64,000 bases of DNA from Streptomyces sp. DT2A-34 (GTDB taxonomy: Bacteria; Actinomycetota; Actinomycetes; Streptomycetales; Streptomycetaceae): positions 4,630,001-4,694,000 of the forward strand of contig NZ_JASTWJ010000001.1 of the NCBI RefSeq assembly GCF_030499515.1. The letters are read 5' to 3'. The stretch's first letter is position 1; each line of letters opens with the position of its first letter. The notes beneath the pieces are model-generated. The model was not told where the DNA came from. It saw nothing but the letters and a program-made list of their open reading frames with translations, and searched no databases. The position numbers and the translations under genes were made by a program. Positions 1-64,000 of this stretch are shown here, in pieces.

Positions 1-214
1 CCACCCTGTCGTGGTCCTCGTCCGTGAGCGTCACACCGAAGTGCGTCTCGCAGTACGCCTTGGTCGCCTCGTACCGCTTCCGCAGCTCCTCCTGGGTCGG
101 CGTGGCCCCCGCCAGCTCGGCGATCAGGTCACGCATGGTCATCCCTCGCTCGCGGGCGAGGACCATGAGGCGGTCACGGACAGCAGGGTCGACCTTGACG
201 GTGGTGTCAGCCAT
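1..214 (-). CDS. Antitoxin-like small protein (C-terminus off the window edge)
   Basis: The reading frame begins with ATG at 214 and runs off the left edge, so only about 71 residues are visible. It opens MADTTVKVDPAVRDRLMVLA, a short beta strand followed by an alpha-helical stretch, which is the look of a ribbon-helix-helix antitoxin N-terminus. A second helical segment contains PTQEELRKRYEA. A partner toxin, if present, lies outside the window. There is no Shine-Dalgarno sequence. A TATACT -10-like hexamer at 226-221 (minus strand) sits six bases before the ATG, so the mRNA may be leaderless. A perfect palindrome at 222-238 covers this promoter and suggests autoregulation. The family assignment is by appearance only. 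Confidence 0.55.
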   Translation of the reverse strand, partial: MADTTVKVDPAVRDRLMVLARERGMTMRDLIAELAGATPTQEELRKRYEATKAYCETHFGVTLTDEDHDRV

Positions 215-221
215 GAGGGCA

Positions 222-238
222 GTATACCCACGGTATAC
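222..238. promoter_or_regulatory. Palindromic operator candidate
   Basis: GTATACC, three bases, GGTATAC: a perfect 7-bp inverted repeat centred on position 230, directly upstream of the antitoxin-like gene starting at 214. It overlaps the probable -10 hexamer, as expected for an autorepressed promoter. Binding of the gene product is inferred. Confidence 0.5.
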
Positions 239-242
239 CACC

Positions 243-962
243 TCAGGCCGCTCTAGTACGACGGCCATCGAAAACGCTCCATTTCTCTTGAAGGAACCGC
301 CGGGCGAATCCGCCCGGCTTTCGGAAATCAACCTCAACAGCCGTGACACGCAGGGCTGTTGGTGCCACGGTGCGGCGCATCCCACCCCGCAGCCGGGCCT
401 CGACATGGCCGTACGCCGACCCCACCGACCGGGGCCACCCACCCGTCACCGCCGCCCGCACCTGGGCGTTACTGGCACCCCGCCGCCACCACTCGTCCAC
501 GAGCGGCGCGAGCCGCCGCGCCTCGGCGGCGTCGAGCGTGAGGCGCCGGTCGTACTCCCCGAGCAGGAGCAGCAGACGCACGGCTTCGGCGGTACGTGCG
601 CCCGGAGACGCCCGCCGACCCGGGACTTTTTTGGTTTCACCCGTTCGTGGCGCGGCTTCGTACGGGGCGTCGAACACCTCGTACGCGACGGAGACTTGTC
701 CCGCCGCCGCACCCTCGCCCGCCTCGCGCACAACCCGCCGCAGATACCGCCGTTCCTCCAGCTCACGCAGGGCGGCGACGACCCCCGCCCGCCCCTCGGC
801 GCTCGGCGAGGCAAGCGCGCGGAGGGTGACGCGGGTGTGGTGCGGGAGGGCCAGCAGGTACGTCAGTACGCTCACCGCGCGCCAGGAGATACTCCGGTCG
901 CGGAGAAGGGCGGCAGAGAAGCCTGAAAAGACGCGCGCAGGCGTCGTACGATACGTACGCAT
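243..962 (-). CDS. Winged-helix DNA-binding protein
   Basis: About 239 residues, starting at MRTYRTTPARVF. Residues 5-75 read as a winged helix-turn-helix: helix SISWRAVSVLTYLLALP, helix ALASPSAEGRAGVVAALREL, then the wing ERRYLRRVV. This resembles the N-terminal domain of actinobacterial phage- or plasmid-type replication/transcription wHTH proteins. The rest is Arg/Ala-rich with a predicted helical segment EAVRLLLLLGEYDRR. A further ATG lies upstream at 1007 and would add 15 residues; an AGGAG sits about 12 bases before the 962 start, so the start is not certain. No function beyond DNA binding can be supported. Confidence 0.6.
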   Translation of the reverse strand: MRTYRTTPARVFSGFSAALLRDRSISWRAVSVLTYLLALPHHTRVTLRALASPSAEGRAGVVAALRELEERRYLRRVVREAGEGAAAGQVSVAYEVFDAPYEAAPRTGETKKVPGRRASPGARTAEAVRLLLLLGEYDRRLTLDAAEARRLAPLVDEWWRRGASNAQVRAAVTGGWPRSVGSAYGHVEARLRGGMRRTVAPTALRVTAVEVDFRKPGGFARRFLQEKWSVFDGRRTRAA

Positions 963-1100
963 CCGGAGGGAACGCTCCTGGTGTCGAGCCCCCGGGTGTT
1001 GGCGCACCGCGGGGGCATTTCTGTTGGCGTGACTCTAAGGCCACGCAGAGCGACGATTGCAAGTCGAAACCGCCTTTTCCCTGGCGGAAGTTCGCGTTCT

Positions 1101-1496
1101 TCACTCCTGGGAGTGAAGGGCGGTGCACAGCAGCCGCGTATGCACGAGGCGGTCGGGGGTCGTCGGGCGGTAGCGCCAACTCAAGGGCCAGGTCAGGCCG
1201 TCGAGCGCGGGCACCGGGACGTACGAGACATGGCCCGGAGCGGCGGTGAAGCGGGTGACGCCGTCGGGCCACGCGCGGTGGGACGTACTGCCCACCGGCA
1301 CGAGGAAGTAGACCCCGCGCCGACCCGTCGCCGTCTCGACGATCGGCCCCGGATCACCTCCGGTCATCCGCGCGAGCCAGTCGGCGACGTCCCGGCCCTC
1401 CTCGCCGTCGACTCGGATCGCGTCGAACTGGACGCCGGCCTTGTGGAGTTGAACGCCGGTTGCCGGGATCCAGGTCAGGTCACTTTGCGTATTCAC
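1101..1496 (-). CDS. Conserved-looking hypothetical protein
   Basis: About 131 residues from a GTG at 1496. The visible sequence is WIPATGVQLHKAGVQFDAIR, then DVADWLARMTGGDPGPIVE, then RRGVYFLVPVGSTSHRAWP. The pattern of a strand-rich domain with G-S-T-S-H-R-A-W recalls the N-terminal region of bifunctional primase-polymerase-like proteins of actinobacterial mobile elements, but no catalytic motif is present and I do not assign that function. The frame stays open to 1622, which would overlap the start of the divergent regulator at 1622, so an internal start is preferred. The stop codon lies inside a short palindrome at 1099-1118. Confidence 0.55.
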   Translation of the reverse strand: MNTQSDLTWIPATGVQLHKAGVQFDAIRVDGEEGRDVADWLARMTGGDPGPIVETATGRRGVYFLVPVGSTSHRAWPDGVTRFTAAPGHVSYVPVPALDGLTWPLSWRYRPTTPDRLVHTRLLCTALHSQE

Positions 1497-1548
1497 GGGG
1501 CCAGTTTGCGGGTGCGGGGCTAGCGTGATCCATGACTCTGCGTTGCCG

Positions 1549-1608
1549 GTTGAACACGGTTGAGGACCGGCGTCCGCGAGTTGTGACCGGTTGAGTTCGG
1601 TTGAGTTC
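1549..1608. repeat. Four GGTTGA decamer repeats upstream of the XRE gene
   Basis: Two head-to-tail pairs of 10-bp units: GGTTGAACAC and GGTTGAGGAC at 1549-1568, then two identical GGTTGAGTTC units at 1589-1608. They end one base before the GGAGG ribosome site of the regulator at 1622. A 10-bp period places the units on one face of the helix, so they could be regulator-binding iterons. The sequence is observed; the role is inferred. Confidence 0.45.
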
Positions 1609-1621
1609 GGAGGTGACCGCA

Positions 1622-2458
1622 ATGGCGCGGGCGGAGAACAAGACGGAGGCAGGCGGTACGGCCCATTTGGTCGCCGCCCTGGCGAAGGCGTTGCGGGAGC
1701 AACACGGGCTTACGCAGCCACAGTTGGGCGACAGGCTCGGGTACACGGCAGCGGCGATCAGCGCGATGGAGACGTGTGCGCAGCCCGCGAGCGATCAGAT
1801 GCTGGTGGGGTTGGAGCAGGAGATCGGGGGCGGGCTGGGTGTCTTCGAGAAGGCGCGTGAGTTGATGCGGCTGGACAAGTACCCGGCGCAGTTCAAGAAC
1901 TACGTACTCCTGGAGCAGCGGGCGTTGACACTCTCCACGTACGTCACCTTCGTGGTGCACGGCCTCTTCCAGACAGAGGAGTACGCCCGTGCACTGATCG
2001 GCGGCGGCTATCCACCTCTCAAGGACGAGCGTGTGGAGGAGCTGGTCGAGGCACGGTTGGCACGACGGGCGCTCTTCGATCGGGATCCGACGGCACTGAT
2101 CGAGCTGGTCGTAGAGGAGTCCGCGCTGCGGCGCACGATCGGCGGCCGGGAGGTTATGCGCGAACAACTGCTGTACCTCGCCGAGTGCGCGCAGCGCCGC
2201 AACGTCACCTTCCAGGTGCTACCCCTAGACTGCGGGCTGGGTGGTGAGCACTTCGGCGCCCACGGCGAGATGACCTTGGTGGAAACCCCGGAGCACGAGC
2301 ACCTCGTCTACCTGGAAGCGCAGGATGAAAGCCTCCTCGTGAGCACCCCGACCAAGGTGACGACATACGCGCATCGCTATGCGAAGATCCGTTCACAGGC
2401 CATGGGCCCACGGGAATCGCTGGGCCTCATCAAGCAGTTGGCAGGAGAACTCCAGTGA
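1622..2458 (+). CDS. XRE-family regulator with DUF5753 domain
   Basis: 278 residues. The N-terminal helix-turn-helix is at about residues 15-65 (ALREQHGLTQPQLGDRLGYT followed by AAISAMET), and the remainder is a DUF5753 domain with the usual LFQTEEYARALI and VVEESALRR motifs. The start is fixed by GGAGG at 1609-1613, eight bases before ATG; an in-frame TTG at 1601 would lie before that site. In Streptomyces such proteins are paired with small DUF397 proteins and affect development or antibiotic production (WhiJ/AbaA-like systems). The next gene, overlapping by four bases, is exactly that partner. Ligand and targets are unknown. Confidence 0.88.
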   Translation: MARAENKTEAGGTAHLVAALAKALREQHGLTQPQLGDRLGYTAAAISAMETCAQPASDQMLVGLEQEIGGGLGVFEKARELMRLDKYPAQFKNYVLLEQRALTLSTYVTFVVHGLFQTEEYARALIGGGYPPLKDERVEELVEARLARRALFDRDPTALIELVVEESALRRTIGGREVMREQLLYLAECAQRRNVTFQVLPLDCGLGGEHFGAHGEMTLVETPEHEHLVYLEAQDESLLVSTPTKVTTYAHRYAKIRSQAMGPRESLGLIKQLAGELQ

Positions 2459-2739
2459 CTGGCACCCTGCGGTGGTTCAAGTCCAGCTACAGCAGCGCCA
2501 GCGGCGGCGAATGCCTCGAAGTCGCCTACGCCTGGCGCAAGTCGTCGTACAGCGACAGCGGCGGCGGGGCCTGCGTCGAAGTCGCCCCCTGCCCCCAAGC
2601 CGTTTCCACCGCCATCCACATCCGCGACTCCAAAAACCCCGACGGCCCAAACCTCACCGTCTCCGGCAAGGCCTGGGCCGCGTTCATCTCGTCACCGGCC
2701 TACCAGACCGCGGGATGCCTCAGCGCCTCGTACGTGTAG
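2455..2739 (+). CDS. DUF397 protein with duplicated N-terminal half
   Basis: 94 residues starting with GTG inside the stop region of the upstream XRE gene (four-base overlap, so translationally coupled). DUF397 proteins normally carry one W-x-K-S-S-Y-S...C-x-E-V-A motif and end soon after RDSK...WxxF. Here the motif occurs twice in succession: WFKSSYSSASGGECLEVA at residues 7-24 and WRKSSYSDSGGGACVEVA at 27-44, followed by a single HIRDSKNPDGP and WAAFI. The last dozen residues (AYQTAGCLSASYV) look atypical and are read from DNA that also encodes the end of the convergent lipase, a 40-base overlap. DUF397 proteins are thought to act with the adjacent DUF5753 regulator. Confidence 0.85.
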   Translation: MTGTLRWFKSSYSSASGGECLEVAYAWRKSSYSDSGGGACVEVAPCPQAVSTAIHIRDSKNPDGPNLTVSGKAWAAFISSPAYQTAGCLSASYV

Positions 2740-3584
2740 CGGAGCGGGGCGCGCCGCTCGTTCCTCTCCCCCCAGTGTGCGCCGTTGTCGTCGGACCACT
2801 TGAACTTGTACTTCTTGTTGCCGCCGGCGCTCTTGATGCTGCTGTGCTCAAGCCCCTGGTTGACGTAGTAGACGACTTTGTGCGCGGCCTTCATGCCGAT
2901 GGCGGAGCCGCTGTGAACGGCGTCGTCGTCGCTGGAGCCGATGAGGGTCCAGTCCGTCTTCATCCTGGACTGCGGGTTCTGCCCGGCCCACGAGAGGAAG
3001 TTGCTACGCGGCTTCAGGTCACTGCACTGCTTGTGCCCCTGGGCGGCGCATGACCGCGCCATGCCGGCGCCCTTGAACGGACTGCCGAGGGTGACCACGT
3101 CCTCGACGTAGAGGTAGTTCGGCCACTTGCTCGATGAGCCGTACTTGTTCACGCCGGTGATGGCGGCGCGAATTACCTGGCCGCCCATGGAATGGCCGAC
3201 CACGTCGACCTTCTTGCCGTGCCGGGAGTAATTCTTGTAGATGTCCCAGGCGAGGAGACGGCCGAGTTCCTGGATTCGGGTGTCCAGGTTTCCGTTCACC
3301 TTGCGGGTGCAGTTGGTGTTTTTCTTGTAGTACCCCCAGGTGACGAACTTGCCCTTCCAGCCCTTCGTGCGAAGGTCGGACATGGCCTTGCCCCAGACCG
3401 CCTTGCAGTCCTGCTTGGCGTTGGCGACTTCGAGATGCTTCCCGTCGAGGCCGTGAATGAAATACACGGCGTTCTTCACACCCGCGGTACGGGACGGAGC
3501 CGCGCTGGCCTCCCCCGCCGCCATTCCCATCATGACTCCCGCGGTCGCCGTGGCGACCAGGGCACGAACAAGTCTGTTCTGCAA
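2700..3584 (-). CDS. Secreted alpha/beta hydrolase (triacylglycerol lipase-like)
   Basis: About 294 residues. A Sec signal peptide (NRLVRALVATATAG ... EASA) precedes the mature enzyme. The fold is marked by YFIHGLDGKH near residue 42 (oxyanion region) and VDVVGHSMGGQVI near 130 (nucleophile Ser in GHSMGG). Candidate acid and base residues are in SSDDDAVHSG near 220 and GLEHSSI near 248. I prefer the TTG at 3584 because GGGGGAAG lies just upstream of it; an ATG at 3599 overlaps that site and has no ribosome site of its own. Two Cys pairs (NAKQDCKA/NTNCT and SCAAQGHKQC) suit an extracellular disulphide-bonded protein. Substrate is unknown. The 3' end overlaps the convergent DUF397 gene. Confidence 0.85.
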   Translation of the reverse strand: MQNRLVRALVATATAGVMMGMAAGEASAAPSRTAGVKNAVYFIHGLDGKHLEVANAKQDCKAVWGKAMSDLRTKGWKGKFVTWGYYKKNTNCTRKVNGNLDTRIQELGRLLAWDIYKNYSRHGKKVDVVGHSMGGQVIRAAITGVNKYGSSSKWPNYLYVEDVVTLGSPFKGAGMARSCAAQGHKQCSDLKPRSNFLSWAGQNPQSRMKTDWTLIGSSDDDAVHSGSAIGMKAAHKVVYYVNQGLEHSSIKSAGGNKKYKFKWSDDNGAHWGERNERRAPLRYTYEALRHPAVW

Positions 3585-3740
3585 CAAGACTTCCCCCATG
3601 AGCCGGGACCGCAATTCGCTGCGGTCCTCCCCGTTTTTCTTCTCGACCTGAATGAGGGCGCGCGTTCATGCCAGGTTGCTTCGAAAGGCGATCTTTTTGA
3701 AACCTTTCAGCTTGCTGTCGGCTTCCTGTCCGTACACACA

Positions 3741-3779
3741 GAACTGCGCCGCGTCCGGAAATCGGACGCGGCGCAGTTC
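3741..3779 (-). terminator. Strong hairpin terminator of the CHAP gene
   Basis: A perfect 17-bp inverted repeat (3741-3757 and 3763-3779) with a GAAAT loop, 50 bases downstream of the CHAP-protein stop codon at 3829. There is no T-run, as is usual for Streptomyces terminators. Confidence 0.75.
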
Positions 3780-3828
3780 TTCGAACTAACCGGAATTACG
3801 GACTACGGATGGAGGCGTTCCTGCAGGG

Positions 3829-4827
3829 TCAGAACGTGTTCGCGTTGAGGTCCTGCTGGAGATGGCGGGTGGTGTCGGGGCCCCACTGGCCGTCGACGCC
3901 CGCGCCCACCTTCTTCTGCAGGGCCTTGACCGTGTTCGGGCCGATGGCGCCGTCCGCGGTCACCTTCAGGTAGGTCTGGAGGGCCTTCTTCGTGAGCGGC
4001 CCGAAGGAACCGTCGACGGACAGCTTGGCGCCGTGCGAGTTCAGCGAACGCTGGAGCGCGGCGCAGGTCGCGGGGCCGAACTGGCCGTCGACGACGAGCT
4101 TCCCGGCACCCGGCGGGCGCGGAGTCGGCTTCTGCGGCTTGGTGCCGCCCTTGAGGGCGGACTTCATCATCTTGTCCGAGGCGGGCCCGTACTCACCGTC
4201 GACCGTGAGGCCGTACTTCTTCTGGAAGGCCTTCACCGCCGACTCGGTGGCGGGGCCGAAGTCCCCGTCGACGACCAGCTTCGAGCCCATGACCTTGTTC
4301 AGGTTGCCCTGGAGGGTCTTCACCGCCGCGCCCTTGGAGCCCCGGCGCAGGATGCCGTCGGTGGGCGGGAGCGGCGCGGCGTTGCCGTAGGCGGGGCGGC
4401 CGTAACCCACGATCTCGGAGGAGTAGCGGTCCCGGCGCAGGACCTTGTCGCTGGTGTTCCCCTCGATGGTGGTGATCTTGCCGCTGGAGTGGACGGCCTC
4501 GACCACGCCGACGTGGTCGATGTTGTCGATGGACCGGGTGCCGCTCCAGTCGAAGAACACGACGTCGCCCGCGCGGATGCCGCCGACCCCGTAGTGCCAG
4601 CGCCCCTTGGACTGGAACCTCCGGGCGTGTCCGACCGTCCACGCGTGCTTGCCGAAGATCGCGTCGAGGTTGTCCGACTTGGCGGCGGCGTAGCTGACGG
4701 TCATGTTGCACCACGCGTCGTCGAAGCCGTACCAGTCGGTGATGAAGTTGTTGTTCGACCCGGGCGGGTTCTCACCGGTGCCGATCAGCTTGCGCATCTG
4801 CGCGAGCATCCCCTCCACGGACCCCAT
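3829..4827 (-). CDS. CHAP-domain amidase/endopeptidase with peptidoglycan-binding repeats
   Basis: 332 residues. Residues about 20-150 form a CHAP (NlpC/P60-like) domain with candidate catalytic Cys40 (DDAWCNM), His105 (NIDHVGVV) and Glu122 (TIEGN). The C-terminal half holds peptidoglycan-binding (PF01471-type) modules, recognised by six copies of the signature [VA]-D-G-x-x-G-P-x-[TS] near residues 196, 220, 246, 271, 291 and 312, with a Pro-rich linker (PQKPTPRPPG) near 231. CHAP enzymes cleave peptide or amide bonds of peptidoglycan. There is no N-terminal signal peptide or membrane segment, which is unusual for a housekeeping wall hydrolase and typical of phage endolysins. It is translated one base after the small gene ending at 4829. 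Confidence 0.85.
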   Translation of the reverse strand: MGSVEGMLAQMRKLIGTGENPPGSNNNFITDWYGFDDAWCNMTVSYAAAKSDNLDAIFGKHAWTVGHARRFQSKGRWHYGVGGIRAGDVVFFDWSGTRSIDNIDHVGVVEAVHSSGKITTIEGNTSDKVLRRDRYSSEIVGYGRPAYGNAAPLPPTDGILRRGSKGAAVKTLQGNLNKVMGSKLVVDGDFGPATESAVKAFQKKYGLTVDGEYGPASDKMMKSALKGGTKPQKPTPRPPGAGKLVVDGQFGPATCAALQRSLNSHGAKLSVDGSFGPLTKKALQTYLKVTADGAIGPNTVKALQKKVGAGVDGQWGPDTTRHLQQDLNANTF

Positions 4828-4828
4828 G

Positions 4829-5008
4829 TCACACCTGCCCGTTCTCGGGGAAGGCGGCGATGTCGCCCTTGACGACTACCTTCGGGTCCTGGCTCACCTT
4901 GCTCTGGTCCGGGTCGACATCGAAGATCCCGGCGCCGCCACGCGGCTCCACGGCCCTCGGTGCGGCCGCCGCCGCGGTCGCTGTCACCTGCTTTTCGGGT
5001 TCGGTCAT
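4829..5008 (-). CDS. Small 59-residue protein upstream of the CHAP gene
   Basis: Starts MTEPEKQVTATAAAAAPRAV and ends FPENGQV. Upstream is GGGGGA, a good ribosome site. The stop codon is followed after a single base by the CHAP start, so the two are translationally coupled. The protein has no membrane segment; its acidic middle (GIFDVDPDQSKVSQDPKVVV) shows no motif I know. It could be a chaperone, inhibitor or leader for the lysin-like protein. Function unknown. Confidence 0.65.
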   Translation of the reverse strand: MTEPEKQVTATAAAAAPRAVEPRGGAGIFDVDPDQSKVSQDPKVVVKGDIAAFPENGQV

Positions 5009-5067
5009 GTTGTTCCCCCATGAGTCCTGCCGAAAGATGCGAGGGCCACGGCAACTGCCGCTTTCCC

Positions 5068-6108
5068 TCAGGAAGTTGAGTCTGCTGGGACGGCGGACAG
5101 CTGTCGTTGGCGTGGCGCGCACTGTTTGTGTGCAGGGAGCGCACCCGCGCGCAGACCCGTCGGCGTGACGCCGTACGCGGCGCGGAACGCCCGGCTGAAG
5201 TCGGCCGGCTGGGCGAAACCCCAACGCGCCCCGATGGTGTGGACGGGCAGATGGCGCAGCGCCGGGTCGGCCAGGTCGCGTCGGCACCGCTCCAGCCGCT
5301 GGGCCTTGATCCAGGCGGCGACGGTCAGCTCCTGCCCCTGGAAGAGCCGGTGCAGATAGCGGGTGGAGATGTGGTGCGCGGCGGCGACCTGGTCCGGCGT
5401 CAGCCGCCGGTCGTCGAGGTGGTCCAGGATGTACAGCTGGATACGGCGCAGCAGTACCGGGGTCGCCGGGCCCTCCCCGTCGCCGGGCCGGTGGTCGAGC
5501 AGGGCCCGCACCAGCTCGGTCACCACCGCGCCCATGCGCAGCTCGCCGACCGGCCCGTACGGCGTCGCGTCCCGCGCGAGGCCGGCCAGGAACTCCGCTA
5601 CCAGTACCGCGAGTTGCTCACGTCCCGGTAACTCCCGCGCGACCGATCCCCCCAGGCCGTCCCGCTCCGTCCACGGCAGGTGCGCGGTGACCACCGTGTT
5701 CCGCGGTCGGGTCAGGTGCAGGCGGAACGGCCGGTCCGTGTCGAGCAGTACCGGGCCGCAGGCCCCGACCCGCACGGTCCGCCCTGCCTGTTCGAGCACT
5801 GCCTCGCCGCCCGTCACAAGGACGAGGTGATACCGGGCCGCGCGTGTCCCGCAGGGCCCGGCCGTCCCCCGTACCTCCGCGGCCGGACAGTCCACCGCGG
5901 ACACCCGTACGAGGCCCAGCTCCCGCGATCGCACGGTCGCGCGGAACCCCTGGTCGGCGGAGGCGTTGACCGGCCCGTACAGCCCGCTCAGCGCCTCCGC
6001 CCATGCCGTGACGCCCCGGACCGTCCCGTCCTCGCGGATGGCCGGGTGCGCTGACTCCGTCGCCCCGGCGGCGCCCGCCGGTCTCCCCCTGAATGACTGA
6101 GTACGCAT
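5068..6108 (-). CDS. AraC-family transcriptional regulator
   Basis: 346 residues. The N-terminal half (about 40-200) is a cupin-like AraC-binding domain of the type that follows a helix-rich start, with VLLDTDRPFRL in its middle. The C-terminal 100 residues form the double helix-turn-helix: LTPDQVAAAHHISTRYLHRLF, then AWIKAQRLERCRRDL, then IGARWGFAQPADFSRAFRAAYGVTP, which is the canonical AraC signature. The inducer is not deducible. It is separated from purA by a terminator and stands alone. No convincing ribosome site precedes the ATG at 6108. Confidence 0.88.
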   Translation of the reverse strand: MRTQSFRGRPAGAAGATESAHPAIREDGTVRGVTAWAEALSGLYGPVNASADQGFRATVRSRELGLVRVSAVDCPAAEVRGTAGPCGTRAARYHLVLVTGGEAVLEQAGRTVRVGACGPVLLDTDRPFRLHLTRPRNTVVTAHLPWTERDGLGGSVARELPGREQLAVLVAEFLAGLARDATPYGPVGELRMGAVVTELVRALLDHRPGDGEGPATPVLLRRIQLYILDHLDDRRLTPDQVAAAHHISTRYLHRLFQGQELTVAAWIKAQRLERCRRDLADPALRHLPVHTIGARWGFAQPADFSRAFRAAYGVTPTGLRAGALPAHKQCAPRQRQLSAVPADSTS

Positions 6109-6150
6109 GAGGTCACGCCCATAAACGTCCGATGGATGCGCACAGAAACG

Positions 6151-6172
6151 CCCGGCCGGAGAACCGGCCGGG
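6151..6172 (-). terminator. purA terminator
   Basis: CCCGGCCGG, loop AGAA, CCGGCCGGG: a perfect 9-bp stem about 60 bases past the purA stop codon. Between stop and hairpin, two extra copies of the GGAACGAGT stretch at the end of purA are repeated in tandem. Confidence 0.7.
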
Positions 6173-6230
6173 CGATCGCGCTCCCTGCTCCACGGGAACG
6201 AGTCCTGCTCCAGAAGGAACGAGTCCTGTC

Positions 6231-7514
6231 CTAAAGGAACGAGTTGATCTCGATCGTCTCGTCCCGGCCCGGACCCACCCCGATCGCGGAGATCGGCGCG
6301 CCCGACATCTCCTCCAGCGCCTTGACGTACGCCTGGGCGTTCTTCGGCAGGTCGGAGAAGGACTTGGCCTTGCTGATGTCCTCGCTCCAGCCCGGGAGCA
6401 TCTCGTAGACCGGCTTCGCGTGGTGGAAGTCGCTCTGGGAGTAGGGGAGTTCCTCGACGCGCTTGCCGTCGATCTCGTACGCCACGCAGACCGGGATCTC
6501 CTCCCAGCCGGTCAGGACGTCCAGCTTGGTGAGGAAGAAGTCGGTCAGGCCGTTCACGCGGGTCGCGTACCGGGCGATCACCGCGTCGAACCAGCCGCAG
6601 CGCCGGTCACGGCCGGTGGTGACACCCCGCTCGCCGCCGATGCGGCGCAGCGCCTCGCCGTCCTCGTCGAAGAGCTCCGTCGGGAACGGGCCGGCGCCGA
6701 CGCGGGTCGTGTACGCCTTGAGGATGCCGATCACGCGGCTGATCTTCGTCGGGCCCACGCCCGCGCCCGTGCAGGCGCCGCCCGCGGTCGGGTTCGACGA
6801 GGTGACGAAGGGGTACGTGCCGTGGTCGATGTCGAGGAGGGTGCCCTGGCCGCCCTCGAAGAGGACCACCTTGTCGTCCTCCAGCGCCTGGTTGAGGACC
6901 AGGACCGTGTCGGCGACGTACGGCTTGATCTTCTCGGCGTAGCCCAGCAGCTCCTCGACGACCTGCTCGGCGGCGATCGCGCGCCGGTTGTAGAGCTTGG
7001 TGAGGATCTGGTTCTTGGCGTCGAGGGCCGCCTCGACCTTCTGGGTCAGAATCGACTCGTCGTACAGGTCCTGCACACGGATACCGACGCGGTTGATCTT
7101 GTCGGCGTAGGTCGGGCCGATGCCGCGACCGGTCGTGCCGATCTTCCGCTTGCCGAGGAAGCGTTCCGTCACCTTGTCGACCGTCACGTTGTACGGCGTG
7201 ATGATGTGCGCGTTTCCGCTGATGAGGAGCTTCGACGTGTCGACGCCGCGCTCGTTCAGACCGCTCAGCTCGGAGAGCAGGACCGACGGGTCGACGACGA
7301 CGCCGTTGCCGATGACCGGGGTACACCCCGGGGAGAGGATTCCGGAAGGGAGCAGGTGGAGGGCGTACTTCTGATCACCCACGACTACCGTGTGGCCGGC
7401 GTTGTTGCCGCCTTGGTAGCGCACCACATAGTCGACGGAGCCGCCTAGCAGGTCCGTCGCCTTTCCCTTGCCTTCGTCACCCCACTGAGCACCGAGCAGC
7501 ACAAGTGCGGGCAC
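6231..7514 (-). CDS. purA: Adenylosuccinate synthetase
   Basis: 427 residues, full length. Catalyses GTP-dependent condensation of IMP and aspartate to adenylosuccinate, the first committed step from IMP to AMP. The N-terminal [11 protein letters not shown] (residues 8-18) is the PurA P-loop signature. [11 protein letters not shown] and the later [15 protein letters not shown] are IMP/active-site motifs, and the C-terminus ends INSFL. It stands alone between an AraC gene and a divergent diacylglycerol-kinase-like gene, with its own terminator. In this genus purA is chromosomal core. Confidence 0.98.
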
Positions 7515-7649
7515 GCGCGTACACCCCTTCCGGGCGGGGCATGTCCAAGGTCAGGGGTGTACACGGAGGGTCTCCGCCGTGTAGACCACGACAGGTCGCG
7601 GCCGTCGTTGGCCGTGAACCGTCGGACCGGATGGCCCCGGAATAGACGA

Positions 7650-7677
7650 AGCCCCTGGCGCAATAGCGCAAGGGGCT
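7650..7677. other. Hairpin in the purA/7711 divergent region
   Basis: Arms 7650-7661 and 7666-7677 pair over 12 bp with one mismatch and an AATA loop, in the 196-bp gap between the divergent purA and diacylglycerol-kinase-like genes. Read leftwards it would lie in a purA leader; read rightwards it lies just before the ATG at 7711. It may be an attenuator or a shared regulatory element. No known riboswitch shape is evident. Confidence 0.35.
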
Positions 7678-7710
7678 CTTGCACAAAGATGCTACCCGAG
7701 GAAGCGAGGC

Positions 7711-8598
7711 ATGGCCGAGGTGGCGACTTTCGCGATGTCCGATCAGCTGCTGGTGGTGATCGATGCGGCTGCCCGGCGGACGGACGGGGAGTCCGTCAGG
7801 ATCGCGAAAGACGTGCTCAGCGCGGGTGCGGCGACGAAAGTGTGCTTGCCGGAGGGGCCGGAGGAATTCGCCCGGGCACTGGCTCGGCGCGGGTCGCGGC
7901 GGCCCGTGGTCATCGGCGACGACCGGGCGCTGACGCGGGCCGTGTCGCTGCTGCACCGGCAGCGCCAGCTGGCCGAATGCCTGCTGGCGGTGGTGCCGGT
8001 CGGGGCCGCGCTGTCGCTGGCCGGATCCCTGGGGGTGCCGACGGGGGCGGTGGCGGCGGCCCGGGCGGTGCTGGACGGGATGGAGCGGCGGCTGGATCTG
8101 CTCGTCGACGACAGTGACGGAGTGGTGCTGGGCGCCCTGCGGATCCCGCCGATACGGGACCCTGCCGAGCCGACCGGGATGAACGAGGTGAACGGGCCGA
8201 ACGGGGCGACCGCGGTGGGGCCGGTCGCGGCGCGGCCCTGGTTGCGGACGTGTCAGTCGCTCGTCCGGACGCTGGTGCCGGCGCGGGGCGCACCCGAGGT
8301 CCCGTCCGGGCCGTCGCGGCTGCGGGTCGAGGTCGACGGAACGACGCTGGTGGACCTCGACCAGCCGGTGGAGGCGGTGTCGGTGGCCCCGGGGTTCGCC
8401 GGTGTGGCCGAGGTGGAGGTGCGGCCGGCCTCGGTGGGGGCGGAGGCCTCGCCGCTGCGGGCCGAGGGGCGGACGGTGACCGTGTCGGGAGCGCACTTCC
8501 GGTACCGGGCGGACGCGGTGGTGTCGGGGCCGGTGCTCAGGAAGACGTGGACCGTGGGGGAGGGCGGGCTGCGGCTGGTGCTGCCGGCGTCGGCGTAA
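7711..8598 (+). CDS. Diacylglycerol-kinase-like protein
   Basis: 295 residues. The first 110 residues have the alternating strand/helix layout of a DAGK/NAD-kinase-like catalytic domain: QLLVVIDAAARRT, AAGAATKVCLPEGPEEF and RRPVVIGDDRALTRAV. The last 100 residues have the beta-sandwich pattern of the C-terminal domain (LRVEVDGTTLVDLDQPVEAVSV). The GGDG nucleotide-binding motif of active lipid kinases is missing; VVIGDDRAL stands in its place. Activity is therefore doubtful and a regulatory or divergent role is possible. The gene is divergent from purA and converges with the Uma2 gene, four bases apart. Confidence 0.65.
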   Translation: MAEVATFAMSDQLLVVIDAAARRTDGESVRIAKDVLSAGAATKVCLPEGPEEFARALARRGSRRPVVIGDDRALTRAVSLLHRQRQLAECLLAVVPVGAALSLAGSLGVPTGAVAAARAVLDGMERRLDLLVDDSDGVVLGALRIPPIRDPAEPTGMNEVNGPNGATAVGPVAARPWLRTCQSLVRTLVPARGAPEVPSGPSRLRVEVDGTTLVDLDQPVEAVSVAPGFAGVAEVEVRPASVGAEASPLRAEGRTVTVSGAHFRYRADAVVSGPVLRKTWTVGEGGLRLVLPASA

Positions 8599-8602
8599 GC
8601 CG

Positions 8603-9223
8603 TCAGGCCTCTTGCTGGGCTTCGGGTTCTTCTTCGTCCTCCTCCGGGGCCTGGAAGCCCTCGGTGTCGAGCGTGCACTCGAATGGCTCCGGGATGTAGA
8701 GCTTCTCGCCGAACGGTTTGGTGAGGTGTCCCCGGTATCCCTGCGGCGACGGCGACCAGTAGACGGTGGCCTGGTCTTCCTGCATGTCGAGAAGGAGGTA
8801 GATGGGGACGCCTGCCTTGCCGTAGACGTCGACCTTGTCAGTCAGGTCGTCGTTTCGGGTGGAAGGAGAGGTCAGCTCAGCGACGAACGAGAGGGCTTGC
8901 CCATCGAGGCGGTTGCTGGTGGTGCGGCGGGCACGTCGGTGAGCAGCGTGGATGTCAGGGCCGCAGGCGCTTTCAAAGCCCGGGAACACGTACAGCAGGG
9001 GGCCCCAAGTGATGCGGTGCTCCTCGGGGAGATGAGGGCGCAGCTGATCGCAGACCAGGTCCATCACATCCGCGTAATAGGCCTTGGACCACGGCGACAC
9101 GACGATTCTCCCCCTGATGATCTCGGCCTCGTAGCCGTCGGGCACGTGCAGCTCATCAAGGAGGTCCAGAAGCTCCTCGAAGTCGCTGCCGCTTATCACC
9201 GGTCGCTCTGCCATGAGTGTCAT
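8603..9223 (-). CDS. Uma2 family (DUF820) restriction-endonuclease-fold protein
   Basis: 206 residues. The core follows the Uma2/PD-(D/E)XK pattern: YEAEIIRGRIVVSP (first acidic position), ACGPDIHAA (D in the P-D motif) and FVAELTSPSTRNDDLTDK (E-x-x-S-P-S-T). It continues with KVDVYGKAGVPIYLLLD and VYWSP. The tail is strongly acidic. Uma2 proteins are abundant in Streptomyces and their physiological role is not established. GGAGG seven bases upstream supports the first ATG at 9223. Confidence 0.85.
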   Translation of the reverse strand: MTLMAERPVISGSDFEELLDLLDELHVPDGYEAEIIRGRIVVSPWSKAYYADVMDLVCDQLRPHLPEEHRITWGPLLYVFPGFESACGPDIHAAHRRARRTTSNRLDGQALSFVAELTSPSTRNDDLTDKVDVYGKAGVPIYLLLDMQEDQATVYWSPSPQGYRGHLTKPFGEKLYIPEPFECTLDTEGFQAPEEDEEEPEAQQEA

Positions 9224-9317
9224 GATGCGCCCTCCCCTTGATCCGGACCAGCCGCAACTCAGAGTAGCGACTCGCGTACGGCCCGGCGGCCGAACTCGGC
9301 GGAATCAGGGACGGACG

Positions 9318-9812
9318 CTACTGGCCGAAAGTCTTCTCGCGGTGCACCCGCCAGCGCTCCATCATGGCCGCGAGCTCGCCCTCGATGAACTCGAAGAAGG
9401 CGAGCGTCTCGGCCAGCCGGCGGCCTGCCGGGGTGTCGGCGCCGAGGCTGCTGACGCCCTCGCGCAGGGCGCTCTCCCACCGCTTGAGGACGGCCTCGCG
9501 GTTGGTCAGGGCCTCGTACCACTGGTCGCCGTGGACCCGGTAGCGCTCCCGGCGCGAACCGGGCTCCCGCTCGCGCGACACCATGTGCGTCTGGGCCAGG
9601 TAGCGCACCGCGCCGGAGACCGCCGCGGGGCTGATCCGCAACTGTTCGCTCAGTTCGGCGGAGGTCAGCACGCCCTTGTCGGAGGCGAGGAGCGCGGCGA
9701 AGACCCGGGCGGCCATGCGCTGCATCCCGGCCTCGACGAGCTGCGCCGCGAAGGACTCCACGAACTGCGACACGGACTCCGCGTCGCGGCCGGCCCCGAC
9801 TGATTCCGTCAT
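9318..9812 (-). CDS. GbsR/MarR-family transcriptional regulator
   Basis: 164 residues. The helix-turn-helix lies at about 45-80 (TSAELSEQLRISPAAVSGAVRYL), followed by the wing HMVSREREPGSRRERYRV and a long C-terminal helical dimer region. It is divergent from the ABC exporter genes at 9886, with a 73-bp shared promoter region, so it most likely represses that exporter and itself. AGGAT eight bases upstream is the ribosome site and a TATAAA hexamer at 9837-9832 is a candidate -10. Confidence 0.85.
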   Translation of the reverse strand: MTESVGAGRDAESVSQFVESFAAQLVEAGMQRMAARVFAALLASDKGVLTSAELSEQLRISPAAVSGAVRYLAQTHMVSREREPGSRRERYRVHGDQWYEALTNREAVLKRWESALREGVSSLGADTPAGRRLAETLAFFEFIEGELAAMMERWRVHREKTFGQ

Positions 9813-9862
9813 GCGGCCATCCTATCGGGACTTTATACGCTTCCTTAACTTCACAAATTTCT

Positions 9863-9879
9863 GAACGAAGCGTACGTTC
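9863..9879. promoter_or_regulatory. Operator candidate between the regulator and ABC genes
   Basis: GAACG, seven bases, CGTTC: an inverted repeat ending six bases before the ABC ATPase ATG at 9886. It lies in the divergent promoter of the GbsR/MarR gene, whose dimeric product would fit a site of this kind. Binding is inferred. Confidence 0.4.
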
Positions 9880-9885
9880 TGAACC

Positions 9886-10833
9886 ATGACGAAGGCCAAC
9901 CTCGCCCTTGAGGTATCCGGACTGCACAAGTCGTTCGGCAAGACGCACGCGCTCGCCGGCCTCGACCTGGACGTCGAGACCGGCGAGGTCCACGGCTTCC
10001 TCGGCCCCAACGGCGCCGGCAAGTCCACCGCCATCCGCGTCCTGCTCGGCCTGCTGCGCGCCGACGCGGGCGCCGCGCGGGTGCTGGGCCGCGACCCCTG
10101 GGCGGACGCGGTGGAGGTGCACCGCCGCATCGCCTACGTGCCGGGCGACGTGGCCCTGTGGCGGAATCTGTCCGGCGGCGAGGTCATCGACCTCTACGGC
10201 CGTCTCCGCGGCAACCTCGACACCCGACGCCGGGCCGAACTGATCGAGCGGTTCGAGCTGGACCCGACGAAGAAGGGCCGCACGTACTCCAAGGGCAACC
10301 GGCAGAAGGTCGCCCTCGTCGCCGCGTTCGCCTCGGACGTGGACCTGCTGATCCTCGACGAGCCGACCTCGGGCCTGGACCCGCTGATGGAGGAGGTCTT
10401 CCGGCGCTGTGTCGAGGAGGAGCGCGACCGGGGCCGCACGATCCTCCTTTCCTCCCACATCCTCAGCGAGGTCGAGGAGCTCTGCGACCGGGTCAGCATC
10501 ATCCGCAAGGGCCGTACGGTCGAGAGCGGTTCGCTCGCCGACCTGCGCCATCTGACGCGCACGAGCGTCACGGCCGAACTCGCCGGTCCGCCCAACGGGT
10601 TGTCCCGTCTGCCGGGCGTCCACGACCTCGCCATTCAGTCGATCGAGAGGGGTCAGGGCCGCCGTGTCCGGCTCCAGGTCGACACCGACAAACTCGACGC
10701 CGTACTGCGCTCGCTCAGCGAGTCGGGCGTGCGGTCGCTGACGTCGACGCCGCCGACACTGGAGGAACTGTTCCTGCGGCACTACCAGGCCGACCAGCCT
10801 GACCAGGCCGACGTGAGCGAGGTGCCCCGATGA
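9886..10833 (+). CDS. ABC exporter ATP-binding protein
   Basis: 315 residues. The Walker A is [10 protein letters not shown] near residue 43, the Q-loop/LSG-like region is [11 protein letters not shown], and the Walker B is [13 protein letters not shown] with the H-loop in [12 protein letters not shown]-terminal extension of about 90 residues ends in [16 protein letters not shown], typical of drug/antibiotic exporter ATPases (DrrA-like). The last four bases overlap the permease start (ATGA), so the two form an operon. It probably confers export of a hydrophobic drug or polyketide; the substrate is unknown. Confidence 0.92.
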
Positions 10834-12434
10834 CCGCCACGGCTCTCGGGGTACGGCCGTCAGCCTCACGCCAACTGGCAGGCACCGGAACGCTGTTGCG
10901 CTTCGCCCTGCGCCGCGACCGGCTGATGATCCCGGTCTGGGTGGCGGTGAACGCGCTGATGATCCTCTCCATGCCGAACACGCTGGAGAACCTGTACGCC
11001 ACCCCCGCCGAACGCGCCGACCTCGTACAGAACACCGCCACCAACGCCTCCTTCCGCGCGCTGATCGGCCCGGTCTTCGACGACTCGATCGGCGCCCTGA
11101 CGGCCTGGCGCGTCGGCGTCTACGCGGGCGCGCTCGCGGCCGTACTGAGCCTGCTCCTCGTCGTACGGCACACCCGGGACGAGGAGGAGAGCGGCCGCCA
11201 GGAGCTGGTGGCGTCCGGAATGGTGGGGCGCCGGGCCTCCCTGACGGCGGCCCTGCTGACGGCGGCGGTCGCCAACGCCGTACTGGCCCTCCTGGTCACG
11301 GTCGGGCTGTCCGCCCAGGGCGCCTCGGGGGCACTGGCCCTCGGGCTCGGTCTCGCGGGGGTCGGCATGGTCTTCGCCACACTGGCGGCGATCGTCGCCC
11401 AGTTCACGGAGAGCGCCCGGCTGGCACGGGGGCTGACGGCCGGGCTGGTGGGCGCCGCGTTCGTGCTGCGCGCGGCGGGCGACTCTGCTGCGGACGACGG
11501 TTCGTCGGTGCTGACATGGGTGTCGCCGCTGGGCTGGCTGGAGAACCTGCGGGCCTTCGCGGGCGAACGGTGGTGGGTGCTGCTGCTGTTCGCGGCGGCG
11601 GCTGCGGTGCAGGGCGTGGTGGCGTACGGACTCGCCGGGCGCCGTGACGTGGGCATGAGCTTCCTGCCCGCCCGGCCGGGCCCTGCCGACGGCCGCCTCG
11701 GCACGGCGGGCGCACTGGCGTGGCGGCTGCAGCGCGGCAGCGTGCTCGGCTGGTCGATCGGCTTCTTCCTGGCCGGGGTCATCTACGGCGGGCTGACCGA
11801 CGGGGTGGCCGACCTGGTCGGCGACAACGACAACGCCCGCGAGATCTTCCAGCGGATGGGCGGGCAGTCCGGCATCACCGACGCCTTCCTGGCCGCGATG
11901 ATCGGCATGCTCGGCCTGATCGCCGCGCTGTACGTCGTGGGGTCGGTGCTGCGGCTGCACGGCGAGGAGACCTCGATGCGGGCGGAACCGATCCTGGCGA
12001 ACGCCGTGGGACGCCTCCGCTGGGCCGCCGGTCACCTCATGGTCGCCTTCACCGGCTCCGCGCTGATCATGCTGCTCGCGGGTCTGGGCTTCGCCGTCGG
12101 CTACGGCAAGGATGTCGGCCCGATCCTGGGCGCCTGCCTGGCGCAGCTCCCCGCGGTGTGGGTCGTCGGCGGGCTGGCGGTGCTGCTGTACGGAGTGCTG
12201 CCGCGGGCGGCGATGGCGGCGTGGGGTGTTGCCGGGGCCGTGCTGCTGCTCGGCTGGGTGGGGCCCGCGCTGGATGTTCCGCGGGCGGTGCTGGATCTGT
12301 CCCCGTTCGGGCATCTGCCGAAGTTGCCGGGTGGGGGGATGGAGTGGGGGCCGGTCGGGGTCCTGCTGGGGGTGGCCGTAGTGCTCACGGCTGTCGGCCT
12401 GGTGGGGCTGCGGCGGCGGGACGTCACGACCTGA
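10830..12434 (+). CDS. ABC-2 type exporter permease (polyketide-exporter-like)
   Basis: 534 residues with about twelve hydrophobic segments, for example [40 protein letters not shown] and [17 protein letters not shown]. That is twice the usual number for an ABC-2 permease and matches the fused two-domain permeases seen with antibiotic exporters in Streptomyces. The conserved cytoplasmic loop [22 protein letters not shown] is characteristic of this class. It pairs with the ATPase immediately upstream, and the divergent GbsR/MarR protein is the likely local regulator. Confidence 0.88.
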
Positions 12435-12586
12435 CGGTGATGCGAGCCATGCCGGAGGGCCGCGGACTTCCCCACCTGCGGCCCTCAGCCGGACGCCCCG
12501 GTCACGGCCACCTGCCGTGACTGGCTCGCCCCGCCCTCACCTGCGAGCACGCGTGAAGGAGACGACCCCTGCGGCGATATGGCACA

Positions 12587-12656
12587 GGCGGGTGTGGACG
12601 ACTCTTCGACCGCGTGAGCCTCAACAACCCACGCGATCACGTCATCCACACCCGCC
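12587..12656. terminator. Long two-stem hairpin between convergent genes
   Basis: An outer stem of 16 bp with one mismatch (12587-12602 with 12641-12656) encloses an inner CGCGTG/CACGCG stem (12611-12616 with 12630-12635). It sits in the 245-bp gap between the exporter permease and the convergent gene ending at 12680, so it is probably a bidirectional terminator. A small structured RNA is an alternative. Confidence 0.5.
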
Positions 12657-12679
12657 CACCCGCGAAAAGACGCCCTGCG

Positions 12680-14596
12680 CTACGACTTTGCCGAGGAACC
12701 GGGCAGCACGCCGGAGATCCGCGACAGCTTGCCGCCCCGCGTGCTGACGTAGATCCAGCCGTTGGCGCGGTCCAGTCCGACGCCGCAGACCTCGCCGAGA
12801 CCGTCGGCCACCACACGCTGACGGCCCTTGGCCTCGCCGGCAGCCATGACGACCTCATGCAGCGTGCCGCCGCCCGGATGGGAGACGTATGCGTTGACTG
12901 CGCCATCCAGCGCTACGCGAACGCTGCTCCCGAGATTGGTGGCCACGGCCTGCGGGGCGCCTCCATCCGCCGCCAGGTCGACCTCGTACAGCCCGCCGGC
13001 GTCATACTGGCCGACGTACGCCTTGCCGCCTTCCAGCGCTACGCCGGCGGCTCGCGGCACGTCCCAGGTGCGTAGCTGCTCCGCCGGTTCGCTGTTCAGG
13101 TTGAACTCGATCAGCTTCCCGTTGGCGAAGTCGGTGACATAGGCCTTGTGGCTCGGCAGGTCCAGCGCGACGCCGTACGCGTACATGCCCTGGGCGACCG
13201 GGGAGACGGAGCGGTCGGACAGGTTCACCGTGAACAGGCGCCGGCCGTTGTAGTCGGTGACGTAGGCCTTGTCGCCCCGCAGGTCCAGCGCCACATCGTT
13301 GACGTCGCCCAGCTTCTCCAGGACCCAGTCCGTGTTGCCGCTTTCGAGATCCACCTTGTACAGCTTGCCGCCGTTGCGGTCGGTGACGTACGCCTTTTTC
13401 TTCTCCAGGTCCAGCGCGAGGCCCTCGGCCTTCCCCAACCCGGTGGCGCGCTCGACGGGAGGCTCTTTCGACTCCTTTTGTTCTTCGCCGCCACCCTTGT
13501 AGAGAGGGTGATACCTCTTGTCGAAATTGAGTGTTTCAAGCTCGAAGATCTCGTGCACCCCGGCGAGGGTGGAAACGACCTCGGCTTCCCCTTTTTGCAT
13601 GAACGGCTTGCCTTCATCGGTCAAGTCGAAGGTTTCCGCAGCCGCCCCGGTCTCGCCGAGCTTCCATGCAATGACCTTGGCGTATTTGGGCTCCTTGGCC
13701 TGTGGGCCGTCCGGGCGGGTCTCCTTGACCTCTACCGGCTCGGGGTAATACAAAGCGACCCATCCACCGAAGGAGATAGGGAATTCGTAGTCGAACCTCC
13801 TCACCTGACGTCGCTGCGTGGCCAGGACGTCCACTCGGCTGGCGACTTCCCCGCTCAGCGTGGACGATGTCTTGAAGGCAGTGGTCAAGGAACCACTGAC
13901 CGAAGCAGTGATCCCAAGCATCAGCTGCGCCGACAGTTCCCCGGTGCCCGTGGCGGTACCCGTGGCTGTGGCCGTACTTGTGGATTGCGACTGGGACTCC
14001 GCGTCAGCGCCCTGATTGTCTTTGCTGTTCTTCAGGGTGGTCTTCTCGGATTGGTTCGCCGCCATGCTCTGCTGCAGTTGTTGCTGCAGCGATGCGATGA
14101 CTTTTGCCCCGAAAGTGAGCTGCACCTGCCCTTGGAGCGACCAGCTGATTGTGTTCGAAATCGAGAATTCGACACTGTGAGACCATTTGGTGGGGACGGG
14201 GTCGGTTCGATTGACGTACGTTTGCTTGGCGATCACGTCAGGAGGCGGCTGTGCAATGTCACCTCGCTCTTCAATAAGCGGTACACCCACCGTCATGTAG
14301 GCGCGCCACCCGCGCTGGTGCGCCGTGCTCTCCCCATCCTTCCCGTCCTTCCCACCGGGAAAGTCGCCGAATCGCCCCTTGTTCAGAGAGAACCCGGTAG
14401 GGGCGACGTACCGGTCCTTACCATCCGGCGTTTTCCTCTCGGCCTTCCTCTTCAGTTTTTCCTTGTCCCGCTCCAGGATGACAGCGGCCCTTTGCTTGAT
14501 TCTGAGCTCCTCCAGGTTTCGCCCTGTCAGTGGATGACGCACAAATCGCTCGCCAAGATGAGCCGTACTCACGTTGTTTTTGGTGGCGCCGCCCAT
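12680..14596 (-). CDS. Possible aerolysin-like pore-former fused to a six-bladed beta-propeller
   Basis: 638 residues, no signal peptide. Residues about 1-130 are basic and helical. Residues 135-285 begin KWSHSVEFSISNTISWSLQG, continue through a long Ser/Thr/Ala/Gly alternating stretch (about 200-235, with TSTATATGTATG and ITASVSGSLTTA), and end FDYEFPISFGGWVALYY. This alternating amphipathic beta-hairpin pattern recalls the insertion region of aerolysin/ETX-MTX2 toxins. Residues 389-634 contain six repeats of about 42 residues built on [GA]-[LV]-A-L-D...K-A-Y-V-T-D...L-x-x-V-[DN]-L, that is, an NHL/SMP-30-like propeller. AAGGAGG nine bases before ATG supports the start. It is probably co-transcribed with the gene at 14643. 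The pore-former assignment is inference from pattern; the propeller is secure. Confidence 0.6.
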   Translation of the reverse strand: MGGATKNNVSTAHLGERFVRHPLTGRNLEELRIKQRAAVILERDKEKLKRKAERKTPDGKDRYVAPTGFSLNKGRFGDFPGGKDGKDGESTAHQRGWRAYMTVGVPLIEERGDIAQPPPDVIAKQTYVNRTDPVPTKWSHSVEFSISNTISWSLQGQVQLTFGAKVIASLQQQLQQSMAANQSEKTTLKNSKDNQGADAESQSQSTSTATATGTATGTGELSAQLMLGITASVSGSLTTAFKTSSTLSGEVASRVDVLATQRRQVRRFDYEFPISFGGWVALYYPEPVEVKETRPDGPQAKEPKYAKVIAWKLGETGAAAETFDLTDEGKPFMQKGEAEVVSTLAGVHEIFELETLNFDKRYHPLYKGGGEEQKESKEPPVERATGLGKAEGLALDLEKKKAYVTDRNGGKLYKVDLESGNTDWVLEKLGDVNDVALDLRGDKAYVTDYNGRRLFTVNLSDRSVSPVAQGMYAYGVALDLPSHKAYVTDFANGKLIEFNLNSEPAEQLRTWDVPRAAGVALEGGKAYVGQYDAGGLYEVDLAADGGAPQAVATNLGSSVRVALDGAVNAYVSHPGGGTLHEVVMAAGEAKGRQRVVADGLGEVCGVGLDRANGWIYVSTRGGKLSRISGVLPGSSAKS

Positions 14597-14642
14597 GACC
14601 TTCAGCCTCCTTGCGTAGCAGAACTCAACGATTTGTCAGCGA

Positions 14643-15104
14643 TCACTTGCCTTTAACCGCCCCATCGTCAGCCCTTCTTTTCGCATTTTTGGCCGATTCG
14701 GCGTTATCCTTTGCCAATCCTTCTCGCTCTTCATCGCTGATCTTTGGCCGGTCTTCGTCCCTGATCTCCACCTCCACCTTCTTGAATGCCTCATCCTTGG
14801 TCGAAGACGCCATACCGGATGTAGATTCGGGGTTTTCGCTGGCCTCCCGCTGCTTGGCGGCCGCTGTCTGGGTGTTCTTGAACAGGGGGGCGATGAAGTT
14901 GTTCATGATGCTGAGCGCCTCAGGCGACGTCTCGCGCATGATTTTCGGGTCACGCTCAGGTTCAGTGATGTCCTCGTAGAGCTCCGGATCGACCCCTTTT
15001 CGTTCGTGCCAAGCGCCAGGAATTTTTTCATGGACCTCCTGAGCGGACTCTTCGGCGGACTTGGCTTCACTTTCGCCGCTTTCGAAGATGTTCTTGAAGG
15101 ACAT
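14643..15104 (-). CDS. Small charged helical protein upstream of the propeller gene
   Basis: 153 residues, very rich in Glu, Lys, Ala and Ser, with no hydrophobic segment: MSFKNIFESGESEAKSAEES at the start and EEREGLAKDNAESAKNAKRR near the end. The centre, TSPEALSIMNNFIAPLFKNT, is the only hydrophobic patch. GGAGGG six bases before ATG is a good ribosome site. It ends 46 bases before the propeller gene and shares its lower G+C (31 of the 60 bases at 14641-14700 are G or C). It may chaperone or target the larger protein. I recognise no family. Confidence 0.65.
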   Translation of the reverse strand: MSFKNIFESGESEAKSAEESAQEVHEKIPGAWHERKGVDPELYEDITEPERDPKIMRETSPEALSIMNNFIAPLFKNTQTAAAKQREASENPESTSGMASSTKDEAFKKVEVEIRDEDRPKISDEEREGLAKDNAESAKNAKRRADDGAVKGK

Positions 15105-15275
15105 GGGCTTCCCTCCGGGTTCCGTGTGCGCCCGCAGGCTGCCCGACCTGCAGATGCGACAACCCAGTCACCGCCGTCGTTCCTTCCAAGGGGTGACGTC
15201 CAGGGCCTGACGTTTGCGCAACTGCCTGTTTCGGCGAGCTCAGTTGACGGTGCCGGGCTTCCCCCAGGACCCCTC

Positions 15276-16496
15276 TCAGGCCACCTCCACCTGAAGCCCC
15301 TCCAACCCCCGGATCACAAAGTTCGGCTTCCTCTCCGGCTCTGCCGTCAGGCGCAGCGTCGGTGTCCGCTCCAGCAACGCCGTCATCGACGCCGCCAGCT
15401 CGATCCGGGCCAACGGCGCCCCGATGCAGTAGTGGATGCCGGCGCTGAAGGAGATGTGCGGGTTGTCCTTGCGGGTGAGGTCCAGCCGTTCCGGGTCGGC
15501 GAACACCGCCGGGTCATGGTTCGCGGAGCCGAACAGCATCGCGATCTCCGACCCGCGCGGAATCGTCGTACCGTCGATCTCGATGTCGTCCAGCACCCAC
15601 CGCTCGAAGAGCTGGAGCGGGGTGTCGTAGCGCATGAGCTCCTCTACGGCGGACGGGACCAGGCAGTGGTCGGCCCGCAGGGCGGCGAGCTGGTCGGGGT
15701 TGCGGAACAGGGCGTACCAGCCGTTGACGGTGGCGTTGACCGTGGCCTCGTGGCCCGCGTTGAGGAGCAGGACGCAGGTCGAGATCATCTCCTGCTCGGT
15801 GAGGCGGTCGCCCTCGTCGTGGGCCGCGATCAGGCCGGAGATCAGGTCGTCGCCGGGCTCCTTGCGGCGCTCGGCGATCAGCTCCCGCAGGTACTCGGTG
15901 AACTCCACCGACGCCCGCACCGCCTTCGCCGCCGTCTCCTCGGACGGGCTCAGCTCGTACATCCCGCAGATGTCCGCCGACCAGGGCCGCAGCGGGGCCC
16001 GGTCGGACTCGGGGATACCCAGCATTTCCGCGATGACGGCCACGGGGAGCGGCTCGGCGACATCCGCCAGCAGATCACCGCCGCCCGCCTCGACGAGCCG
16101 TTCCACCAGCTCCCCGGCGAGGTTCGCCACGTACGGCTTCAACCGCTCCACCGTGCGCGGCGTGAACGCCTTCGACACCAGCCGGCGGATCCGGGTGTGG
16201 TCCGGCGGCTCCAGGTCGAGCATGCCGTGGTCGTTGAGGGTGTGGAACGGCTCGTGTTCGGCGGGCGGCGCGTCGCGTCCGAAGTCCTCGTGGCTGAACC
16301 GGTGCTGGTACGTCCGGCCCAGCCTGCGGTCCCGCAGCAGCGCCGAGACGTCCGCGTGGTGCGGGACCAGCCACTGGTTCGTGGGCTCGAACCAGTGCAC
16401 CCGGCCCCGGGCACGCAGTTCGGCGTAGGCGGGGTACGGGTCGGCCAGGAACGCCGGGTCCCAGGGGTCGAAAGCGAGGTCGGAAGGAGCTGCCAT
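15276..16496 (-). CDS. Cytochrome P450 (CYP107-like)
   Basis: 406 residues, typical for a soluble bacterial P450. The I-helix is LLLNAGHEATVNATVNG, the K-helix ExxR is EELMRYDTP, and the heme-binding loop is HISFSAGIHYCIGAPLARIE with the axial Cys. The N-terminus (FDPWDPAFLADPYPAYAELR) matches class I actinomycete P450s. No ferredoxin or ferredoxin reductase gene is adjacent, so it must borrow redox partners. From memory a CYP107P enzyme lies in the equivalent place in S. coelicolor; the substrate is unknown. Confidence 0.95.
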   Translation of the reverse strand: MAAPSDLAFDPWDPAFLADPYPAYAELRARGRVHWFEPTNQWLVPHHADVSALLRDRRLGRTYQHRFSHEDFGRDAPPAEHEPFHTLNDHGMLDLEPPDHTRIRRLVSKAFTPRTVERLKPYVANLAGELVERLVEAGGGDLLADVAEPLPVAVIAEMLGIPESDRAPLRPWSADICGMYELSPSEETAAKAVRASVEFTEYLRELIAERRKEPGDDLISGLIAAHDEGDRLTEQEMISTCVLLLNAGHEATVNATVNGWYALFRNPDQLAALRADHCLVPSAVEELMRYDTPLQLFERWVLDDIEIDGTTIPRGSEIAMLFGSANHDPAVFADPERLDLTRKDNPHISFSAGIHYCIGAPLARIELAASMTALLERTPTLRLTAEPERKPNFVIRGLEGLQVEVA

Positions 16497-16537
16497 GCAC
16501 GGACGTTAGAACGCCGTCCCCCTCCCTGACCAGGGGG

Positions 16538-16984
16538 CTAGGGCCTGTCCTGAACCGCGCCGAAGTCGGGAAGCGTGATCGAGCCGTCCTCGGCGAGCGG
16601 GAAGCCGGGGTTGTGGGCGACCTCCCAGGCGTGGCCGTCGGGGTCGACGAAGGCGCTGGAGTAGAAGCCGATCGCGTTGACGGCGGCGGGCTTGGTGACC
16701 GTCCCGCCGGCCCGTTGCACCGCCGCGAGGAGCGCGTCGACCTCGGCCTCGGACCGGACGTTGTGTGCGAGGACGATTCCGCCGAAACGACCCGCCTGCC
16801 CGGGCTCCAGACCGCAGTCCCGGGCCAGCTTGTCCCGGCCCCACAGCACCAGCCCCAGGCCGCCCGCCTGGAAGAAGACGGTCTCCTCGACCTCCTGCCC
16901 GCGCCAGCCCAGGGCCTCGTAGAAGGCCTTGGACCGGGCCAGGTCGGAGACTCCCAGCGTGATCAGAGTGATGCGCTGTTCCAT
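16538..16984 (-). CDS. VOC (glyoxalase/bleomycin-resistance fold) protein
   Basis: 148 residues. It has two beta-alpha-beta-beta-beta modules: ITLITLGVSDLARSKAFYEA at the N-terminus and SSAFVDPDGHAWEVAHNPGF near residue 115. The latter carries the DPDG and the E-x-A/H residues that usually include metal ligands. Members range from glyoxalases to antibiotic-binding proteins and the specific activity cannot be told. It is separated from the P450 by 41 bases and from the response regulator by 23. Confidence 0.85.
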   Translation of the reverse strand: MEQRITLITLGVSDLARSKAFYEALGWRGQEVEETVFFQAGGLGLVLWGRDKLARDCGLEPGQAGRFGGIVLAHNVRSEAEVDALLAAVQRAGGTVTKPAAVNAIGFYSSAFVDPDGHAWEVAHNPGFPLAEDGSITLPDFGAVQDRP

Positions 16985-17007
16985 CCCCTCACCGTAGCCC
17001 CGGCGCC

Positions 17008-17673
17008 TCAGCCCGGCGTGACCAGCCGCGCCTCGTACGCGAACACCGCCGCCTGTGTACGGTCCCGCAGGCCCAGCTTCACCAGGATCCGGCTGACGTG
17101 GGTCTTGATCGTCGACTCGGCGACCACCAGCCGCTCGGCGATCTCCGCGTTCGACAGGCCCTGCGCGATCAGGACCAGCACCTCCGTCTCCCGCTCGGTC
17201 AGGTCCCCGTACGCCGCGTGTGCGGAGGACATCAGGCGCGGGGAGTCGGACAGCTTGGAGAACTCGGTGATCAGCCGCCGGGTGACGGAGGGGGCGAGGA
17301 GAGCCTCGCCGGCCGCCACCACCCTGACGCCGTCGGCGAGTTGGCGTGCCGAGGCGTCCTTCAGCAGGAAGCCCGAGGCTCCCGCGCGCAGCGCCTGGTA
17401 CACGTACTCGTCGAGGTCGAAGGTGGTCAGCACCAGCACCTTGGCCGCGCCGTTCGCCGCGACGATCTCCCGGGTGGCCTCGATGCCGTTCAGCTCCGGC
17501 ATGCGGATGTCCATCAGCACGACGTCGGGGGAGAGTTCACGGACCCGGTCCACCGCCTCGCGTCCGTTGACCGCCTCGCCGACGACCTCGATGTCCGGCA
17601 TCGCGTTCAGCAGGACCGAGAAGCCCTCGCGCACCATCATCTGATCGTCCGCGATCAGTACGCGGATGGTCAT
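17008..17673 (-). CDS. NarL/FixJ-family response regulator
   Basis: 221 residues. The receiver domain has the phosphoacceptor Asp in PDVVLMDIRMPE (near 54), Thr in VLVLTTFDLDEYVY and Lys in GASGFLLKDAS. The C-terminal LuxR helix-turn-helix is LTERETEVLVLIAQGLSNAE followed by IKTHVSRILVKLGLRDR. The start codon overlaps the sensor-kinase stop (ATGA), so the pair is translationally coupled. It is a close paralogue of the regulator at 19136. Confidence 0.95.
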   Translation of the reverse strand: MTIRVLIADDQMMVREGFSVLLNAMPDIEVVGEAVNGREAVDRVRELSPDVVLMDIRMPELNGIEATREIVAANGAAKVLVLTTFDLDEYVYQALRAGASGFLLKDASARQLADGVRVVAAGEALLAPSVTRRLITEFSKLSDSPRLMSSAHAAYGDLTERETEVLVLIAQGLSNAEIAERLVVAESTIKTHVSRILVKLGLRDRTQAAVFAYEARLVTPG

Positions 17674-19007
17674 GAGCCGTCCTCTGCCGTCGTGGTGACC
17701 GGCAGGAACACGGCCACCTCATAGCCGCCGTCCTCCGTCCGGCCCGCCGTCATCTCGCCGCCCAGCATGCTGACCCGCTCCCGCATCCCGGTGATGCCGT
17801 GCCCCGCGCCCGGCGAGGGCTTCAGCAGGGCGGACGCGGGCGGCGGGCCGTTGACTATGCGCAGGCCCAGACCGCCGAGGACGTAACCGATCTCGACGCG
17901 GGCGCTCGCGCCGGGCGCGTGGCGCAGGCTGTTGCTGAGTGCCTCCTGCACGATGCGGTACGCCGACAGCTCGACGCCCTGCGGGAGTGCGCGCACCGCT
18001 CCGGTCACCGTCTTCTCGACGTCCAGGCCCGCGTCCCGCACATTGGCCAGCAGCGCGTCCAGGTCGGCAAGGGTGGGTTGCGGGGCGTCCGGGGCCTCGT
18101 AGTCCTCGGCGCGGACGACGCCCAGGATGCGGCGGAGTTCGGTGAGCGCCGCCACCGCGTTCTCCCGGATGGTGGCGAAGGCCCGCTCCAGCTCCGGCGG
18201 CGGGTTCTCCACCCGGTAGGGGGCGGCCTCCGCCTGGATGGCGACGACCGACATGTGGTGGGCGACCACGTCGTGCAGTTCGCGCGCGATCGTCGTGCGC
18301 TCCTCCAGCAGGGTCCGCTTGGAACGCTCCTGCGCGGTCACGGTCTGCTGGGCGGTGACCTCCTGTCTCGCTTCCCGGCGTATGTGCCAGAGGGCGACGC
18401 AGAGCAGGACCATCGCGGAGACGACCATCATGGGTCCGGTGTTCGCGCCGTAGTAGCCCGGACCGATGCCGGCGCCCGCGGCCAGGCCGTACGCCCCCGT
18501 CACCAGCCACATCCACAGGGCCGTACGCGGCCGGGTGCGTACGGCCACGACCGTCAGCACTGTCAGATGGCAGGCGAAGGCGCCGGGCACCCACGGCCAG
18601 TCGCCCGCGCTGTGGCCGAGCACGCCGGTGAACGGGGTGGCGGCCATGGACAGCCAGAACGCTCCGACGGGCCGCACCATGGTCAGCAGCACGGGGATCA
18701 CGCAGAGCGGACCGAGCAGCAGGGCCGAGGCACTGGTGTCGACCGTGGCGAGCATCAGCGTGAACAGGGCGGCCACCCCGATCAGCGCGTGCGGCGTCCA
18801 GGAGGCGTACTCCCGCATACGCGTCGGCAGCCGCCTGGTCAGCGGGCCGTCGACCCGCATGCGGGGCATCGGGCGGTAGGCGAAGGCGTCGTGGATCAGG
18901 TCCTGGCGCAGCCCGCGCAGGGCCTCGGCGGCCATCCGGAACTCCGGACTGCGCGGCTTGGCCCCGTCCCCCGGCGGCTGGGTCTGCGGGCGAGTCGTCT
19001 CGGTCAC
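17670..19007 (-). CDS. Sensor histidine kinase (NarX-like, HisKA_3)
   Basis: 445 residues, GTG start. Five or six membrane helices occupy residues about 75-230. The dimerisation/phosphoacceptor helix is IARELHDVVAHHMSVVAIQA (His in ELHDVVAHH), followed by an HATPase_c domain with the N-box YRIVQEALSNSLRHA and GAGHGITGMRERV. No large extracellular domain is visible, so it probably senses a membrane or cell-envelope signal. The cognate regulator is the overlapping gene at 17008. A TACCGT hexamer seven bases before GTG allows a leaderless mRNA, and the conserved 18-bp site lies at 19074-19091, about 67 bp upstream. Confidence 0.93.
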   Translation of the reverse strand: MTETTRPQTQPPGDGAKPRSPEFRMAAEALRGLRQDLIHDAFAYRPMPRMRVDGPLTRRLPTRMREYASWTPHALIGVAALFTLMLATVDTSASALLLGPLCVIPVLLTMVRPVGAFWLSMAATPFTGVLGHSAGDWPWVPGAFACHLTVLTVVAVRTRPRTALWMWLVTGAYGLAAGAGIGPGYYGANTGPMMVVSAMVLLCVALWHIRREARQEVTAQQTVTAQERSKRTLLEERTTIARELHDVVAHHMSVVAIQAEAAPYRVENPPPELERAFATIRENAVAALTELRRILGVVRAEDYEAPDAPQPTLADLDALLANVRDAGLDVEKTVTGAVRALPQGVELSAYRIVQEALSNSLRHAPGASARVEIGYVLGGLGLRIVNGPPPASALLKPSPGAGHGITGMRERVSMLGGEMTAGRTEDGGYEVAVFLPVTTTAEDGS

Positions 19008-19073
19008 GTACAGAACGGTAGGCGCAGGGCCCTGTCGCGGTCGTCCCCATGGAGAGGGGTTCCGGCGGGTCCA

Positions 19074-19091
19074 TCTCAGGTACTACGGGTA
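19074..19091 (-). promoter_or_regulatory. Conserved 18-bp site upstream of two-component unit 1
   Basis: TCTCAGGTACTACGGGTA. It recurs with one difference at 23585-23602, upstream of the other end of this gene set. Read on the coding (minus) strand it contains TACC twice with a 9-bp period. It is a good candidate for the binding site of one or both LuxR-type response regulators. Function is inferred. Confidence 0.5.
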
Positions 19092-19135
19092 TCCCCGCTG
19101 GTCGCGCCCGGTGCGGACCCCACCAGGAGCCCCGC

Positions 19136-19810
19136 TCAATACCCGGAGGGCCGCACCAGTCCCGACTCGTAGGCGAACACCGCCGCCTGCGTCCGGTCCC
19201 GCAGCCCCAGCTTCACCAGGATCCGGCCCACGTGGGTCTTCACGGTCTGCTCGGCCACGACGAGGCGTTCGGCGATCTCCGCGTTCGACAGGCCCTGGGC
19301 GATCAGCGCGAGGACCTCCGTCTCGCGCTCGGTCAGGTCGCCGACGCGTTCCTTGAGCGGGGCGCGGGGCCGGTTGTCCAGGCGGGAGAACTCGGTGATC
19401 AGCCGGCGGGTGATGCCGGGCGCGAGCAGCGCGTCGCCGGCCGCCACGACACGTACCGCCTCGGCCAGCTGGTCGGCGGAGGCGTCCTTGAGGAGGAAGC
19501 CCGAGGCTCCCGCACGCAGCGCCTCGTACACGTACTCGTCGAGGTCGAAGGTGGTCAGCACCAGCACCTTGATGTGCGGTGACTCGGCGGTGATGCGGCG
19601 GGTGGCCTCGATGCCGCCGAGTTCGGGCATGCGGATGTCCATCAGGACGACGTCGGGGGCGAGTTCGGCGACCTTCGCGACCGCGTCCAGCCCGTCGACC
19701 GCCTGGCCGATCACGTCGATGTCGGGCTTGGTGTTGAGCAGCACGGTGAATCCCTGCCGGACCATCTGCTGGTCGTCGGCGATGACTACACGGATGGGGC
19801 TGCTCGTCAT
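19136..19810 (-). CDS. NarL/FixJ-family response regulator (paralogue 2)
   Basis: 224 residues from ATG at 19810 (MTSSPIRVVIADDQQMVRQG). The open frame continues to 20047, but that part overlaps the kinase gene and lacks a ribosome site. The phosphoacceptor Asp lies in PDVVLMDIRMPE, the Thr in VLVLTTFDLDEYVYEA, and the LuxR HTH in LTERETEVLALIAQGLSNAE. It closely parallels the regulator at 17008, pointing to tandem duplication of the whole two-component system. The kinase partner is the gene at 19821, ten bases upstream. Confidence 0.95.
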   Translation of the reverse strand: MTSSPIRVVIADDQQMVRQGFTVLLNTKPDIDVIGQAVDGLDAVAKVAELAPDVVLMDIRMPELGGIEATRRITAESPHIKVLVLTTFDLDEYVYEALRAGASGFLLKDASADQLAEAVRVVAAGDALLAPGITRRLITEFSRLDNRPRAPLKERVGDLTERETEVLALIAQGLSNAEIAERLVVAEQTVKTHVGRILVKLGLRDRTQAAVFAYESGLVRPSGY

Positions 19811-19820
19811 GGTTCTCCTG

Positions 19821-21170
19821 TCAGGGGTGGGCGGTCGGCGGGGTGTCGCCCCGCGGGAGGAAGGCCGAGACCGCGAAACCGCCGTGCTGGGTGGGGGCCG
19901 CGGTGAGATGGCCGCCGAGCATAGCCGCACGCTCACGCATGCCGAGCAGGCCGTGCCCCGCACCCGGGGAGCGCGGAACGGGCCGCTGCGGACGGGAGTT
20001 GACGACCCCCAGATGCAGGCCCTGGAAGTCGTGCGAGATCTCGACACGCACTTCCGAACCCGGTGCGTGCCGCAGGGCGTTGCTGAGCGCCTCCTGGATG
20101 ATCCGGTACGCGGACAGCTCCACGCCCGTGGGATACGAGAGGGCCTCGCCCCTGATGTCGGTGACGACGTCCAGTCCGGCGGCGCGGGTGTTGTCTATCA
20201 GGGCGTCGAGCCGGTCGAGCATGGGCTGGGGGGCGTCGGGGGCGGCTCCGCCGCCGGATTCGCCGAGACCGTAGGGGTCTTCCCCGTCCTCGGGGTTCTC
20301 GGAGCGCAGGACGCCCAGCACGCGGCGCAGTTCGGTGAGCGCGTCCAGGGCGTTCTGCCGGATGCCGGCGAGGTTCTCCTTCAGCTCGTCGGGCGGGTTC
20401 TCGACGAGGTGGGGGGCGACCTGGGCCTGGATGGAGATCACCGACATGTGGTGGGCGACCACGTCGTGCAGCTCGCGTGCGATACGGCTGCGCTCCTCCA
20501 GCACGGTGCGCCGGGCCCGCTCCTCGGCGGTGATCGTGGTCTGCTGCATCAGCTCCGCGCGCGCCTCGCGACGGCCGCGCACGGCGGTGCCGAGGAGCAC
20601 GACAACCGCGGACAGGCAGACGGCGACCACCCCCGTCGGCGAGTAGTTCGCCGCGCCCCACAGCCCCTCCAGGACGTAGGTGACCAGCCCGGTCACGACC
20701 AGTGCTTCGGCGGATACCCGAGTGGGCACCCGCAGCGAGAGCAGGAGCATCACGAACAGATGGGCGATGATTCCGGCCGCTGTCCACGGCCAGGGGAACG
20801 TGTGCTCGTCGTCGTAACCCCCGTGCACCACCACGGCACCGACCACGGTCGCCGCCATCGACAGCCACCACCCGGGAATGGGCCGCCACAACGCGAGGAC
20901 CACCGCACCGCCCTGCGCGAGCCCGATCAGGAAGGCGACCTGGCGGCCCACCCCGCCGTTGTCCGTCAGTTGTGCCACCGCGCCGATGGTCACGCCGAAC
21001 GCGACGAGGCACAGCAGGCCGTGCGGCAGCCAGCGCAGCCACGTGGAGGGTGGCAGCGGATCCGGCTGGGCGGTCCACAGGTCGTCGCGCAGTATTCCCA
21101 GCCAGCGCCGGACTCGACTCGTCGAGCCCCGCCGGCTCCCCGCCTCCGTCACAGGGTCAACCCTAGGCAT
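19821..21170 (-). CDS. Sensor histidine kinase (paralogue 2)
   Basis: 449 residues. About six membrane helices lie between residues 45 and 195. The phosphoacceptor region is IARELHDVVAHHMSVISIQA, and the ATPase domain contains YRIIQEALSNALRHA and GAGHGLLGMRERAAM. A Gly/Pro-rich insert (ENPEDGEDPYGLGESGGG) between dimerisation and ATPase parts distinguishes it from the first kinase. GGAGG nine bases before ATG, inside the end of the acyltransferase gene, supports the start and an eight-base overlap. It belongs to the transcription unit beginning at 23476. Confidence 0.93.
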   Translation of the reverse strand: MPRVDPVTEAGSRRGSTSRVRRWLGILRDDLWTAQPDPLPPSTWLRWLPHGLLCLVAFGVTIGAVAQLTDNGGVGRQVAFLIGLAQGGAVVLALWRPIPGWWLSMAATVVGAVVVHGGYDDEHTFPWPWTAAGIIAHLFVMLLLSLRVPTRVSAEALVVTGLVTYVLEGLWGAANYSPTGVVAVCLSAVVVLLGTAVRGRREARAELMQQTTITAEERARRTVLEERSRIARELHDVVAHHMSVISIQAQVAPHLVENPPDELKENLAGIRQNALDALTELRRVLGVLRSENPEDGEDPYGLGESGGGAAPDAPQPMLDRLDALIDNTRAAGLDVVTDIRGEALSYPTGVELSAYRIIQEALSNALRHAPGSEVRVEISHDFQGLHLGVVNSRPQRPVPRSPGAGHGLLGMRERAAMLGGHLTAAPTQHGGFAVSAFLPRGDTPPTAHP

Positions 21171-22440
21171 GGTGCTGTGCCTCCGCTTCGGTGCCCTGAG
21201 CGGCCGGCTGGGATCGGACCACGCGGGACGGGCGGCCGGTCGGACGCCGCGGGCCCTGTTCGTAGGCGCGGAACGTCGTCCAGCACAGCGCCAGGACCAG
21301 GGTGAACAGCGGGAGCCAAGCCAGACGGGCCGCCACCCAGCCCAGGTGGTCGGGAACGGTGTGCAGGCCGGGGAGGTGGCCCGCCGTCAGGCCCGTGGCC
21401 GTGGTCGCCATCAGGGCCGTCTGGTGCCAGAGGAAGATCGTCATCGCCGAGAGGTTGAGCAGGGCCACCGCCGCCCAGGCCAGGGGGCGGCGCATCGCGC
21501 GGCGCAACGGCCCGCGCAGGAGCAGGGCCAGGCCGCACTGGGCCAGGCCGAACGTGACGACGGCCAGCGTGGGCGGGTTGAGGTTGGAGATCCCGGCGCC
21601 GGGGACGCCGACCATGGACGCCGGGTAGCCCGCCCAGGCGACCAGTGCGGCCGTCGCCGTCGCGCCGCCCGCCAGCAGGATCCAGCCCGCACGCCGGCGC
21701 TCCAGCTCGCCCCGGGGCCAGGCCGCGCCCAGGGTGTACGGCACCAGCCAGCCGGCCGCCACGTTCGCCCAGCCGAGCCAGGCCGGGCCGCCCAGGCCGA
21801 AGCGGAGGAGGTCCACATGGAGGACGACCGCGAGGGGCCAGAGCGGGCTGAGCCGGAGGAGCAGGGGCGTCGCCGCCGTCAGCGCGGCGAAGACCAGGAG
21901 GAACCACAGGGGGGACAGGGCCAGTTTGACCAGGGTGTGGATGGTGTCGGGGTCCGTGCCGGAGACGAGCAGCAGGACCGCCGCCACCGTCCACAGGGTG
22001 AGGACCGCCGCCACCGGTTTGAACAGGCGGGACAGCCGGGACGTCAGCCACTGTCCGTATGTCGCGCCGCGCGCTCGGGCCGCGATGTAGCCGCGGGTTG
22101 CCGCATGGCCGCCGACCAGGAAGAACACGGCGAGGGTCTGGAAGGCCCAGGAGATCGGGGCCAGCCAGGGCATGTAGTGGAGCGGGCTCGCGGTGCGCAG
22201 ACCGGTCCCGCCGTCCGCCACCAGGGCCGTCACCAGCCAGTGGCCGAGGACGACACCGAGGATGGCGAAGGCCCGCAGGGCGTCGACGGCCCGGTCCCGG
22301 TCGGCGGGGGTGACGGCGTCGACGCGGGCGGCGCCCCGGCGCATGCCCTGCCACACGCCCCGCAGACGCCCTTCGGCGCGGGGGCCGGCCATGGGCTCGG
22401 CCAAGGGCTCGACGAAGGACTCGGCCGAGGACTCAGCCAT
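21163..22440 (-). CDS. Membrane acyltransferase (acyltransferase family 3)
   Basis: 425 residues with about ten hydrophobic segments. The first conserved motif, RDRAVDALRAFAILGVVLGH, carries the R...D...H arrangement of acyltransferase-3/OafA-like enzymes, and FFLVGGHAATRGY and MTIFLWHQTALM are further family motifs. Such proteins O-acylate sugars, cell-wall polymers or antibiotics. It overlaps the upstream hydrolase and downstream kinase by eight bases each, so the four genes from 23476 to 19136 are one tightly coupled unit. The substrate may be linked to the envelope signal sensed by the kinases; that is inference. Confidence 0.88.
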   Translation of the reverse strand: MAESSAESFVEPLAEPMAGPRAEGRLRGVWQGMRRGAARVDAVTPADRDRAVDALRAFAILGVVLGHWLVTALVADGGTGLRTASPLHYMPWLAPISWAFQTLAVFFLVGGHAATRGYIAARARGATYGQWLTSRLSRLFKPVAAVLTLWTVAAVLLLVSGTDPDTIHTLVKLALSPLWFLLVFAALTAATPLLLRLSPLWPLAVVLHVDLLRFGLGGPAWLGWANVAAGWLVPYTLGAAWPRGELERRRAGWILLAGGATATAALVAWAGYPASMVGVPGAGISNLNPPTLAVVTFGLAQCGLALLLRGPLRRAMRRPLAWAAVALLNLSAMTIFLWHQTALMATTATGLTAGHLPGLHTVPDHLGWVAARLAWLPLFTLVLALCWTTFRAYEQGPRRPTGRPSRVVRSQPAAQGTEAEAQHHA

Positions 22441-23476
22441 GCCTCACCTCCGAGGTCTCGCCCAGGACGACGCGGGCCAGGTTCACCAGGGACGTCGAGC
22501 CCGGCCGGAAGTAGTCGCTGTGGCCGCCGTCGCCCGCCGCGAAGACACGGGCGCCGAAGGACGGGGACATCGGGTCGGTGCCGAAGCCGACGACCGTGCC
22601 GAACAGGTCGAGCCTGACGTGCGGCACCTCCGCCACCCAGTCGTCGCTGCCGCGGGCCGCCCAGACGCGGGCCGGGGTGCGCAGGGCCGCCGCGGTGTCC
22701 GCGCCGGTGCCGGGGCTGCCGACCAGGGCGATGTCGTCCACGTCCAGGTGGGAGGCCGCACGGCCGCAGACCACCGAGCCGTAGGAGTGGCAGAGGAGGG
22801 ATATGCGCGGCTTCCTGTCGGCCGTGAGGGCGGGCAGGTGCCGTATGAACTCCCGCAGCTTCGGGGCCGCCTCCTCGGCTCGGCCCGCCGTCGTGACCGT
22901 GGTGCTGACCGTGGCCGGGGTTTCGTAGCCGAGCCAGGCCATGACGGCGGTGCGGGTGCCGTGCGGAGCCTCCCGGGTGAGCCGCTCGTGCAGGGCGCGG
23001 GCGGCGTCGCGGAAGCGGTCGTATGTGTCGATGGACGTGTCGGAGCCGGGCACCAGGACCGCGATGCGGTCGGCGTGGGCCAGGTCGCCGAAGACCTCCG
23101 TCGCGAGGCCGGGGCCGCGGCCGTCGAAGGAGAGGAAGTGGCGGGACGGGTCGGCCATCGCGCGGTCCGCTGCGGCCCGTTCGCGGTTGCCGTGGGCCGC
23201 GGCCATGCGGGACGCCTCGGCGGCGTTGGCACGGTTGGCCGCGTATGTCTCGTCCAGGGTCGCCGCCGTCACCGGCGCGAGGGCGGCCGGGGCCGGGGCG
23301 GGGATCTCGGGACGGGCGGCGCCGGACAGCGGGACGACCACGGCACCGGTGATCAGGGTGGCGAGGAGAGCTCGGCGCCATCTGTGGGTGCGGTGGGCCT
23401 TCTTCTTCGGCTCACTCGTCCCGGCTGCGCCGACCCCCGTGGTACGCCCCGCGGTACGCCCGGTGATACGCCCCAT
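22433..23476 (-). CDS. Secreted alpha/beta hydrolase (DUF1023)
   Basis: 347 residues from ATG at 23476 with GGGAAG upstream. A basic N-terminus is followed by a hydrophobic segment ([21 protein letters not shown]), a signal peptide or anchor. The domain is of the DUF1023 type: HFLSFDGRGPGLATEVFGD, IAVLVPGSDTSIDTYDRF, then the nucleophile elbow ISLLCHSYGSVVCG and VGSPGTGADTAAALRT. The hydrolysed bond is unknown. It is the first gene of the unit with acyltransferase, kinase 2 and regulator 2. The conserved 18-bp site lies about 110 bp upstream. Confidence 0.85.
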   Translation of the reverse strand: MGRITGRTAGRTTGVGAAGTSEPKKKAHRTHRWRRALLATLITGAVVVPLSGAARPEIPAPAPAALAPVTAATLDETYAANRANAAEASRMAAAHGNRERAAADRAMADPSRHFLSFDGRGPGLATEVFGDLAHADRIAVLVPGSDTSIDTYDRFRDAARALHERLTREAPHGTRTAVMAWLGYETPATVSTTVTTAGRAEEAAPKLREFIRHLPALTADRKPRISLLCHSYGSVVCGRAASHLDVDDIALVGSPGTGADTAAALRTPARVWAARGSDDWVAEVPHVRLDLFGTVVGFGTDPMSPSFGARVFAAGDGGHSDYFRPGSTSLVNLARVVLGETSEVRHG

Positions 23477-23584
23477 GGTCGTCTTCCCTTCCAGTCCGCC
23501 CGGCCATCGGGCTTGTCTGGAGGGGAAGTTACGGATCCGGCCTCGTCGCCCGCGTCCCGCCAGGGAGCTCACCTGCGACGTAGC

Positions 23585-23602
23585 TCTCAGGTATTACGGG
23601 TA
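23585..23602 (-). promoter_or_regulatory. Conserved 18-bp site upstream of two-component unit 2
   Basis: TCTCAGGTATTACGGGTA, 17 of 18 bases identical to the site at 19074-19091. It lies about 110 bp before the DUF1023 gene that heads the second unit. Two near-identical sites, each in front of a unit containing a LuxR-type regulator, argue for shared control. Confidence 0.5.
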
Positions 23603-23640
23603 GGAAGGGGCTCACCCAGTACGGGACAGGAGTCGCCGAG

Positions 23641-24567
23641 TCACCACGCCAACTGCGCGATCTCCTCCACCACCACCGCACACGCGTCCGCCGCCGGATC
23701 GATCAGCGGAAAGTGTCCGACGTCCTCCAGCAGCGTGAGACCGACCACCTCCCCCGCCTTCGCCGCCGCGTCCGCGTACGACTCGGCGACCGCCTGCGGG
23801 ACGACGATGTCCGTGCGGCCCTGGACGAGCGTCGTGGCGATGCCGGTCGGGAGCAGGAGCGCGGGGTCGGCGTAGGGCCGGCGCTCGGCGAACTCCACCG
23901 CGCCGCCCAGGAGTTGCCGCGCGGCACCCCCGCAGACGTCCAGCTTGTCGGCGACCGTGAAGTCGGCGATCGGGGCCAGGGCGACCACCCCCCGCAGGGG
24001 AGCGGGGCGGTCCGTGCGCCAGGAGGCGTCCGCGGGGAGAACATGGCGGGCCGCCGCCCAGAGGGCCAGGTGGCCGCCGGCCGAGTGGCCGGTGAGCACC
24101 ATGCGGCGCGGGTCGGCCTGCGGGAGCAACTCCCGTACGAGCGCGGGCAGCGCGTCCAGCGCGGCGGCCACGTCGTCGAAGGTGTCCGGCCACCGCCCGG
24201 CGACCGGCCCGCCGCCCGCACGCGCATCCGCCGCGCCGCCCGCACCCTCCGCGCTCTCCAAACCCTCCGCTCCCTCCGCGCCCCGCCGGTACTCCACATT
24301 GGCCACGGCGAACCCCCGCCGAGCCATGAAGTCCGCGAACGGCGTGACATGCCGCCGGTCGTACGGAGCCCGCCACGCCCCGCCGTGCAGCAGGACGACC
24401 AGCGGGGCAAGGCCGCCCGGACCGGCCTCGCCGCGCGGCGCGTAGAAGTCGATCACCTGGTCGGGGTGGTCGCCGTACGAGGCGATGGCGTCGGGGTCGA
24501 CGGGCGGGTGCGAGAAGGCCGACTCCTCTTCGGCAGCGGCCCGGGCTGCTGCGACGTCGTCCGGCAT
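23641..24567 (-). CDS. Kynurenine-formamidase-like alpha/beta hydrolase
   Basis: 308 residues. The oxyanion motif is LVVLLHGGAWRAPYD (HGGxW, as in BNA7-type formamidases) near residue 60. The nucleophile elbow is VLTGHSAGGHLALWAAA near 160, with the acid in GRTDIVVP and the base in EDVGHFPLID. Hydrolysis of N-formylkynurenine to kynurenine plus formate is inferred from the neighbouring kynureninase and tryptophan dioxygenase genes. It is transcribed separately from them, divergent from a TetR gene. A GA-rich insert (RRGAEGAEGLESAEGAGGAA) near 95-115 is lineage-specific low complexity. Confidence 0.78.
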   Translation of the reverse strand: MPDDVAAARAAAEEESAFSHPPVDPDAIASYGDHPDQVIDFYAPRGEAGPGGLAPLVVLLHGGAWRAPYDRRHVTPFADFMARRGFAVANVEYRRGAEGAEGLESAEGAGGAADARAGGGPVAGRWPDTFDDVAAALDALPALVRELLPQADPRRMVLTGHSAGGHLALWAAARHVLPADASWRTDRPAPLRGVVALAPIADFTVADKLDVCGGAARQLLGGAVEFAERRPYADPALLLPTGIATTLVQGRTDIVVPQAVAESYADAAAKAGEVVGLTLLEDVGHFPLIDPAADACAVVVEEIAQLAW

Positions 24568-24702
24568 GCTCCAACCTCTCAGCGACGGAACGGATTTGAA
24601 CGAAAGGGGGTGGCGGACCAGGTGGGAATTCGGCGCGCTGGCGGGGACGGTATCAGGCTGGTGACGTGCGCCAACACAGGGATGTCACGCTCGGTGAGGA
24701 TT

Positions 24703-24719
24703 AAACGGTTCTGTCGTTT
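24703..24719. promoter_or_regulatory. TetR operator candidate
   Basis: AAACG, seven bases, CGTTT: an inverted repeat about 70 bp before the TetR start, in the 220-bp gap shared with the divergent formamidase-like gene. TACGCT just downstream could be a -10 hexamer. Autorepression by the TetR protein is inferred. Confidence 0.4.
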
Positions 24720-24787
24720 CGTTACGCTGACCTCGCGAACCGCGGCGCAGCTCGCACCGCAGCCCGTACGTGACCAAGGAGGCCGAT

Positions 24788-25390
24788 ATGTCCGCCGAAC
24801 CCGGCACCGTACGTCCCGGAGGGCGTACCGCGCGTGTCCGTGCGGCCGTCCTGCGGGCGGCCGGAGAGGTGCTCGCGGAGCAGGGTTTCGACGGCCTCGA
24901 CCTCGCGGACGTCGCCCGGCGCGCCGAGGTGGGCAAGACGACGGTGTACCGCCGGTGGGGTTCGGTGACGGGCCTGGTGGCCGACCTGCTCGCCGACATG
25001 GCCGAACAGTCGCTGCCGCGCGAGGAGACCGGGTCCGTGCTCGGGGACCTGCGGGCCAACGCCGAGCTGGTGCGGCGGACGTTGGCGGACGCCCGGCAGG
25101 GCGCCCTGTTCCGCGCCGTCATCGCCGCGGCGACCTGCGACGAACGTACGGCGCAGGCGCTGCGGCGGTTCTACGAGGTGCGGGTCGCGGAGTGGGCGCC
25201 GTGCGTGGAACAGGGCGTCGCCAGAGGGGAGTTGCCCGCCGGGACCGACGCCGAGGCGGTCGTACGGGCGGTGTCGGCGCCCTTGTACTACGAGTTGCTG
25301 ACGACCGGGGTGGTCCCCGACGCCCCCGCCGCGGAGCGCGCCGCGCGGGCCGCGCATGCGGCTGCCGTGGCGGGGGTGTACGTCGGTTAG
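24788..25390 (+). CDS. TetR-family transcriptional regulator
   Basis: 200 residues from ATG at 24788, with AAGGAGG five bases upstream deciding this start over an in-frame one at 24770. The N-terminal HTH is RAAVLRAAGEVLAEQGFDGL followed by DVARRAEVGKTTVYRRWGSV. The C-terminal part (FYEVRVAEWAPCVEQGVARG) is the usual ligand-binding helical domain. It lies inside the kynurenine gene group, divergent from the formamidase-like gene and converging with kynureninase (four-base overlap). Control of tryptophan catabolism is plausible but not shown. Confidence 0.9.
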   Translation: MSAEPGTVRPGGRTARVRAAVLRAAGEVLAEQGFDGLDLADVARRAEVGKTTVYRRWGSVTGLVADLLADMAEQSLPREETGSVLGDLRANAELVRRTLADARQGALFRAVIAAATCDERTAQALRRFYEVRVAEWAPCVEQGVARGELPAGTDAEAVVRAVSAPLYYELLTTGVVPDAPAAERAARAAHAAAVAGVYVG

Positions 25391-26685
25391 CGCGGCGGAC
25401 CCTCGGCCGCCCCCTCCGGCGACCCTTCCCCCAGCGCCTGCCCCGGCACCTCCGCCAGCACCTTCCCCAGCACCCGTGCCGCCCGCTCCACGTCCGCGAA
25501 CCCGACGTACAGCGGCGTGAAACCGAAGCGCAGCACGTCCGGGTGGCGGAAGTCGCCGACCACGCCCCGTTCGATGAGCGCTTTCATGACCTCCCCGGCG
25601 CCCTCGCAGCGCAGCGCCACCTGGCTGCCGCGCTCCGCGTGCGCCACCGGAGTCACCGACTCCACGCGCCCCTCCCCCGCATACGCCCCGACGCACTCCA
25701 GGAAGAAGTCGGTCAACGCGAGGGACTTGGCGCGCACCGCCTCGATCGACACGCCCTCCCAAACCTCCAGCGCGGCCTCCAGGGCCAGCATGGAGAGGAT
25801 GTCCGGCGTGCCGACGCGACCGCGCAGTGCGCCCGCCGCCGGTGCGAAGTCGACGCGCATGCCGAAGGGCTCGGCGTGCGAGTTCCAGCCGGGGAGCGGG
25901 GAGTCGAAGCGGTCCTGCAGGTCACTGCGCACGTACAGGTACGCCGGCGAACCCGGCCCGCCGTTCAGGTACTTGTACGTGCAGCCGACCGCCAGGTCGA
26001 CCCCGTGCTCGTCCAGCCCCACGGGCAGCGCGCCCGCGCTGTGGCAGAGGTCCCAGACGACGTACGCCCCCGCCGCGTGCACGGCGGCCGTGAGTGCGGG
26101 AAGGTCGTGCAGGCGGCCGGTGCGGTAGTCGACGTGGTTCAGCAGGACGGCGGCCGTACGGTCGCCCAGCGCACCCGGCACCTCCGCGGGCGTCACGGGC
26201 CGCAGCGCACACCCCGTCATCCGCGCCGCCGACTCGGCGATGTACCCGTCCGTGGGGAAGGTCGTCGCGTCGACCAGGATCTCGTCCCGGCCCGCCCCGC
26301 CGACAGCGGAGTTCGCCATCCGCACGGCGGCGACAACCGCCTTGAAAACATTGACACTTGTCGAGTCGCCGACCACGATCTGGCCGGGCGCCGCGCCGAC
26401 CAGGGGAGCGATCCGGTCGCCGATCCGCTCGGGAGCGGTCCACCAGCCGCTCTCGTCCCAGGAGCGGATACGCAGCTCGCCCCACTGCCGCCGTACGACG
26501 TCCTCGACCCGCCCCGGGACGTTCGCCGGGAGGGCGCCCAGGGAGTTGCCGTCGAGGTAGACGCCCGCGGCGTCAGCCGCATGATCGGACACGGTATCCA
26601 GTACGAACTGCTTGCGGGCGGCGGCCAGTTCGTCGGCCGCGTCCAGCACCCCCGCCCTGGCGGCGAGTTCCGCGAGCTCAGACAT
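25387..26685 (-). CDS. kynU: Kynureninase
   Basis: 432 residues from ATG at 26685. PLP-dependent hydrolysis of L-kynurenine to anthranilate and alanine. Motifs: YLDGNSLGALP near 45, DSTSVNVFK, VVWDLCHSAGALPV with the PLP-pairing Asp, and CTYKYLNGGPGSPA with the Schiff-base Lys. The C-terminal FTPLYVGFADVERAARVL matches the family. It overlaps the dioxygenase gene by eight bases. Anthranilate can feed tryptophan or secondary metabolism; in S. coelicolor the kynurenine route is linked in the literature to antibiotic precursor supply. The final residues (EGSPEGAAEGPP) are low complexity. Confidence 0.95.
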   Translation of the reverse strand: MSELAELAARAGVLDAADELAAARKQFVLDTVSDHAADAAGVYLDGNSLGALPANVPGRVEDVVRRQWGELRIRSWDESGWWTAPERIGDRIAPLVGAAPGQIVVGDSTSVNVFKAVVAAVRMANSAVGGAGRDEILVDATTFPTDGYIAESAARMTGCALRPVTPAEVPGALGDRTAAVLLNHVDYRTGRLHDLPALTAAVHAAGAYVVWDLCHSAGALPVGLDEHGVDLAVGCTYKYLNGGPGSPAYLYVRSDLQDRFDSPLPGWNSHAEPFGMRVDFAPAAGALRGRVGTPDILSMLALEAALEVWEGVSIEAVRAKSLALTDFFLECVGAYAGEGRVESVTPVAHAERGSQVALRCEGAGEVMKALIERGVVGDFRHPDVLRFGFTPLYVGFADVERAARVLGKVLAEVPGQALGEGSPEGAAEGPPR

Positions 26686-27517
26686 GAGACCTCGCCGTCC
26701 ACAGCTCCGGGAACACGTTCTTCTGCGCCCGCTTCTCCAGCCAGGCCACCCCGGCCGAACCGCCCGTGCCGGTCTTGGCGCCCATCGCGCGCCGGGTGGC
26801 GACGAGGTGGTCGTTGCGCCAGCGCCACACCAGTTCGGCGACATCGGTCAACGCCTCGCCGAGGCGGGCGAGTTCGGCGTTCTGGTCACCGGAGTAGATC
26901 TCGGTCCAGACGGCCTCCACCGCGTCCGACGGCTCGTACCGCCGCGACACGTCGCGCTTCAGCACGCTCTCGGGGATCGCGCAGCCGCGCCGGGCGAGGA
27001 AGCGCAGCACCTCGTCGTACAGGCTCGGCTCGTGCAGCGCCTTCTCCAGTTCCGCGTGGACGCGCGGGGCGCCGCGGTGCGGGACCAGCATGGACGCGGA
27101 CTTCTCGGCGAGCAGGAACTCCATGCGCCGGTACATCGCCGACTGGAAGCCGGAGCCCTCGCCGAGGGCGCTGCGGTACGCGTTGAACTGGGCCGGCGTG
27201 AGCTGGCCGAGCGGCTTCCAGGAGGCGTTCAGGGCCTCCAGTTCCCGTACGGAACGCTTCAGCGCGTCGATCGCCACCGGCACGCGGTCCTCGCGGAGGG
27301 CGTTCGCCGCCGTCTCCCACTCGTGGACGATGACCGTGAACCACAGCTCCATCACCTGGGTCGTGACCAGGAAGACCATCTCTCCGGGGTCGTCGGAGAG
27401 GGTGTGCTGGAGGTGGGTGAGAACGTCCGCCTGTACGTAGTCCTCGTACGGCGTGGTGCCTGCGAAGTCGAGATGCGGAGTCGAGGGCTCTTCAGCCTCG
27501 TGAGCCTCGTGGGACAT
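26678..27517 (-). CDS. kynA: Tryptophan 2,3-dioxygenase
   Basis: 279 residues from ATG at 27517, with AGGAGA five bases upstream; the frame opens earlier at 27571 but without a ribosome site. Heme-dependent oxidation of L-tryptophan to N-formylkynurenine, the first step of the kynurenine pathway. The diagnostic region is TPYEDYVQADVLTHLQ followed by EMVFLVTTQVMELWF. The substrate-binding FQSAMYRRMEFLL and the C-terminal VATRRAMGAKTGTGGSAGV with the T-G-G-S-x-G loop are present. It heads a two-gene operon with kynureninase. Confidence 0.95.
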   Translation of the reverse strand: MSHEAHEAEEPSTPHLDFAGTTPYEDYVQADVLTHLQHTLSDDPGEMVFLVTTQVMELWFTVIVHEWETAANALREDRVPVAIDALKRSVRELEALNASWKPLGQLTPAQFNAYRSALGEGSGFQSAMYRRMEFLLAEKSASMLVPHRGAPRVHAELEKALHEPSLYDEVLRFLARRGCAIPESVLKRDVSRRYEPSDAVEAVWTEIYSGDQNAELARLGEALTDVAELVWRWRNDHLVATRRAMGAKTGTGGSAGVAWLEKRAQKNVFPELWTARSHV

Positions 27518-27624
27518 CGCTGTCTCCTGTGGTAACTCCGGGTAGCGGTCCGCCCCTGCCGTTATCGACACGGGGGCCCCGGTCCCCGCCGGGCATCTTC
27601 TTCGATGGTCCGCCGAAAAGGCAA

Positions 27625-27650
27625 GGCCCGCCTGATCACACAGGCGGGCC
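27625..27650 (-). terminator. Terminator of the DUF3151 gene
   Basis: A perfect 10-bp stem (27625-27634 with 27641-27650), loop ATCACA, 27 bases after the stop codon at 27677. Confidence 0.7.
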
Positions 27651-27676
27651 CGACAGAACGCTTCGGCGTCCGGCGA

Positions 27677-28090
27677 CTAACCCAGGGTCTGGGCCGCCGT
27701 CGGCGAGGAGTCCTTCAGGAACTGCGTGCAGCGCTCGTGCTCCTCCTGCTCGCCGATCGATCCGGCGGCGCGGGCGAGGGCGTGCAGGGCACGCAGGAAG
27801 CCGCGGTTCGGCTCGTGCTCCCAGGGGACGGGGCCGTGGCCCTTCCATCCGTTACGGCGCAGGGAGTCCAGGCCGCGGTGGTAGCCCGTACGGGCATAGG
27901 CGTACGACTCCACGACGCTGCCCCGCTCGAACGCGTCGTCGGCCAGCTGTGCCCAGGCCAGCGAGGACATCGGGTACTTCGCGGCGACGTCCGCGGGCGC
28001 GGTGCCACCGGCGAGCAGCTCACGCGGCTCGGGGTCATCGGGGAGGTGGGTCGGGGGCGGTCCCCCGAGGAGGTTCTCGTGAATCGTCAT
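27677..28090 (-). CDS. DUF3151 family protein
   Basis: 137 residues from ATG at 28090 (MTIHENLLGGPPPTHLPDDP). The conserved core SLAWAQLADDAFERGSVVES, YAYARTGYHRGLDSLRRNGW, VPWEHEPNRGFLRALHALAR and EHERCTQFLKDSSP is the actinobacterial DUF3151 pattern, all-helical and possibly TPR-like. It is found across Actinobacteria close to fba, as here. Function unknown. The open frame continues upstream into an intergenic repeat and should not be included. Confidence 0.9.
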   Translation of the reverse strand: MTIHENLLGGPPPTHLPDDPEPRELLAGGTAPADVAAKYPMSSLAWAQLADDAFERGSVVESYAYARTGYHRGLDSLRRNGWKGHGPVPWEHEPNRGFLRALHALARAAGSIGEQEEHERCTQFLKDSSPTAAQTLG

Positions 28091-28159
28091 GGGTTCCAGT
28101 CTGAGGCATTGGGGGCGCCGACCACGGCCATCCCCTCTCGACGCCGGCCCAGGCGACCC

Positions 28160-28372
28160 CAGCCCGTCCGGCGTTCGAGGACGAGGCCGCACCCACCCGC
28201 AGGGGCCTTCACCTCTCGAGGCCGGCCCGCGTCATTCAGCCCGTCCGGCGTTTGAGGACGAGGCCCGTTCAGGGCCGAAGCGGGGGTCTGGGGGCCGCAG
28301 GCCCCCAGGGACCGGGGTCGAAGGGGCAGCGCCCCTTGAGGATGGGACAGGTAGGGGCGGCGGGGGCGAAAC
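28160..28372. repeat. Streptomyces-type intergenic repeats, dispersed copy A
   Basis: Two GC-rich units begin CAGCCCGTCCGGCGTT at 28160 and 28237. The second runs on through two palindromes, one around CTGGGGGCC/GGCCCCCAG and one AAGGGGC/GCCCCTT, to GGGCGAAA at 28372. It ends seven bases before the stop codon of the MFS gene at 28379. The same arrangement recurs at 32994-33119, five bases before the stop of the gene at 33124. It probably serves as terminator for the minus-strand gene. Confidence 0.7.
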
Positions 28373-28378
28373 CCAGCT

Positions 28379-29860
28379 CTAGGAATCCCCGCCCCCAGGC
28401 GCCCTCCCCCGCACCGGCCGCCCCTCCAACGGCGGCGCCACAACCCCGCCGTGGGTGCGGCACTCGGGGCGGGTGCAGTCCGGGGGCAGACGGCGTACGG
28501 TCGCGAAGCCGAGGACCGCTCCCGCCGCCAGCACGCCCGCGCACAGGGACATCGCCCGCCCGAAGGCGTCGTCGAAGGCCGCGGGCGAGCGGTACGCCTC
28601 CTGGCCCATCCCGGTCAGCAGAGGCAGCGCGGCCACGGCGACGAGACCGGCCGCGCGGGCCGCCGCGTTGTTGATGCCGCTGGCCAGGCCCGCCCGTGCG
28701 ACGTCCACGGAGGCGAGGACGGTGGCGGTCAGCGGGGCGACCAGCGTGACCAGGCCGAAGCCGAGGACGAGCACGGCCGGCAGTACGTCGGCGACGTACG
28801 AGGCGTCCGGCCCGACGCGCAGCATCAGCAGCATGCCGGCCGCACACAGCAGGGGCCCGACGGTGAGCGGAATGCGCGGCCCGATCCGGTCGGCCAGGGC
28901 GCCGGAGCGGGCGGAGAGCAGCAGCATCAGCACGGTCGTCGGCAGCAGTGCCGTACCGGCGCCGAGGGCCGAGTAACCGGCGACGACCTGGAGCTGGATC
29001 ACGGCGAGGAAGAAGAAGCCGCCGAGGGCCGCGTACACGCACAGGGTGACGAGGTTGACCGCGCTGAACTGGCGGGACGCGAAGATGTCGAGCGGCATCA
29101 TCGGGTCGCGGCGCCGCTTCTCGACGACCACGAAGGCGATGCCGGCGGCCACCCCGGCGACCGCGCACACGGCGACGACGACCGAACCCCCACGGGCCTC
29201 GATCAGCGCGTACGTCACCAGGGCGAGGGACAGCGCACCGAGCGCCGCGCCGAGCACGTCGAAGCGCCCGTGCTTGCGGCCGTCCCCCGACTCGGGCACA
29301 TGCCGCAGCGCCACCGGCACACACAGCAGGGCCAGCGGAACGTTGAGCAGGAACACCCACCGCCACCCCGGCCCGTCCACCAGCCACCCGCCCAGGAACG
29401 GCCCGACCGCCGCGCCGACGCCCCCGAACCCCGACCACAGGCCCACCGCCCGCCCCCGGTCGTCGGGATGGAAGGACGCCTGGATGAGCGCGAGCGAACC
29501 CGGCGTGAGGAGCGCCCCGCCGACGCCCTGCAACGCCCTGGCGGCGATGAGCACCCCGGCGTTCGGGGCGATCCCGCACAGCAGCGAGGCCACCGCGAAC
29601 CACACGACCCCGACGACGAAGATCTTGCGGCGCCCGTACCGGTCCCCCAGGGAACCGCCGAGCAGGATCAGCCCGGCCAGCGTGAGCATGTACGCGTTGA
29701 CGGTCCACTGGAGTGCCGCGAGGTCGGCGTCGAGGTCGCGGCCGATGCGCGGGAGGGCGACGTTGACGACGGTCGAGTCCAGCATGGCCATGCTGGAGCC
29801 GAGGACCGTGGTGAGCAGGATCCACTTGCCCTGCGGAGAGGCCAGCCGGACATCGGGCAT
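28379..29860 (-). CDS. MFS drug/H+ antiporter (DHA2, 14 TM)
   Basis: 493 residues with about fourteen hydrophobic segments. Motif A-like DRYGRRKIFVVG, motif C-type region GSLALIQASF... and the 14-TMS motif LDSTVVNVALPRIGRDL at the N-terminus (D1) place it in the EmrB/QacA family. Residues WTVNAYMLTLAGLILLGGSLG form TM2. It exports drugs or metabolites by proton antiport; the substrate is unknown. No regulator gene is adjacent. Its stop codon abuts the repeat element ending at 28372. Confidence 0.93.
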   Translation of the reverse strand: MPDVRLASPQGKWILLTTVLGSSMAMLDSTVVNVALPRIGRDLDADLAALQWTVNAYMLTLAGLILLGGSLGDRYGRRKIFVVGVVWFAVASLLCGIAPNAGVLIAARALQGVGGALLTPGSLALIQASFHPDDRGRAVGLWSGFGGVGAAVGPFLGGWLVDGPGWRWVFLLNVPLALLCVPVALRHVPESGDGRKHGRFDVLGAALGALSLALVTYALIEARGGSVVVAVCAVAGVAAGIAFVVVEKRRRDPMMPLDIFASRQFSAVNLVTLCVYAALGGFFFLAVIQLQVVAGYSALGAGTALLPTTVLMLLLSARSGALADRIGPRIPLTVGPLLCAAGMLLMLRVGPDASYVADVLPAVLVLGFGLVTLVAPLTATVLASVDVARAGLASGINNAAARAAGLVAVAALPLLTGMGQEAYRSPAAFDDAFGRAMSLCAGVLAAGAVLGFATVRRLPPDCTRPECRTHGGVVAPPLEGRPVRGRAPGGGDS

Positions 29861-29877
29861 GCCCCCAGGTATACAGC

Positions 29878-29908
29878 GAGCCCGGCGCCGTGGGCAGGCG
29901 CCGGGCTC
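29878..29908 (-). terminator. fba terminator
   Basis: A perfect 12-bp stem (29878-29889 with 29897-29908), loop GTGGGCA, 29 bases after the aldolase stop codon and just upstream of the MFS start. Confidence 0.8.
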
Positions 29909-29936
29909 GGAAGCTCCCTGAGAGATACCCGGAGAA

Positions 29937-30959
29937 CTACTTGATCTTCGTACCCGTGGAGCGCAGGTTCGAGCAGGCCTCCGTCACGCGCGCGGCCATG
30001 CTCGCCTCGGCGAGCTTGCCCCAGGTGCGCGGGTCGTAGGTCTTCTTCGAACCGACCTCGCCGTCGACCTTGAGGACACCGTCGTAGTTCTTGAACATGT
30101 GGTCGGCGACCGGACGCGTGAAGGCGTACTGCGTGTCGGTGTCGATGTTCATCTTGACGACGCCGTTGTCCAGCGCGGTCGCGATCTCCTCGGCGGAGGA
30201 GCCGGAGCCGCCGTGGAAGACGAAGTCGAACGGGGACGCCTTGCCGTACTTGGCGGCGACGCCCTCGTTCAGCTCCTTGAGCAGCTCGGGGCGGAGCACG
30301 ACGTTGCCCGGCTTGTACACGCCGTGGACGTTGCCGAAGGAAGCGGCGAGCAGGTAGCGCCCCTTCTCACCGAGACCGAGGGCCTCGACCGTACGAACGG
30401 CGTCGTCGACCGTCGTGTAGAGGGAGTCGTTGATCTCGTGCGAGACGCCGTCCTCCTCGCCACCGGTCGGGGTGATCTCGACCTCAAGGATGATCTTGGC
30501 GGCGCGGGCGCGCTCCAGCAGCTCCTGCGCGATGGACAGGTTGTCGGCGAGGGTCTCGGCCGAGCCGTCCCACATGTGCGACTGGAACAGCGGGTTCTCA
30601 CCGCGCGCGACCCGCTCCTCCGACACCGCGAGCAGCGGCCGTACGTACCCGTCGAGCTTGTCCTTCGGGCAGTGGTCCGTGTGCAGGGCGACGGTGATGT
30701 CGTACTTCTTGGCGACGATGTGCGCGAACTCGGCCAGGGCGACGGCGCCGGTGACCATGTCCTTGTTGTGCTGACCGCCCAGGAACTCGGCGCCACCCGT
30801 CGAGATCTGGATGATGCCGTCGCTCTCCGCCTCCGCGAAGCCGCGCAGGGCCGCGTGCAGGGTCTGGGTCGACGTCACGTTGATGGCCGGGTAGGCGAAC
30901 TTGCCTGCCTTCGCCCGGTCGAGCATCTCGTTGTAGACCTCGGGGGTTGCGATGGGCAT
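29937..30959 (-). CDS. fba: Class II fructose-bisphosphate aldolase
   Basis: 340 residues. Zn-dependent reversible cleavage of fructose 1,6-bisphosphate in glycolysis and gluconeogenesis. Zn ligand motif VALHTDHCPKDKLDG (H-T-D-H) near 95, the EVEITPTGGEEDGV loop with catalytic/metal Glu, HGVYKPGNVVLRP and the phosphate-binding VFHGGSGSSAEE are all present. A good ribosome site (AAGGAG) precedes ATG. The promoter region holds two TACGCAGT repeats. Confidence 0.97.
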   Translation of the reverse strand: MPIATPEVYNEMLDRAKAGKFAYPAINVTSTQTLHAALRGFAEAESDGIIQISTGGAEFLGGQHNKDMVTGAVALAEFAHIVAKKYDITVALHTDHCPKDKLDGYVRPLLAVSEERVARGENPLFQSHMWDGSAETLADNLSIAQELLERARAAKIILEVEITPTGGEEDGVSHEINDSLYTTVDDAVRTVEALGLGEKGRYLLAASFGNVHGVYKPGNVVLRPELLKELNEGVAAKYGKASPFDFVFHGGSGSSAEEIATALDNGVVKMNIDTDTQYAFTRPVADHMFKNYDGVLKVDGEVGSKKTYDPRTWGKLAEASMAARVTEACSNLRSTGTKIK

Positions 30960-31143
30960 CTGTCCGCTCCTTGGAGTGTGCGGGTTGACGTACTGCGTAC
31001 GTAACTGCGTACGGCGTTTCTTCTTACGGCCCTGACCTAGACCTTGGGGGGTTGCGACGTCGTCGTCGGCCCCATCTTTCCAGACGAACCGGGATGGTCC
31101 GAGCGTCTGTCATCAGCCGACACGGACGCCCGTCGGACCTCGG

Positions 31144-31692
31144 TCAGTCGAGCCCGAGTTCGTCCTTGGAGTAGGCGAAGAGGTACGGCACCCCGGCACC
31201 CTCCTGGATCTTCTCGGCGGCGCCGGTGGCCCGGTCGACGATGGTCGCGACGCCGGCGACCTCGGCGCCCGCCTCACGCACGGCCTCGACGGCGGTGAGC
31301 GGCGAACCGCCCGTGGTGGAGGTGTCCTCGACGACGAGAACCCGCCGCCCCGCGATGTCGGGCCCCTCGACCCGCCGCTGCAGCCCGTGCGCCTTGGCGG
31401 CCTTCCGTACGACGAATGCGTCCAGCCGCTTCCCGCGCGCGGCGGCGGCGTGCAGCATCGCGGCGGCGACGGGGTCGGCGCCCATGGTGAGCCCGCCGAC
31501 CGCGTCGAACTCCAGCTCCGCGGTCAGATCGAGCAGCACCTGCCCGACGAGCGGGGCCGCCTCCCCGTCGAGGGTGATACGCCGAAGATCGACGTAGTAA
31601 TCAGCCTCCAGCCCCGACGACAGGGTCACCTTGCCGTGCACCACGGCCTTGTCCTTGATCTGCTGCAGCAGCTCGCCACGTACGTCAGTCAT
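31144..31692 (-). CDS. pyrE: Orotate phosphoribosyltransferase
   Basis: 182 residues from ATG at 31692. Transfers phosphoribose from PRPP to orotate, giving OMP in pyrimidine synthesis. Substrate loop HGKVTLSSGLEADYYVDLR at the N-terminus and the PRPP-binding motif RRVLVVEDTSTTGGSPLTAV near 115 are diagnostic. VVRKAAKAHGLQRRVEG holds the catalytic flexible loop. It follows the aldose-epimerase gene by ten bases and is probably in one operon with it. The in-frame extension to 31812 overlaps that gene and is not used. Confidence 0.96.
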   Translation of the reverse strand: MTDVRGELLQQIKDKAVVHGKVTLSSGLEADYYVDLRRITLDGEAAPLVGQVLLDLTAELEFDAVGGLTMGADPVAAAMLHAAAARGKRLDAFVVRKAAKAHGLQRRVEGPDIAGRRVLVVEDTSTTGGSPLTAVEAVREAGAEVAGVATIVDRATGAAEKIQEGAGVPYLFAYSKDELGLD

Positions 31693-31702
31693 GCCGCCCA
31701 GC

Positions 31703-32500
31703 TTAGAGGCGCCGCCAGCTCCAGACGGTCGTGGCTTCGAGCGGCTCCAGAGGCGTGACCAGACGAGGCATGCTGTTGAGCCCGTTGGGCGGCCCGGTCT
31801 GCGGCTCGACACACACAGCGGCCTCCTGCTCGTCGTAGACGACGACCCACTCCTCCCGACTGCTCACCTTCAGCTCCAACTGCCCCGGCCAGGTGAGCGT
31901 GACGTCGACACCGTCCGGCATCCCGAAGCAGTCGTCCCAGGGCCCGGGCTTCGGCTCGATCCGGTTCCCGGTGGGAAGGTGATCGTCCCCGCGCTCCTCC
32001 TGCCAGGCCGGGCTGAAGTCGAGCCGCACATCCTGCGCCCCCTCCCCGCCGAGGTTCCGGTTGAACCAGGGATGCCAGCCGATCTGCGCCGGGAAGGACG
32101 TCTCGTACGTCTCGACGGACATGGTGAGGCTGAGGCTGTCCGGGGTGAGCGCGACGACCTGCGTGACGCGGCCGGCGTACGGCCACGGCTCGACCAGGTC
32201 GTACGTGATGACCGCCTCGCCGTCGGCGACCCGGGCGACGCGCCAGGCGCCGTCCCGTACGGTGCCGTGGATGGCGTTCGGCGGGGCGTTGAGCGGCATC
32301 TGCCGCACCACGGCCCCGTCCAGGAACCGCCCGTCCCGGATCCGCCCGCACCAGGGAACCATCGGGAAACACCCGAACCGCTCCCCCTGCCGCAACACCT
32401 CACTCCCCCCGACCCGCAGCCCCCCGACCCGCCCGCCGTTCCCCGGCAGCACGTCCACCTCCGCGTCACCCGCGGTCAGCGTGATGTGTTCGTTACTCAC
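31703..32500 (-). CDS. Aldose 1-epimerase-like protein
   Basis: 265 residues, GTG start. Family motifs: GGRVGGLRVGGSEVLR near 22, MVPWCGRIRDGRF near 46 (N-term catalytic region), LNAPPNAIHGTVRDG with the conserved H-G, FPAQIGWHPWFNRNL with the catalytic His, and CVEPQTGPPNGLN with the base Glu. It interconverts alpha and beta anomers of a hexose; the specific sugar is not known. It is upstream of pyrE in the same direction. Confidence 0.92.
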   Translation of the reverse strand: MSNEHITLTAGDAEVDVLPGNGGRVGGLRVGGSEVLRQGERFGCFPMVPWCGRIRDGRFLDGAVVRQMPLNAPPNAIHGTVRDGAWRVARVADGEAVITYDLVEPWPYAGRVTQVVALTPDSLSLTMSVETYETSFPAQIGWHPWFNRNLGGEGAQDVRLDFSPAWQEERGDDHLPTGNRIEPKPGPWDDCFGMPDGVDVTLTWPGQLELKVSSREEWVVVYDEQEAAVCVEPQTGPPNGLNSMPRLVTPLEPLEATTVWSWRRL

Positions 32501-32621
32501 GGGACGACCCTACTGGGGTGATCAAGGCGGCATGAAGAGTCCACGTCCGCCTCTCGACGCCGACCGTGCATCTCAGCCCGTCCGCAGCGGGCCTCCCCTC
32601 TTGAGGCCGGCCCGCATCACC

Positions 32622-33119
32622 CAGCCCATCCAACGTTCAAGCACGAGGCCGCTCCGCCCCCAGCCCCCACCCACCCGTAGGGGGCTGCGCCCCTCAATGC
32701 CGGCCCAGGCATTGCAGCCCGTCCGGCGTTCGAGCACGAGGCCGCGCCATCCCTAGCCCCCACCCACCCGTAGAGGCCTTGACCTCTCAGCGCCGGCCCA
32801 GGCATTGCAGCCCGTCCGGCGTTCGAGCACGAGGCCGCGCCATCCCTAGCCCCCACCCACCCGTAGAGGCCTTGACCTCTCAGCGCCGGCCCAGGCATTT
32901 CAGCCCGTCCGGCGTTCGAGCACGAGGCCGCGCCATCCCTAGCCCCCACCCACCCGTAGAGGCCTTGACCTCTCAGCGCCGGCCCAGGCATTTCAGCCCG
33001 TCCGGCGTTTGAGGACGAGGCCCGTTCAGGGCCGAAGCGGGGTCTGGGGCGGCAGCCCCAGCGGGGTCGAAGGGGCGGAGCCCCTGGGGATGGGACGGGT
33101 AGGGGCGGCGGGGGCGAAA
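32622..33119. repeat. 93-bp tandem repeat array followed by dispersed copy B
   Basis: Units starting with CAGCCC occur at 32622, 32715, 32808, 32901 and 32994, an exact 93-bp period. The first is diverged, the next three are nearly identical, and the fifth continues into a different 3' part matching 28237-28372. The array fills most of the 623-bp gap between the epimerase gene and the gene at 33124. Because 93 is divisible by three, a reading frame of 31-residue repeats stays open on the minus strand, but it is not a credible gene. The rest of the gap (32501-32621) holds a shorter diverged unit at 32574. Confidence 0.85.
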
Positions 33120-33123
33120 ACCC

Positions 33124-33996
33124 TCAGCGCCGTCGCCGCAGCATCCGCCCCACCACGATCGCCGACGCCACCACCACGGCCGCCGCCGGAGCCGCCCACC
33201 GCAACGCAGAACTCGGCGCAACGGTCTGCGGCGCCGGAACCGGCGCATAACGCCCCCGCGGCGGAGCATGGTCCACTTCCTCCGCACTACGCCCGATCAT
33301 CGTCCGCCGAGCATGAGCCGCCTCAGCGACGGCAGGCTCACCAGCATCGGCATCGGCACCGGCACCGGCGTCCGCGGGTTCGCTCACTTCAGCCCCCGGT
33401 TCAGGCGCCGCAGGCTCAGGCGCCGCAGCGTCATCCGCATCCGGCGTCGTCTCGAAGTCACTGGTGACCCGCGTTTCGAACTCCCCAGGAGCCAAGGTCT
33501 CCAGGGTCTCCCCACTCTCCCCGGTGTCCCCGGCGTCCCCCGCCTCGTCCTCCCCCACCGCCGACGACGTCTCCCCCGCCACCACCCCGAGCTGCTCCCC
33601 GAACCGGCTCAGCAACCGAGCCACGGCCGACCCGACCGCCTCCGCCGAGAACTCCGCGACCCGCCCGTCCGCCGAAGCGGCCCCCTCGAACGTCACGGCG
33701 GAGCCCCCGTCGGCCTCCCGGACCCGCACCGTCAACGAGAGCTTCACGGAACCACTGCCCCGCGCCTCGGTCGCGTCGCCCTCCACGGCGTACGAACCGT
33801 CCTCGCGCTCGGACACCCGCACAGCACCCCGGTACGTGATGGTGTGACCGCCGACGCGCACTTTCAGCCGCCCGGCGACCGGCTCGGCACCGGCGTCCTG
33901 TTGGAGCCCGGGGACCGCCCGGGCAACCCGTACGGGATCGGCCAGCACCTCCCTGAGCCGCTCGGCCGCAACCGGAACGAACACCTCATGCTCCAT
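33124..33996 (-). CDS. SRPBCC (CoxG-like) protein with C-terminal membrane anchor
   Basis: 290 residues from ATG at 33996. Residues 1-145 form a START/SRPBCC-like domain resembling carbon-monoxide-dehydrogenase subunit G: MEHEVFVPVAAERLREVLAD, RVARAVPGLQ and YRGAVRVSEREDGSYAVEGD. A long acidic, Ala/Pro/Asp-rich disordered linker covers about 155-250. The C-terminus has one membrane helix (AAPAAAVVVASAIVV) followed by GRMLRRRR. This makes it a tail-anchored cytosolic protein. The ligand is unknown and there are no CO-dehydrogenase genes nearby. Confidence 0.82.
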   Translation of the reverse strand: MEHEVFVPVAAERLREVLADPVRVARAVPGLQQDAGAEPVAGRLKVRVGGHTITYRGAVRVSEREDGSYAVEGDATEARGSGSVKLSLTVRVREADGGSAVTFEGAASADGRVAEFSAEAVGSAVARLLSRFGEQLGVVAGETSSAVGEDEAGDAGDTGESGETLETLAPGEFETRVTSDFETTPDADDAAAPEPAAPEPGAEVSEPADAGAGADADAGEPAVAEAAHARRTMIGRSAEEVDHAPPRGRYAPVPAPQTVAPSSALRWAAPAAAVVVASAIVVGRMLRRRR

Positions 33997-34110
33997 GGTG
34001 AGCGAGCCTACCCAGCATGGCGCGAAGCGCACCCGCACATCCGAGGATTCTCACCGGACACGGACCCGCCGGGCGTATCCTCCGCCCCCGCCCCAGCCCC
34101 CCCGGCCCCC

Positions 34111-35754
34111 TCAGTACCGCGGATGCACCAACGTCGACACCCCCAGCCCCCCGACCCGAGTCCCCTCCGCCACCCCCGCGTCCGCCACCAGCCCCTCCTG
34201 CGTCAACGTCCCCAACCGCGGCGCCCCCTTCCCCTCCCGGAGCCGCAGCGCCGGCCGCTCTCCCCGCCCCGCGAGGATGAACCCCCAGTCGTGCGGTGCC
34301 CCCGTAGGGCCTGCCGAGCGGTCGGGGCCCGGGGCGAAACGGGAGTCGCGGCCCCGGACGCAGTACGGGGCCGTGCGCAGGCCCGCCGCGCGGAGTGTGG
34401 TGTCGACGGTCCAGAAGCTGCGGGGGCGGGAGGAGACCGGGCCGGCGTGGACGGCGAGGCGTCCGCGCGGGGTCAGGGCGCGGCGGGCGAGGCCGTAGAA
34501 CTCCTGTGAGTACAGCTTGGTGCTGGCGGTGATGCCGGGGTCGGGCAGGTCCGAGATGACGACGTCGTACGTCGCCGGCGGCACCGCCCGCAGCCGGCGG
34601 AAGGCGTCGCCCGTCATGACGTGGACGCGGGGGTCGTCGTAGGCATGGCTGTTCAGCTTCGACAGGGGCGGGTCCCGGCGCGCCAGCCGCACCACCGCGG
34701 CGTCGGCCTCGACCACGTCGACCCGCCGCACGCCGGGGTGGCGCAGCACCTCGCGCGCCGCCAGCCCGTCGCCGCCGCCGAGGATCAGTACGCGCGTGTG
34801 GTCGCCGCTCATCGCGGGGTGGACCAGCGCCTCGTGGTAGCGGCGTTCGTCGCGGCCGCTGACCCTCAGGCGGCCGTCGAGGAAGAGGTCGAGGGGGCGG
34901 CCGTGGGTGCCGCCGGTGATGACGACCTCCTGGACGTCCGTCTGGAGCGCGACGCGTACGTCCCGCCCGTACACCGCGTGCCGGGCCGCCCGTTCGAAGT
35001 CGTCGACGAGGACAGCGGCCGAGGCGAGGACGCCGAGCACCGTGACGTTGGCGATCACCAGCAGCCAGCGGGCGCGGCGGCTCAGGTCCTCCCGGAACAG
35101 GCCGAGTACCAGCGCGCCGCCCGCGACGGCGTTGACGGCGCCGGTGATGAGGGTCGCGGTCAACTGGCCCAGCAGGGGCAGGAGAAGGAAGGGGAAGGCG
35201 AGGCCGCCGACGAGGGCGCCGACGTAGTCCGCGGCGAACAGGTCGGCCACCGCGCCGCCGGCGTCCTGGCGCCGGATGCGCTGGATCAGCTCCATCAGCA
35301 GCGGCACTTCGGCGCCGATCAGCAGGCCGATGGTGAGGGAGAAGGCGACGAGGAGGCAGCGGGGACCGTTGGCCCACATGCCGCCCCAGTCGCCGGTCCA
35401 GGCGAAGACGGCGTACAGGGCGAGCGCGCTGCAGCCGCCGACGAGGGCGAGCACGGCCTCGACGGCCCCGAACCCGGCCGCGGCGAGCGGGCGCAGGCGT
35501 TTGGCGACGAGGGAGCCGATGCCCATCGCGAAGACCATGACGGACAGCACGACGGAGGCCTGGGTGACCGAGTCGCCGATCAAGTACGAGGCGAGGGCGA
35601 CGAGTTCCAGTTCGTATACGAGTCCGCAGGCGGCGCAGACGAAGACGCCCGCGAGGACCAGGAACCGGCCCGTGCCCGGCCGGACCGGGAGCCGCGCGCG
35701 GCCGCCCCGGGGCGGCGCTGTGCCGGGTGGGGCGGGTGCGTGCGGCTCGATCAC
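34111..35754 (-). CDS. Membrane-anchored polyamine aminopropyltransferase (spermidine synthase-like)
   Basis: 547 residues. About seven membrane helices occupy residues 30-245 (for example [20 protein letters not shown]). A spermidine-synthase fold follows from about 265: [19 protein letters not shown], then [20 protein letters not shown] (the SAM/dcSAM-binding GGGDG), [16 protein letters not shown] and [10 protein letters not shown] (the catalytic D-x-P-D). Such fusions are common in Streptomyces and their true substrate is debated, since a speD partner is not adjacent. The C-terminus is extended by about 40 residues after WGFILAGRG. It acts at the inner membrane face. Confidence 0.9.
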
Positions 35755-35834
35755 GTTGCCGACGGTACGTTACGCCTGCGGCACGCTGGGTCACCCACAC
35801 GTGTGTTGTTGACGCGGGGGACGTTTGCGTCGCC

Positions 35835-36392
35835 TCACACGCCGGACGGGCTGAGATCGCCTCCCCGGCGCCGGGAAGTGCCCGGCACCACCCGCACCCC
35901 CACCCGCGTCCGGGTGGCCACCAACTGCCCGTCCTGCGGATACGCGTGCCATGTCCGCCAGTGCATCTGTCCCTCCTGACGCTGGGCCAGCATCGCCGTG
36001 AAGGCGTGCGGACTGCCGGGGAACACGCCGGCGAGGCCGTGCGGGTGGTCGGCCACCAGGGCCAGCAACTCCTGTGCGCGGCCCGCGAACTGACCGGGTG
36101 ACAGCACTTCCACCCGGGCCGCGAACTCGTACTCCCAGTCGCCCACCCGCTTGGCCACCCCGAGCGGAAGCGGCGTGCTGCTGCCCGGCATGCATGCCAC
36201 GGTCTCCGAGCAGATGCCCCGCTCCTCCTGCAGGAGTACCTGGTGGGACGCCCCGAGCAGTCTCAACTCAAGCTTCGCGCCGGTCAGTTCGAGGTCGAGT
36301 GTGGCCAGTGCGGGCAGCGGCTCCCGCCCCAGGGCCCAGGCGAGGTCGGCCGCGCGCGTGTCGGTATAGGCGGTGTTCAGGGTCGTGAGCAT
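35835..36392 (-). CDS. DUF2617 family protein
   Basis: 185 residues. The conserved pattern LELTGAKLELRLLGASHQVL, ETVACMPGSSTPLP, WEYEFAARVEVLSP and HWRTWHAYPQDGQLVATRT is the actinobacterial DUF2617 signature. Function is unknown. The last residues (RRRGGDLSPSGV) are encoded by an intergenic repeat unit whose reverse complement reads AGCCCGTCCGGCGT, so the original C-terminus appears to have been replaced when the repeat inserted. Confidence 0.88.
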   Translation of the reverse strand: MLTTLNTAYTDTRAADLAWALGREPLPALATLDLELTGAKLELRLLGASHQVLLQEERGICSETVACMPGSSTPLPLGVAKRVGDWEYEFAARVEVLSPGQFAGRAQELLALVADHPHGLAGVFPGSPHAFTAMLAQRQEGQMHWRTWHAYPQDGQLVATRTRVGVRVVPGTSRRRGGDLSPSGV

Positions 36393-36688
36393 GGATGGGC
36401 TCCGCTAGCACGCAAAGAAAGGGAGGTATCGGTCTCCGGCGCACCCCCGGCCGACACCGGGAGGTCGGCCGGGTCAGCCCAGTCGGCCGGTCAGAAGGGG
36501 TGTCCGCGGGACGTCCGAGGGGCTGCGTTGGTGAATTTCACTGAATCATGAACGGTGGCGCCGTCACAGCGTTTTTACCCAAGTTCGTAGGGTTTCCATC
36601 CCTCAGAGGGCTTATCAGCTCAACTGTTCAACTCCGGCGTACGCCGGGCGCACCTGTCCGCCGCCGAAAGCCGTACGAAAAACAGCAA
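36393..36688. other. Intergenic stretch without a gene
   Basis: Between the DUF2617 start and the terminator at 36689 I see no credible coding frame. The only structure is a perfect 14-nt palindrome CCGGCGTACGCCGG at 36634-36647 and a small CCCTCAGAGGG hairpin near 36600. The part nearest 36393 must carry the DUF2617 promoter. Confidence 0.5.
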
Positions 36689-36718
36689 AGCGGGGCCGGT
36701 CCAGGCACCGGCCCCGCT
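36689..36718 (-). terminator. Terminator with T-rich tail
   Basis: A perfect 12-bp stem (36689-36700 with 36707-36718), loop CCAGGC, followed on the minus strand by TTTGCTGTTTTTC. It is a textbook intrinsic terminator for the gene ending at 36761. Confidence 0.85.
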
Positions 36719-36760
36719 CCTTCCGGATGCGGTTCCCTCGGAGAGCTCAGCTGCCCCGTG

Positions 36761-37018
36761 TCAGCTGCCTCCGCCACCACATCCGCCCCCACCCCCTCCT
36801 CCGCCGCAGGACGACCCGCCTCCGCAGGACGAGCCGCCCCCGCAGGACGAGCCACCGCTGCTTCCCCCGCCGGCCCACCAGCCGCCGCTTCCGCTGCCGT
36901 GCGAGCCGCTCCGACGGCTGTGCGTGCGGTGCGCCGAACCTCCGCCGGCGCGTGCCATGGCCACGACGATCACCACGAACAGCAATGCGACCAGCGCCCC
37001 GATGAAAACTGTGATCAC
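36761..37018 (-). CDS. Small membrane protein with Gly/Ser/Cys-repeat tail
   Basis: 85 residues from GTG at 37018; GGAAGGAGG eight bases upstream decides this start over a longer frame. One N-terminal membrane helix (VITVFIGALVALLFVVIVVA) is followed by a basic His/Arg/Ser stretch. The tail is built from three SSCGGG repeats and then a poly-Gly run ending CGGGGS, with four Cys in all. Topology suggests the tail is cytoplasmic or external depending on orientation. The composition recalls Gly/Cys tails of TPM-type membrane proteins and, superficially, heterocycle-forming peptide precursors, but no modification enzyme gene is adjacent. Function unknown. Confidence 0.75.
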   Translation of the reverse strand: MITVFIGALVALLFVVIVVAMARAGGGSAHRTHSRRSGSHGSGSGGWWAGGGSSGGSSCGGGSSCGGGSSCGGGGGGGGCGGGGS

Positions 37019-37158
37019 GGCGTCAGCCTCCTTCCGTTCCCCCGAAGCGGACCGAGGCGTCCCCCCGTGGGCGCCTCCCGCTCGGTGCGTGGAAGTCAGA
37101 TGCCCGGCCGTCTCACGGCCCAAAGCAGAGTTGAGCAAGTCCAGAGCTTGGGCGCAGG

Positions 37159-38349
37159 ATGACCGGCATGACCTCCACCTACCGCCCCCTGCTCAACCGC
37201 CGTCTCGCCGAGTTCGGGACGACGATCTTCGCCGAGATGTCCGCACTGGCCCTGCGCACCGGGTCCATCAACCTGGGCCAGGGCTTCCCCGACACCGACG
37301 GCCCCGAGGAGGTCCGCGAGGCGGCCGTACGGGCCCTGCGGGACGGGCGCGGCAACCAGTACCCGCCGGGCCCGGGCGTCCCCGAGCTGCGCACCGCGAT
37401 CGCCGCGCACCAGGAGCGGCGCTACGGGCTGTCGTACGACCCCGACACGGAGGTCCTGGTCACCGCGGGCGCCACCGAGGCCATCGCGGCCACGCTGCTC
37501 GCGCTGCTGGAGCCCGGCGACGAGGTGGTCGCCTTCGAGCCGTACTACGACTCCTACGCGGCCTGCATCGCCATGGCGGGCGGCACGCGGGTGCCGGTCA
37601 CCCTGCGTCCGAGCGAGGGAAGCTTCCGGCTCGACCTGGACGAGCTGCGCGCCGCCGTCACCGACCGCACCCGGCTGCTGCTGATCAACACCCCGCACAA
37701 CCCCACCGGCACGGTCCTCACCCGCGAGGAGCTGGCCGCGATCGCCGAGCTGGCCGTCGAGCGGGACCTGCTCGTGGTGACCGACGAGGTGTACGAGCAC
37801 CTGGTCTTCGACGACGCCGAGCACCTGCCGCTGGCCGCCTTCCCGGGGATGCGGGAGCGGACGGTGACCATCGGGTCGGCGGGCAAGACGTTCTCCTTCA
37901 CCGGCTGGAAGGTCGGCTGGGTGACCGCGGCGTCCGGCCTGGTCACGGCCGTGCGGTCAGCGAAGCAGTTCCTGACCTACGTCTCGTCGGGGCCGTTCCA
38001 GTACGCGGTCGCCGAGGCCCTCGCCCTGCCCGACAGCTACTTCGCGGCCTTCCGCGAGGACATGCTGGCCAAGCGGAACCTGCTGGCGACGGGGCTGACG
38101 GAGGCGGGGTTCGAGGTCTTCAAGCCCGCCGGCACCTACTTCATCACCACCGACATCCGGCCCCTCGGCGAGAGCGACGGCTTCGCCTTCTGCCGCGCGC
38201 TGCCGGAGCGGGCCGGGGTGGTCGCCATTCCCAACGCGGTCTTCTACGACCACCGGGAGGCGGGGGCGCCGTTCGTGCGGTTCGCGTTCTGCAAGCAGAC
38301 GGGGGTGCTGGAGGAGGCGGTGCGGCGGCTCAAGGCCCTGGCGGGCTGA
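37159..38349 (+). CDS. Class I/II pyridoxal-phosphate aminotransferase
   Basis: 396 residues. Motifs: INLGQGFPDTDGPEEVREA, YPPGPGVPELR, INTPHNPTGTVLTREELAAI (substrate-carboxylate and PLP-ring Asn), TDEVYEHLVFD (PLP-pairing Asp) and TIGSAGKTFSFTGWKVGW with the Schiff-base Lys. The sequence is closest in character to kynurenine/glutamine transaminase and methionine aminotransferase (YbdL-like) enzymes; databases often call such proteins DapC. Whether it uses kynurenine, made by the genes 10 kb away, is unknown. It is a single gene, upstream ATG at 37159, convergent with the GNAT gene. Confidence 0.92.
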   Translation: MTGMTSTYRPLLNRRLAEFGTTIFAEMSALALRTGSINLGQGFPDTDGPEEVREAAVRALRDGRGNQYPPGPGVPELRTAIAAHQERRYGLSYDPDTEVLVTAGATEAIAATLLALLEPGDEVVAFEPYYDSYAACIAMAGGTRVPVTLRPSEGSFRLDLDELRAAVTDRTRLLLINTPHNPTGTVLTREELAAIAELAVERDLLVVTDEVYEHLVFDDAEHLPLAAFPGMRERTVTIGSAGKTFSFTGWKVGWVTAASGLVTAVRSAKQFLTYVSSGPFQYAVAEALALPDSYFAAFREDMLAKRNLLATGLTEAGFEVFKPAGTYFITTDIRPLGESDGFAFCRALPERAGVVAIPNAVFYDHREAGAPFVRFAFCKQTGVLEEAVRRLKALAG

Positions 38350-38356
38350 CGCCCGG

Positions 38357-38381
38357 GGCGGCGTCGCGGGCTGTCGCCGCC
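38357..38381. terminator. Hairpin between convergent aminotransferase and GNAT genes
   Basis: GGCGGCG (38357-38363) pairs with CGCCGCC (38375-38381) in the 37-bp gap between the two stop codons. Probably a bidirectional terminator; the stem is short. Confidence 0.4.
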
Positions 38382-38386
38382 TTCGC

Positions 38387-39253
38387 TCAGACGTTCTGCC
38401 GGTGGGTGAACCCCAGGGAGGTCAGCCCCTCTGCCCGGCAGAGGCGGTCAGAGGCTCCCCCTACCTCAGTCTGAAGGAGCTGGTACGCCGCACCGTGCGA
38501 TTGCCCCCAGTACATCGCAGCCCGCCACAAGAGGCGCCCGAGGCCGTTCCCTCGCTGCTCGGGCAGGACGCCGAAGTATTGCGGCATGAGCTGGGCCGCC
38601 CCCACGGCATCGGGGCGCACTTCCATGGGCCCGATGGCGCCGGCGACCCTTTGGTTGAGTACGGCCACCAGGACGGGGCCAACCGTCCCCTCTTGCATCT
38701 GCTGTTGGAGGAAGGCGAAGCCGTCTGCGGCCATCTGCTCGGCGAAGGGGCGGAAGGTGTGCCGTACGTCTTCGGGCCACTCCCCGAAAGGGCGCACAGG
38801 CCCCTCCGGGGCCGGGCACGGGCCGGTTGTGAAGTCCTTGAGCTGCACACGGACTCCTCGCCCCGGGTGCGCCTCCGGCCCCAGGAAACGGACGACGCGC
38901 GCCTTTGCGGCGCTGGTGTCGGCGGCGAGCTTCCGGGCCAGCAAAGAGGCACTGGAGTGGACGTCGGGGCCGATGCCGTAGACGTGCACCTTGACCGTGC
39001 CGGAGCCTCGGCGCGAGAAGGTGGGGATGAGTGTCTCGCTGGGGCTGTGCACCACGTTCTCGACCAGCACATACTCGTCTTTGGCATCCAGCCAGCGGAT
39101 GTCCTTGTCGTACCGCAGGAAGCGTTCGGTAGGGGCGGCGATCAGGGTGTCGGTGAAGAGGTCCTCGGTGAGGACGGACGGGTGTACGGGACCAAGGGTC
39201 GGTACGTAGGGCACCGTCACCACTGGACGAAGCCAGTCCCAACGGAATCGCAT
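38387..39253 (-). CDS. GNAT-family N-acetyltransferase next to the RiPP remnant
   Basis: About 288 residues from ATG at 39253 (a GTG at 39277 would add eight). The C-terminal third is a GNAT domain: GAIGPMEVRPDAVGAAQLMP, the acetyl-CoA loop FGVLPEQRGNGLGRLLWRAA (Q/R-x-x-G-x-G) and LLQTEVGGASDRLCRAEG. The N-terminal 170 residues are unusual for a GNAT and may bind a peptide or other substrate. A terminator at 39283-39318 separates it from the small peptide gene, so it is transcribed on its own. It may be a tailoring enzyme of the decayed peptide cluster; that is inference from position. Confidence 0.8.
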   Translation of the reverse strand: MRFRWDWLRPVVTVPYVPTLGPVHPSVLTEDLFTDTLIAAPTERFLRYDKDIRWLDAKDEYVLVENVVHSPSETLIPTFSRRGSGTVKVHVYGIGPDVHSSASLLARKLAADTSAAKARVVRFLGPEAHPGRGVRVQLKDFTTGPCPAPEGPVRPFGEWPEDVRHTFRPFAEQMAADGFAFLQQQMQEGTVGPVLVAVLNQRVAGAIGPMEVRPDAVGAAQLMPQYFGVLPEQRGNGLGRLLWRAAMYWGQSHGAAYQLLQTEVGGASDRLCRAEGLTSLGFTHRQNV

Positions 39254-39282
39254 GCGGGCAGCGTACTCATCTCTCACGTGGG

Positions 39283-39318
39283 GCTCGGGCCCTGACGCAG
39301 ATACGCCGGGGCCCGAGC
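39283..39318 (-). terminator. Terminator after the small peptide gene
   Basis: GCTCGGGCCC (39283-39292) pairs with GGGCCCGAGC (39309-39318), a perfect 10-bp stem with a 16-nt loop, 23 bases after the stop of the peptide gene at 39342. Confidence 0.65.
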
Positions 39319-39341
39319 GGATGTGACCGGATGCGCGTTGA

Positions 39342-39509
39342 TCAGTTGGGGTTGTCGTCGCCCGCGGCGCAGGAGCAGGCGGCGCCCTCGCTCAGGGTGT
39401 CGGCGTTGGGCTCGATGACGAGCGTGGGCGTGGCGACGACGCTCGTGGGCAGTGCCGGGCGGGTGACCGGCGGTCGGCCGGTCGAGATCGTGACGGGTAC
39501 AGCGGTCAT
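39342..39509 (-). CDS. Putative RiPP precursor peptide
   Basis: 55 residues from ATG at 39509 (MTAVPVTISTGRPP ...). The start overlaps the stop codon of the radical-SAM remnant (ATGA), with AAGGAGATGG upstream. A Thr/Pro/Val-rich leader-like region is followed by LVIEPNADTLSEG and a short C-terminal core containing two Cys (AACSCAAGDDNPN, Cys45 and Cys47). Its size, the position beside a SPASM-type enzyme remnant and the small Cys-containing C-terminus fit a ribosomally made, modified peptide. No known precursor family is matched. With the adjacent maturase truncated it is probably no longer processed. Confidence 0.5.
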   Translation of the reverse strand: MTAVPVTISTGRPPVTRPALPTSVVATPTLVIEPNADTLSEGAACSCAAGDDNPN

Positions 39510-39810
39510 GAGTTCACCATCTCCTTGGTGTCTCCGTGCTGGCAGTACAGATTCAGTGGCGCCTTCGCCTCCTGGTAGACCTTGGCGAGCGGCCTGCACA
39601 CCCGGCAGGAGCCGGAGAGCGAGCAACCCGTACAGCCACCGGTGCGAAGCATGAGGCGGTCGGAGATCTCCCCGAGCCGTCGGAGGCCGTCGATGCCCTC
39701 GGCCATGAGGTCGATCTGGTCATCCCGGCCGATCTTGCAGATGGAGACCTTGGCGTGCGGGTCGGCATGGAGGTCCGTGCCCGGCCCGGCAGCGCGGGCA
39801 GCGGCACTGG
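39506..39810 (-). pseudogene. Radical-SAM/SPASM maturase remnant (C-terminus only)
   Basis: From about 39790 down to the stop at 39506 this frame encodes the C-terminal SPASM part of a radical-SAM peptide maturase: TDLHADPHAKVSICKIGRDD, LMAEGIDGLRRLGEISDRLM, then GGCTGCSLSGSCRVCRPLAK and LYCQHGD. The order C...C-x2-C-x5-C-x2-C...C matches the second part of the SPASM iron-sulphur signature, and the first Cys and the whole radical-SAM TIM barrel (CxxxCxxC) are absent. Upstream of about 39815 the DNA is instead the XRE gene in a different frame. A deletion joining the two genes is the simplest reading. Confidence 0.7.
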
Positions 39811-40214
39811 GGCCGTGACGGCAGTTCCCGGACGATCCGGGTGTACTGGGCTGCCAGGCGCCAGCGGGCGGCGTCAGCGACAGCCGCGCGCATTTCCTGG
39901 TGGGGACGGATCGGGCCGTCCTCGGGGGAGTCGTACGTGGCGAGCACGGCGGAGAGCACGGGGAGCGCCTCGTGGACGCGAGTGTGAACCGGGCCGCGGT
40001 CGGTCCGCAGACGCATGGGGTCGACGCCGACGGCATCTGCGATGGCTTCGAGCGTGGAGTCGCTGACGCCGCGCTCCCCGCGCTCGATCTTACGGATGGT
40101 TCCGAGAGACACCCTGGCCGCGTCGGCGAGCTGCTGCTGCGTCAGCTTCGGGCGCATGACGCTGCGGTAGTAGGCAATTCGCGCGCCCACTCCGCGTTTG
40201 CTGTGTGCGGACAT
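39720..40214 (-). pseudogene. Truncated XRE regulator joined out of frame to the radical-SAM remnant
   Basis: From ATG at 40214 (GGAG five bases upstream). Residues about 5-65 are a helix-turn-helix: ARIAYYRSVMRPKLTQQQLA, then AARVSLGTIRKIERGERGVS and LEAIADAVGVDPMRL. The following helical part (VLSAVLATYDSPEDGPIRPH, RWRLAAQYTRIVRELP) is the beginning of a longer C-terminal domain that stops being recognisable near 39818, where the frame enters the radical-SAM remnant and ends in an Arg/Pro/Cys-rich shadow sequence at 39720. It may still bind DNA but lacks its normal C-terminus. It was probably the regulator of the peptide cluster. Confidence 0.65.
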
Positions 40215-40320
40215 ACTGACTCCAGTTCGGTACGCCGACTCCGAACCGTACCCGCGCCGAGACACTCCGTGTGCATGAGACGGCCCGCCAGCTCTGACTG
40301 CGGGGCAGCAATCGTTCCCC

Positions 40321-40962
40321 TCAGCTCTTCACGATCTCGGTGAGCTGGGTAAGGCTGTCGATACGCCAGTCCGCCGCCGCGACGACTTGCGGGTCTTCGG
40401 CCCACAAGCAGCCCCACGGGCCACGGCGGAGGTGCGCGGTACGCAGGCCCGCCGCCCTCGCCGGGAAGACGTCGTTGGCCGGGTGGTCACCGACATAGAG
40501 GGTCTCGCTCGGAGCGGCCCGCGCCACCTCCATCACCCGCCGGAAGAACTCCGGGTGGGGTTTCGCCACCCTCCACTCCCCCGAGGTGACGATCAGATCC
40601 GCCGGGAGCTCCAGGGCACGCAGCAGTTCGCCCGCACGGAGGGTCTGGTTGCCCGCGATGATCACGCGGACGCCTAGCGTGAGCAGCGCGGACAAGGCCG
40701 GGCGGACGTCGTCGTAGAGGTCGCTCTCGTCGAGGTGCTCACCGCGGCCGGCGGCCTCGCGGGCGTGGTACTCGGCAACGACGTCGATGCCGGGGCGCAC
40801 GAGTCGGAGGGCCTCGGCGTTGTCGTGCCCCTGAGCGACAACCGCCCCCACGAGCGCGGAGAGGGTGTGGCGCGGGACGCCGAGCCAGTCGGCCCAGGAT
40901 GCCCAGTAACGATCGTCCCGGGTGATCGTCTCGCCGACGTCCAACACAATGGTCTCAATCAC
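40321..40962 (-). CDS. HAD-superfamily hydrolase
   Basis: 213 residues from GTG at 40962. HAD motif I is reduced: IETIVLDVGETITRDD has D-V-G-E where active phosphatases have D-x-D. Motif II is VRVIIAGNQTLRAG, motif III Lys lies in EWRVAKPHPEFFRRV, and motif IV is TLYVGDHPANDVFPARAAGL. The second Asp of motif I, the general acid, is Gly/Glu here, so phosphatase activity may be weak or altered to a beta-phosphoglucomutase/haloacid-dehalogenase-like chemistry. Substrate is unknown. It lies upstream of the XRE/RiPP remnant in the same direction. Confidence 0.82.
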   Translation of the reverse strand: MIETIVLDVGETITRDDRYWASWADWLGVPRHTLSALVGAVVAQGHDNAEALRLVRPGIDVVAEYHAREAAGRGEHLDESDLYDDVRPALSALLTLGVRVIIAGNQTLRAGELLRALELPADLIVTSGEWRVAKPHPEFFRRVMEVARAAPSETLYVGDHPANDVFPARAAGLRTAHLRRGPWGCLWAEDPQVVAAADWRIDSLTQLTEIVKS

Positions 40963-41508
40963 CCCTGGGAGCCTACGGCGCTGAAGGCCGCCGCTGCGTG
41001 GGGGATCTACGCCGTCGACGCCCGGCTGCACGAGCGGCCGTCGGCACCGCGCCGGTGCTGCTGTGGGGGCTCGTGTCCCACTCGGTCGTGCTGTCGATGG
41101 CGTAACCGAGCCTGCCTTCGCCGCCTGGTCGCTGTACGTGCTCGACGGGCGCCGGCTGTAGGCGAGGACGCCGGCCTACGCAGGCCGGCGGAACCGTGAA
41201 CGGTTCCGGAAGCTTATCCACAAGCTGTGGACCGGCCGACCGCGCCCAGCTGCCACTGCTGGTCCACAGCAGCGTACGGCTGCTGATCACCCTCGGCGGG
41301 TCCGGGTTCTACGAGCCGAAGCCCCGCTTCCTGTTCCCCGCCTTCCCCTCCTCCTTCCGCTCGCGCAAGCACTGGTACGCACGGCGAGAGCCCGGCCCGG
41401 CACGCGGCCGTAGTTGCCGGTGCCCTGGGCCGGGCTCTCCCTCGCCCACGGCGCGTATCCGGTCGTGATGGCCGATACGCCGCCGTAGGCCACGCCTGCT
41501 GTCGCGGC
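40963..41508. other. 546-bp region with no intact gene
   Basis: No frame in this stretch looks like a whole protein. Short plus-strand segments read like fragments of a coding sequence in different frames: VLLWGLVSHSVVLSMA around 41055-41105 and TEPAFAAWSLYVLDGRRL ending at a stop near 41161. They suggest a decayed gene, possibly from a mobile element. A long hairpin at 41386-41439 closes the region. Confidence 0.4.
41386..41439 (-). terminator. Terminator of the YbjN-type gene
   Basis: GAGAGCCCGGCCC (41386-41398) pairs perfectly with 41427-41439, and the inner GGCAC/GTGCC extends the stem. It lies 70 bases after the stop codon at 41509. Confidence 0.6.
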
Positions 41509-42042
41509 TTACTCGCCGTCTTCTTCCTCGGGCTTCTCCGCCTCGTTGATCTCCTGCTCCAGGCCGAGCTGCTCGACGAGCCACTTGTCGAACTCGATGG
41601 CGGCCCGCACCCAGCTGACCGTCGACGAGACGAAGTGTTCCAGGGCCACGCCGGTGCCGATCAGCATCTGCGCCTCGCCGATCAGGCGGACGGTGCCGTC
41701 GTCGTGCGTGTGGCTGTAGACCTTCGGCCACAGGGTCCGGCGGTTCCAGTCGTCGATCGACTCGAGGAGCTGCGGCTTCTCGTCGATCTGGTGGGGCCGG
41801 TCGTAGAACGTCCGCACCGAGAAGACCTGCTGGTCGCCCTCGCCGCGGAACATGAAGTACGTACGGAACTGCTCCCACGGCGCCGCGAGGTCACCCTCGT
41901 CGTCGACGACGTACTTCAGCTCCATCTGGTCCAGGAGCTGCTTCACGAGGTCCTGATCCGGGACTACGGGGCCGGGCGGCGGGCCGGGCTGCGGCTCGGG
42001 CTTGCCCCCGAAGTTCGGAATCGAGGACGGGTCGATGGACAT
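41509..42042 (-). CDS. YbjN domain-containing protein
   Basis: 177 residues from ATG at 42042; AGGAG eight bases upstream supports it. A Pro-rich N-terminus (PNFGGKPEPQPGPPPGP) precedes a domain resembling YbjN/type III secretion chaperones: LVKQLLDQMELKYVVDDEGD, FMFRGEGDQQVFSVRTFY, LWPKVYSHTHDDGTVRLIGE and VSSTVSWVRAAIEFDKWL. The acidic tail ends KPEEEDGE. The domain is widespread in actinobacteria; role unknown, probably protein-binding. Confidence 0.85.
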   Translation of the reverse strand: MSIDPSSIPNFGGKPEPQPGPPPGPVVPDQDLVKQLLDQMELKYVVDDEGDLAAPWEQFRTYFMFRGEGDQQVFSVRTFYDRPHQIDEKPQLLESIDDWNRRTLWPKVYSHTHDDGTVRLIGEAQMLIGTGVALEHFVSSTVSWVRAAIEFDKWLVEQLGLEQEINEAEKPEEEDGE

Positions 42043-42168
42043 ACAAGGCACTCCTGCGGTCGTCTGGCTCGTCCGGCCATCGCTGAGACCAGACGTATAG
42101 TCCACCCTCTCTCTCTTGGCCCATGCACGGCAACCTGCCTGGCTGACGGGCTTCCGCTGTGTGCCGGA

Positions 42169-42534
42169 TCAGCTGGGTGAGTACCAGAATCCCGGCCCCA
42201 GCCCCTTGGCCCGTCGAAGCTCCAGGAAATACCGGCGCGCCCCCTCCTCGCGCCAGTCAATCCCGTCGACAGCCCCGGACCCTCCACGTAGGCTCCGGCC
42301 TCCCGCCTGCCGCTGCAAGGCCGGAGGGAGATACATGTGCACGGTGCCCGACTTGTGCGTTCCCTCGCAGAAGAAGCGGACGCCGGCCTTGCGGAGGATC
42401 GCTGCCCGGCCTTCCCAGTTCTCAGCCGCGGACCACCGTTTGCGGTAGACCGCACCGGTCGGCTCCTCGATCCACCGGGCATGGACCACTGGCTCGGCCT
42501 CCGGCCTCGCGATCGTCTTCGCGTGCTCGTCCAT
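42169..42534 (-). CDS. Hypothetical protein
   Basis: 121 residues (MDEHAKTIARPEAEPVVHAR). It contains VYRKRWSAAENWEGRAAILR, RFFCEGTHKSGTVHMYLPPA and RRYFLELRRAKGLGPGFWYS. There is no signal peptide or membrane segment. Basic residues and the W/Y content suggest a small globular, perhaps nucleic-acid-binding protein, but I recognise no family. It lies between clpB and the YbjN gene, in the same direction, with a terminator in front of it. Confidence 0.6.
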   Translation of the reverse strand: MDEHAKTIARPEAEPVVHARWIEEPTGAVYRKRWSAAENWEGRAAILRKAGVRFFCEGTHKSGTVHMYLPPALQRQAGGRSLRGGSGAVDGIDWREEGARRYFLELRRAKGLGPGFWYSPS

Positions 42535-42564
42535 CACGGCTGATGCGCTGGACGGACGACTGCA

Positions 42565-42592
42565 CGGCCCTGAAACACGTGTCTCAGGGCCG
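42565..42592 (-). terminator. clpB terminator
   Basis: CGGCCCTGA (42565-42573) pairs with TCAGGGCCG (42584-42592), loop of ten bases, 22 bases after the clpB stop codon. Confidence 0.7.
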
Positions 42593-42614
42593 CGGCCGGA
42601 AAGGTCTCCGCGGA

Positions 42615-45212
42615 CTACAGCGCCTTGCCCGTCGCTGGACCCACGATCAGCCCGTCACCGAACGAGTCCACCCGGACCGTGTCGCCGTCCTTGACCTCGC
42701 CGGAGAGGATCTTCTTGGCCAGACGGTCGCCGATCGCGGTCTGGATGAGGCGGCGCAGGGGGCGGGCGCCGTAGGCCGGGTCGTTGCCCTCGTCGGCGAG
42801 CCAGGTCAGGGCCCCCGGGGTGACCTCCAGGGACAGCCGCCGCTCGGCCAGCCGCCCCGCGAGCCGGCCGATCTGGAGCTGCGCGATCCGCCGCAGCTCG
42901 TCCTTGGCCAGGGCGGAGAAGACCACCAGTTCGTCGAGCCGGTTGAGGAACTCCGGCTTGAAGGAGGCCCGGACCACCTCCAGCACCTGCTCCTTCTTCT
43001 CCGCCTCGCTGGTGATCGGGTCGACGAGGAACTGGCTGCCCAGGTTCGACGTCAGCACCAGGATCGCGTTGCGGAAGTCGACCGTCCTGCCCTGACCGTC
43101 CGTCAGCCGACCGTCGTCCAGCACCTGGAGCAGGATGTCGAAGACCTCCGGGTGCGCCTTCTCCACCTCGTCGAGGAGCACGACGCTGTACGGCCGCCTG
43201 CGTACCGCCTCCGTCAGCTGGCCGCCCTCCTCGTAGCCGACGTATCCGGGGGGCGCGCCGACCAGCCGGGCCACGCTGTGCTTCTCGCTGTACTCCGACA
43301 TGTCGATGCGGACCATCGCCCGCTCGTCGTCGAAGAGGAAGTCGGCGAGGGCCTTGGCGAGTTCGGTCTTGCCGACGCCGGTCGGGCCCAGGAAGAGGAA
43401 GGAGCCGGTCGGCCGGTCGGGGTCGGCGATGCCGGCGCGGGTGCGCCGTACGGCGTCGGACACGGCCTGCACGGCCTCGCCCTGCCCGATCAGCCGCTTG
43501 CCCAACTCCTCCTCCATGCGCAGGAGTTTCTGCGTCTCGCCCTCCAGGAGGCGCCCGGCCGGAATGCCGGTCCAGGCGGCGACGGTGTCGGCGATGTCGT
43601 CCGAGCCGACCTCCTCCTTGACCATCGTGCTCTTGGCGGCTTCCTCCTCGGCTTGCGAGGCTTCCTCCAAGTCCCGCTCCAGGGCGGGGATCTCGCCGTA
43701 GAGCAGCTTGCTGGCGGTGTCGAAGTCGCCGTCGCGCTGGGCGCGTTCGGCCTGACCGCGCGCCTCGTCGAGCCTCTCCTTCAGCTCGCCGACGCGGTTG
43801 AGGGACTGCTTCTCCTTCTCCCAGCGGGCGGTCAGCCCCCTGAGCTCCTCCTCCTTGTCGGCGAGATCGCGGCGCAGCCGCTCCAGGCGCTCGCGGGAGG
43901 CCGGGTCGGTCTCCTTCTCCAGCGCGAGCTCCTCCATCTTCAACCGGTCGACGGCCCGCTGGAGTTCGTCGATCTCGACCGGGGAGGAGTCGATCTCCAT
44001 CCGCAGCCGGGAGGCCGCCTCGTCGACGAGGTCGATGGCCTTGTCGGGCAGGAACCGGGAGGTGATGTAACGGTCGGAGAGCGTCGCCGCCGCCACCAGC
44101 GCGCTGTCCGCGATCTGCACCTTGTGGTGGGCCTCGTAACGCCCCTTGAGCCCGCGGAGAATGGCGATGGTGTCCTCCACCGTGGGCTCGGCGACCAGCA
44201 CCTGCTGGAAGCGCCGCTCCAGCGCGGGGTCCTTCTCGATCCGCTCGCGGTACTCGTCCAGCGTGGTGGCACCCACCATGCGCAGCTCACCGCGGGCGAG
44301 CATGGGCTTGAGCATGTTCCCGGCGTCCATGGCGGTGTCCCCGCCGGCACCGGCGCCCACGACGGTGTGCAACTCGTCGATGAAGGTGATGATCTGCCCG
44401 TCGGAGCCCTTGATCTCCGCGAGCACGGTCTTCAGCCGCTCCTCGAACTCACCCCGGTACTTGGCCCCGGCCACCATGGCGCCCAGGTCGAGCGCGACGA
44501 GCCGCTTGTCCTTGAGAGACTCGGGCACGTCCCCCTTGACGATCCGCTGGGCGAGCCCTTCGACGACGGCGGTCTTGCCGACACCGGGCTCACCGATGAG
44601 GACGGGGTTGTTCTTGGTACGGCGGGACAGCACCTGCACGACCCGCCGGATCTCCTGGTCCCGCCCGATGACGGGGTCGAGCTTGCCCTCCCGGGCGGCG
44701 GCGGTGAAGTCGGTGCCGAACTTCTCCAGCGCCTTGTACTGCCCCTCGGGGTCGGCGCTGGTCACCCGGCGCCCGCCGCGCGCCTTCTGGAAGGCGTCCA
44801 GCAGCTTCTTCGCACCGGCCCCCTGCCGGCTGAGCACGTCACCGGCCTGGCCGCCCTTGGCGGCGATGCCGATGAGCAGGTGCTCGGTGGAGAGGTACTC
44901 GTCCCCGAGCTCCTTGGCCCGTGCCTGGGCGTCCGCGATCACGGCGAGCAGCTCACGGTTGGGCTGCGGGGGCGCGACGGTGGATCCGGTCACGCTGGGC
45001 AGCGAGGCGAGCACCTTCTCCGTACCGGCGCGCACGGCGGCCTGATCGGCGTCGACGGCGGCGAGAAGATCGACGATGTTCTCGTTGTCCTGCCCCTGGA
45101 GCAGAGCGAGGAGCAGGTGGGCAGGGGTGAGGTCCGCGTGGCCCTCGGTAAGGGCCCGGTTGCTGGCCGCGTTGATCGCGTCCCGGCTCCTGTTGGTCAG
45201 CTCGGCGTCCAC
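42615..45212 (-). CDS. clpB: ATP-dependent disaggregase ClpB
   Basis: 865 residues, full length. The N-terminal Clp_N repeat domain ([20 protein letters not shown]) is followed by NBD1 with Walker [14 protein letters not shown] and Walker B TFIDELHT. The coiled-coil middle domain lies at about 400-520 ([20 protein letters not shown]), and NBD2 has Walker [14 protein letters not shown] and [13 protein letters not shown]. With DnaK it rescues aggregated proteins after heat shock. In Streptomyces clpB is repressed by HspR through a HAIR element, and a HAIR sequence is present 83 bp upstream at 45295-45315. Confidence 0.98.
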
Positions 45213-45247
45213 GTTGGGGTTCTCCTCCTGGCGTCAGCGGCTCGTAG

Positions 45248-45280
45248 TACCGACTGAGTACCGACTGCGTACTGACTGCG
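45248..45280. repeat. Three 11-bp tandem repeats in the clpB leader/promoter
   Basis: TACCGACTGAG, TACCGACTGCG and TACTGACTGCG in direct succession between the HAIR element and the clpB ATG. An 11-bp period is close to one helical turn. They might bind a second regulator or reflect slippage. Confidence 0.5.
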
Positions 45281-45294
45281 TCAGCGTACACAAA

Positions 45295-45315
45295 GTTGAG
45301 TCTATTCCACTCAAG
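45295..45315. promoter_or_regulatory. HAIR element (HspR operator) between clpB and the F420 gene
   Basis: TTGAGT, seven bases (CTATTCC), ACTCAAG: six paired bases per arm of the HAIR consensus CTTGAGT-N7-ACTCAAG, with one outer base changed (G for C at 45295). HspR binds HAIR to repress dnaK, clpB and lon in Streptomyces. The position upstream of clpB makes control by HspR very likely. The divergent oxidoreductase gene could also be affected. Confidence 0.9.
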
Positions 45316-45354
45316 GTGGTCGAGGGAGGCTTGCGGCGGCTAGGTTTCCGGGCC

Positions 45355-45768
45355 ATGGCCGCATACCCCCAGGATCCGGGCGCGCCGGACGCGCCGTACC
45401 TCACCTTCTGGCAGGAGAGGCACCTGTGCACTCTGACGACCCTGCGCCCGGACGGCACCCCCCATGTAGTACCCGTCGGAGTCACATACGACCCCGAGGC
45501 GCGACTTGCTCGGGTGATCACGAACAAGTCGAGCGCGAAGGTGGGCCATGTGCTCGCCGCCGGCCCGGAGGGGGCGCGGGTGGCGGTGTGCCAGGTGGAC
45601 GGGGGACGGTGGGCGACGCTGGAGGGGCTGGCGTACGTCCGGACCGAGCACGAGCGGGTCGCGGAGGCGGAGCGGCGGTACGCGCAGCGGTACGGGCGGA
45701 CGCCGGCGCCGAATCCCGACCGGGTGGTGATCGAGATCGAGCTGCGGCGGGCGATGGGGCGCGGGTGA
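45355..45768 (+). CDS. PPOX-class F420-dependent flavin-reductase-like protein
   Basis: 137 residues from ATG at 45355. It has the split-barrel FMN/F420-binding pattern: LTFWQERHLCTLTTLRPDGT, PHVVPVGVTYDPEARLARVI, KVGHVLAAGPEGARVAVCQV and WATLEGLAYVRTEHERVAEA. Such proteins reduce substrates with F420H2 or bind heme/flavin; the substrate is unknown. There is no Shine-Dalgarno sequence; a TAGGTT hexamer eight bases before ATG points to a leaderless transcript. The frame is open far upstream but that part is antisense to clpB. Confidence 0.82.
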   Translation: MAAYPQDPGAPDAPYLTFWQERHLCTLTTLRPDGTPHVVPVGVTYDPEARLARVITNKSSAKVGHVLAAGPEGARVAVCQVDGGRWATLEGLAYVRTEHERVAEAERRYAQRYGRTPAPNPDRVVIEIELRRAMGRG

Positions 45769-45854
45769 CCGGGGCGCCGGGTTGGCCGGATACCGGGCGA
45801 CCGGTTTCAGCCACCGCAGGAAAAGATGGATAGGGGGAAATGTCCCCGAAAACT

Positions 45855-45895
45855 GCAGCGGCGTCACCGTGTTCAGGTCACGGTGACGCCGCTGC
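45855..45895. terminator. Bidirectional terminator
   Basis: A perfect 17-bp stem (45855-45871 with 45879-45895), loop TTCAGGT, between the convergent F420-type gene and the Rieske-like gene. Confidence 0.8.
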
Positions 45896-45938
45896 GGGGG
45901 GAAGCACCTGAGCGATCTGTTACGACGGGGGAATCGCG

Positions 45939-46274
45939 TCAGGCACTGCGGGGGGTGGCTGAGATGGTCGTATGGGCCGGGGCTTCCGGCTCCACCAGTC
46001 GGTGGTCGCGCTGATCAAGGTTGACGAAGATCATTCCGTACCGGATGGCACACCGCACGGGCTGCGGCGCCCCCCGAGGCCGCCGCAGACACCGGTAAGC
46101 CCGTACGTCCTCGTCCTCGTCCCGGGTGACGACGACCGGCTCACCGAAGACGGTCACCATCAACGAGTCACCGGGGTGGGGGATCGCGGTGACCAAGTCG
46201 ATGAAGTGCCAGCCGGAGCGGTAGGCGGTGGCCATTTCTCTGCGGAAGGAGCGGTCGTCGGGTGGGGTGGTCAC
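45939..46274 (-). CDS. Rieske-like protein lacking iron ligands
   Basis: 111 residues from GTG at 46274, with GGGAG five bases upstream. The sequence follows the N-terminal domain of Rieske-type ring-hydroxylating oxygenases: ATAYRSGWHFIDLVTAIPHP, GDSLMVTVFGEPVVVTRDED, VRAYRCLRRPRGAP and RYGMIFVNLDQRD. Where Rieske proteins have C-x-H ... C-x2-H, this one has C-L-R-R-P-R-G and no second pair, and the segment between is deleted, so no [2Fe-2S] cluster can form. It starts one base after the stop of the small secreted peptide gene, so the two form an operon divergent from the LuxR array. A redox-dead binding or sensory role is possible. Confidence 0.55.
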   Translation of the reverse strand: MTTPPDDRSFRREMATAYRSGWHFIDLVTAIPHPGDSLMVTVFGEPVVVTRDEDEDVRAYRCLRRPRGAPQPVRCAIRYGMIFVNLDQRDHRLVEPEAPAHTTISATPRSA

Positions 46275-46275
46275 G

Positions 46276-46509
46276 TCAGCTCCCAGCCCCTTCTGCCTTC
46301 GACTCGGTGGACTCGGCCACAGTCGGCCACACGCTGTCCGCCACGAGGACATGGGTCTTGGCACTCGCCGGCCAGACACTGTCCTGCGCCCGGCCATCAC
46401 CCTCCGCACCAGTGAGGCCACTCAGAGTCCCGACGGCCACGACGGTGGAGAAGATGGCGACAAGCGCCGAGCGAAGCATTCTGTTCCGCATAGTCGGCTT
46501 CGTCCTCAC
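46276..46509 (-). CDS. Small secreted peptide with duplicated DSVWP motif
   Basis: 77 residues from GTG at 46509, GAGGAG about seven bases upstream. A basic start (MRTKPTMRNRML) and hydrophobic core (SALVAIFSTVVAVGTLSGLT) form a Sec signal peptide, with likely cleavage near residue 35-40. The short mature part contains DSVWP twice (residues 43-47 and 58-62, a 15-residue period) in an otherwise acidic, Ala/Ser/Thr-rich sequence without Cys. Small size, secretion, repeated aromatic motif and divergence from four paralogous regulators suggest an exported signalling peptide processed to DSVWP-containing fragments. That is inference; no family is recognised. Confidence 0.6.
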   Translation of the reverse strand: MRTKPTMRNRMLRSALVAIFSTVVAVGTLSGLTGAEGDGRAQDSVWPASAKTHVLVADSVWPTVAESTESKAEGAGS

Positions 46510-46595
46510 TTGAAGGTCTCCTCTTCCCCCGTCGAGTAAGACGATGGCTCATTCAGGCACGTCATGGCCACACAATCGATGCATCATGTTCCTGC

Positions 46596-47612
46596 ATGTT
46601 CAGGACCCTGGGGGGTGGAGATTTGGCAACGAATCAGACTAAAGCGACACATCCCCATGCGCTGACCGAGTTGTGTGAGGAAGGTGGCCGACTTTACGCA
46701 AACGCCATCCGCGCGGGACGCATCTCCCGGGCGGATGCGGAACCGGCCCCTTGCCTGGAGGAACTCGCCCTCCTTCACTCCGATCCCGACGACCCGAACT
46801 GGCTGCGCCCGGTGCCGCCGGCGGTCGCCCTCGCCCAGCGACTCAGCCCGATAGAGCACGAGATCACCGAGCGCAGGCGGCTGTCGATCGAACTGTCCGA
46901 CGTTTTCGCGCCGTTCATGGCACTCAGTACTCACGCGACGACCAACGACTCGATCACGGTGCTGGAAGGAAGCGAGCGGATCAACGCGGCGCTCAACCTG
47001 GCCACGGCCCAATGCCAAACCGAGATGCTCACGGTCCAGCCGAGCGGCTACCGGCCCGAGCGCAGCCTGATCCAAGGGCTGGAGCGCGACAGGCCCCTGA
47101 TCGAACGCGGGGTACGGATAAGGACTCTCTATCCGCACACTGCCCGGTACAGCCCCGAGCGACTGGCCTACGTGGATCAGCTCTCCGATGGCAAGGCCGA
47201 GCACCGGACCATCGATGGAGTGGTCGAGAGACTCATCATCTGCGACGAGACCGTGGCCTTCATTCCCATCCGAGACGACCAGAAGGTCGCCCTGGAACTC
47301 CGCCACCGGGGACTCATCCGCTACCTGATCAAGGTCTTCGAGTTCATGTGGGACCGAGCAGTTCCGCTGAGCGCGGGCGCCCCGTACGAGACCGCCCCCG
47401 ACGGCATCACGGATATCCAGCACTCCATCGCCAAGCTCCTCGTCGAGGGCCACGTCGACGAGGCCATCGCGCGCCGCCTGGGCATGAACGTCCGTACTTG
47501 CCGCGCCCACATAGCCAAGCTGGCCCAGGCGCTGGGCAGCGGCAGCCGTGCCCAGCTCGGCTATCTCATAGCCCAATCCGGAATCCTCAGGCAGGAAGGA
47601 GCAGCCCCATGA
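46596..47612 (+). CDS. LuxR-type HTH regulator with TrmB-like sensor region (paralogue 1)
   Basis: 338 residues. The C-terminal 60 residues are a LuxR-type helix-turn-helix: GITDIQHSIAKLLVEGHVDE, AIARRLGMNVRTCRAHIAKL. The central part (about 105-270) has the pattern MLTVQPSGYRPERSLIQGLE, RGVRIRTLYPHTARYSPERL and DETVAFIPIRDDQKVALELR. It resembles the ligand-binding/PLD-like half of TrmB-type regulators. The N-terminus is helical. It is first of three genes overlapping by four bases. The start may be ATG at 46596 or a TTG at 46623 just after GGTGGAG. It is divergent from the secreted DSVWP peptide. Confidence 0.8.
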   Translation: MFRTLGGGDLATNQTKATHPHALTELCEEGGRLYANAIRAGRISRADAEPAPCLEELALLHSDPDDPNWLRPVPPAVALAQRLSPIEHEITERRRLSIELSDVFAPFMALSTHATTNDSITVLEGSERINAALNLATAQCQTEMLTVQPSGYRPERSLIQGLERDRPLIERGVRIRTLYPHTARYSPERLAYVDQLSDGKAEHRTIDGVVERLIICDETVAFIPIRDDQKVALELRHRGLIRYLIKVFEFMWDRAVPLSAGAPYETAPDGITDIQHSIAKLLVEGHVDEAIARRLGMNVRTCRAHIAKLAQALGSGSRAQLGYLIAQSGILRQEGAAP

Positions 47613-48607
47613 GCGCACCGCCGCACCATGAGCACGGCCCCGAAGACCTATGTGCGACGGGAACGGCGCTGTACGAGCGCGCCCTGCGCGAGGGGCACGT
47701 GCGCTCTGCCGACTCCGCAGCGGCGCCTTGTCTGGTCGATTTCGGCCTCCTGCATCCCGCCGTCGCGGACCTGAGCCGGTTGGAGCCCGTCGCCGCGGCG
47801 GTCGCCCTGCACCGCCTGCTGAAAGCGTCCGAGCAGCGGATCGCCGATGAGAGGCAGCGGGAGACGAAGCTGACCGAGACGTTCGAACCGCTCATGCGGA
47901 TCGACGGCCAGAGCACGGGAGCCGAGAGCACTACCACGGTCACCGTTCTCAGTGGTCTCGACCGCATCAGCCAGGCCATCGACCAGGCCATGGCGGACAG
48001 TTCGGGCGAGCTCCTCGCCATCCAGCCACACATCACTCACACCACGTATACGGCTCCCGAGGTCCACGTCGAGGCCCTAGCCCGCGACCAGGCCCTGCTC
48101 GACCGCGGCGGCTCCATTCGCACCCTCTACCAGCACACTCTCCGCCACGCACCCTCCGTCATCGCCCGCTACGAGCAACTCCGCGGCGAAGCCGAGGCTC
48201 GCACCCTCGACGAGGTTCCCGAACGCCTCCTCGTCATCGACCGCACCGTCGCCTTCCTCCCCGCCAGCAAGGACCGGAAGCTGGCCCTGGAAATCCGCCA
48301 GCCAGCCATCGTCACGTTCCTCGCCACCACCTTCGAGCGCCTCTGGCGCCTGGCCACCCCCATGCGTCCAGAAGCCGTCCGGCAGCAATCCCTCAACGGC
48401 ATCACCCACCGCCAACGCGCCATCGCCGGCCTCCTCATCGAAGGCCACACCGACGCCGTCATCGCCGACCGCCTCGGCTTGAACGTCCGCACCGCCCGCG
48501 TCCACATCGCCAAACTCGCCGCCACCCTCGGCAGCGAAAGCCGCGCCCAACTCGGCTACCTCATCGCAGAATCAGGAATCCTCAGACAGGACGGAGTGAC
48601 TACGTGA
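47609..48607 (+). CDS. LuxR-type HTH regulator (paralogue 2)
   Basis: 332 residues from ATG at 47609, overlapping the stop of paralogue 1. HTH: GITHRQRAIAGLLIEGHTDA, VIADRLGLNVRTARVHIAKL. Sensor region: LLAIQPHITHTTYTAPEVHV, RGGSIRTLYQHTLRHAPSVI and DRTVAFLPASKDRKLALEIR. The central motif R-T-L-D-E-V-P-E-R-L-L-V-I-D is shared with paralogues 3 and 4. Compared with paralogue 1 the QPH segment is altered, which could change ligand specificity. The in-frame stretch before 47609 is antisense-like shadow of paralogue 1. Confidence 0.82.
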   Translation: MSAPPHHEHGPEDLCATGTALYERALREGHVRSADSAAAPCLVDFGLLHPAVADLSRLEPVAAAVALHRLLKASEQRIADERQRETKLTETFEPLMRIDGQSTGAESTTTVTVLSGLDRISQAIDQAMADSSGELLAIQPHITHTTYTAPEVHVEALARDQALLDRGGSIRTLYQHTLRHAPSVIARYEQLRGEAEARTLDEVPERLLVIDRTVAFLPASKDRKLALEIRQPAIVTFLATTFERLWRLATPMRPEAVRQQSLNGITHRQRAIAGLLIEGHTDAVIADRLGLNVRTARVHIAKLAATLGSESRAQLGYLIAESGILRQDGVTT

Positions 48608-49584
48608 CCCCGCCATCGCACCCGGGCCACGACGCGGAAGACCTATGCCCGGCGGGCACCAAGCTGTACGAGCAGGCGCTGCGCGAAGGGCGCGTGGATG
48701 CGCGCAACGCCGACGACGCATCGTGTCTCGTCAGGCTCGGGCTACTCCAGCCTGACCTCAGCGACCTGCGCTGGCTGGAACCGGTCGCCCCGGCCTACGC
48801 TCTCCACCGTTTGCTCCGCACTGCCGAGGAACGCATCGCAGACGAGCGCCGACGTGAGGAACGGCTGGCGGCGGTGTTCGAGCCGCTGAGACGCATACAC
48901 CGCCAGCCGACGGCTTCGGCGAGTCATCCATCGATCAGCGTCCACAGTGGTCTCGACCGAATCAACCGTGCCATCAGCGAGTCGATGGCGGACGCCACTA
49001 CGGAAGTCCTCGCTATCCAGCCTCATAAACCCAAGGCGGTCATCGCCCTCCGAGACGCCTCCGTGGTGCGCGACCAGGCTCTACTCGACCGTGGCGGCTG
49101 CATTCGCACCCTCTACCAGCACACCTTCCGTCATTTGCCCGAGCTGATGGCCCGCTATGAACTCCTCGAAGGCGACGTAGAAGCCCGCACTCTCGACGAG
49201 GTCACCGAACGCCTCCTCATAATCGACCGCACCGTCGCGTTCATCCCCGCGAACAGGGACCGCACCCTCGCCGTCGAGATCCGCCACCCGGCCATCGTCG
49301 ACTACTTCGTCACTACCTTCGACCGCCTCTGGCACCTGGCCACTCCCCTGTACCCGGAGGCTGTCCAGCAACCTTCTTTGAACGGCATCACCCCCCGCCA
49401 ACGTGCCATCGCCACGCTGCTCATCGAAGGCCACACCGACGCCGTAATCGCCGACCGCCTCGGCTTGAACGTCCGCACCGCCCGCGCCCATATCGCCAAA
49501 CTCGCCGCAACTCTCGGAAGCGAAAGCCGAGCCCAACTCGGCTACCTCATCGGGCAGTCCGCGATTCTTGATCAGGCAGGCTGA
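48604..49584 (+). CDS. LuxR-type HTH regulator (paralogue 3)
   Basis: 326 residues from GTG at 48604, overlapping paralogue 2 by four bases. Nearly the same C-terminal HTH as paralogue 2 (RAIATLLIEGHTDAVIADRL, GLNVRTARAHIAKLAATLGS) and the same core (RGGCIRTLYQHTFRHLPELM, DRTVAFIPANRDRTLAVEIR). The close match to paralogue 2 indicates recent tandem duplication, whereas the sensor segment after LAIQPH (KPKAVIALRDASVVRDQ) differs. Its 3' end overlaps the convergent paralogue 4 by 38 bases. Confidence 0.82.
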   Translation: MTPPSHPGHDAEDLCPAGTKLYEQALREGRVDARNADDASCLVRLGLLQPDLSDLRWLEPVAPAYALHRLLRTAEERIADERRREERLAAVFEPLRRIHRQPTASASHPSISVHSGLDRINRAISESMADATTEVLAIQPHKPKAVIALRDASVVRDQALLDRGGCIRTLYQHTFRHLPELMARYELLEGDVEARTLDEVTERLLIIDRTVAFIPANRDRTLAVEIRHPAIVDYFVTTFDRLWHLATPLYPEAVQQPSLNGITPRQRAIATLLIEGHTDAVIADRLGLNVRTARAHIAKLAATLGSESRAQLGYLIGQSAILDQAG

Positions 49585-50596
49585 GCGGCGGTAACGATGA
49601 CTCGGCGTTTCTCGATCGGGGAGGGCCGTCCAGGCCGACCTGGGCGATACGGACGCCCAGTTGCGTACGGCTGGCCGCGCCCAGCGTCTCCGAGAGGCGC
49701 GCGATGTGTGCCCGGCACGTGCGGACGCTTATGCCGAGCCGTTCCGCGATCACCGCATCCTGGTGGCCTTCCGCCAGCAGCGCGGCGATGGACTGTTCAC
49801 GGTGAGAGATGCCCTTGATGCCAGTGTCGGGCAGAGGAGCCGTGAGGGGGATCGCCAGGCGCCAGAAGCGTTCGAAGACCGTTACCAAGTACTGGACCAG
49901 GGCCGGGTGGCGGAGTTCCAGCGCCATCGTGCGGTCCGTGTTCGCGGGGATGAAGGCGACCGTACGGTCGAAGACGATCAGCCGGTCGATTACCTCGTCC
50001 AGCGTGCGCGCCTCCACCGACTCACCCATCAACTCCAGGTAGTTGAGCAATCCATGACCGTGTCTGGCCACGTGTGTGTACAGGTCGCGCATCCGCACGC
50101 CTCGGCCCCGTAGCGCCAGCGACCGGTGCAGGCCCTCTGTCAGCTCGTGCTCGGGACGGATGCCGCCGGGCTGGACGGTCAGCACCTCCGTCGTGCACGC
50201 CTGAGTCGCCTCGTCCAGCGCTGCCTGGATGCGGTGGTCACCGTCCAGGACTCGAATCGCCGAGCCCTCCGCGCCGGGCGCCTTGGGCTGCAGCCCGAGC
50301 CGGGTGTACCACTCGAACGCCGCCACCGCCGAGCCCATCCGCCGCTGGCTCGCGCTGACCTCGTCGTACACCCCGCGCAGCAGCCGGGTCATGACCTCCT
50401 GCGGGGACGTCGGCACCAGCCAGTCCATGTCGTCGGGATCCGGATGGAGCAGCGCAAGTTCCAACAGGCAGGGCACCGCATCGGCATCCCGGCGCGGCAC
50501 TCTGCCCCGCCGTACGGCCCGGGAGTACACGCGATCCCCGCCCTCGCACAGTCGGTCGGCACCGTGTGGATGCTCGCCCCCTCCGCGCTCGGTCAT
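49547..50596 (-). CDS. LuxR-type HTH regulator (paralogue 4, opposite strand)
   Basis: 349 residues from ATG at 50596, GGGGGTGG just upstream. HTH: GISHREQSIAALLAEGHQDA, VIAERLGISVRTCRAHIARL. Sensor region: VLTVQPGGIRPEHELTEGLH, RGVRMRDLYTHVARHGHGLL and DRTVAFIPANTDRTMALELR. By its QPGG and MRDLYTHVARHG motifs it is nearer to paralogue 1 than to 2 and 3. The C-terminus continues about 25 residues beyond the others (SRNAESSLPPLSLPDQESRT). It is convergent with the three-gene array and has its own promoter in the 354-bp gap to 50951. Confidence 0.82.
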   Translation of the reverse strand: MTERGGGEHPHGADRLCEGGDRVYSRAVRRGRVPRRDADAVPCLLELALLHPDPDDMDWLVPTSPQEVMTRLLRGVYDEVSASQRRMGSAVAAFEWYTRLGLQPKAPGAEGSAIRVLDGDHRIQAALDEATQACTTEVLTVQPGGIRPEHELTEGLHRSLALRGRGVRMRDLYTHVARHGHGLLNYLELMGESVEARTLDEVIDRLIVFDRTVAFIPANTDRTMALELRHPALVQYLVTVFERFWRLAIPLTAPLPDTGIKGISHREQSIAALLAEGHQDAVIAERLGISVRTCRAHIARLSETLGAASRTQLGVRIAQVGLDGPPRSRNAESSLPPLSLPDQESRTAR

Positions 50597-50950
50597 CTTC
50601 CACCCCCGGCTACCGTCCTGCCGCACACGTCCGGTCACGCCCGCGCAGCATGCTCACAGCATCAACGGGCAAGAGCCCATGACTTCCGCAGCGCAACTAT
50701 GCGCAGAGGGACCTGTCACCGCAACACGGCCCGGGCCCCGCCTCCGCGCGGTCTTGCCAGCTTCATGAGCCAAGAGAGACCACAAACATAAGGTTGTGCA
50801 CCTTTTCATCCCCCTCCGCTTTAGGCAGGAGCAGCATCATGAGGCTACCTACACGTGTGCATGCCCATGCAGGGTTGATCAAGCGGCAGCAAATACAAGC
50901 TCCACGAGCAGGCCACTTTCCTTTGCAGTTCCGACCAAAGGGGGTTTTCT
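50597..50950. other. 354-bp intergenic promoter region
   Basis: No credible gene. It must hold the promoters of paralogue 4 (leftwards) and the small secreted protein at 50951 (rightwards). The only structure seen is CACAA/TTGTG (50781-50785 and 50794-50798), a short inverted repeat around CATAAGG, which may be an operator. AAAGGGGG just before 50951 is a strong ribosome site. Confidence 0.45.
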
Positions 50951-51367
50951 ATGCGCACCAAGACCAGTGCTGCACTCATAGCCGTCGCCATCGCGGCTGG
51001 TTCCGTCATGTTCAGCGCGCCCACCGCCTCGGCGGCAGCCAGCTGTAGCTCCTCCGGCTACACCGCCACGGGCCTGCCCATCGAGCGGTGCACCAGCCTG
51101 GAGAACGGAATCCTCTACCACAAGAAGGACGGCAACTCCCCTACCGGCCTGTGGACGACCTACTCCAAGACCGGTGGATCCAGCGTCACTATCAAACTCG
51201 GCTACAGCATGTCCGGTTCCACCACCTACTCCTCGTCCTTCTCCATCAGCGACGGCGAGACCAAGCGGAGAACCTGGACCAAGTCCGGCAGTTACATGTG
51301 CTACAACAGCGTCGGCCTTCTGAGCTACAGCGGCGGCACCTACCAGACGCCGGCTGCGCACTGCTAA
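50951..51367 (+). CDS. Small secreted Ser/Thr-rich protein
   Basis: 138 residues. The signal peptide MRTKTSAALIAVAIAAGSVM ... APTASA is followed by a mature domain of about 108 residues with four Cys (SCSSSG, ERCTSL, YMCYNS, and C-terminal AHC) and an alternating polar/aromatic pattern (LWTTYSKTGGSSVTIKLGYS, GSTTYSSSFSISDGETKRRT). This looks like a small all-beta, disulphide-bonded extracellular protein. No family is recognised. AAAGGGGG six bases before ATG gives strong translation, and a terminator follows at once. Confidence 0.75.
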   Translation: MRTKTSAALIAVAIAAGSVMFSAPTASAAASCSSSGYTATGLPIERCTSLENGILYHKKDGNSPTGLWTTYSKTGGSSVTIKLGYSMSGSTTYSSSFSISDGETKRRTWTKSGSYMCYNSVGLLSYSGGTYQTPAAHC

Positions 51368-51382
51368 GACGAGCAGCGTCTC

Positions 51383-51408
51383 GGGCCCCGCCTGCCACGG
51401 CGGGGCCC
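51383..51408 (+). terminator. Terminator of the small secreted protein gene
   Basis: GGGCCCCGCC (51383-51392) pairs with GGCGGGGCCC (51399-51408), loop TGCCAC, followed by CATTTCTGT; 16 bases after the stop codon. Confidence 0.8.
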
Positions 51409-51447
51409 CATTTCTGTCACCGTGCCCCTGACCAAGGCAAGGACCAC

Positions 51448-52872
51448 GTGTTTACCGCGATCTTCCAAAGCCACTTCGGCTACCTGGCCACATGCGTGCT
51501 GGCCGCCCTCGTTCTGGGCGGCGTGGCATGGCTGCTCTCCCGTCGCATTGGCAACCCGTTCGGCGTGTGGTGGGGCGGGCTGGCCGCAACGATCACCGGC
51601 GTGCTCGGTGTCACCTTCATGGGCAGCGGCCCGGCCAATGATCAGTGCGTCATCAACCACAGCCTCACCGAGCCCTTCCATACGACACAGGGTCTGTGGA
51701 ATCTGGCCATGACGGTGCCACTCGGGCTCTTCGCGCTCCTTGCAGTGCGCCGCGCGCTGCCCGCGCTGGTCGGCGTCATCGCGCTGCCCTTGGCCATCGA
51801 GTTCACCCAGGCCACGGTGAACGGCCTGGGGCGGGTGTGCGACAGCGCGGACGCCGAGATGAACATCCTCGGCGGCCTCGTTGGGCTCGGCGTCGCTGCG
51901 GTGGTGCTGGCCCGACGCGGGGCTCTCAACTGGCAGGCCGGCCTCAAGGCATCGCTCATCGCTTCAGCGGTCATCCTGACCCTGAGCGCCGGTGCGGCAA
52001 GCCCGATGCTGACCTTCACGCACGTGGACGGCAGCGGTCTGTCGGCCGCAGGCTCCCCGCAGCGCCAAGCCGTCGAGCGAGCGGTGACGGAGGCGTTCGG
52101 TGATCGCTATGAGCTGGGACAGGTGTATGAGCAGCCGTGTGTAGGAGCGTCCTGCACGAATGTCCTCTTCACCCTGCTCAGCCGGGACAAGGGACATTCG
52201 GAAGCGCTCAGCAATGGCAGCCTGTCCTGGCCGGACAAGAAGCACCTGAACGTGCTGCTGGAAGACAGCGCCCGTCCCAGCGTCATGGGGTATCCCGTGG
52301 GAAGGGCCAAGACACCGTCCACGGAGCAGGAGGCTTACAAGATTGCCCAGCAGTACATGCGGGAGCACTACCCCTGGGCGAAAAACTCGGTCGAGCACAA
52401 GACATATCCGATCGGGGAGAAGGCGGAACTGGGGTGGATGACCAGTTGGCGCTGGCTTCATGACGACGTGCTGATGCCCCGGATGCTGGACGTCCAGGTC
52501 AACAGAGCAGGACGCATATCGCAGGTGGACGTCACCCTCGGTCCGACGCGCGCGAAGCTCCGGAAGGCGAACCTGGACGCCGCTCAAGCCAAGGAGGCGG
52601 TGCGAGAGGGGCTGGTTGCGCAGTACCGGGCCAACGGAGGCAACGACCTGAGTAAGCAGGAGATTCAGGCCAAGTACCAGGTCGAGGCGTTCACCCTGAA
52701 GGCTGTTGAGAGGGATGGAACATGGCGGCCTGAGTGGCTCGTAAACGTGTCGATGCGCCCAGCGAAACCGGGAGCCGATCCGCTGGAGCAGGGGGAGGCC
52801 GAGATGTGGCGGGTCGATGCGGTGGACGGACAGGTCTATGACGGCACCGATGCGCCGGTGAAGGCCGACTGA
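51448..52872 (+). CDS. VanZ-like membrane protein with large C-terminal domain
   Basis: 474 residues from GTG at 51448 (AAGGA four bases upstream). Five membrane helices in residues 1-190 follow the VanZ pattern (GLWNLAMTVPLGLFALLAVR, VIALPLAIEFTQATVNGLGR, CDSADAEMNILGGLVGLGVA). VanZ in enterococci gives low-level teicoplanin resistance and VanZ-like proteins are common in actinobacteria. The remaining 280 residues (about 195-474) are soluble with several Lys/Glu-rich helices and YPWAKNSVEHKTYPIGEKAE, LDVQVNRAGRISQVDVTLGP, a PepSY-like flavour. They are probably extracellular. The function of the fusion is unknown. Confidence 0.75.
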   Translation: MFTAIFQSHFGYLATCVLAALVLGGVAWLLSRRIGNPFGVWWGGLAATITGVLGVTFMGSGPANDQCVINHSLTEPFHTTQGLWNLAMTVPLGLFALLAVRRALPALVGVIALPLAIEFTQATVNGLGRVCDSADAEMNILGGLVGLGVAAVVLARRGALNWQAGLKASLIASAVILTLSAGAASPMLTFTHVDGSGLSAAGSPQRQAVERAVTEAFGDRYELGQVYEQPCVGASCTNVLFTLLSRDKGHSEALSNGSLSWPDKKHLNVLLEDSARPSVMGYPVGRAKTPSTEQEAYKIAQQYMREHYPWAKNSVEHKTYPIGEKAELGWMTSWRWLHDDVLMPRMLDVQVNRAGRISQVDVTLGPTRAKLRKANLDAAQAKEAVREGLVAQYRANGGNDLSKQEIQAKYQVEAFTLKAVERDGTWRPEWLVNVSMRPAKPGADPLEQGEAEMWRVDAVDGQVYDGTDAPVKAD

Positions 52873-53105
52873 CGCAGTGGCTGCCTGCCTACGGAAGGCC
52901 TTTTGGACCGAAGACTCATCGATCTTGAGCGGAATCCAGGCATCTGCAGCCTCACCGTGTGACGCAGCGTGTGCGTGGGCGCTGCTTGGCGCATTGACGA
53001 AGCCGTGGGCGCATCGGGTAGTGAGCCTGACGACACGCCCACATCCCGCGAGACTCGACCTACGGTCATCACGTGTCGATGGCGCGATTGGGGCTTGCCG
53101 TCGGG

Positions 53106-53291
53106 CTATCGCCTTCCTACGCACGCGGCGAACTCCACCCACGTCTCCGCAGCGAGCCGGAGTATCGGGCCGTCGACGTCCTTGGAGTCCCGGACGGCGA
53201 CGGTGCCGGGGATGTTGCGGGCGACTTCGACGCACTCCTGGCCCGCGTTGCCGCCGCTGTAACTGGACTTGACGAACTCGAATGCGGGCAC
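53106..53291 (-). CDS. DUF397 protein
   Basis: 61 residues, one complete DUF397 motif: FEFVKSSYSGGNAGQECVEV, then TVAVRDSKDVDGPILRLAAE and WVEFAACV. Downstream by five bases of the XRE/DUF5753 gene and surely its partner. In contrast with the DUF397 protein at 2455 it has a single motif. Confidence 0.88.
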   Translation of the reverse strand: MPAFEFVKSSYSGGNAGQECVEVARNIPGTVAVRDSKDVDGPILRLAAETWVEFAACVGRR

Positions 53292-53296
53292 GCGGA

Positions 53297-54175
53297 CTAC
53301 ATCTCCTTCAGGATCCCGTCGATCAGTCTGACCGAGTTCCGCTGCGCAAGGCTCAACCGCGTGATGCGTTCGAAGAGCCCGTTGTGGTGGGCGGCATCAG
53401 TATCGCTCTCCAGCCAGAGGCTCGACGAGGTGGTATCCACGTGGACCACGTCCAGCGCGCCCGGCTCCGCGAACGACACGATGGTGAAGGCGCTGGTCAT
53501 GCCCGGATGGGCACCAGCAAGGTACGGCAGTACTTGCAGCTTCACGTTCGACCGCCGGGCCATGTCCAGCACATGCCCCAGTTGCTCCCGCATGACCTGT
53601 TGACCACCGACGAGTTGGCGCAGGGCGCTCTCGTGCACGACCGCCCACAGTTCCAGAGAGTTCTCTCCGTCCAGGCGCGCCTGTCGTGCCATGCGGGACT
53701 CGACGAACGGTTCGATCTCGTCGGGGTCCTCCCAGTGACCGTTACCGATGGCGAGCGCCCGCGCGTAGTCCGGCGTCTGCAACAAACCGGGAACAATGGC
53801 CAGTTGCCATGTGCGGATGTTGGTCGCGATGTCTTCGAGCGCAACGTACTCGGCCATGGCCTGCAGTTGCGGGTACTGATTCCACCAGCCGCGCGCCTTG
53901 CGCCGCTCACGGTCCGCTTTCGCCAGTGCCAGCAGCTTGCCGACCACGGACTCGTCCGTCTCGCCGTAGAGATGACACAGCGCTCTGACGTCCGGATCAC
54001 GCATCGGCACCTGCCCCCGCTCGATCTTCGCCACCTTGGTGACGGAAGCCGTCAGCGCCTCGGCAGCGTGCGTCTGACGCAGCGAGCACGCCTCGCGCAT
54101 CCGCAACAGCTCTCCGCCGAGCCTGCGCCCCAGAACGGTTGTGATGGTCCGCCCCCGGTCAGGGTTGTTGCCCAT
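53297..54175 (-). CDS. XRE-family regulator with DUF5753 domain
   Basis: 292 residues from ATG at 54175. HTH: LRMREACSLRQTHAAEALTA, SVTKVAKIERGQVPMRDPDV. DUF5753: TWQLAIVPGLLQTPDYARAL, VVHESALRQLVGGQQVMREQ and LQVLPYLAGAHPGMTSAFTI. Together with the downstream DUF397 gene and the divergent HATPase gene it forms the standard Streptomyces three-gene regulatory set. The frame is open to 55039, but that part is antisense to the HATPase and other genes. Confidence 0.92.
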   Translation of the reverse strand: MGNNPDRGRTITTVLGRRLGGELLRMREACSLRQTHAAEALTASVTKVAKIERGQVPMRDPDVRALCHLYGETDESVVGKLLALAKADRERRKARGWWNQYPQLQAMAEYVALEDIATNIRTWQLAIVPGLLQTPDYARALAIGNGHWEDPDEIEPFVESRMARQARLDGENSLELWAVVHESALRQLVGGQQVMREQLGHVLDMARRSNVKLQVLPYLAGAHPGMTSAFTIVSFAEPGALDVVHVDTTSSSLWLESDTDAAHHNGLFERITRLSLAQRNSVRLIDGILKEM

Positions 54176-54439
54176 ACAGCGATCCCTCCCGATGAGTCGC
54201 CCCAGTTTGGAGCCCTCGGCAAGCAACCTACAACTTAGGCAGCGATATTTCTGCCGCGAACTTGTTGCTGCCACACGCATCGCGACGCTACCGTCAGTAC
54301 TCAATCGCCCACTCAGCGGAACCAGTTGGCGGAAGTGCACCGTGCTGCCCAAACCAGGGCCGTACGGCAGAGCCACCTCCCCCCACCCACCTGACGTCCG
54401 CCCCGGGCCCTCCGGCCTCGCACAAGGAGGTGCGCTCCC

Positions 54440-54886
54440 GTGACCGATTCCTGTCCTCCCTCCAACCCCAAAGGCCCCAAGACGTACGACCGTTACGACG
54501 CCGTCAGCTACACCCCCTTCCCCCGCAACATCCCCCTCGCCCGCAGACACGTCGCCCGACTTGCCATGGACTGGGGCCACCCCCACGCCGCCGGCGACGC
54601 GGCGCTGCTGGCGAGCGAGTTGTGCACGAACGCCCTGCTGCACGGGTGTCTGCGGGACCGCCTGTTCCGGGTGGAGACGTCCCTCACGGGCACTACCCTG
54701 CGCGTCGCCGTGACCGACCCGCGAGGCGAGCGACTCCCGTACTCCCGCCTCTCCACCACCGATGACCAGTTCGGCCGGGGCCTGCTCATCGTCCGTACGC
54801 TCGCCGACCGCTGGTCCGTAGAGAAGCTCACCGTGGGCAAGACGGTTTGGGTGGAACTGGACGTTCAGGGAGCGGAGTATGCGTAG
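54440..54886 (+). CDS. Anti-sigma-factor-like HATPase (RsbW/SpoIIAB type)
   Basis: 148 residues, GTG start with CAAGGAGG upstream. ATP-binding Bergerat fold: N-box LLASELCTNALLHGCLRD, G1 box VAVTDPRGERLPYSR and G2 DQFGRGLLIVRTLADRWSVE. The N-terminal FPRNIPLARRHVARLAMDWG is typical of the actinobacterial ATP-binding proteins found beside DUF397/DUF5753 pairs. It may phosphorylate an anti-anti-sigma factor or serve the XRE system. It is divergent from the XRE gene. Confidence 0.88.
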   Translation: MTDSCPPSNPKGPKTYDRYDAVSYTPFPRNIPLARRHVARLAMDWGHPHAAGDAALLASELCTNALLHGCLRDRLFRVETSLTGTTLRVAVTDPRGERLPYSRLSTTDDQFGRGLLIVRTLADRWSVEKLTVGKTVWVELDVQGAEYA

Positions 54887-54950
54887 TCTGCTCGGCCGTC
54901 TGAGAAGGTGCCGCAGCGGTACCTTGACCGCACGGCGAAAGGAGACGCAC

Positions 54951-55298
54951 ATGGCGATCGAGTGGCAGGAAGCGGTGGCCGAGGCTCGGGACGCCACCGG
55001 CTTCACGGGCGAGGTCGTCCAGCGCACCGTCGACGGCATCGGGGCTGCCCTGCGTCTTGACCATCGCGCCGGCTTCTACACGGAGCTGGGCGCCCTGGCC
55101 GACTCCGGCGGCTTCGACGCGTTCCTCAACCACTGGTGGACCCAGGCACTCGCCGACTCGGCGGTGGACGAGGACGCACGTGAGCAAGCGATCGACTTCG
55201 CCGACGTGGCCGTGGCCCTGTACGCACGAGCCACGGGCGACCCCACGTGCACCCAGGCCGAGATCGAAGCCCTCGTCACGGGAGCGGAAGCCTCTTGA
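54951..55298 (+). CDS. Putative antitoxin partner
   Basis: 115 residues from ATG at 54951 (AAAGGAG six bases upstream). All-helical, acidic, Ala-rich: WQEAVAEARDATGFTGEVVQ, FLNHWWTQALADSAVDEDAR, EQAIDFADVAVALYARATGD. It overlaps the RelE-type toxin gene by four bases (TTGA). No DNA-binding motif such as a ribbon-helix-helix or HTH is visible, so if it is an antitoxin it belongs to an unfamiliar type. The role is inferred from gene order. Confidence 0.6.
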   Translation: MAIEWQEAVAEARDATGFTGEVVQRTVDGIGAALRLDHRAGFYTELGALADSGGFDAFLNHWWTQALADSAVDEDAREQAIDFADVAVALYARATGDPTCTQAEIEALVTGAEAS

Positions 55299-55549
55299 GC
55301 TACACCATCATCTGGGAAAGGCCCGCTTCCGACGGCCTCAAGCGGCTCAGGACCCGTGACGGGGACGCCGTGAAGCCACTCCTCAAAGCAATCAACACGC
55401 TCGCCGACGATCCGGAGCCCGCCGCGAGCAGCAAGCTCGGCGGCACCAGCCTTCGGCGGTTACGCGTCGGTGTATACCGGGCCACGTACGAGATCGACGG
55501 CTCCACGGTGTCGATCAAAATCCTCATGGTCGGCAGCACACCTCTCTGA
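55295..55549 (+). CDS. RelE/ParE-superfamily toxin
   Basis: 84 residues from TTG at 55295, coupled to the upstream gene. RelE fold: YTIIWERPASDGLKRLRTRD (strand then helices), KAINTLADDPEPAASSKLGG, LRRLRVGVYRATYEIDGSTV and SIKILMVGS. Basic residues in R-R-L-R-V-G-x-Y-R are those used for mRNA cleavage in RelE toxins. Growth-inhibition activity is expected but not shown. A terminator follows 15 bases after the stop. Confidence 0.85.
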   Translation: MSYTIIWERPASDGLKRLRTRDGDAVKPLLKAINTLADDPEPAASSKLGGTSLRRLRVGVYRATYEIDGSTVSIKILMVGSTPL

Positions 55550-55564
55550 CTACAGCAAAGGCAC

Positions 55565-55601
55565 GGGCTGCCCCCAACGCAGGAATTGCCGGGGGCAGCC
55601 C
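55565..55601 (+). terminator. Terminator of the toxin pair
   Basis: GGGCTGCCCCC (55565-55575) pairs with GGGGGCAGCCC (55591-55601), an 11-bp perfect stem with a 15-nt loop. Confidence 0.75.
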
Positions 55602-55733
55602 TCTCGTCGTAGTCCTGCCGGTTGGCCGGCCAGGGATTCACCTGGAAAGGCCCCCGGAGGCCCCGCTTCCGCGTGCACCTCCCGGAAATCCCCCAGAGAT
55701 CACCGCGTTACACACCGCACTTAACGTCAGGCC

Positions 55734-57278
55734 ATGGCGGACATATTTGACGCGTACGCGTTGGCCGACGCGTGGGACGAGATGTTTGAGCGGCCGGGTG
55801 AGGTCAGGACCGCCTATGAGCCGGTGCTGGCTGCGCTTCAGCCGATCGAGCCGAGTGAACTGCGCTTCCGGGCCGACCAGATGGCCCGGGCGTTCACCGA
55901 CAGGGGCGTGACGTACGCCTTCGCGGGCGAGGAGCGGCCCTGGCCGCTGGACCTCGTGCCCAGGATCCTCGACGCGCTCGAGTGGGATCTCATACAACGC
56001 GGGGTGGGGCAGAGGGTGCGCGCCCTTGAGGCGTACCTCGCCGACGCCTACGGGCCCGCCCGCGCCTTCGAGGACGGCGTCGTGCCCTGGCGGCTGCTGC
56101 TCAACTCCCCGCACTTCCACAGAGCGGCCCATGGGGTCGAGCCACCGGGCGGGGTGCGGATCCATGTCGCCGGGATCGACCTCGTACGGGACGAGGCCGG
56201 GGACTTCAGGGTGCTGGAAGACAATGTGCGCGTGCCCAGTGGCGTCTCGTACGTCATCGAGAACCGGCGTGCCATGACCCGGATCTTCCCCTCCCTCTTC
56301 GCCGAGCAGCATGTGCTGCCCGTCGACGGGTACGCCCAGCGGCTCCTCGCGGCCCTGCGCGCCGCCGCGCCCGACGGGACCGACGATCCGCGTGTCGTCG
56401 TCCTCACCCCGGGTCCCAACAACGCCGCCTACTTCGAACACGCTCTGCTGGCCCGGCTGATGGGTGTGCAGCTCGTCGAGGGGCACGACCTCGTGTGCCG
56501 CAACAACCGCGTGTGGATGCGGACGACACGCGGTGAGGTGCCCGTCCACGTCGTATACCGACGGCTCGACGACGACTTCCTCGACCCCCTCCACTTCCGC
56601 CCCGACTCGGTGATCGGCTGTCCGGGCATCATGGGCGCCGCCATGGCGGGCACCGTCACACTCGCGAACGCGGTGGGGAACGGGATCGCCGACGACAAGC
56701 TCCTCTACACGTACGTCCCGGACCTCATCCGGTACTACCTCGGCGAGGAGCCGATCCTCCCGAATGTGGAGTCCTACCGGCCCGACGAGCCAGGACAGTT
56801 GGAAGCGGTTCTCGACCAGATCGAGCAGCTCGTCATCAAGCCCGTCGACGGCGCCGGCGGCCAGGGCATCGTCATCGGGCCCAAGGCCGACCGCGACACG
56901 ATCGAACGCACCCGCAAAGCCGTGATCGCCGACCCGCGCGGATTCATCGCCCAGCGACCCGTCGCCCTGTCCACCTCGCCCACCCTCGCGGGCGAGCACA
57001 TGGCACCGCGCCACATCGATCTGCGGCCCTTCGCCGTCAACGACGGCAACGATGTCTGGGTGCTGCCCGGTGGCCTCACCCGGGTCGCCCTCCAGGAGGG
57101 CAACCTGATCGTCAACTCCAGCCAGGGCGGCGGCTCCAAGGACACCTGGGTGCTGGCCGAGGGACCCACGGAGTCGCCCGCGCCCCTCAGCGCCGGCGAT
57201 CCGCTCGCCGTCGCGCCGCGTCAGCTCGGACCCGACGGCACCCCCACCGTCGTACAGGAAGGGGCGCAGCAGCAGTGA
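55734..57278 (+). CDS. Circularly permuted ATP-grasp protein (DUF404/DUF407)
   Basis: 514 residues. Family motifs: IPLERVEDPGHE-equivalent LDLVPRILDALEWDLIQRGV, RALEAYLADAYGPARAFEDG, HVAGIDLVRDEAGDFRVLED, NVRVPSGVSYVIENRRAMTR, and LVIKPVDGAGGQGIVIGPKA with the ATP-binding loop. CP-ATP-grasp/alpha-E/transglutaminase triads are thought to make and break amide bonds in a small peptide. It overlaps the next gene by four bases. No peptide substrate gene is obvious nearby. Confidence 0.93.
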   Translation: MADIFDAYALADAWDEMFERPGEVRTAYEPVLAALQPIEPSELRFRADQMARAFTDRGVTYAFAGEERPWPLDLVPRILDALEWDLIQRGVGQRVRALEAYLADAYGPARAFEDGVVPWRLLLNSPHFHRAAHGVEPPGGVRIHVAGIDLVRDEAGDFRVLEDNVRVPSGVSYVIENRRAMTRIFPSLFAEQHVLPVDGYAQRLLAALRAAAPDGTDDPRVVVLTPGPNNAAYFEHALLARLMGVQLVEGHDLVCRNNRVWMRTTRGEVPVHVVYRRLDDDFLDPLHFRPDSVIGCPGIMGAAMAGTVTLANAVGNGIADDKLLYTYVPDLIRYYLGEEPILPNVESYRPDEPGQLEAVLDQIEQLVIKPVDGAGGQGIVIGPKADRDTIERTRKAVIADPRGFIAQRPVALSTSPTLAGEHMAPRHIDLRPFAVNDGNDVWVLPGGLTRVALQEGNLIVNSSQGGGSKDTWVLAEGPTESPAPLSAGDPLAVAPRQLGPDGTPTVVQEGAQQQ

Positions 57279-58207
57279 ACGACGTGATCCTCTCCCGTAT
57301 CGCCGAGGCCCTGACGTGGACCGGGCGGTATGTCGAACGCGCCGACGCCACGGGCCGCATCCTCGACGCCTACCTCCACCGCATGCTGGAGGACCCCTGG
57401 CGTGACGAGGACGTGGCCTGCCGGTCCTTGTACGCGATCCTCGGCATGGACGCCGGCGGCCGGCCCGTCGACATGCAGCAGGTCCTCGACCAGCTGGCCT
57501 TCGACGCCCGCTCGACGGGCTCGATCGAGGGCGCGCTGGGCGCCGCCCGGCTGAACGCGCGCAGCGCCCGTGAGGCGGTGTCGTCGGAGATGTGGGAGTG
57601 CCTGAACTCGACGTGGCACGCGCTCGCGGACCAGCGGCTCGCCGCCCGCCGCACCGGCCCGTACGCCTATCTGGAGCTGGTGCGCAGACGAGCGGCGCTG
57701 TTCTTCGGCCTCGCCGACTCCACCATGAGCCGGGACGACAGCTGGCGTTTCGTCGTCCTGGGCCGCAGCCTGGAGCGGGTGGACATGACCGTACGGCTGC
57801 TGTCGGTGCGGGTGCTGGACGCCGCGCACGCGCCCGACTGGCCGACCCTGCTGAGCGCGTCCGGCGCGGACGAGGCGTACGCGCGCGTGTACAGCGGCTT
57901 CGGCGACACGCCGAGGGTGGCCGAATTCCTCCTCCTCGACCGGGACTTCCCGCGCTCGGCGCTGCACGCGCTGACCACGGCGGAGGAGTGCCTCACGGCG
58001 CTGGGCCGCCCCCGCCAGGACCCGGCGCGCCGCCCGATCGGCCGGATGCGCACCCGCCTCGAATACCTGGACACCCACGCGCTGGAGGACCAACTGCCCC
58101 TGCTGCTGCAGGACTTGCAGCAGGCCTGCATCGCCTCGGCGGACGCGGTGGCCGACCGGTTCTTCCCGTACCAGGGGCCCGTCGAGTGGGCCCAGGAAGG
58201 AGCGTGA
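57275..58207 (+). CDS. Alpha-E domain protein (DUF403)
   Basis: 310 residues, all-helical. It opens LSRIAEALTWTGRYVERADA, the standard alpha-E start. DSTMSRDDSWRFVVLGRSLE, RVDMTVRLLSVRVLDAAHAP and LLDRDFPRSALHALTTAEEC are further conserved segments. Alpha-E proteins always accompany the circularly permuted ATP-grasp protein. Their biochemical role is unknown. The stop codon is one base before the next gene's start. Confidence 0.93.
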   Translation: MNDVILSRIAEALTWTGRYVERADATGRILDAYLHRMLEDPWRDEDVACRSLYAILGMDAGGRPVDMQQVLDQLAFDARSTGSIEGALGAARLNARSAREAVSSEMWECLNSTWHALADQRLAARRTGPYAYLELVRRRAALFFGLADSTMSRDDSWRFVVLGRSLERVDMTVRLLSVRVLDAAHAPDWPTLLSASGADEAYARVYSGFGDTPRVAEFLLLDRDFPRSALHALTTAEECLTALGRPRQDPARRPIGRMRTRLEYLDTHALEDQLPLLLQDLQQACIASADAVADRFFPYQGPVEWAQEGA

Positions 58208-58208
58208 G

Positions 58209-59066
58209 ATGACCACCGCCCAGGGCACTCACCGTCTCCGCATCAAGCACATCACCCGCGTCTCGTACGCCCAGCCCGCCGCGTCCTCGCACAACGAGGT
58301 CCGCATGACCCCGCTGACGCTGCCCGGCCAGACCACCCTGGACGCCCGGGTCACCGTCAGTCCGACGGCCACCACCTGGGCGTACTGGGACTACTGGGGC
58401 ACCCAGGTCACCGGCTTCGACCTGATGGACCCGCACGCCGACCTCACCATCACGGCGTCCAGCCTGGTGGAGACCCACCCGCCGGGCCCGCTGCCCGAGG
58501 CGCCCACCTGGCGGGAACTGGCCGAGGAGGTGGCGTCCTCCCGTCTGCTGGAGTTCGCGGGCCCGACCTCCCGTACGACCGTCCCCGACCCGCTCCTCGA
58601 CAAGGCGCGGGAAGCGGCGGCCGGGCTCGACCCGCACGAGACGGCGCTCGCGGTGTCGACGCTGGTCGCCGACCGGGTGGCGTACCTGCCCGGCACCACG
58701 AGCGTGAACACGTCCGCCACCGAGGCCTGGGAGCAGGGCGCGGGCGTCTGCCAGGACCTCACCCATCTCACGATCGCCCTGCTGCGGGGCGTGGGCCTGC
58801 CCGCCCGCTACGTCTCCGGCTACCTCCACCCCGAGCGGGAGGCGGAGCTGCACCGGCCGGTCGCCGGGCAGAGCCACGCCTGGATCGAGTACTGGGCGGG
58901 CGACTGGTGCGGCTACGACCCCACCAACCGGACGCGGGCCGACGAGTCCCACGTCGTCGTCGGCCGCGGCCGCGACTACGACGACGTCACCCCGCACAAG
59001 GGCATCTACCGCGGTGTGCCCGGCGGGCCGCCGGAGGTGACCGTGGAGTTCACGCGGGTGGCGTGA
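58209..59066 (+). CDS. Transglutaminase-like cysteine peptidase
   Basis: 285 residues. The N-terminal Bact_transglu_N domain (LRIKHITRVSYAQPAASSHN, MTPLTLPGQTTLDARVTVSP) precedes the catalytic core: Cys in WEQGAGVCQDLTHLTIALLR, His in GQSHAWIEYWAGDWCGYDPT, and Asp in YDPTNRT. It is third in the operon with the ATP-grasp and alpha-E genes; the peptidase may hydrolyse the bond formed by the ligase. It ends convergent with the PA14/FN3 gene, with a GC-rich imperfect hairpin in the 75-bp gap. Confidence 0.93.
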   Translation: MTTAQGTHRLRIKHITRVSYAQPAASSHNEVRMTPLTLPGQTTLDARVTVSPTATTWAYWDYWGTQVTGFDLMDPHADLTITASSLVETHPPGPLPEAPTWRELAEEVASSRLLEFAGPTSRTTVPDPLLDKAREAAAGLDPHETALAVSTLVADRVAYLPGTTSVNTSATEAWEQGAGVCQDLTHLTIALLRGVGLPARYVSGYLHPEREAELHRPVAGQSHAWIEYWAGDWCGYDPTNRTRADESHVVVGRGRDYDDVTPHKGIYRGVPGGPPEVTVEFTRVA

Positions 59067-59141
59067 ACGGACCCGGGAGGGGCAGGTGGCCGCCGGGAGA
59101 GAACTGGAGGTGGTGCGGCCTCCCTCCCGGCCGTTCATGCG

Positions 59142-60812
59142 TCAGCGGGCGACCATGAACTCCAGCGAGGAGCTCTGCCCACCGACCCGCCCGTAGGCGT
59201 CCACGGCGTACACGGTGACCATGCACGGGCCGTTGTACGGCGGGATCCACTCGATGCTGCCCGTCGTGCTCAGCCGGGTACCGCTGAACCCGCAGGCACC
59301 GTCGATCTCCCAGGAGTAGCCCTTCAGCAGGCGCCCCTCGTCCCCGGCCCCGGGCTTGGCCGTGACCTGGATGGGCGACCGTGTGCCGCCCGAAGAGACC
59401 AAGGTCAGCCGGGGCGCCGCCGGCCCGCTCGCGGTGGCCGGGGTGAGCCGGTCGACGGTGACTTCGCCACTCGGCACCGACTCCACGCCCGCGCTGTCGA
59501 CGGCGGCGACGTAGTAATACGCCTTGCCCTGCGGGGCGGAGGTGTCGTCGTACGACGTCTCCGACGCGCCGGCACTCCCGAGGAGCGCCCAGCCGCCGAT
59601 GGCCTCGATGCGCCGGTAGACGCGGTAGCCGGTGACGTCGCCCTCGGACGGGGTCCAGGTGAGGCGGGTGTGCGCGTCGGCGGGCGTGGCCTGGAGGGAG
59701 GCCGGGGCGGGGACGCCGGACGCCACGGGTCGGGTGACCGTCGCCGGATCGGAGAGGGGAGCGAAATTCCGGGCGGCGTCGACGGCCTGCACCGTGTAGG
59801 TGTACGCCTTCCCCGGGTCGGCCGTGGTGTCCGTCCACGACGTACCCCAGACCGGCTGCGGACCGTCCGGATCCGCCTCACCCACGGGCGCGCCCCACAC
59901 CTCGTAGTGGTCGACGTCCTTCGACGAAGAGGCCTGCCACGTCAGCGAGTTCCCGGCGGTGGTCCCCAGTGCCGACAGCCCCGTGACCTTGTCCGGCGCG
60001 GTCCGGTCGACGGTGGTGACGGCCTGGTCCGCGGTACCGGTCGAGACGTTGCCGGCTCTGTCGTAGGCGCGGACCTCGTAGTAGTAGATGTCACCGGTGA
60101 CCGGGAGGGTGGCGTCGGTGTAGGTGGTGGTGGAGGTGGTGGTCGTCGCGAGGGGTGTGCCGGGGAAGGCGGCGCCCTTGAGGCGGCGGAAGACCCGATA
60201 CCCCGCGAGGTCCATCTCCTTGTTCTTCGCCCAGGTGAGCTTGGCCTTGCCGGTGGCGGCGTCGTACGACAGCGAAGTCCCGGTCGGGGTGAGGGGCTTG
60301 ACCGTGTCGACGGTCGCGGACGTACGGGGGGTGTAGCCGAACTTGACCTTCGCGCTTCCGGTCCAGTTGACGTAGTCGACGCGCAGGGTGTGCTTGCCGG
60401 ACGGGATGGTGACGTTGACCGTCTTGGACACGGTCGTGGAGACGTTCTTCCACATGTCGATCTTGCGGACACCGTCCAGGTACACCCGGATGCCGTCCAG
60501 CCCGGAGGCGGCGAAGGAGAACGGTCCGCCGGAGCCGAAGTCCCGCGTCAGCGTCCACCGCACGCCGAAGTTGTCCTTCGGCAGACCGGTGGCGGGAGCC
60601 CCGCTCCAGCTCTGGTCGATCGCGCTGTCGCAGTCGGTCTTCTTCGGCGTACCGGAGAAGGTGGTGTTCGCGAAGAACTGCCGCTTGAAGACGGGCGAGG
60701 CGCAGGTCACGGCGGCGGAGGCGGGCGTGGCGACGGCGGTGAGCAGGCCGCCCGCGGTGGCGAGTACGACGGCGGTCGCGGCCGCTGCGGTCGTACGTCT
60801 GGCTGGGTTCAT
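59142..60812 (-). CDS. Secreted PA14-like/fibronectin type III protein (paralogue 1)
   Basis: 556 residues. Signal peptide MNPARRTTAAAATAVVLATA ... ASA. Residues about 35-165 form a PA14-like beta-sandwich (FKRQFFANTTFSGTPKKTDC, SWSGAPATGLPKDNFGVRWT, GIRVYLDGVRKIDMWKNVST, GKHTLRVDYVNWTGSAKVKF). Four fibronectin type III repeats follow (W-x-x-N/S...D-x-x-G-Y-x-V-[YF]-R; A-Y-[DT]-x-A-G-N). The last 90 residues are a further Ig-like domain (YSWEIDGACGFSGTRLSTTG). No catalytic motif. Such proteins bind carbohydrates or surfaces. The segment 60174-60710 is repeated inverted in the second copy. Confidence 0.9.
   Translation of the reverse strand: MNPARRTTAAAATAVVLATAGGLLTAVATPASAAVTCASPVFKRQFFANTTFSGTPKKTDCDSAIDQSWSGAPATGLPKDNFGVRWTLTRDFGSGGPFSFAASGLDGIRVYLDGVRKIDMWKNVSTTVSKTVNVTIPSGKHTLRVDYVNWTGSAKVKFGYTPRTSATVDTVKPLTPTGTSLSYDAATGKAKLTWAKNKEMDLAGYRVFRRLKGAAFPGTPLATTTTSTTTYTDATLPVTGDIYYYEVRAYDRAGNVSTGTADQAVTTVDRTAPDKVTGLSALGTTAGNSLTWQASSSKDVDHYEVWGAPVGEADPDGPQPVWGTSWTDTTADPGKAYTYTVQAVDAARNFAPLSDPATVTRPVASGVPAPASLQATPADAHTRLTWTPSEGDVTGYRVYRRIEAIGGWALLGSAGASETSYDDTSAPQGKAYYYVAAVDSAGVESVPSGEVTVDRLTPATASGPAAPRLTLVSSGGTRSPIQVTAKPGAGDEGRLLKGYSWEIDGACGFSGTRLSTTGSIEWIPPYNGPCMVTVYAVDAYGRVGGQSSSLEFMVAR
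60174..60710 (-). repeat. 537-bp inverted repeat, copy 1
   Basis: The segment encoding the PA14-like domain and first fibronectin repeat boundary of paralogue 1. Its reverse complement equals 62469-63005 except one base (GCC against GCT, silent Ala). Homology stops abruptly at AAGGGC at one end and in the signal-peptide region at the other. Confidence 0.9.
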
Positions 60813-60823
60813 TCAGTCCTCAG

Positions 60824-60867
60824 GTCGTGATCAGGACAGCCCGCCAGTGGGCTGTCCTGATCACGAC
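60824..60867 (-). promoter_or_regulatory. 19-bp perfect inverted repeat upstream of paralogue 1
   Basis: Arms 60824-60842 and 60849-60867 with a 6-nt loop. Its core GGACAGC...GCTGTCC ends 21 bases before the ATG at 60812. The same core with the same 21-base distance precedes the second paralogue at 62374. It therefore looks like a shared leader/operator element, besides acting as terminator for the binding-protein gene ending at 60951. Confidence 0.65.
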
Positions 60868-60950
60868 TCGCGAGGAGCGGGGTTGGTTGTACGTCAGCCG
60901 GCTCCGGGGCGCCGGTCAGGCCGGCCGGCGGGACCAGGAGGCCACGAGCG

Positions 60951-62078
60951 CTACTTCAGGCCGATGGACAGGCAGTCCGCCTTGTACTTGGCGGTGCAGA
61001 TGTCGGACAGCTGGTAGATCCCGTCGGCGATGACGGTCTCCTTGATGTTGTCCTGGGTCAGGGCGACCACGGGGACCAGCAGGGCGCGGATGGCCTTGTC
61101 GGTCGGGCTGTCGACCTGGTCCTGGGTGAGGGAGTCGAACTGGATGTCCTTGCCCTGGACCTTGGCCACGGCCATCTCCGCGGCGCTCTCCGCCTCCTGC
61201 GGGTACGACTTGTACACGCTCATGTACTGCTCGCCGCTCACGATCCGCTGGACGCCGTCCAGTTCGGCGTCCTGGCCGGTGATCGGGGGCAGTTCGGTCA
61301 CGCCCGCGGCGTTCAGGGCCTTGATGACGCCGCCGGCCATGCCGTCGTTGGCGGAGTAGACGCCCTTGATGTTGTTCACGCCGATGGACTTGATCGCCTG
61401 AGCCATGTTGGCCTGGGCGTTCTCCGGCTTCCAGTCCTTGGTGTCGTAGGACTTGGCGATGTCCACCGAGCCGTTGAGCTCGGAGAGGGCGCCCGCCTTG
61501 AACTGCTTGGCGTTCGGGTCCGTGAGCGAGCCGTTCATCATGACGATCTTGTCGGACGAGTCGACGTTCGGGCCCATGGCCTCCAGCAGGCTGCGCCCCT
61601 GCACCTCACCGACCAGTTCGTTGTCGAAGGAGACGTAGGCGTCGATCGGCCCCTCGGCCAGGCGGTCGTAGGCGATGACCGGGATCCCGGCGTCCTTGGC
61701 CTTCCGCACTCCGCCGGCGATGGCGTGTGCGTCGACGGCGTCCAGCAGGATCACGTCGACCTGGTCGTCGATCATCTTCTGCAGCTGGCTCGCCTGCTTC
61801 TTCGCGTCCGCGTCGGCGTTCAGGTAGACGACCTTGCCCTGCTTGTCCGTGAGCTCCTGGACCTTGCTCCTGATGATGGGGTAGTCGAACTTGTCGTAGC
61901 GCGTGTTCGCCGTCTCCGGCAGCAGCAGCCCCACCGTGATGTCGTTGCCCTTGGTCGGGCTCGCCTCACTGCTGCTCCCGGTGACGCCCAGTGCCCCGCA
62001 CGCGGCCAGCGAGAGGGTCATCGTCGACGCGGCGGCCACGGCTGTGGCGGTACGGCGCAGGGGGCGCATGGGACGCAT
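60951..62078 (-). CDS. Sugar-binding lipoprotein of an ABC transporter (XylF-like)
   Basis: About 375 residues. Lipoprotein signal RRTATAVAAASTMTLSLAAC with a lipobox (LAAC). Periplasmic-binding-protein type 1 fold: DITVGLLLPETANTRYDKFD, QLQKMIDDQVDVILLDAVDA, GIPVIAYDRLAEGPIDAYVS, KIVMMNGSLTDPNAKQFKAG, GVYSANDGMAGGVIKALNAA and ITGQDAELDGVQRIVSGEQY. These match xylose-type binding proteins. No permease or ATPase gene lies in the window, so it works with a transporter elsewhere or is an orphan. The start is either ATG at 62078 or GTG at 62090; neither has a good ribosome site. Confidence 0.9.
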   Translation of the reverse strand: MRPMRPLRRTATAVAAASTMTLSLAACGALGVTGSSSEASPTKGNDITVGLLLPETANTRYDKFDYPIIRSKVQELTDKQGKVVYLNADADAKKQASQLQKMIDDQVDVILLDAVDAHAIAGGVRKAKDAGIPVIAYDRLAEGPIDAYVSFDNELVGEVQGRSLLEAMGPNVDSSDKIVMMNGSLTDPNAKQFKAGALSELNGSVDIAKSYDTKDWKPENAQANMAQAIKSIGVNNIKGVYSANDGMAGGVIKALNAAGVTELPPITGQDAELDGVQRIVSGEQYMSVYKSYPQEAESAAEMAVAKVQGKDIQFDSLTQDQVDSPTDKAIRALLVPVVALTQDNIKETVIADGIYQLSDICTAKYKADCLSIGLK

Positions 62079-62090
62079 ACAGGAGCTCAC

Positions 62091-62373
62091 TTCTAATGCC
62101 TTCGGGACTCGGACGCGCCATTGCGCCCAGATGTCTGAAAAGACAACGCGCCGACGGCCCCCAGCGTCAAGCGGAACTACTTAACGAGTGCGCAACACCA
62201 CGCTCCGCTGCCCATGTGAAGACAACACGGAACGCCCCCAAACACCCATTACACACCCTCCATCGAACCTCGCTCGAAGAGTCGACCAAGATCCGTACAA
62301 CCAATGCCATTCCTCACGGGTCCTGATCTGGACAGCTCCTCGACCGCTGTCCTGCACTCGACCAGAGGATCGA
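62091..62373. other. Divergent promoter region between the binding protein and paralogue 2
   Basis: No gene. Near 62373 it has a leader homologous to that of paralogue 1: GGACAGC (62330-62336) and GCTGTCC (62346-62352), then an AGAGGA ribosome site. The rest (62091-62320) is A+T-richer than average, as expected for promoters. Confidence 0.5.
62330..62352 (+). promoter_or_regulatory. Leader hairpin of paralogue 2
   Basis: GGACAGC, nine bases, GCTGTCC; the near arm ends 21 bases before the ATG at 62374. The 21 bases between hairpin and ATG match those of paralogue 1 at 15 positions. The conserved distance supports a regulatory role in both genes. Confidence 0.5.
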
Positions 62374-64000
62374 ATGAACCCAGCCAGACACACGACCGCC
62401 GCAGCCGCGACGACGGTCGTGCTCGCCACCGCGGCACCCTGCTCGCGACGACCCCCGCGTCCGCCGCCGTGACCTGCGCCTCGCCCGTCTTCAAGCGGCA
62501 GTTCTTCGCGAACACCACCTTCTCCGGTACGCCGAAGAAGACCGACTGCGACAGCGCGATCGACCAGAGCTGGAGCGGGGCTCCCGCCACCGGTCTGCCG
62601 AAGGACAACTTCGGCGTGCGGTGGACGCTGACGCGGGACTTCGGCTCCGGCGGACCGTTCTCCTTCGCCGCTTCCGGGCTGGACGGCATCCGGGTGTACC
62701 TGGACGGTGTCCGCAAGATCGACATGTGGAAGAACGTCTCCACGACCGTGTCCAAGACGGTCAACGTCACCATCCCGTCCGGCAAGCACACCCTGCGCGT
62801 CGACTACGTCAACTGGACCGGAAGCGCGAAGGTCAAGTTCGGCTACACCCCCCGTACGTCCGCGACCGTCGACACGGTCAAGCCCCTCACCCCGACCGGG
62901 ACTTCGCTGTCGTACGACGCCGCCACCGGCAAGGCCAAGCTCACCTGGGCGAAGAACAAGGAGATGGACCTCGCGGGGTATCGGGTCTTCCGCCGCCTCA
63001 AGGGCAGCGCGTATCCGGGCAAGCCGCTCGCGACGACCACCTCGACGTCGTACACGGACACTCCGCCGCCGACCGGTGAGACGTACTACTACGAGGTCCG
63101 CGCCTACGACAACGCGGGCAACGAGTCGGCCGGCACGGCGGACCAGCCCGTCACCACGGTCGACCGCACGGGCCCGGCCGCGCCCACGGGGCTCAGCGCA
63201 CACGGCGACCTGTGGGGCATGATGATCGACTGGGACGCCGCGCCGGACGCGGTCTCCTACGAGCTGTTCGAGAAGGACCCGGCCACCGGCACCCACACCC
63301 TGGTCAAGCAGCTCACCGACACGTCCTTCATCCACTACGTGGGCCACAACAAGACGCAGCACACGTACGTGGTCCGGGCCCTGGACGCGGCCGGGAACGC
63401 GAGCGGGTACTCGGTGCCCGTCACGTCCGACGGCATCGACCGAACGCCCCCGGACGCGCCGCAGAACCTGCGGGCGAAGGTGACGTCGTCCACGGTGTAC
63501 CTGTACTGGAACGCGCCGGAGGACCCCACCTCGGTCGAGCTCGCCAACGACGCCCGCTTCACCGTGCTGCGCTCGGGCACCACCCCGGACGTGGATACCG
63601 AGATCGTGAACTGCGCCGTGAACGAGTCACTCAACACCCAGGCGCACGAGTACTCGTTCGCGTGCGCCGACGAGGACTTCGAGCTCGACACCACCTACAC
63701 CTACGAGGTCACCCTCACCGACTGGCAGGGCAACCGCTCCGCCCCCTCCAACCCGGTCACCGTCACCACGGCCGACCGCGTCGCCCCGCTCCCCCTCACC
63801 GGCCTGACGGCCACGCCCCGCGCCGACGGCACGGAGCTGCGCTGGAACGCCCCGGCCGACGACGACATCGCCTCCTACCGGGCCCTGCGCGGGGTACGGC
63901 AGGACGACGGCTCGGTGAAGTGGATCGGGGAACTGGCGCACTGCGCGGACGACGCCGAGGACCCGCTGGCCATGCTCTGCATCGACATCCCGGACGGCGA
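62374..64000 (+). pseudogene. PA14-like/fibronectin type III protein, paralogue 2, frameshifted in the signal peptide (runs off the window)
   Basis: From the ATG at 62374 the frame reads MNPARHTTAAAATTVVLATA and then enters a wrong frame, stopping at 62472. One base is missing near 62434, where paralogue 1 has GCGGGC; adding a G gives ...LATAGTLLATTPASAAVTCA, a normal signal peptide. From 62469 the correct frame is open to the window end and encodes the same PA14-like domain (62469-63005, 536 of 537 bases identical to the inverted paralogue 1), then diverged fibronectin type III repeats (YYYEVRAYDNAGNESAGTAD). Either a true frameshift, a sequencing error, or phase variation in a short G run. 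Only an internal GTG at 62469 would avoid it, without a signal peptide. Confidence 0.8.
62469..63005 (+). repeat. 537-bp inverted repeat, copy 2
   Basis: Inverted partner of 60174-60710, with one mismatch found in a line-by-line comparison. The two copies are separated by about 1.76 kb that contains the sugar-binding lipoprotein gene. Confidence 0.9.

Follow-up and report, generated by a model that had tools for sequence, protein, structure and literature searches.

A probable multi-copy peptide pheromone system in Streptomyces with a TrmB-type LuxR regulator as its proposed receptor

Introduction

In Streptomyces sp. DT2A-34 the gene of a small, apparently secreted peptide lies back to back with a row of LuxR-type regulators, which raises the question of what the peptide is for and which of the regulators, if any, senses it. 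Many antibiotics come from Streptomyces, in which most of the known signals are small lipids, for example gamma-butyrolactones; imported oligopeptide signals, the substrate of BldK, are part of Streptomyces development. A sequence-only reading of the locus proposed a cell-cell signalling system in which the peptide faces four LuxR-type paralogues. The comparative data presented here support the signalling role with corrections, secretion and action between cells being the inferred part, and we put the probability that the locus is a multi-copy peptide pheromone system sensed by one of these regulators, LuxA, at about 0.8. All coordinates refer to the window, the whole stretch of 64,000 nucleotides that was analysed.

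Results

The precursor of 77 aa is encoded on the minus strand (46276..46509) and consists of a conserved basic and hydrophobic leader followed by two DSVW cores. The earlier observation of DSVWP at residues 43-47 (46369..46383, codons GAC AGT GTC TGG CCG) and 58-62 (46324..46338, codons GAC AGC GTG TGG CCG), both on the minus strand and near LuxR-type regulators, holds, and the codons of the two copies differ synonymously. Directly 3' of the peptide gene lies the gene of a degenerate Rieske-like protein of 111 aa (45939..46274, minus strand), and 3' of this a long G+C-rich hairpin (45855..45895), a probable terminator, with a z of -4.98 for the 101-nt stretch folded and none of 200 shuffles equally stable. 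On the plus strand, LuxA (46596..47612), the proposed receptor of DxxW peptides, is followed by its paralogues LuxB (47609..48607) and LuxC (48604..49584), variable accessory cassettes located between luxA and luxD. LuxD (49547..50596, minus strand) converges on them and is a strongly conserved paralogue with an invariant valine as pocket residue. A secreted protein of 138 aa (50951-51367) was rejected as a member of the system because 71 full loci, the far end of which may stop short of this position, gave no match to it at E 1e-5.

The divergent promoter holds a conserved inverted repeat, TCCTG-N6-CAGGA (46590..46605), as a candidate operator. Of 190 unique loci, 158 have the repeat in perfect form with a spacer of N5 or N6, 22 have a one-step variant and 10 have neither; a control word was found in one locus of the same set. 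A general repeat finder returned 0 pairs on the promoter, because the arms are too short for it.

Precursors related to the DSVWP peptide form a family that spans Streptomyces and adjoins clpB. Most of the Streptomyces genomes sampled carry the system. The Rieske-like gene was matched in 327 of 392; two of these matches (G072 and G361) sit in ORFs of 400-414 aa and look like ordinary Rieske oxygenases, which brings the real number closer to 325, including four with a diverged form. Among 20 of the 65 genomes of the genus without the Rieske-like gene, no relative of LuxA above 41% identity was found. We also rejected the idea that the system occurs at the clpB place in other genera: 150 genomes of the family gave 33 matches, of which 30 were within the genus and three, at about 32 bits, were inside large ORFs.

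The sequence-only reading had set conservation of the motif, and of a small ORF near the regulators, as the tests that could refute it. At least one [DEN]xxW core is present in the C-terminal part of 190 of 191 unique precursors, in 1-11 copies each, and the peptide gene adjoins the LuxA orthologue in 219/220 loci, being directly 5' of the Rieske-like gene and divergent from LuxA as the one receptor-like regulator. The remaining precursor (L143) has no core by the [DEN]xxW pattern and carries ITEW, with Leu144 in its LuxA. An export-type leader is predicted throughout, with a hydropathy of at least 1.6 in 191/191 unique precursors. The cores are of 40 types, and 35 of the 191 precursors have a single copy. 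Of the 155 with several copies, 144 carry the same core throughout (mean 4.57 and maximum 13 in 2000 shuffles), and the other 11 are mixed. Among the 144, the copies are encoded by differing synonymous codons in 113. Between close relatives the core changes rapidly, since the last core is common to only 18% of the 685 locus pairs with 96-99% Rieske identity. The family thus has one short peptide repeated, homogenised within the precursor and variable between species, as in a multi-copy pheromone precursor, and as judged from these sequences the homogeneity of the copies is kept by selection while the cores vary between species. A search with the DNA word alone was uninformative (6+6 matches vs 5+4 for the reversed word), and it is on the family data, which we regard as decisive, that a simple repeat or chance origin of DSVWP is rejected.

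The Rieske-like protein has a Rieske fold, and its best stretches of sequence reach no further than residue 69. By eye, neither the CxH nor the CxxH motif of the [2Fe-2S] ligands (CxH...CxxH) is present in 29 aligned rows, and because these motifs are lost a functional Rieske enzyme was rejected.

LuxA carries a TrmB sensor domain and a LuxR/GerE helix-turn-helix, and in its predicted structure residues 115-261 form a PLD/TrmB fold and residues 268-331 the LuxR helix-turn-helix. Pfam gave no match to tetratricopeptide repeats (TPR) in any of the four Lux regulators, these residues of the LuxA model being assigned to other folds, nor to an AHL autoinducer-binding domain, the sensor matching PLD/TrmB. 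Residue 144 (Met in DT2A-34, codon at 47025..47027, plus strand) is modelled within the sensor strand 143-147 and tracks position 2 of the core: Ser goes with Met, Pro with Leu and all others with Val. This rule fits 190/190 unique core-bearing loci, the residue being read only from the gene divergent to the peptide and readable in all 190. The LuxA tree, the distance-matched pairs and the window scan described below used 162 rows, leaving out L143 and 28 unique loci with an incomplete, unoriented or duplicate luxA. When the LuxA tree was built with columns 138-165 left out, 7/7 independent switches on its supported branches were concordant; on a LuxD tree the figure was about 7.4 of 8, the two discordant rows being regex misreads. 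In distance-matched pairs, chosen greedily such that rows are not shared and branches may be, column 144 alone of 256 LuxA columns passed Bonferroni correction (33/40 vs 0/47, 4.5e-15), and no Rieske column was significant. Without matching, many LuxA columns tracked the core, as did two columns of the Rieske-like protein, 50 (corrected p 0.044) and 65 (corrected p 0.0076), and therefore the distance matching matters.

Core position 3 has changed at least 39 times on the LuxA tree. Variation at LuxA residues 151-156 (47046..47063, plus strand), a loop and the start of a helix, tends to follow this position with weaker support than residue 144 has for position 2, and residues around 151-156 probably read it. 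The position-3 columns rank highest, but with distance matching none reaches significance, and for this reason a proven position-3 code was not accepted. A nearest-neighbour window scan predicted position 3 only modestly; once neighbours were restricted to below 72% identity, the windows that performed best, for position 3 as well as for the two positions jointly, were outside the hot stretch.

The residue of LuxD equivalent to 144 is Val in 74/74 ORFs whatever the core (one distant ORF at 32% identity), and the LuxB and LuxC cassettes vary between loci and differ in their pockets. Thus, of the proposal that the peptide faces four paralogues, the part concerning LuxA stands and that concerning LuxD does not; four equal receptors are rejected for LuxD with its invariant residue, and the covariation at residue 144 points to recognition by LuxA rather than by all four equally.

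For distant relatives of the regulators away from the locus, the test for a nearby peptide gives a weaker result. A small ORF with a hydrophobic leader and [DEN]xxW was found near 19 of 60 LuxA relatives vs 2 of 40 control regions with the receptor gene masked, so that 41 of the 60 had no peptide by this detector; without masking the counts were 28/60 and 4/40, several of these being fragments of the receptor ORF. In one actinobacterial family (f28), where the peptides begin just past a signal-peptidase-like site, the link of Ser and Met recurs, as Ser cores occurred with Met in 3/3 and Thr cores without Met in 8/8. When off-locus pairs were pooled by eye, Met accompanied a Ser core in 3/4 and other cores in 0/22 (p 0.0015), a count that leaves out L267, L319, L322 and L334, whose peptide is doubtful or lacks the [DEN] start and none of which has Met. 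Exceptions are L258, with a DSAW core and Leu, and L311, with Met144 and no peptide found.

Discussion

We propose that a Sec-type leader would export a precursor holding 1-11 copies of one short [DEN]-x-x-W signal, from which proteases would release the core copies. The signal would re-enter the cell via a general oligopeptide permease and bind the TrmB/PLD-fold sensor of cytoplasmic LuxA, residue 144 of which would read core position 2, and LuxA would act on its own divergent promoter and probably also on antibiotic production. The core of each species would then define its own dialect. Against this reading, no transporter or protease gene was seen between 45.2 and 51.4 kb of the window.

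It is also conceivable, though unlikely, that LuxA binds core fragments that arise intracellularly or while its precursor is being exported, as a private gauge of secretion or proteolysis. The heat-shock chaperone gene clpB is a constant neighbour, within 5 kb in 71/71 full loci, no transporter gene was seen next to the locus, and LuxA is modelled as a sensor joined to a DNA-binding domain, so that its ligand would have to be met in the cytoplasm. However, such a gauge gives no reason for the rapid core change between close relatives with a matching change in the receptor, and does not explain why there are additional receptor-like cassettes whose pockets differ. We consider it still less probable that the locus makes a multi-core ribosomal peptide natural product matured with the Rieske-like protein, LuxA being a product-sensing pathway regulator. 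Multi-core precursors do occur among such products, the peptide and Rieske-like genes form a tight pair (stop-to-start gap of -4 nt in 107/191), and the variable peptide contrasts with a strongly conserved Rieske-like protein. That residue 144 follows the core merely by hitchhiking, the peptide gene and the 5' part of luxA being swapped jointly between strains, would fit their adjacent and divergent position in 190/191 unique loci (the remaining one, L110, was resolved on re-reading) and the frequent core changes, but is very improbable, as neighbouring columns should follow too, whereas column 144 alone does so in the distance-matched pairs, and the Ser-Met link recurs in f28.

One close likeness is to the RRNPP(A) quorum sensing of Bacillota (Rap-Phr, PlcR-PapR, Rgg-SHP, AimR-AimP), in which a short secreted peptide gene also lies beside a cytoplasmic receptor-regulator, the peptide-receptor pairs are variable and the mature peptide returns into the cell through Opp and binds the receptor. 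Some RRNPP(A) propeptides hold 1-4 copies (PMC11343458). In contrast, the system described here, hosted by Actinomycetes, has a TrmB/PLD-fold sensor with a LuxR-type helix-turn-helix instead of a TPR protein, a [DEN]xxW core in up to 11 mostly identical copies and a Rieske-like partner. TrmB binds sugars; unlike archaeal TrmB and TrmBL2, LuxA has an added C-terminal LuxR helix-turn-helix and covaries with a peptide, and this covariation suggests that its ligand is something other than a sugar. It shares the C-terminal helix-turn-helix with the canonical AHL receptors of LuxR-LuxI, whereas its sensor is PLD/TrmB-like and its conserved partner is a peptide gene. As in the gamma-butyrolactone signalling of Streptomyces (ArpA type), a diffusible signal is thought to gate antibiotic production, but here the signal would be a gene-encoded peptide and the receptor is not of TetR type. 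In the yeast alpha-factor system, too, a single secreted precursor carries several near-identical copies of a signal, although this system is unrelated and its receptor is a membrane receptor.

By gene order, the LuxA of Streptomyces coelicolor would be SCO3664, and a published study reports that insertion in or disruption of SCO3664 raises actinorhodin more than 50-fold (PMC6585502). No description of such a peptide system was found in open PMC papers (subscription papers and preprints lie outside this search), in agreement with the earlier statement that no characterised example is known to have a DSVWP-type motif; among the matches listed for the core words, the papers concerned DVGW, the water and gas association, or were off topic by title.

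A broader reading, to which we give even odds, is that the locus belongs to an undescribed, class-wide peptide language of actinobacteria, with TrmB/PLD-fold LuxR receptors and secreted [DEN]xxW peptides, one receptor residue reading position 2 across families, dozens of Streptomyces dialects gating antibiotic production (SCO3664, actinorhodin) and LuxB and LuxC cassettes hearing the dialects of other strains. If the signal is a gene-encoded peptide with a receptor code that can be read, dialects could be predicted from genome sequences, and the TrmB/PLD fold would be established as a peptide-sensing module. The identity of the imported oligopeptide signals in Streptomyces development, the BldK substrate, would become directly testable, and adding the right short peptide or removing LuxA would give a handle on silent antibiotic clusters.

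Results

The precursor peptide in the window is encoded on the minus strand (46509..46276), and its sequence-only reading as 77 residues with DSVWP twice, at residues 43-47 and 58-62, proved exact on re-check. One base past its stop starts the gene of a degenerate Rieske-related protein of 111 residues (46274..45939, minus strand), hereafter the Rieske-like protein, which looks like the N-terminal portion of a Rieske oxygenase, with a Pfam Rieske score of 16.2 bits that is under the cut-off. The divergent LuxA, a regulator with a TrmB/PLD-fold sensor and a LuxR-type HTH (46596-47612, plus strand), is followed by its paralogues LuxB and LuxC, with LuxD converging, and at E 1e-5 these four and one distant relative (25% identity) make up the family in the 10.3-Mb Streptomyces host genome. 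A 138-residue Cys-containing small protein with a secretion-type start adjoins luxD (50951-51367, plus strand); no homologue of it was found in 71 syntenic loci.

The Rieske-like protein was present in 327 of the 392 genus genomes sampled, two of these looking like ordinary Rieske oxygenases, and it served as an anchor, independent of the peptide motif, for fetching 220 loci (duplicates included) with upstream DNA. A small ORF with a leader-like beginning and a stop codon from 60 bases before to 30 after the Rieske-like start was found in 219 of the 220. Among the 191 unique loci the gap between the two genes was -7 to +21 nt (-4 in 107), and luxA was divergent by best match in 190 and on closer reading also in the remaining one (L110). 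Since clpB lay within 5 kb in 71/71 full-length loci, the locus has a single ancestral place; among 150 genomes of the family, just three weak matches, all inside large ORFs, came from other genera. Of 190 unique loci, 158 carried TCCTG-N5/6-CAGGA in the divergent promoter and another 22 had a one-step variant of it, with a control word in 1; this inverted repeat overlaps the listed luxA ATG. Six loci (L031, L033, L165, L169, L171 and L172) have two direct CAGGAACATG-like copies in place of the perfect inverted repeat.

Conservation of the motif at homologous loci had been set as a test of the signalling idea, and a [DEN]xxW core followed the leader in 1-11 copies in 190 of the 191 unique precursors. 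There were 40 core types (including DSVW, DSTW, DSSW, DTSW, DSHW, DSKW, DIGW, DITW, EISW, DPVW, EPSW and DVGW), and 35 precursors were single-copy. All copies were identical in 144 of the 155 precursors with at least two cores, compared to a mean of 4.57 and a maximum of 13 when cores were shuffled among precursors (2000 trials). Synonymous codons differed among the copies in 113 of these 144 and did not in 31; the window copies, for example, have AGT GTC and AGC GTG. Thus, core identity is kept by peptide-level selection and not just by fresh duplication. Between loci, the same last core was shared in only 18% of the 685 pairs in the 96-99% Rieske-like identity bin. Such uniformity within and variability between precursors is the pattern expected of a precursor that carries a signal in several copies.

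A scan for LuxA columns that change with the core, given overall identity, placed the seven top columns (144, 151, 153, 146, 156, 154 and 142) in a single stretch of the 338-residue protein. Core position 2 and residue 144 paired as Ser with Met, Pro with Leu, and Thr, Ile, Leu, Val or Arg with Val, and all unique loci that have a core obeyed this rule when residue 144 was read from the divergent gene (190/190: 80 Ser-Met, 27 Pro-Leu and 83 other-Val). The sole locus outside the core pattern, L143 (Streptomyces sp. Ag109_O5-1), has a lone aberrant core ITEW with Leu144 and an in-frame stop near the precursor end, and is possibly a decaying or shifting dialect.

In a LuxA tree of 162 rows with columns 138-165 omitted, residue 144 switched correctly in all seven independent Ser/non-Ser switches on supported branches (12 such switch pairs counting all branches), and on the LuxD tree it agreed in about 7.4 of 8, the two discordant rows being regex misreads. 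In disjoint, distance-matched pairs, which have no rows but possibly branches in common, residue 144 differed in 33 of 40 pairs differing at position 2 only vs 0 of 47 same-core pairs. It was the sole survivor of correction among 256 LuxA columns, and no Rieske column survived; the matching is needed, as many LuxA and two Rieske columns also pass without it.

The data are suggestive of LuxA reading core position 3 as well. Ser153 occurred in 9/10 loci with Lys or Arg at position 3 vs 0/152, and Asp151 in 14/15 with position-3 His or position-1 Asn vs 0/147. After distance matching no single LuxA column was significant for position 3, a nearest-neighbour window scan gave a modest signal only, and with neighbours less than 72% identical it did not single out the hot stretch.

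The sequence-only reading had all four paralogues facing the peptide. A receptor role fits LuxA, which tracks the core, but not LuxD, which is present in 69 of the 71 full-length loci and has Val at the 144-equivalent whatever the core (74/74 LuxD-type ORFs, one a distant ORF with 32% identity, and 49 of them adjoining Ser cores). LuxB/C pockets are heterogeneous. The code therefore belongs to LuxA alone. LuxB/C-type cassettes numbered 0, 1, 2 and 3 in 19, 38, 11 and 3 full loci, respectively; they lie between luxA and luxD (window 47609-49584; L074-L153) and have the very different pocket motifs QPH, QPN, QPY and QPG.

A search across 246 genomes of the class found LuxA relatives at E 1e-30 in 108. 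We compared 60 off-locus regions (20 from Streptomyces, 40 from other genera) with 40 control regions 30-60 kb away, mostly in the same genomes, masking the receptor gene. The expectation of a motif peptide near this receptor family in actinobacteria was borne out in part: a small hydrophobic-leader ORF with [DEN]xxW accompanied 19/60 receptors vs 2/40 controls (p 8.7e-4), and none was detected beside 41/60. The stricter D[STPILVMAN]xW gave 15/60 vs 0/40, and the reversed motif 3 in each set. In one off-locus family, f28, the core lies by eye 0-2 residues past an AxA signal-peptidase-like site in 11/11 peptides listed (e.g. SPAHA-DTSWG), which puts the probable N-terminus of the mature peptide at Asp or just ahead of it. 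Met accompanied Ser cores in 3/3 f28 pairs and was absent with Thr cores in 8/8 (Leu, Ala or Ile); in pooled off-locus pairs (f28 included, others by eye) Met went with 3/4 Ser cores vs 0/22 (p 0.0015), L258 being the single miss. At L311, which has Met at this position, a search found no peptide. A diverged clpB-locus form in four genomes (L253-L256, L274-L277; G071, G074, G129 and G208; LuxA 54%, Rieske-like 43-47%) has Leu144 and a single C-terminal DPAW or DPTW core (DPAWD or DPTWG). Other Trp motifs (TTAWE and DGAGWQ, each twice, a terminal STIWG, and A-TSWG following an AxA site) are carried by small ORFs with a hydrophobic leader beside the off-locus LuxR relatives in L323, L330, L332 and L347.

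Discussion

The case that DxxW cores are ligands of LuxA is strong at the level of sequence. The precursor would be exported and the core re-imported to bind the LuxA sensor, and the cores are likely to act as pheromones. Foreign dialects may be what LuxB/C respond to as receptors, and LuxD may act as a partner independent of the core. The iron-sulphur ligands are missing from the conserved Rieske-like protein, and our guess is that it is a binding or escort protein. The closest system in its working is RRNPP-type peptide quorum sensing, where tandem propeptides are also known, according to passages of PMC11343458; unlike there, the receptor here is of another fold and the host of another phylum. 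In the open PMC papers searched we found no description of the family, receptor class or code.

In S. violaceoruber, presumably a close relative of S. coelicolor, the gene order (L128) is clpB, Rieske-like gene, peptide (core NTVW), luxA (338 aa), luxB (329) and luxD (363). S. coelicolor clpB is SCO3661 (PMC2687793), and PMC3282765 gives lengths of 327 and 394 aa for the LuxR-family proteins SCO3665 and SCO3666. From this numbering and the L128 gene order, SCO3664 is probably luxA. The available passages of PMC6585502 place SCO3664 among eight regulatory down-modulators, with actinorhodin up more than 50-fold on its insertion; for complementation they give 12 of 16 regulator mutants tested and list a SCO3664 plasmid, the outcome for SCO3664 not being stated in them. 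SCO2686, a LuxR-family protein with 338 residues, is likewise listed as an actinorhodin down-modulator (PMC6585502, PMC3282765). It is plausible that the LuxA system gates secondary metabolism.
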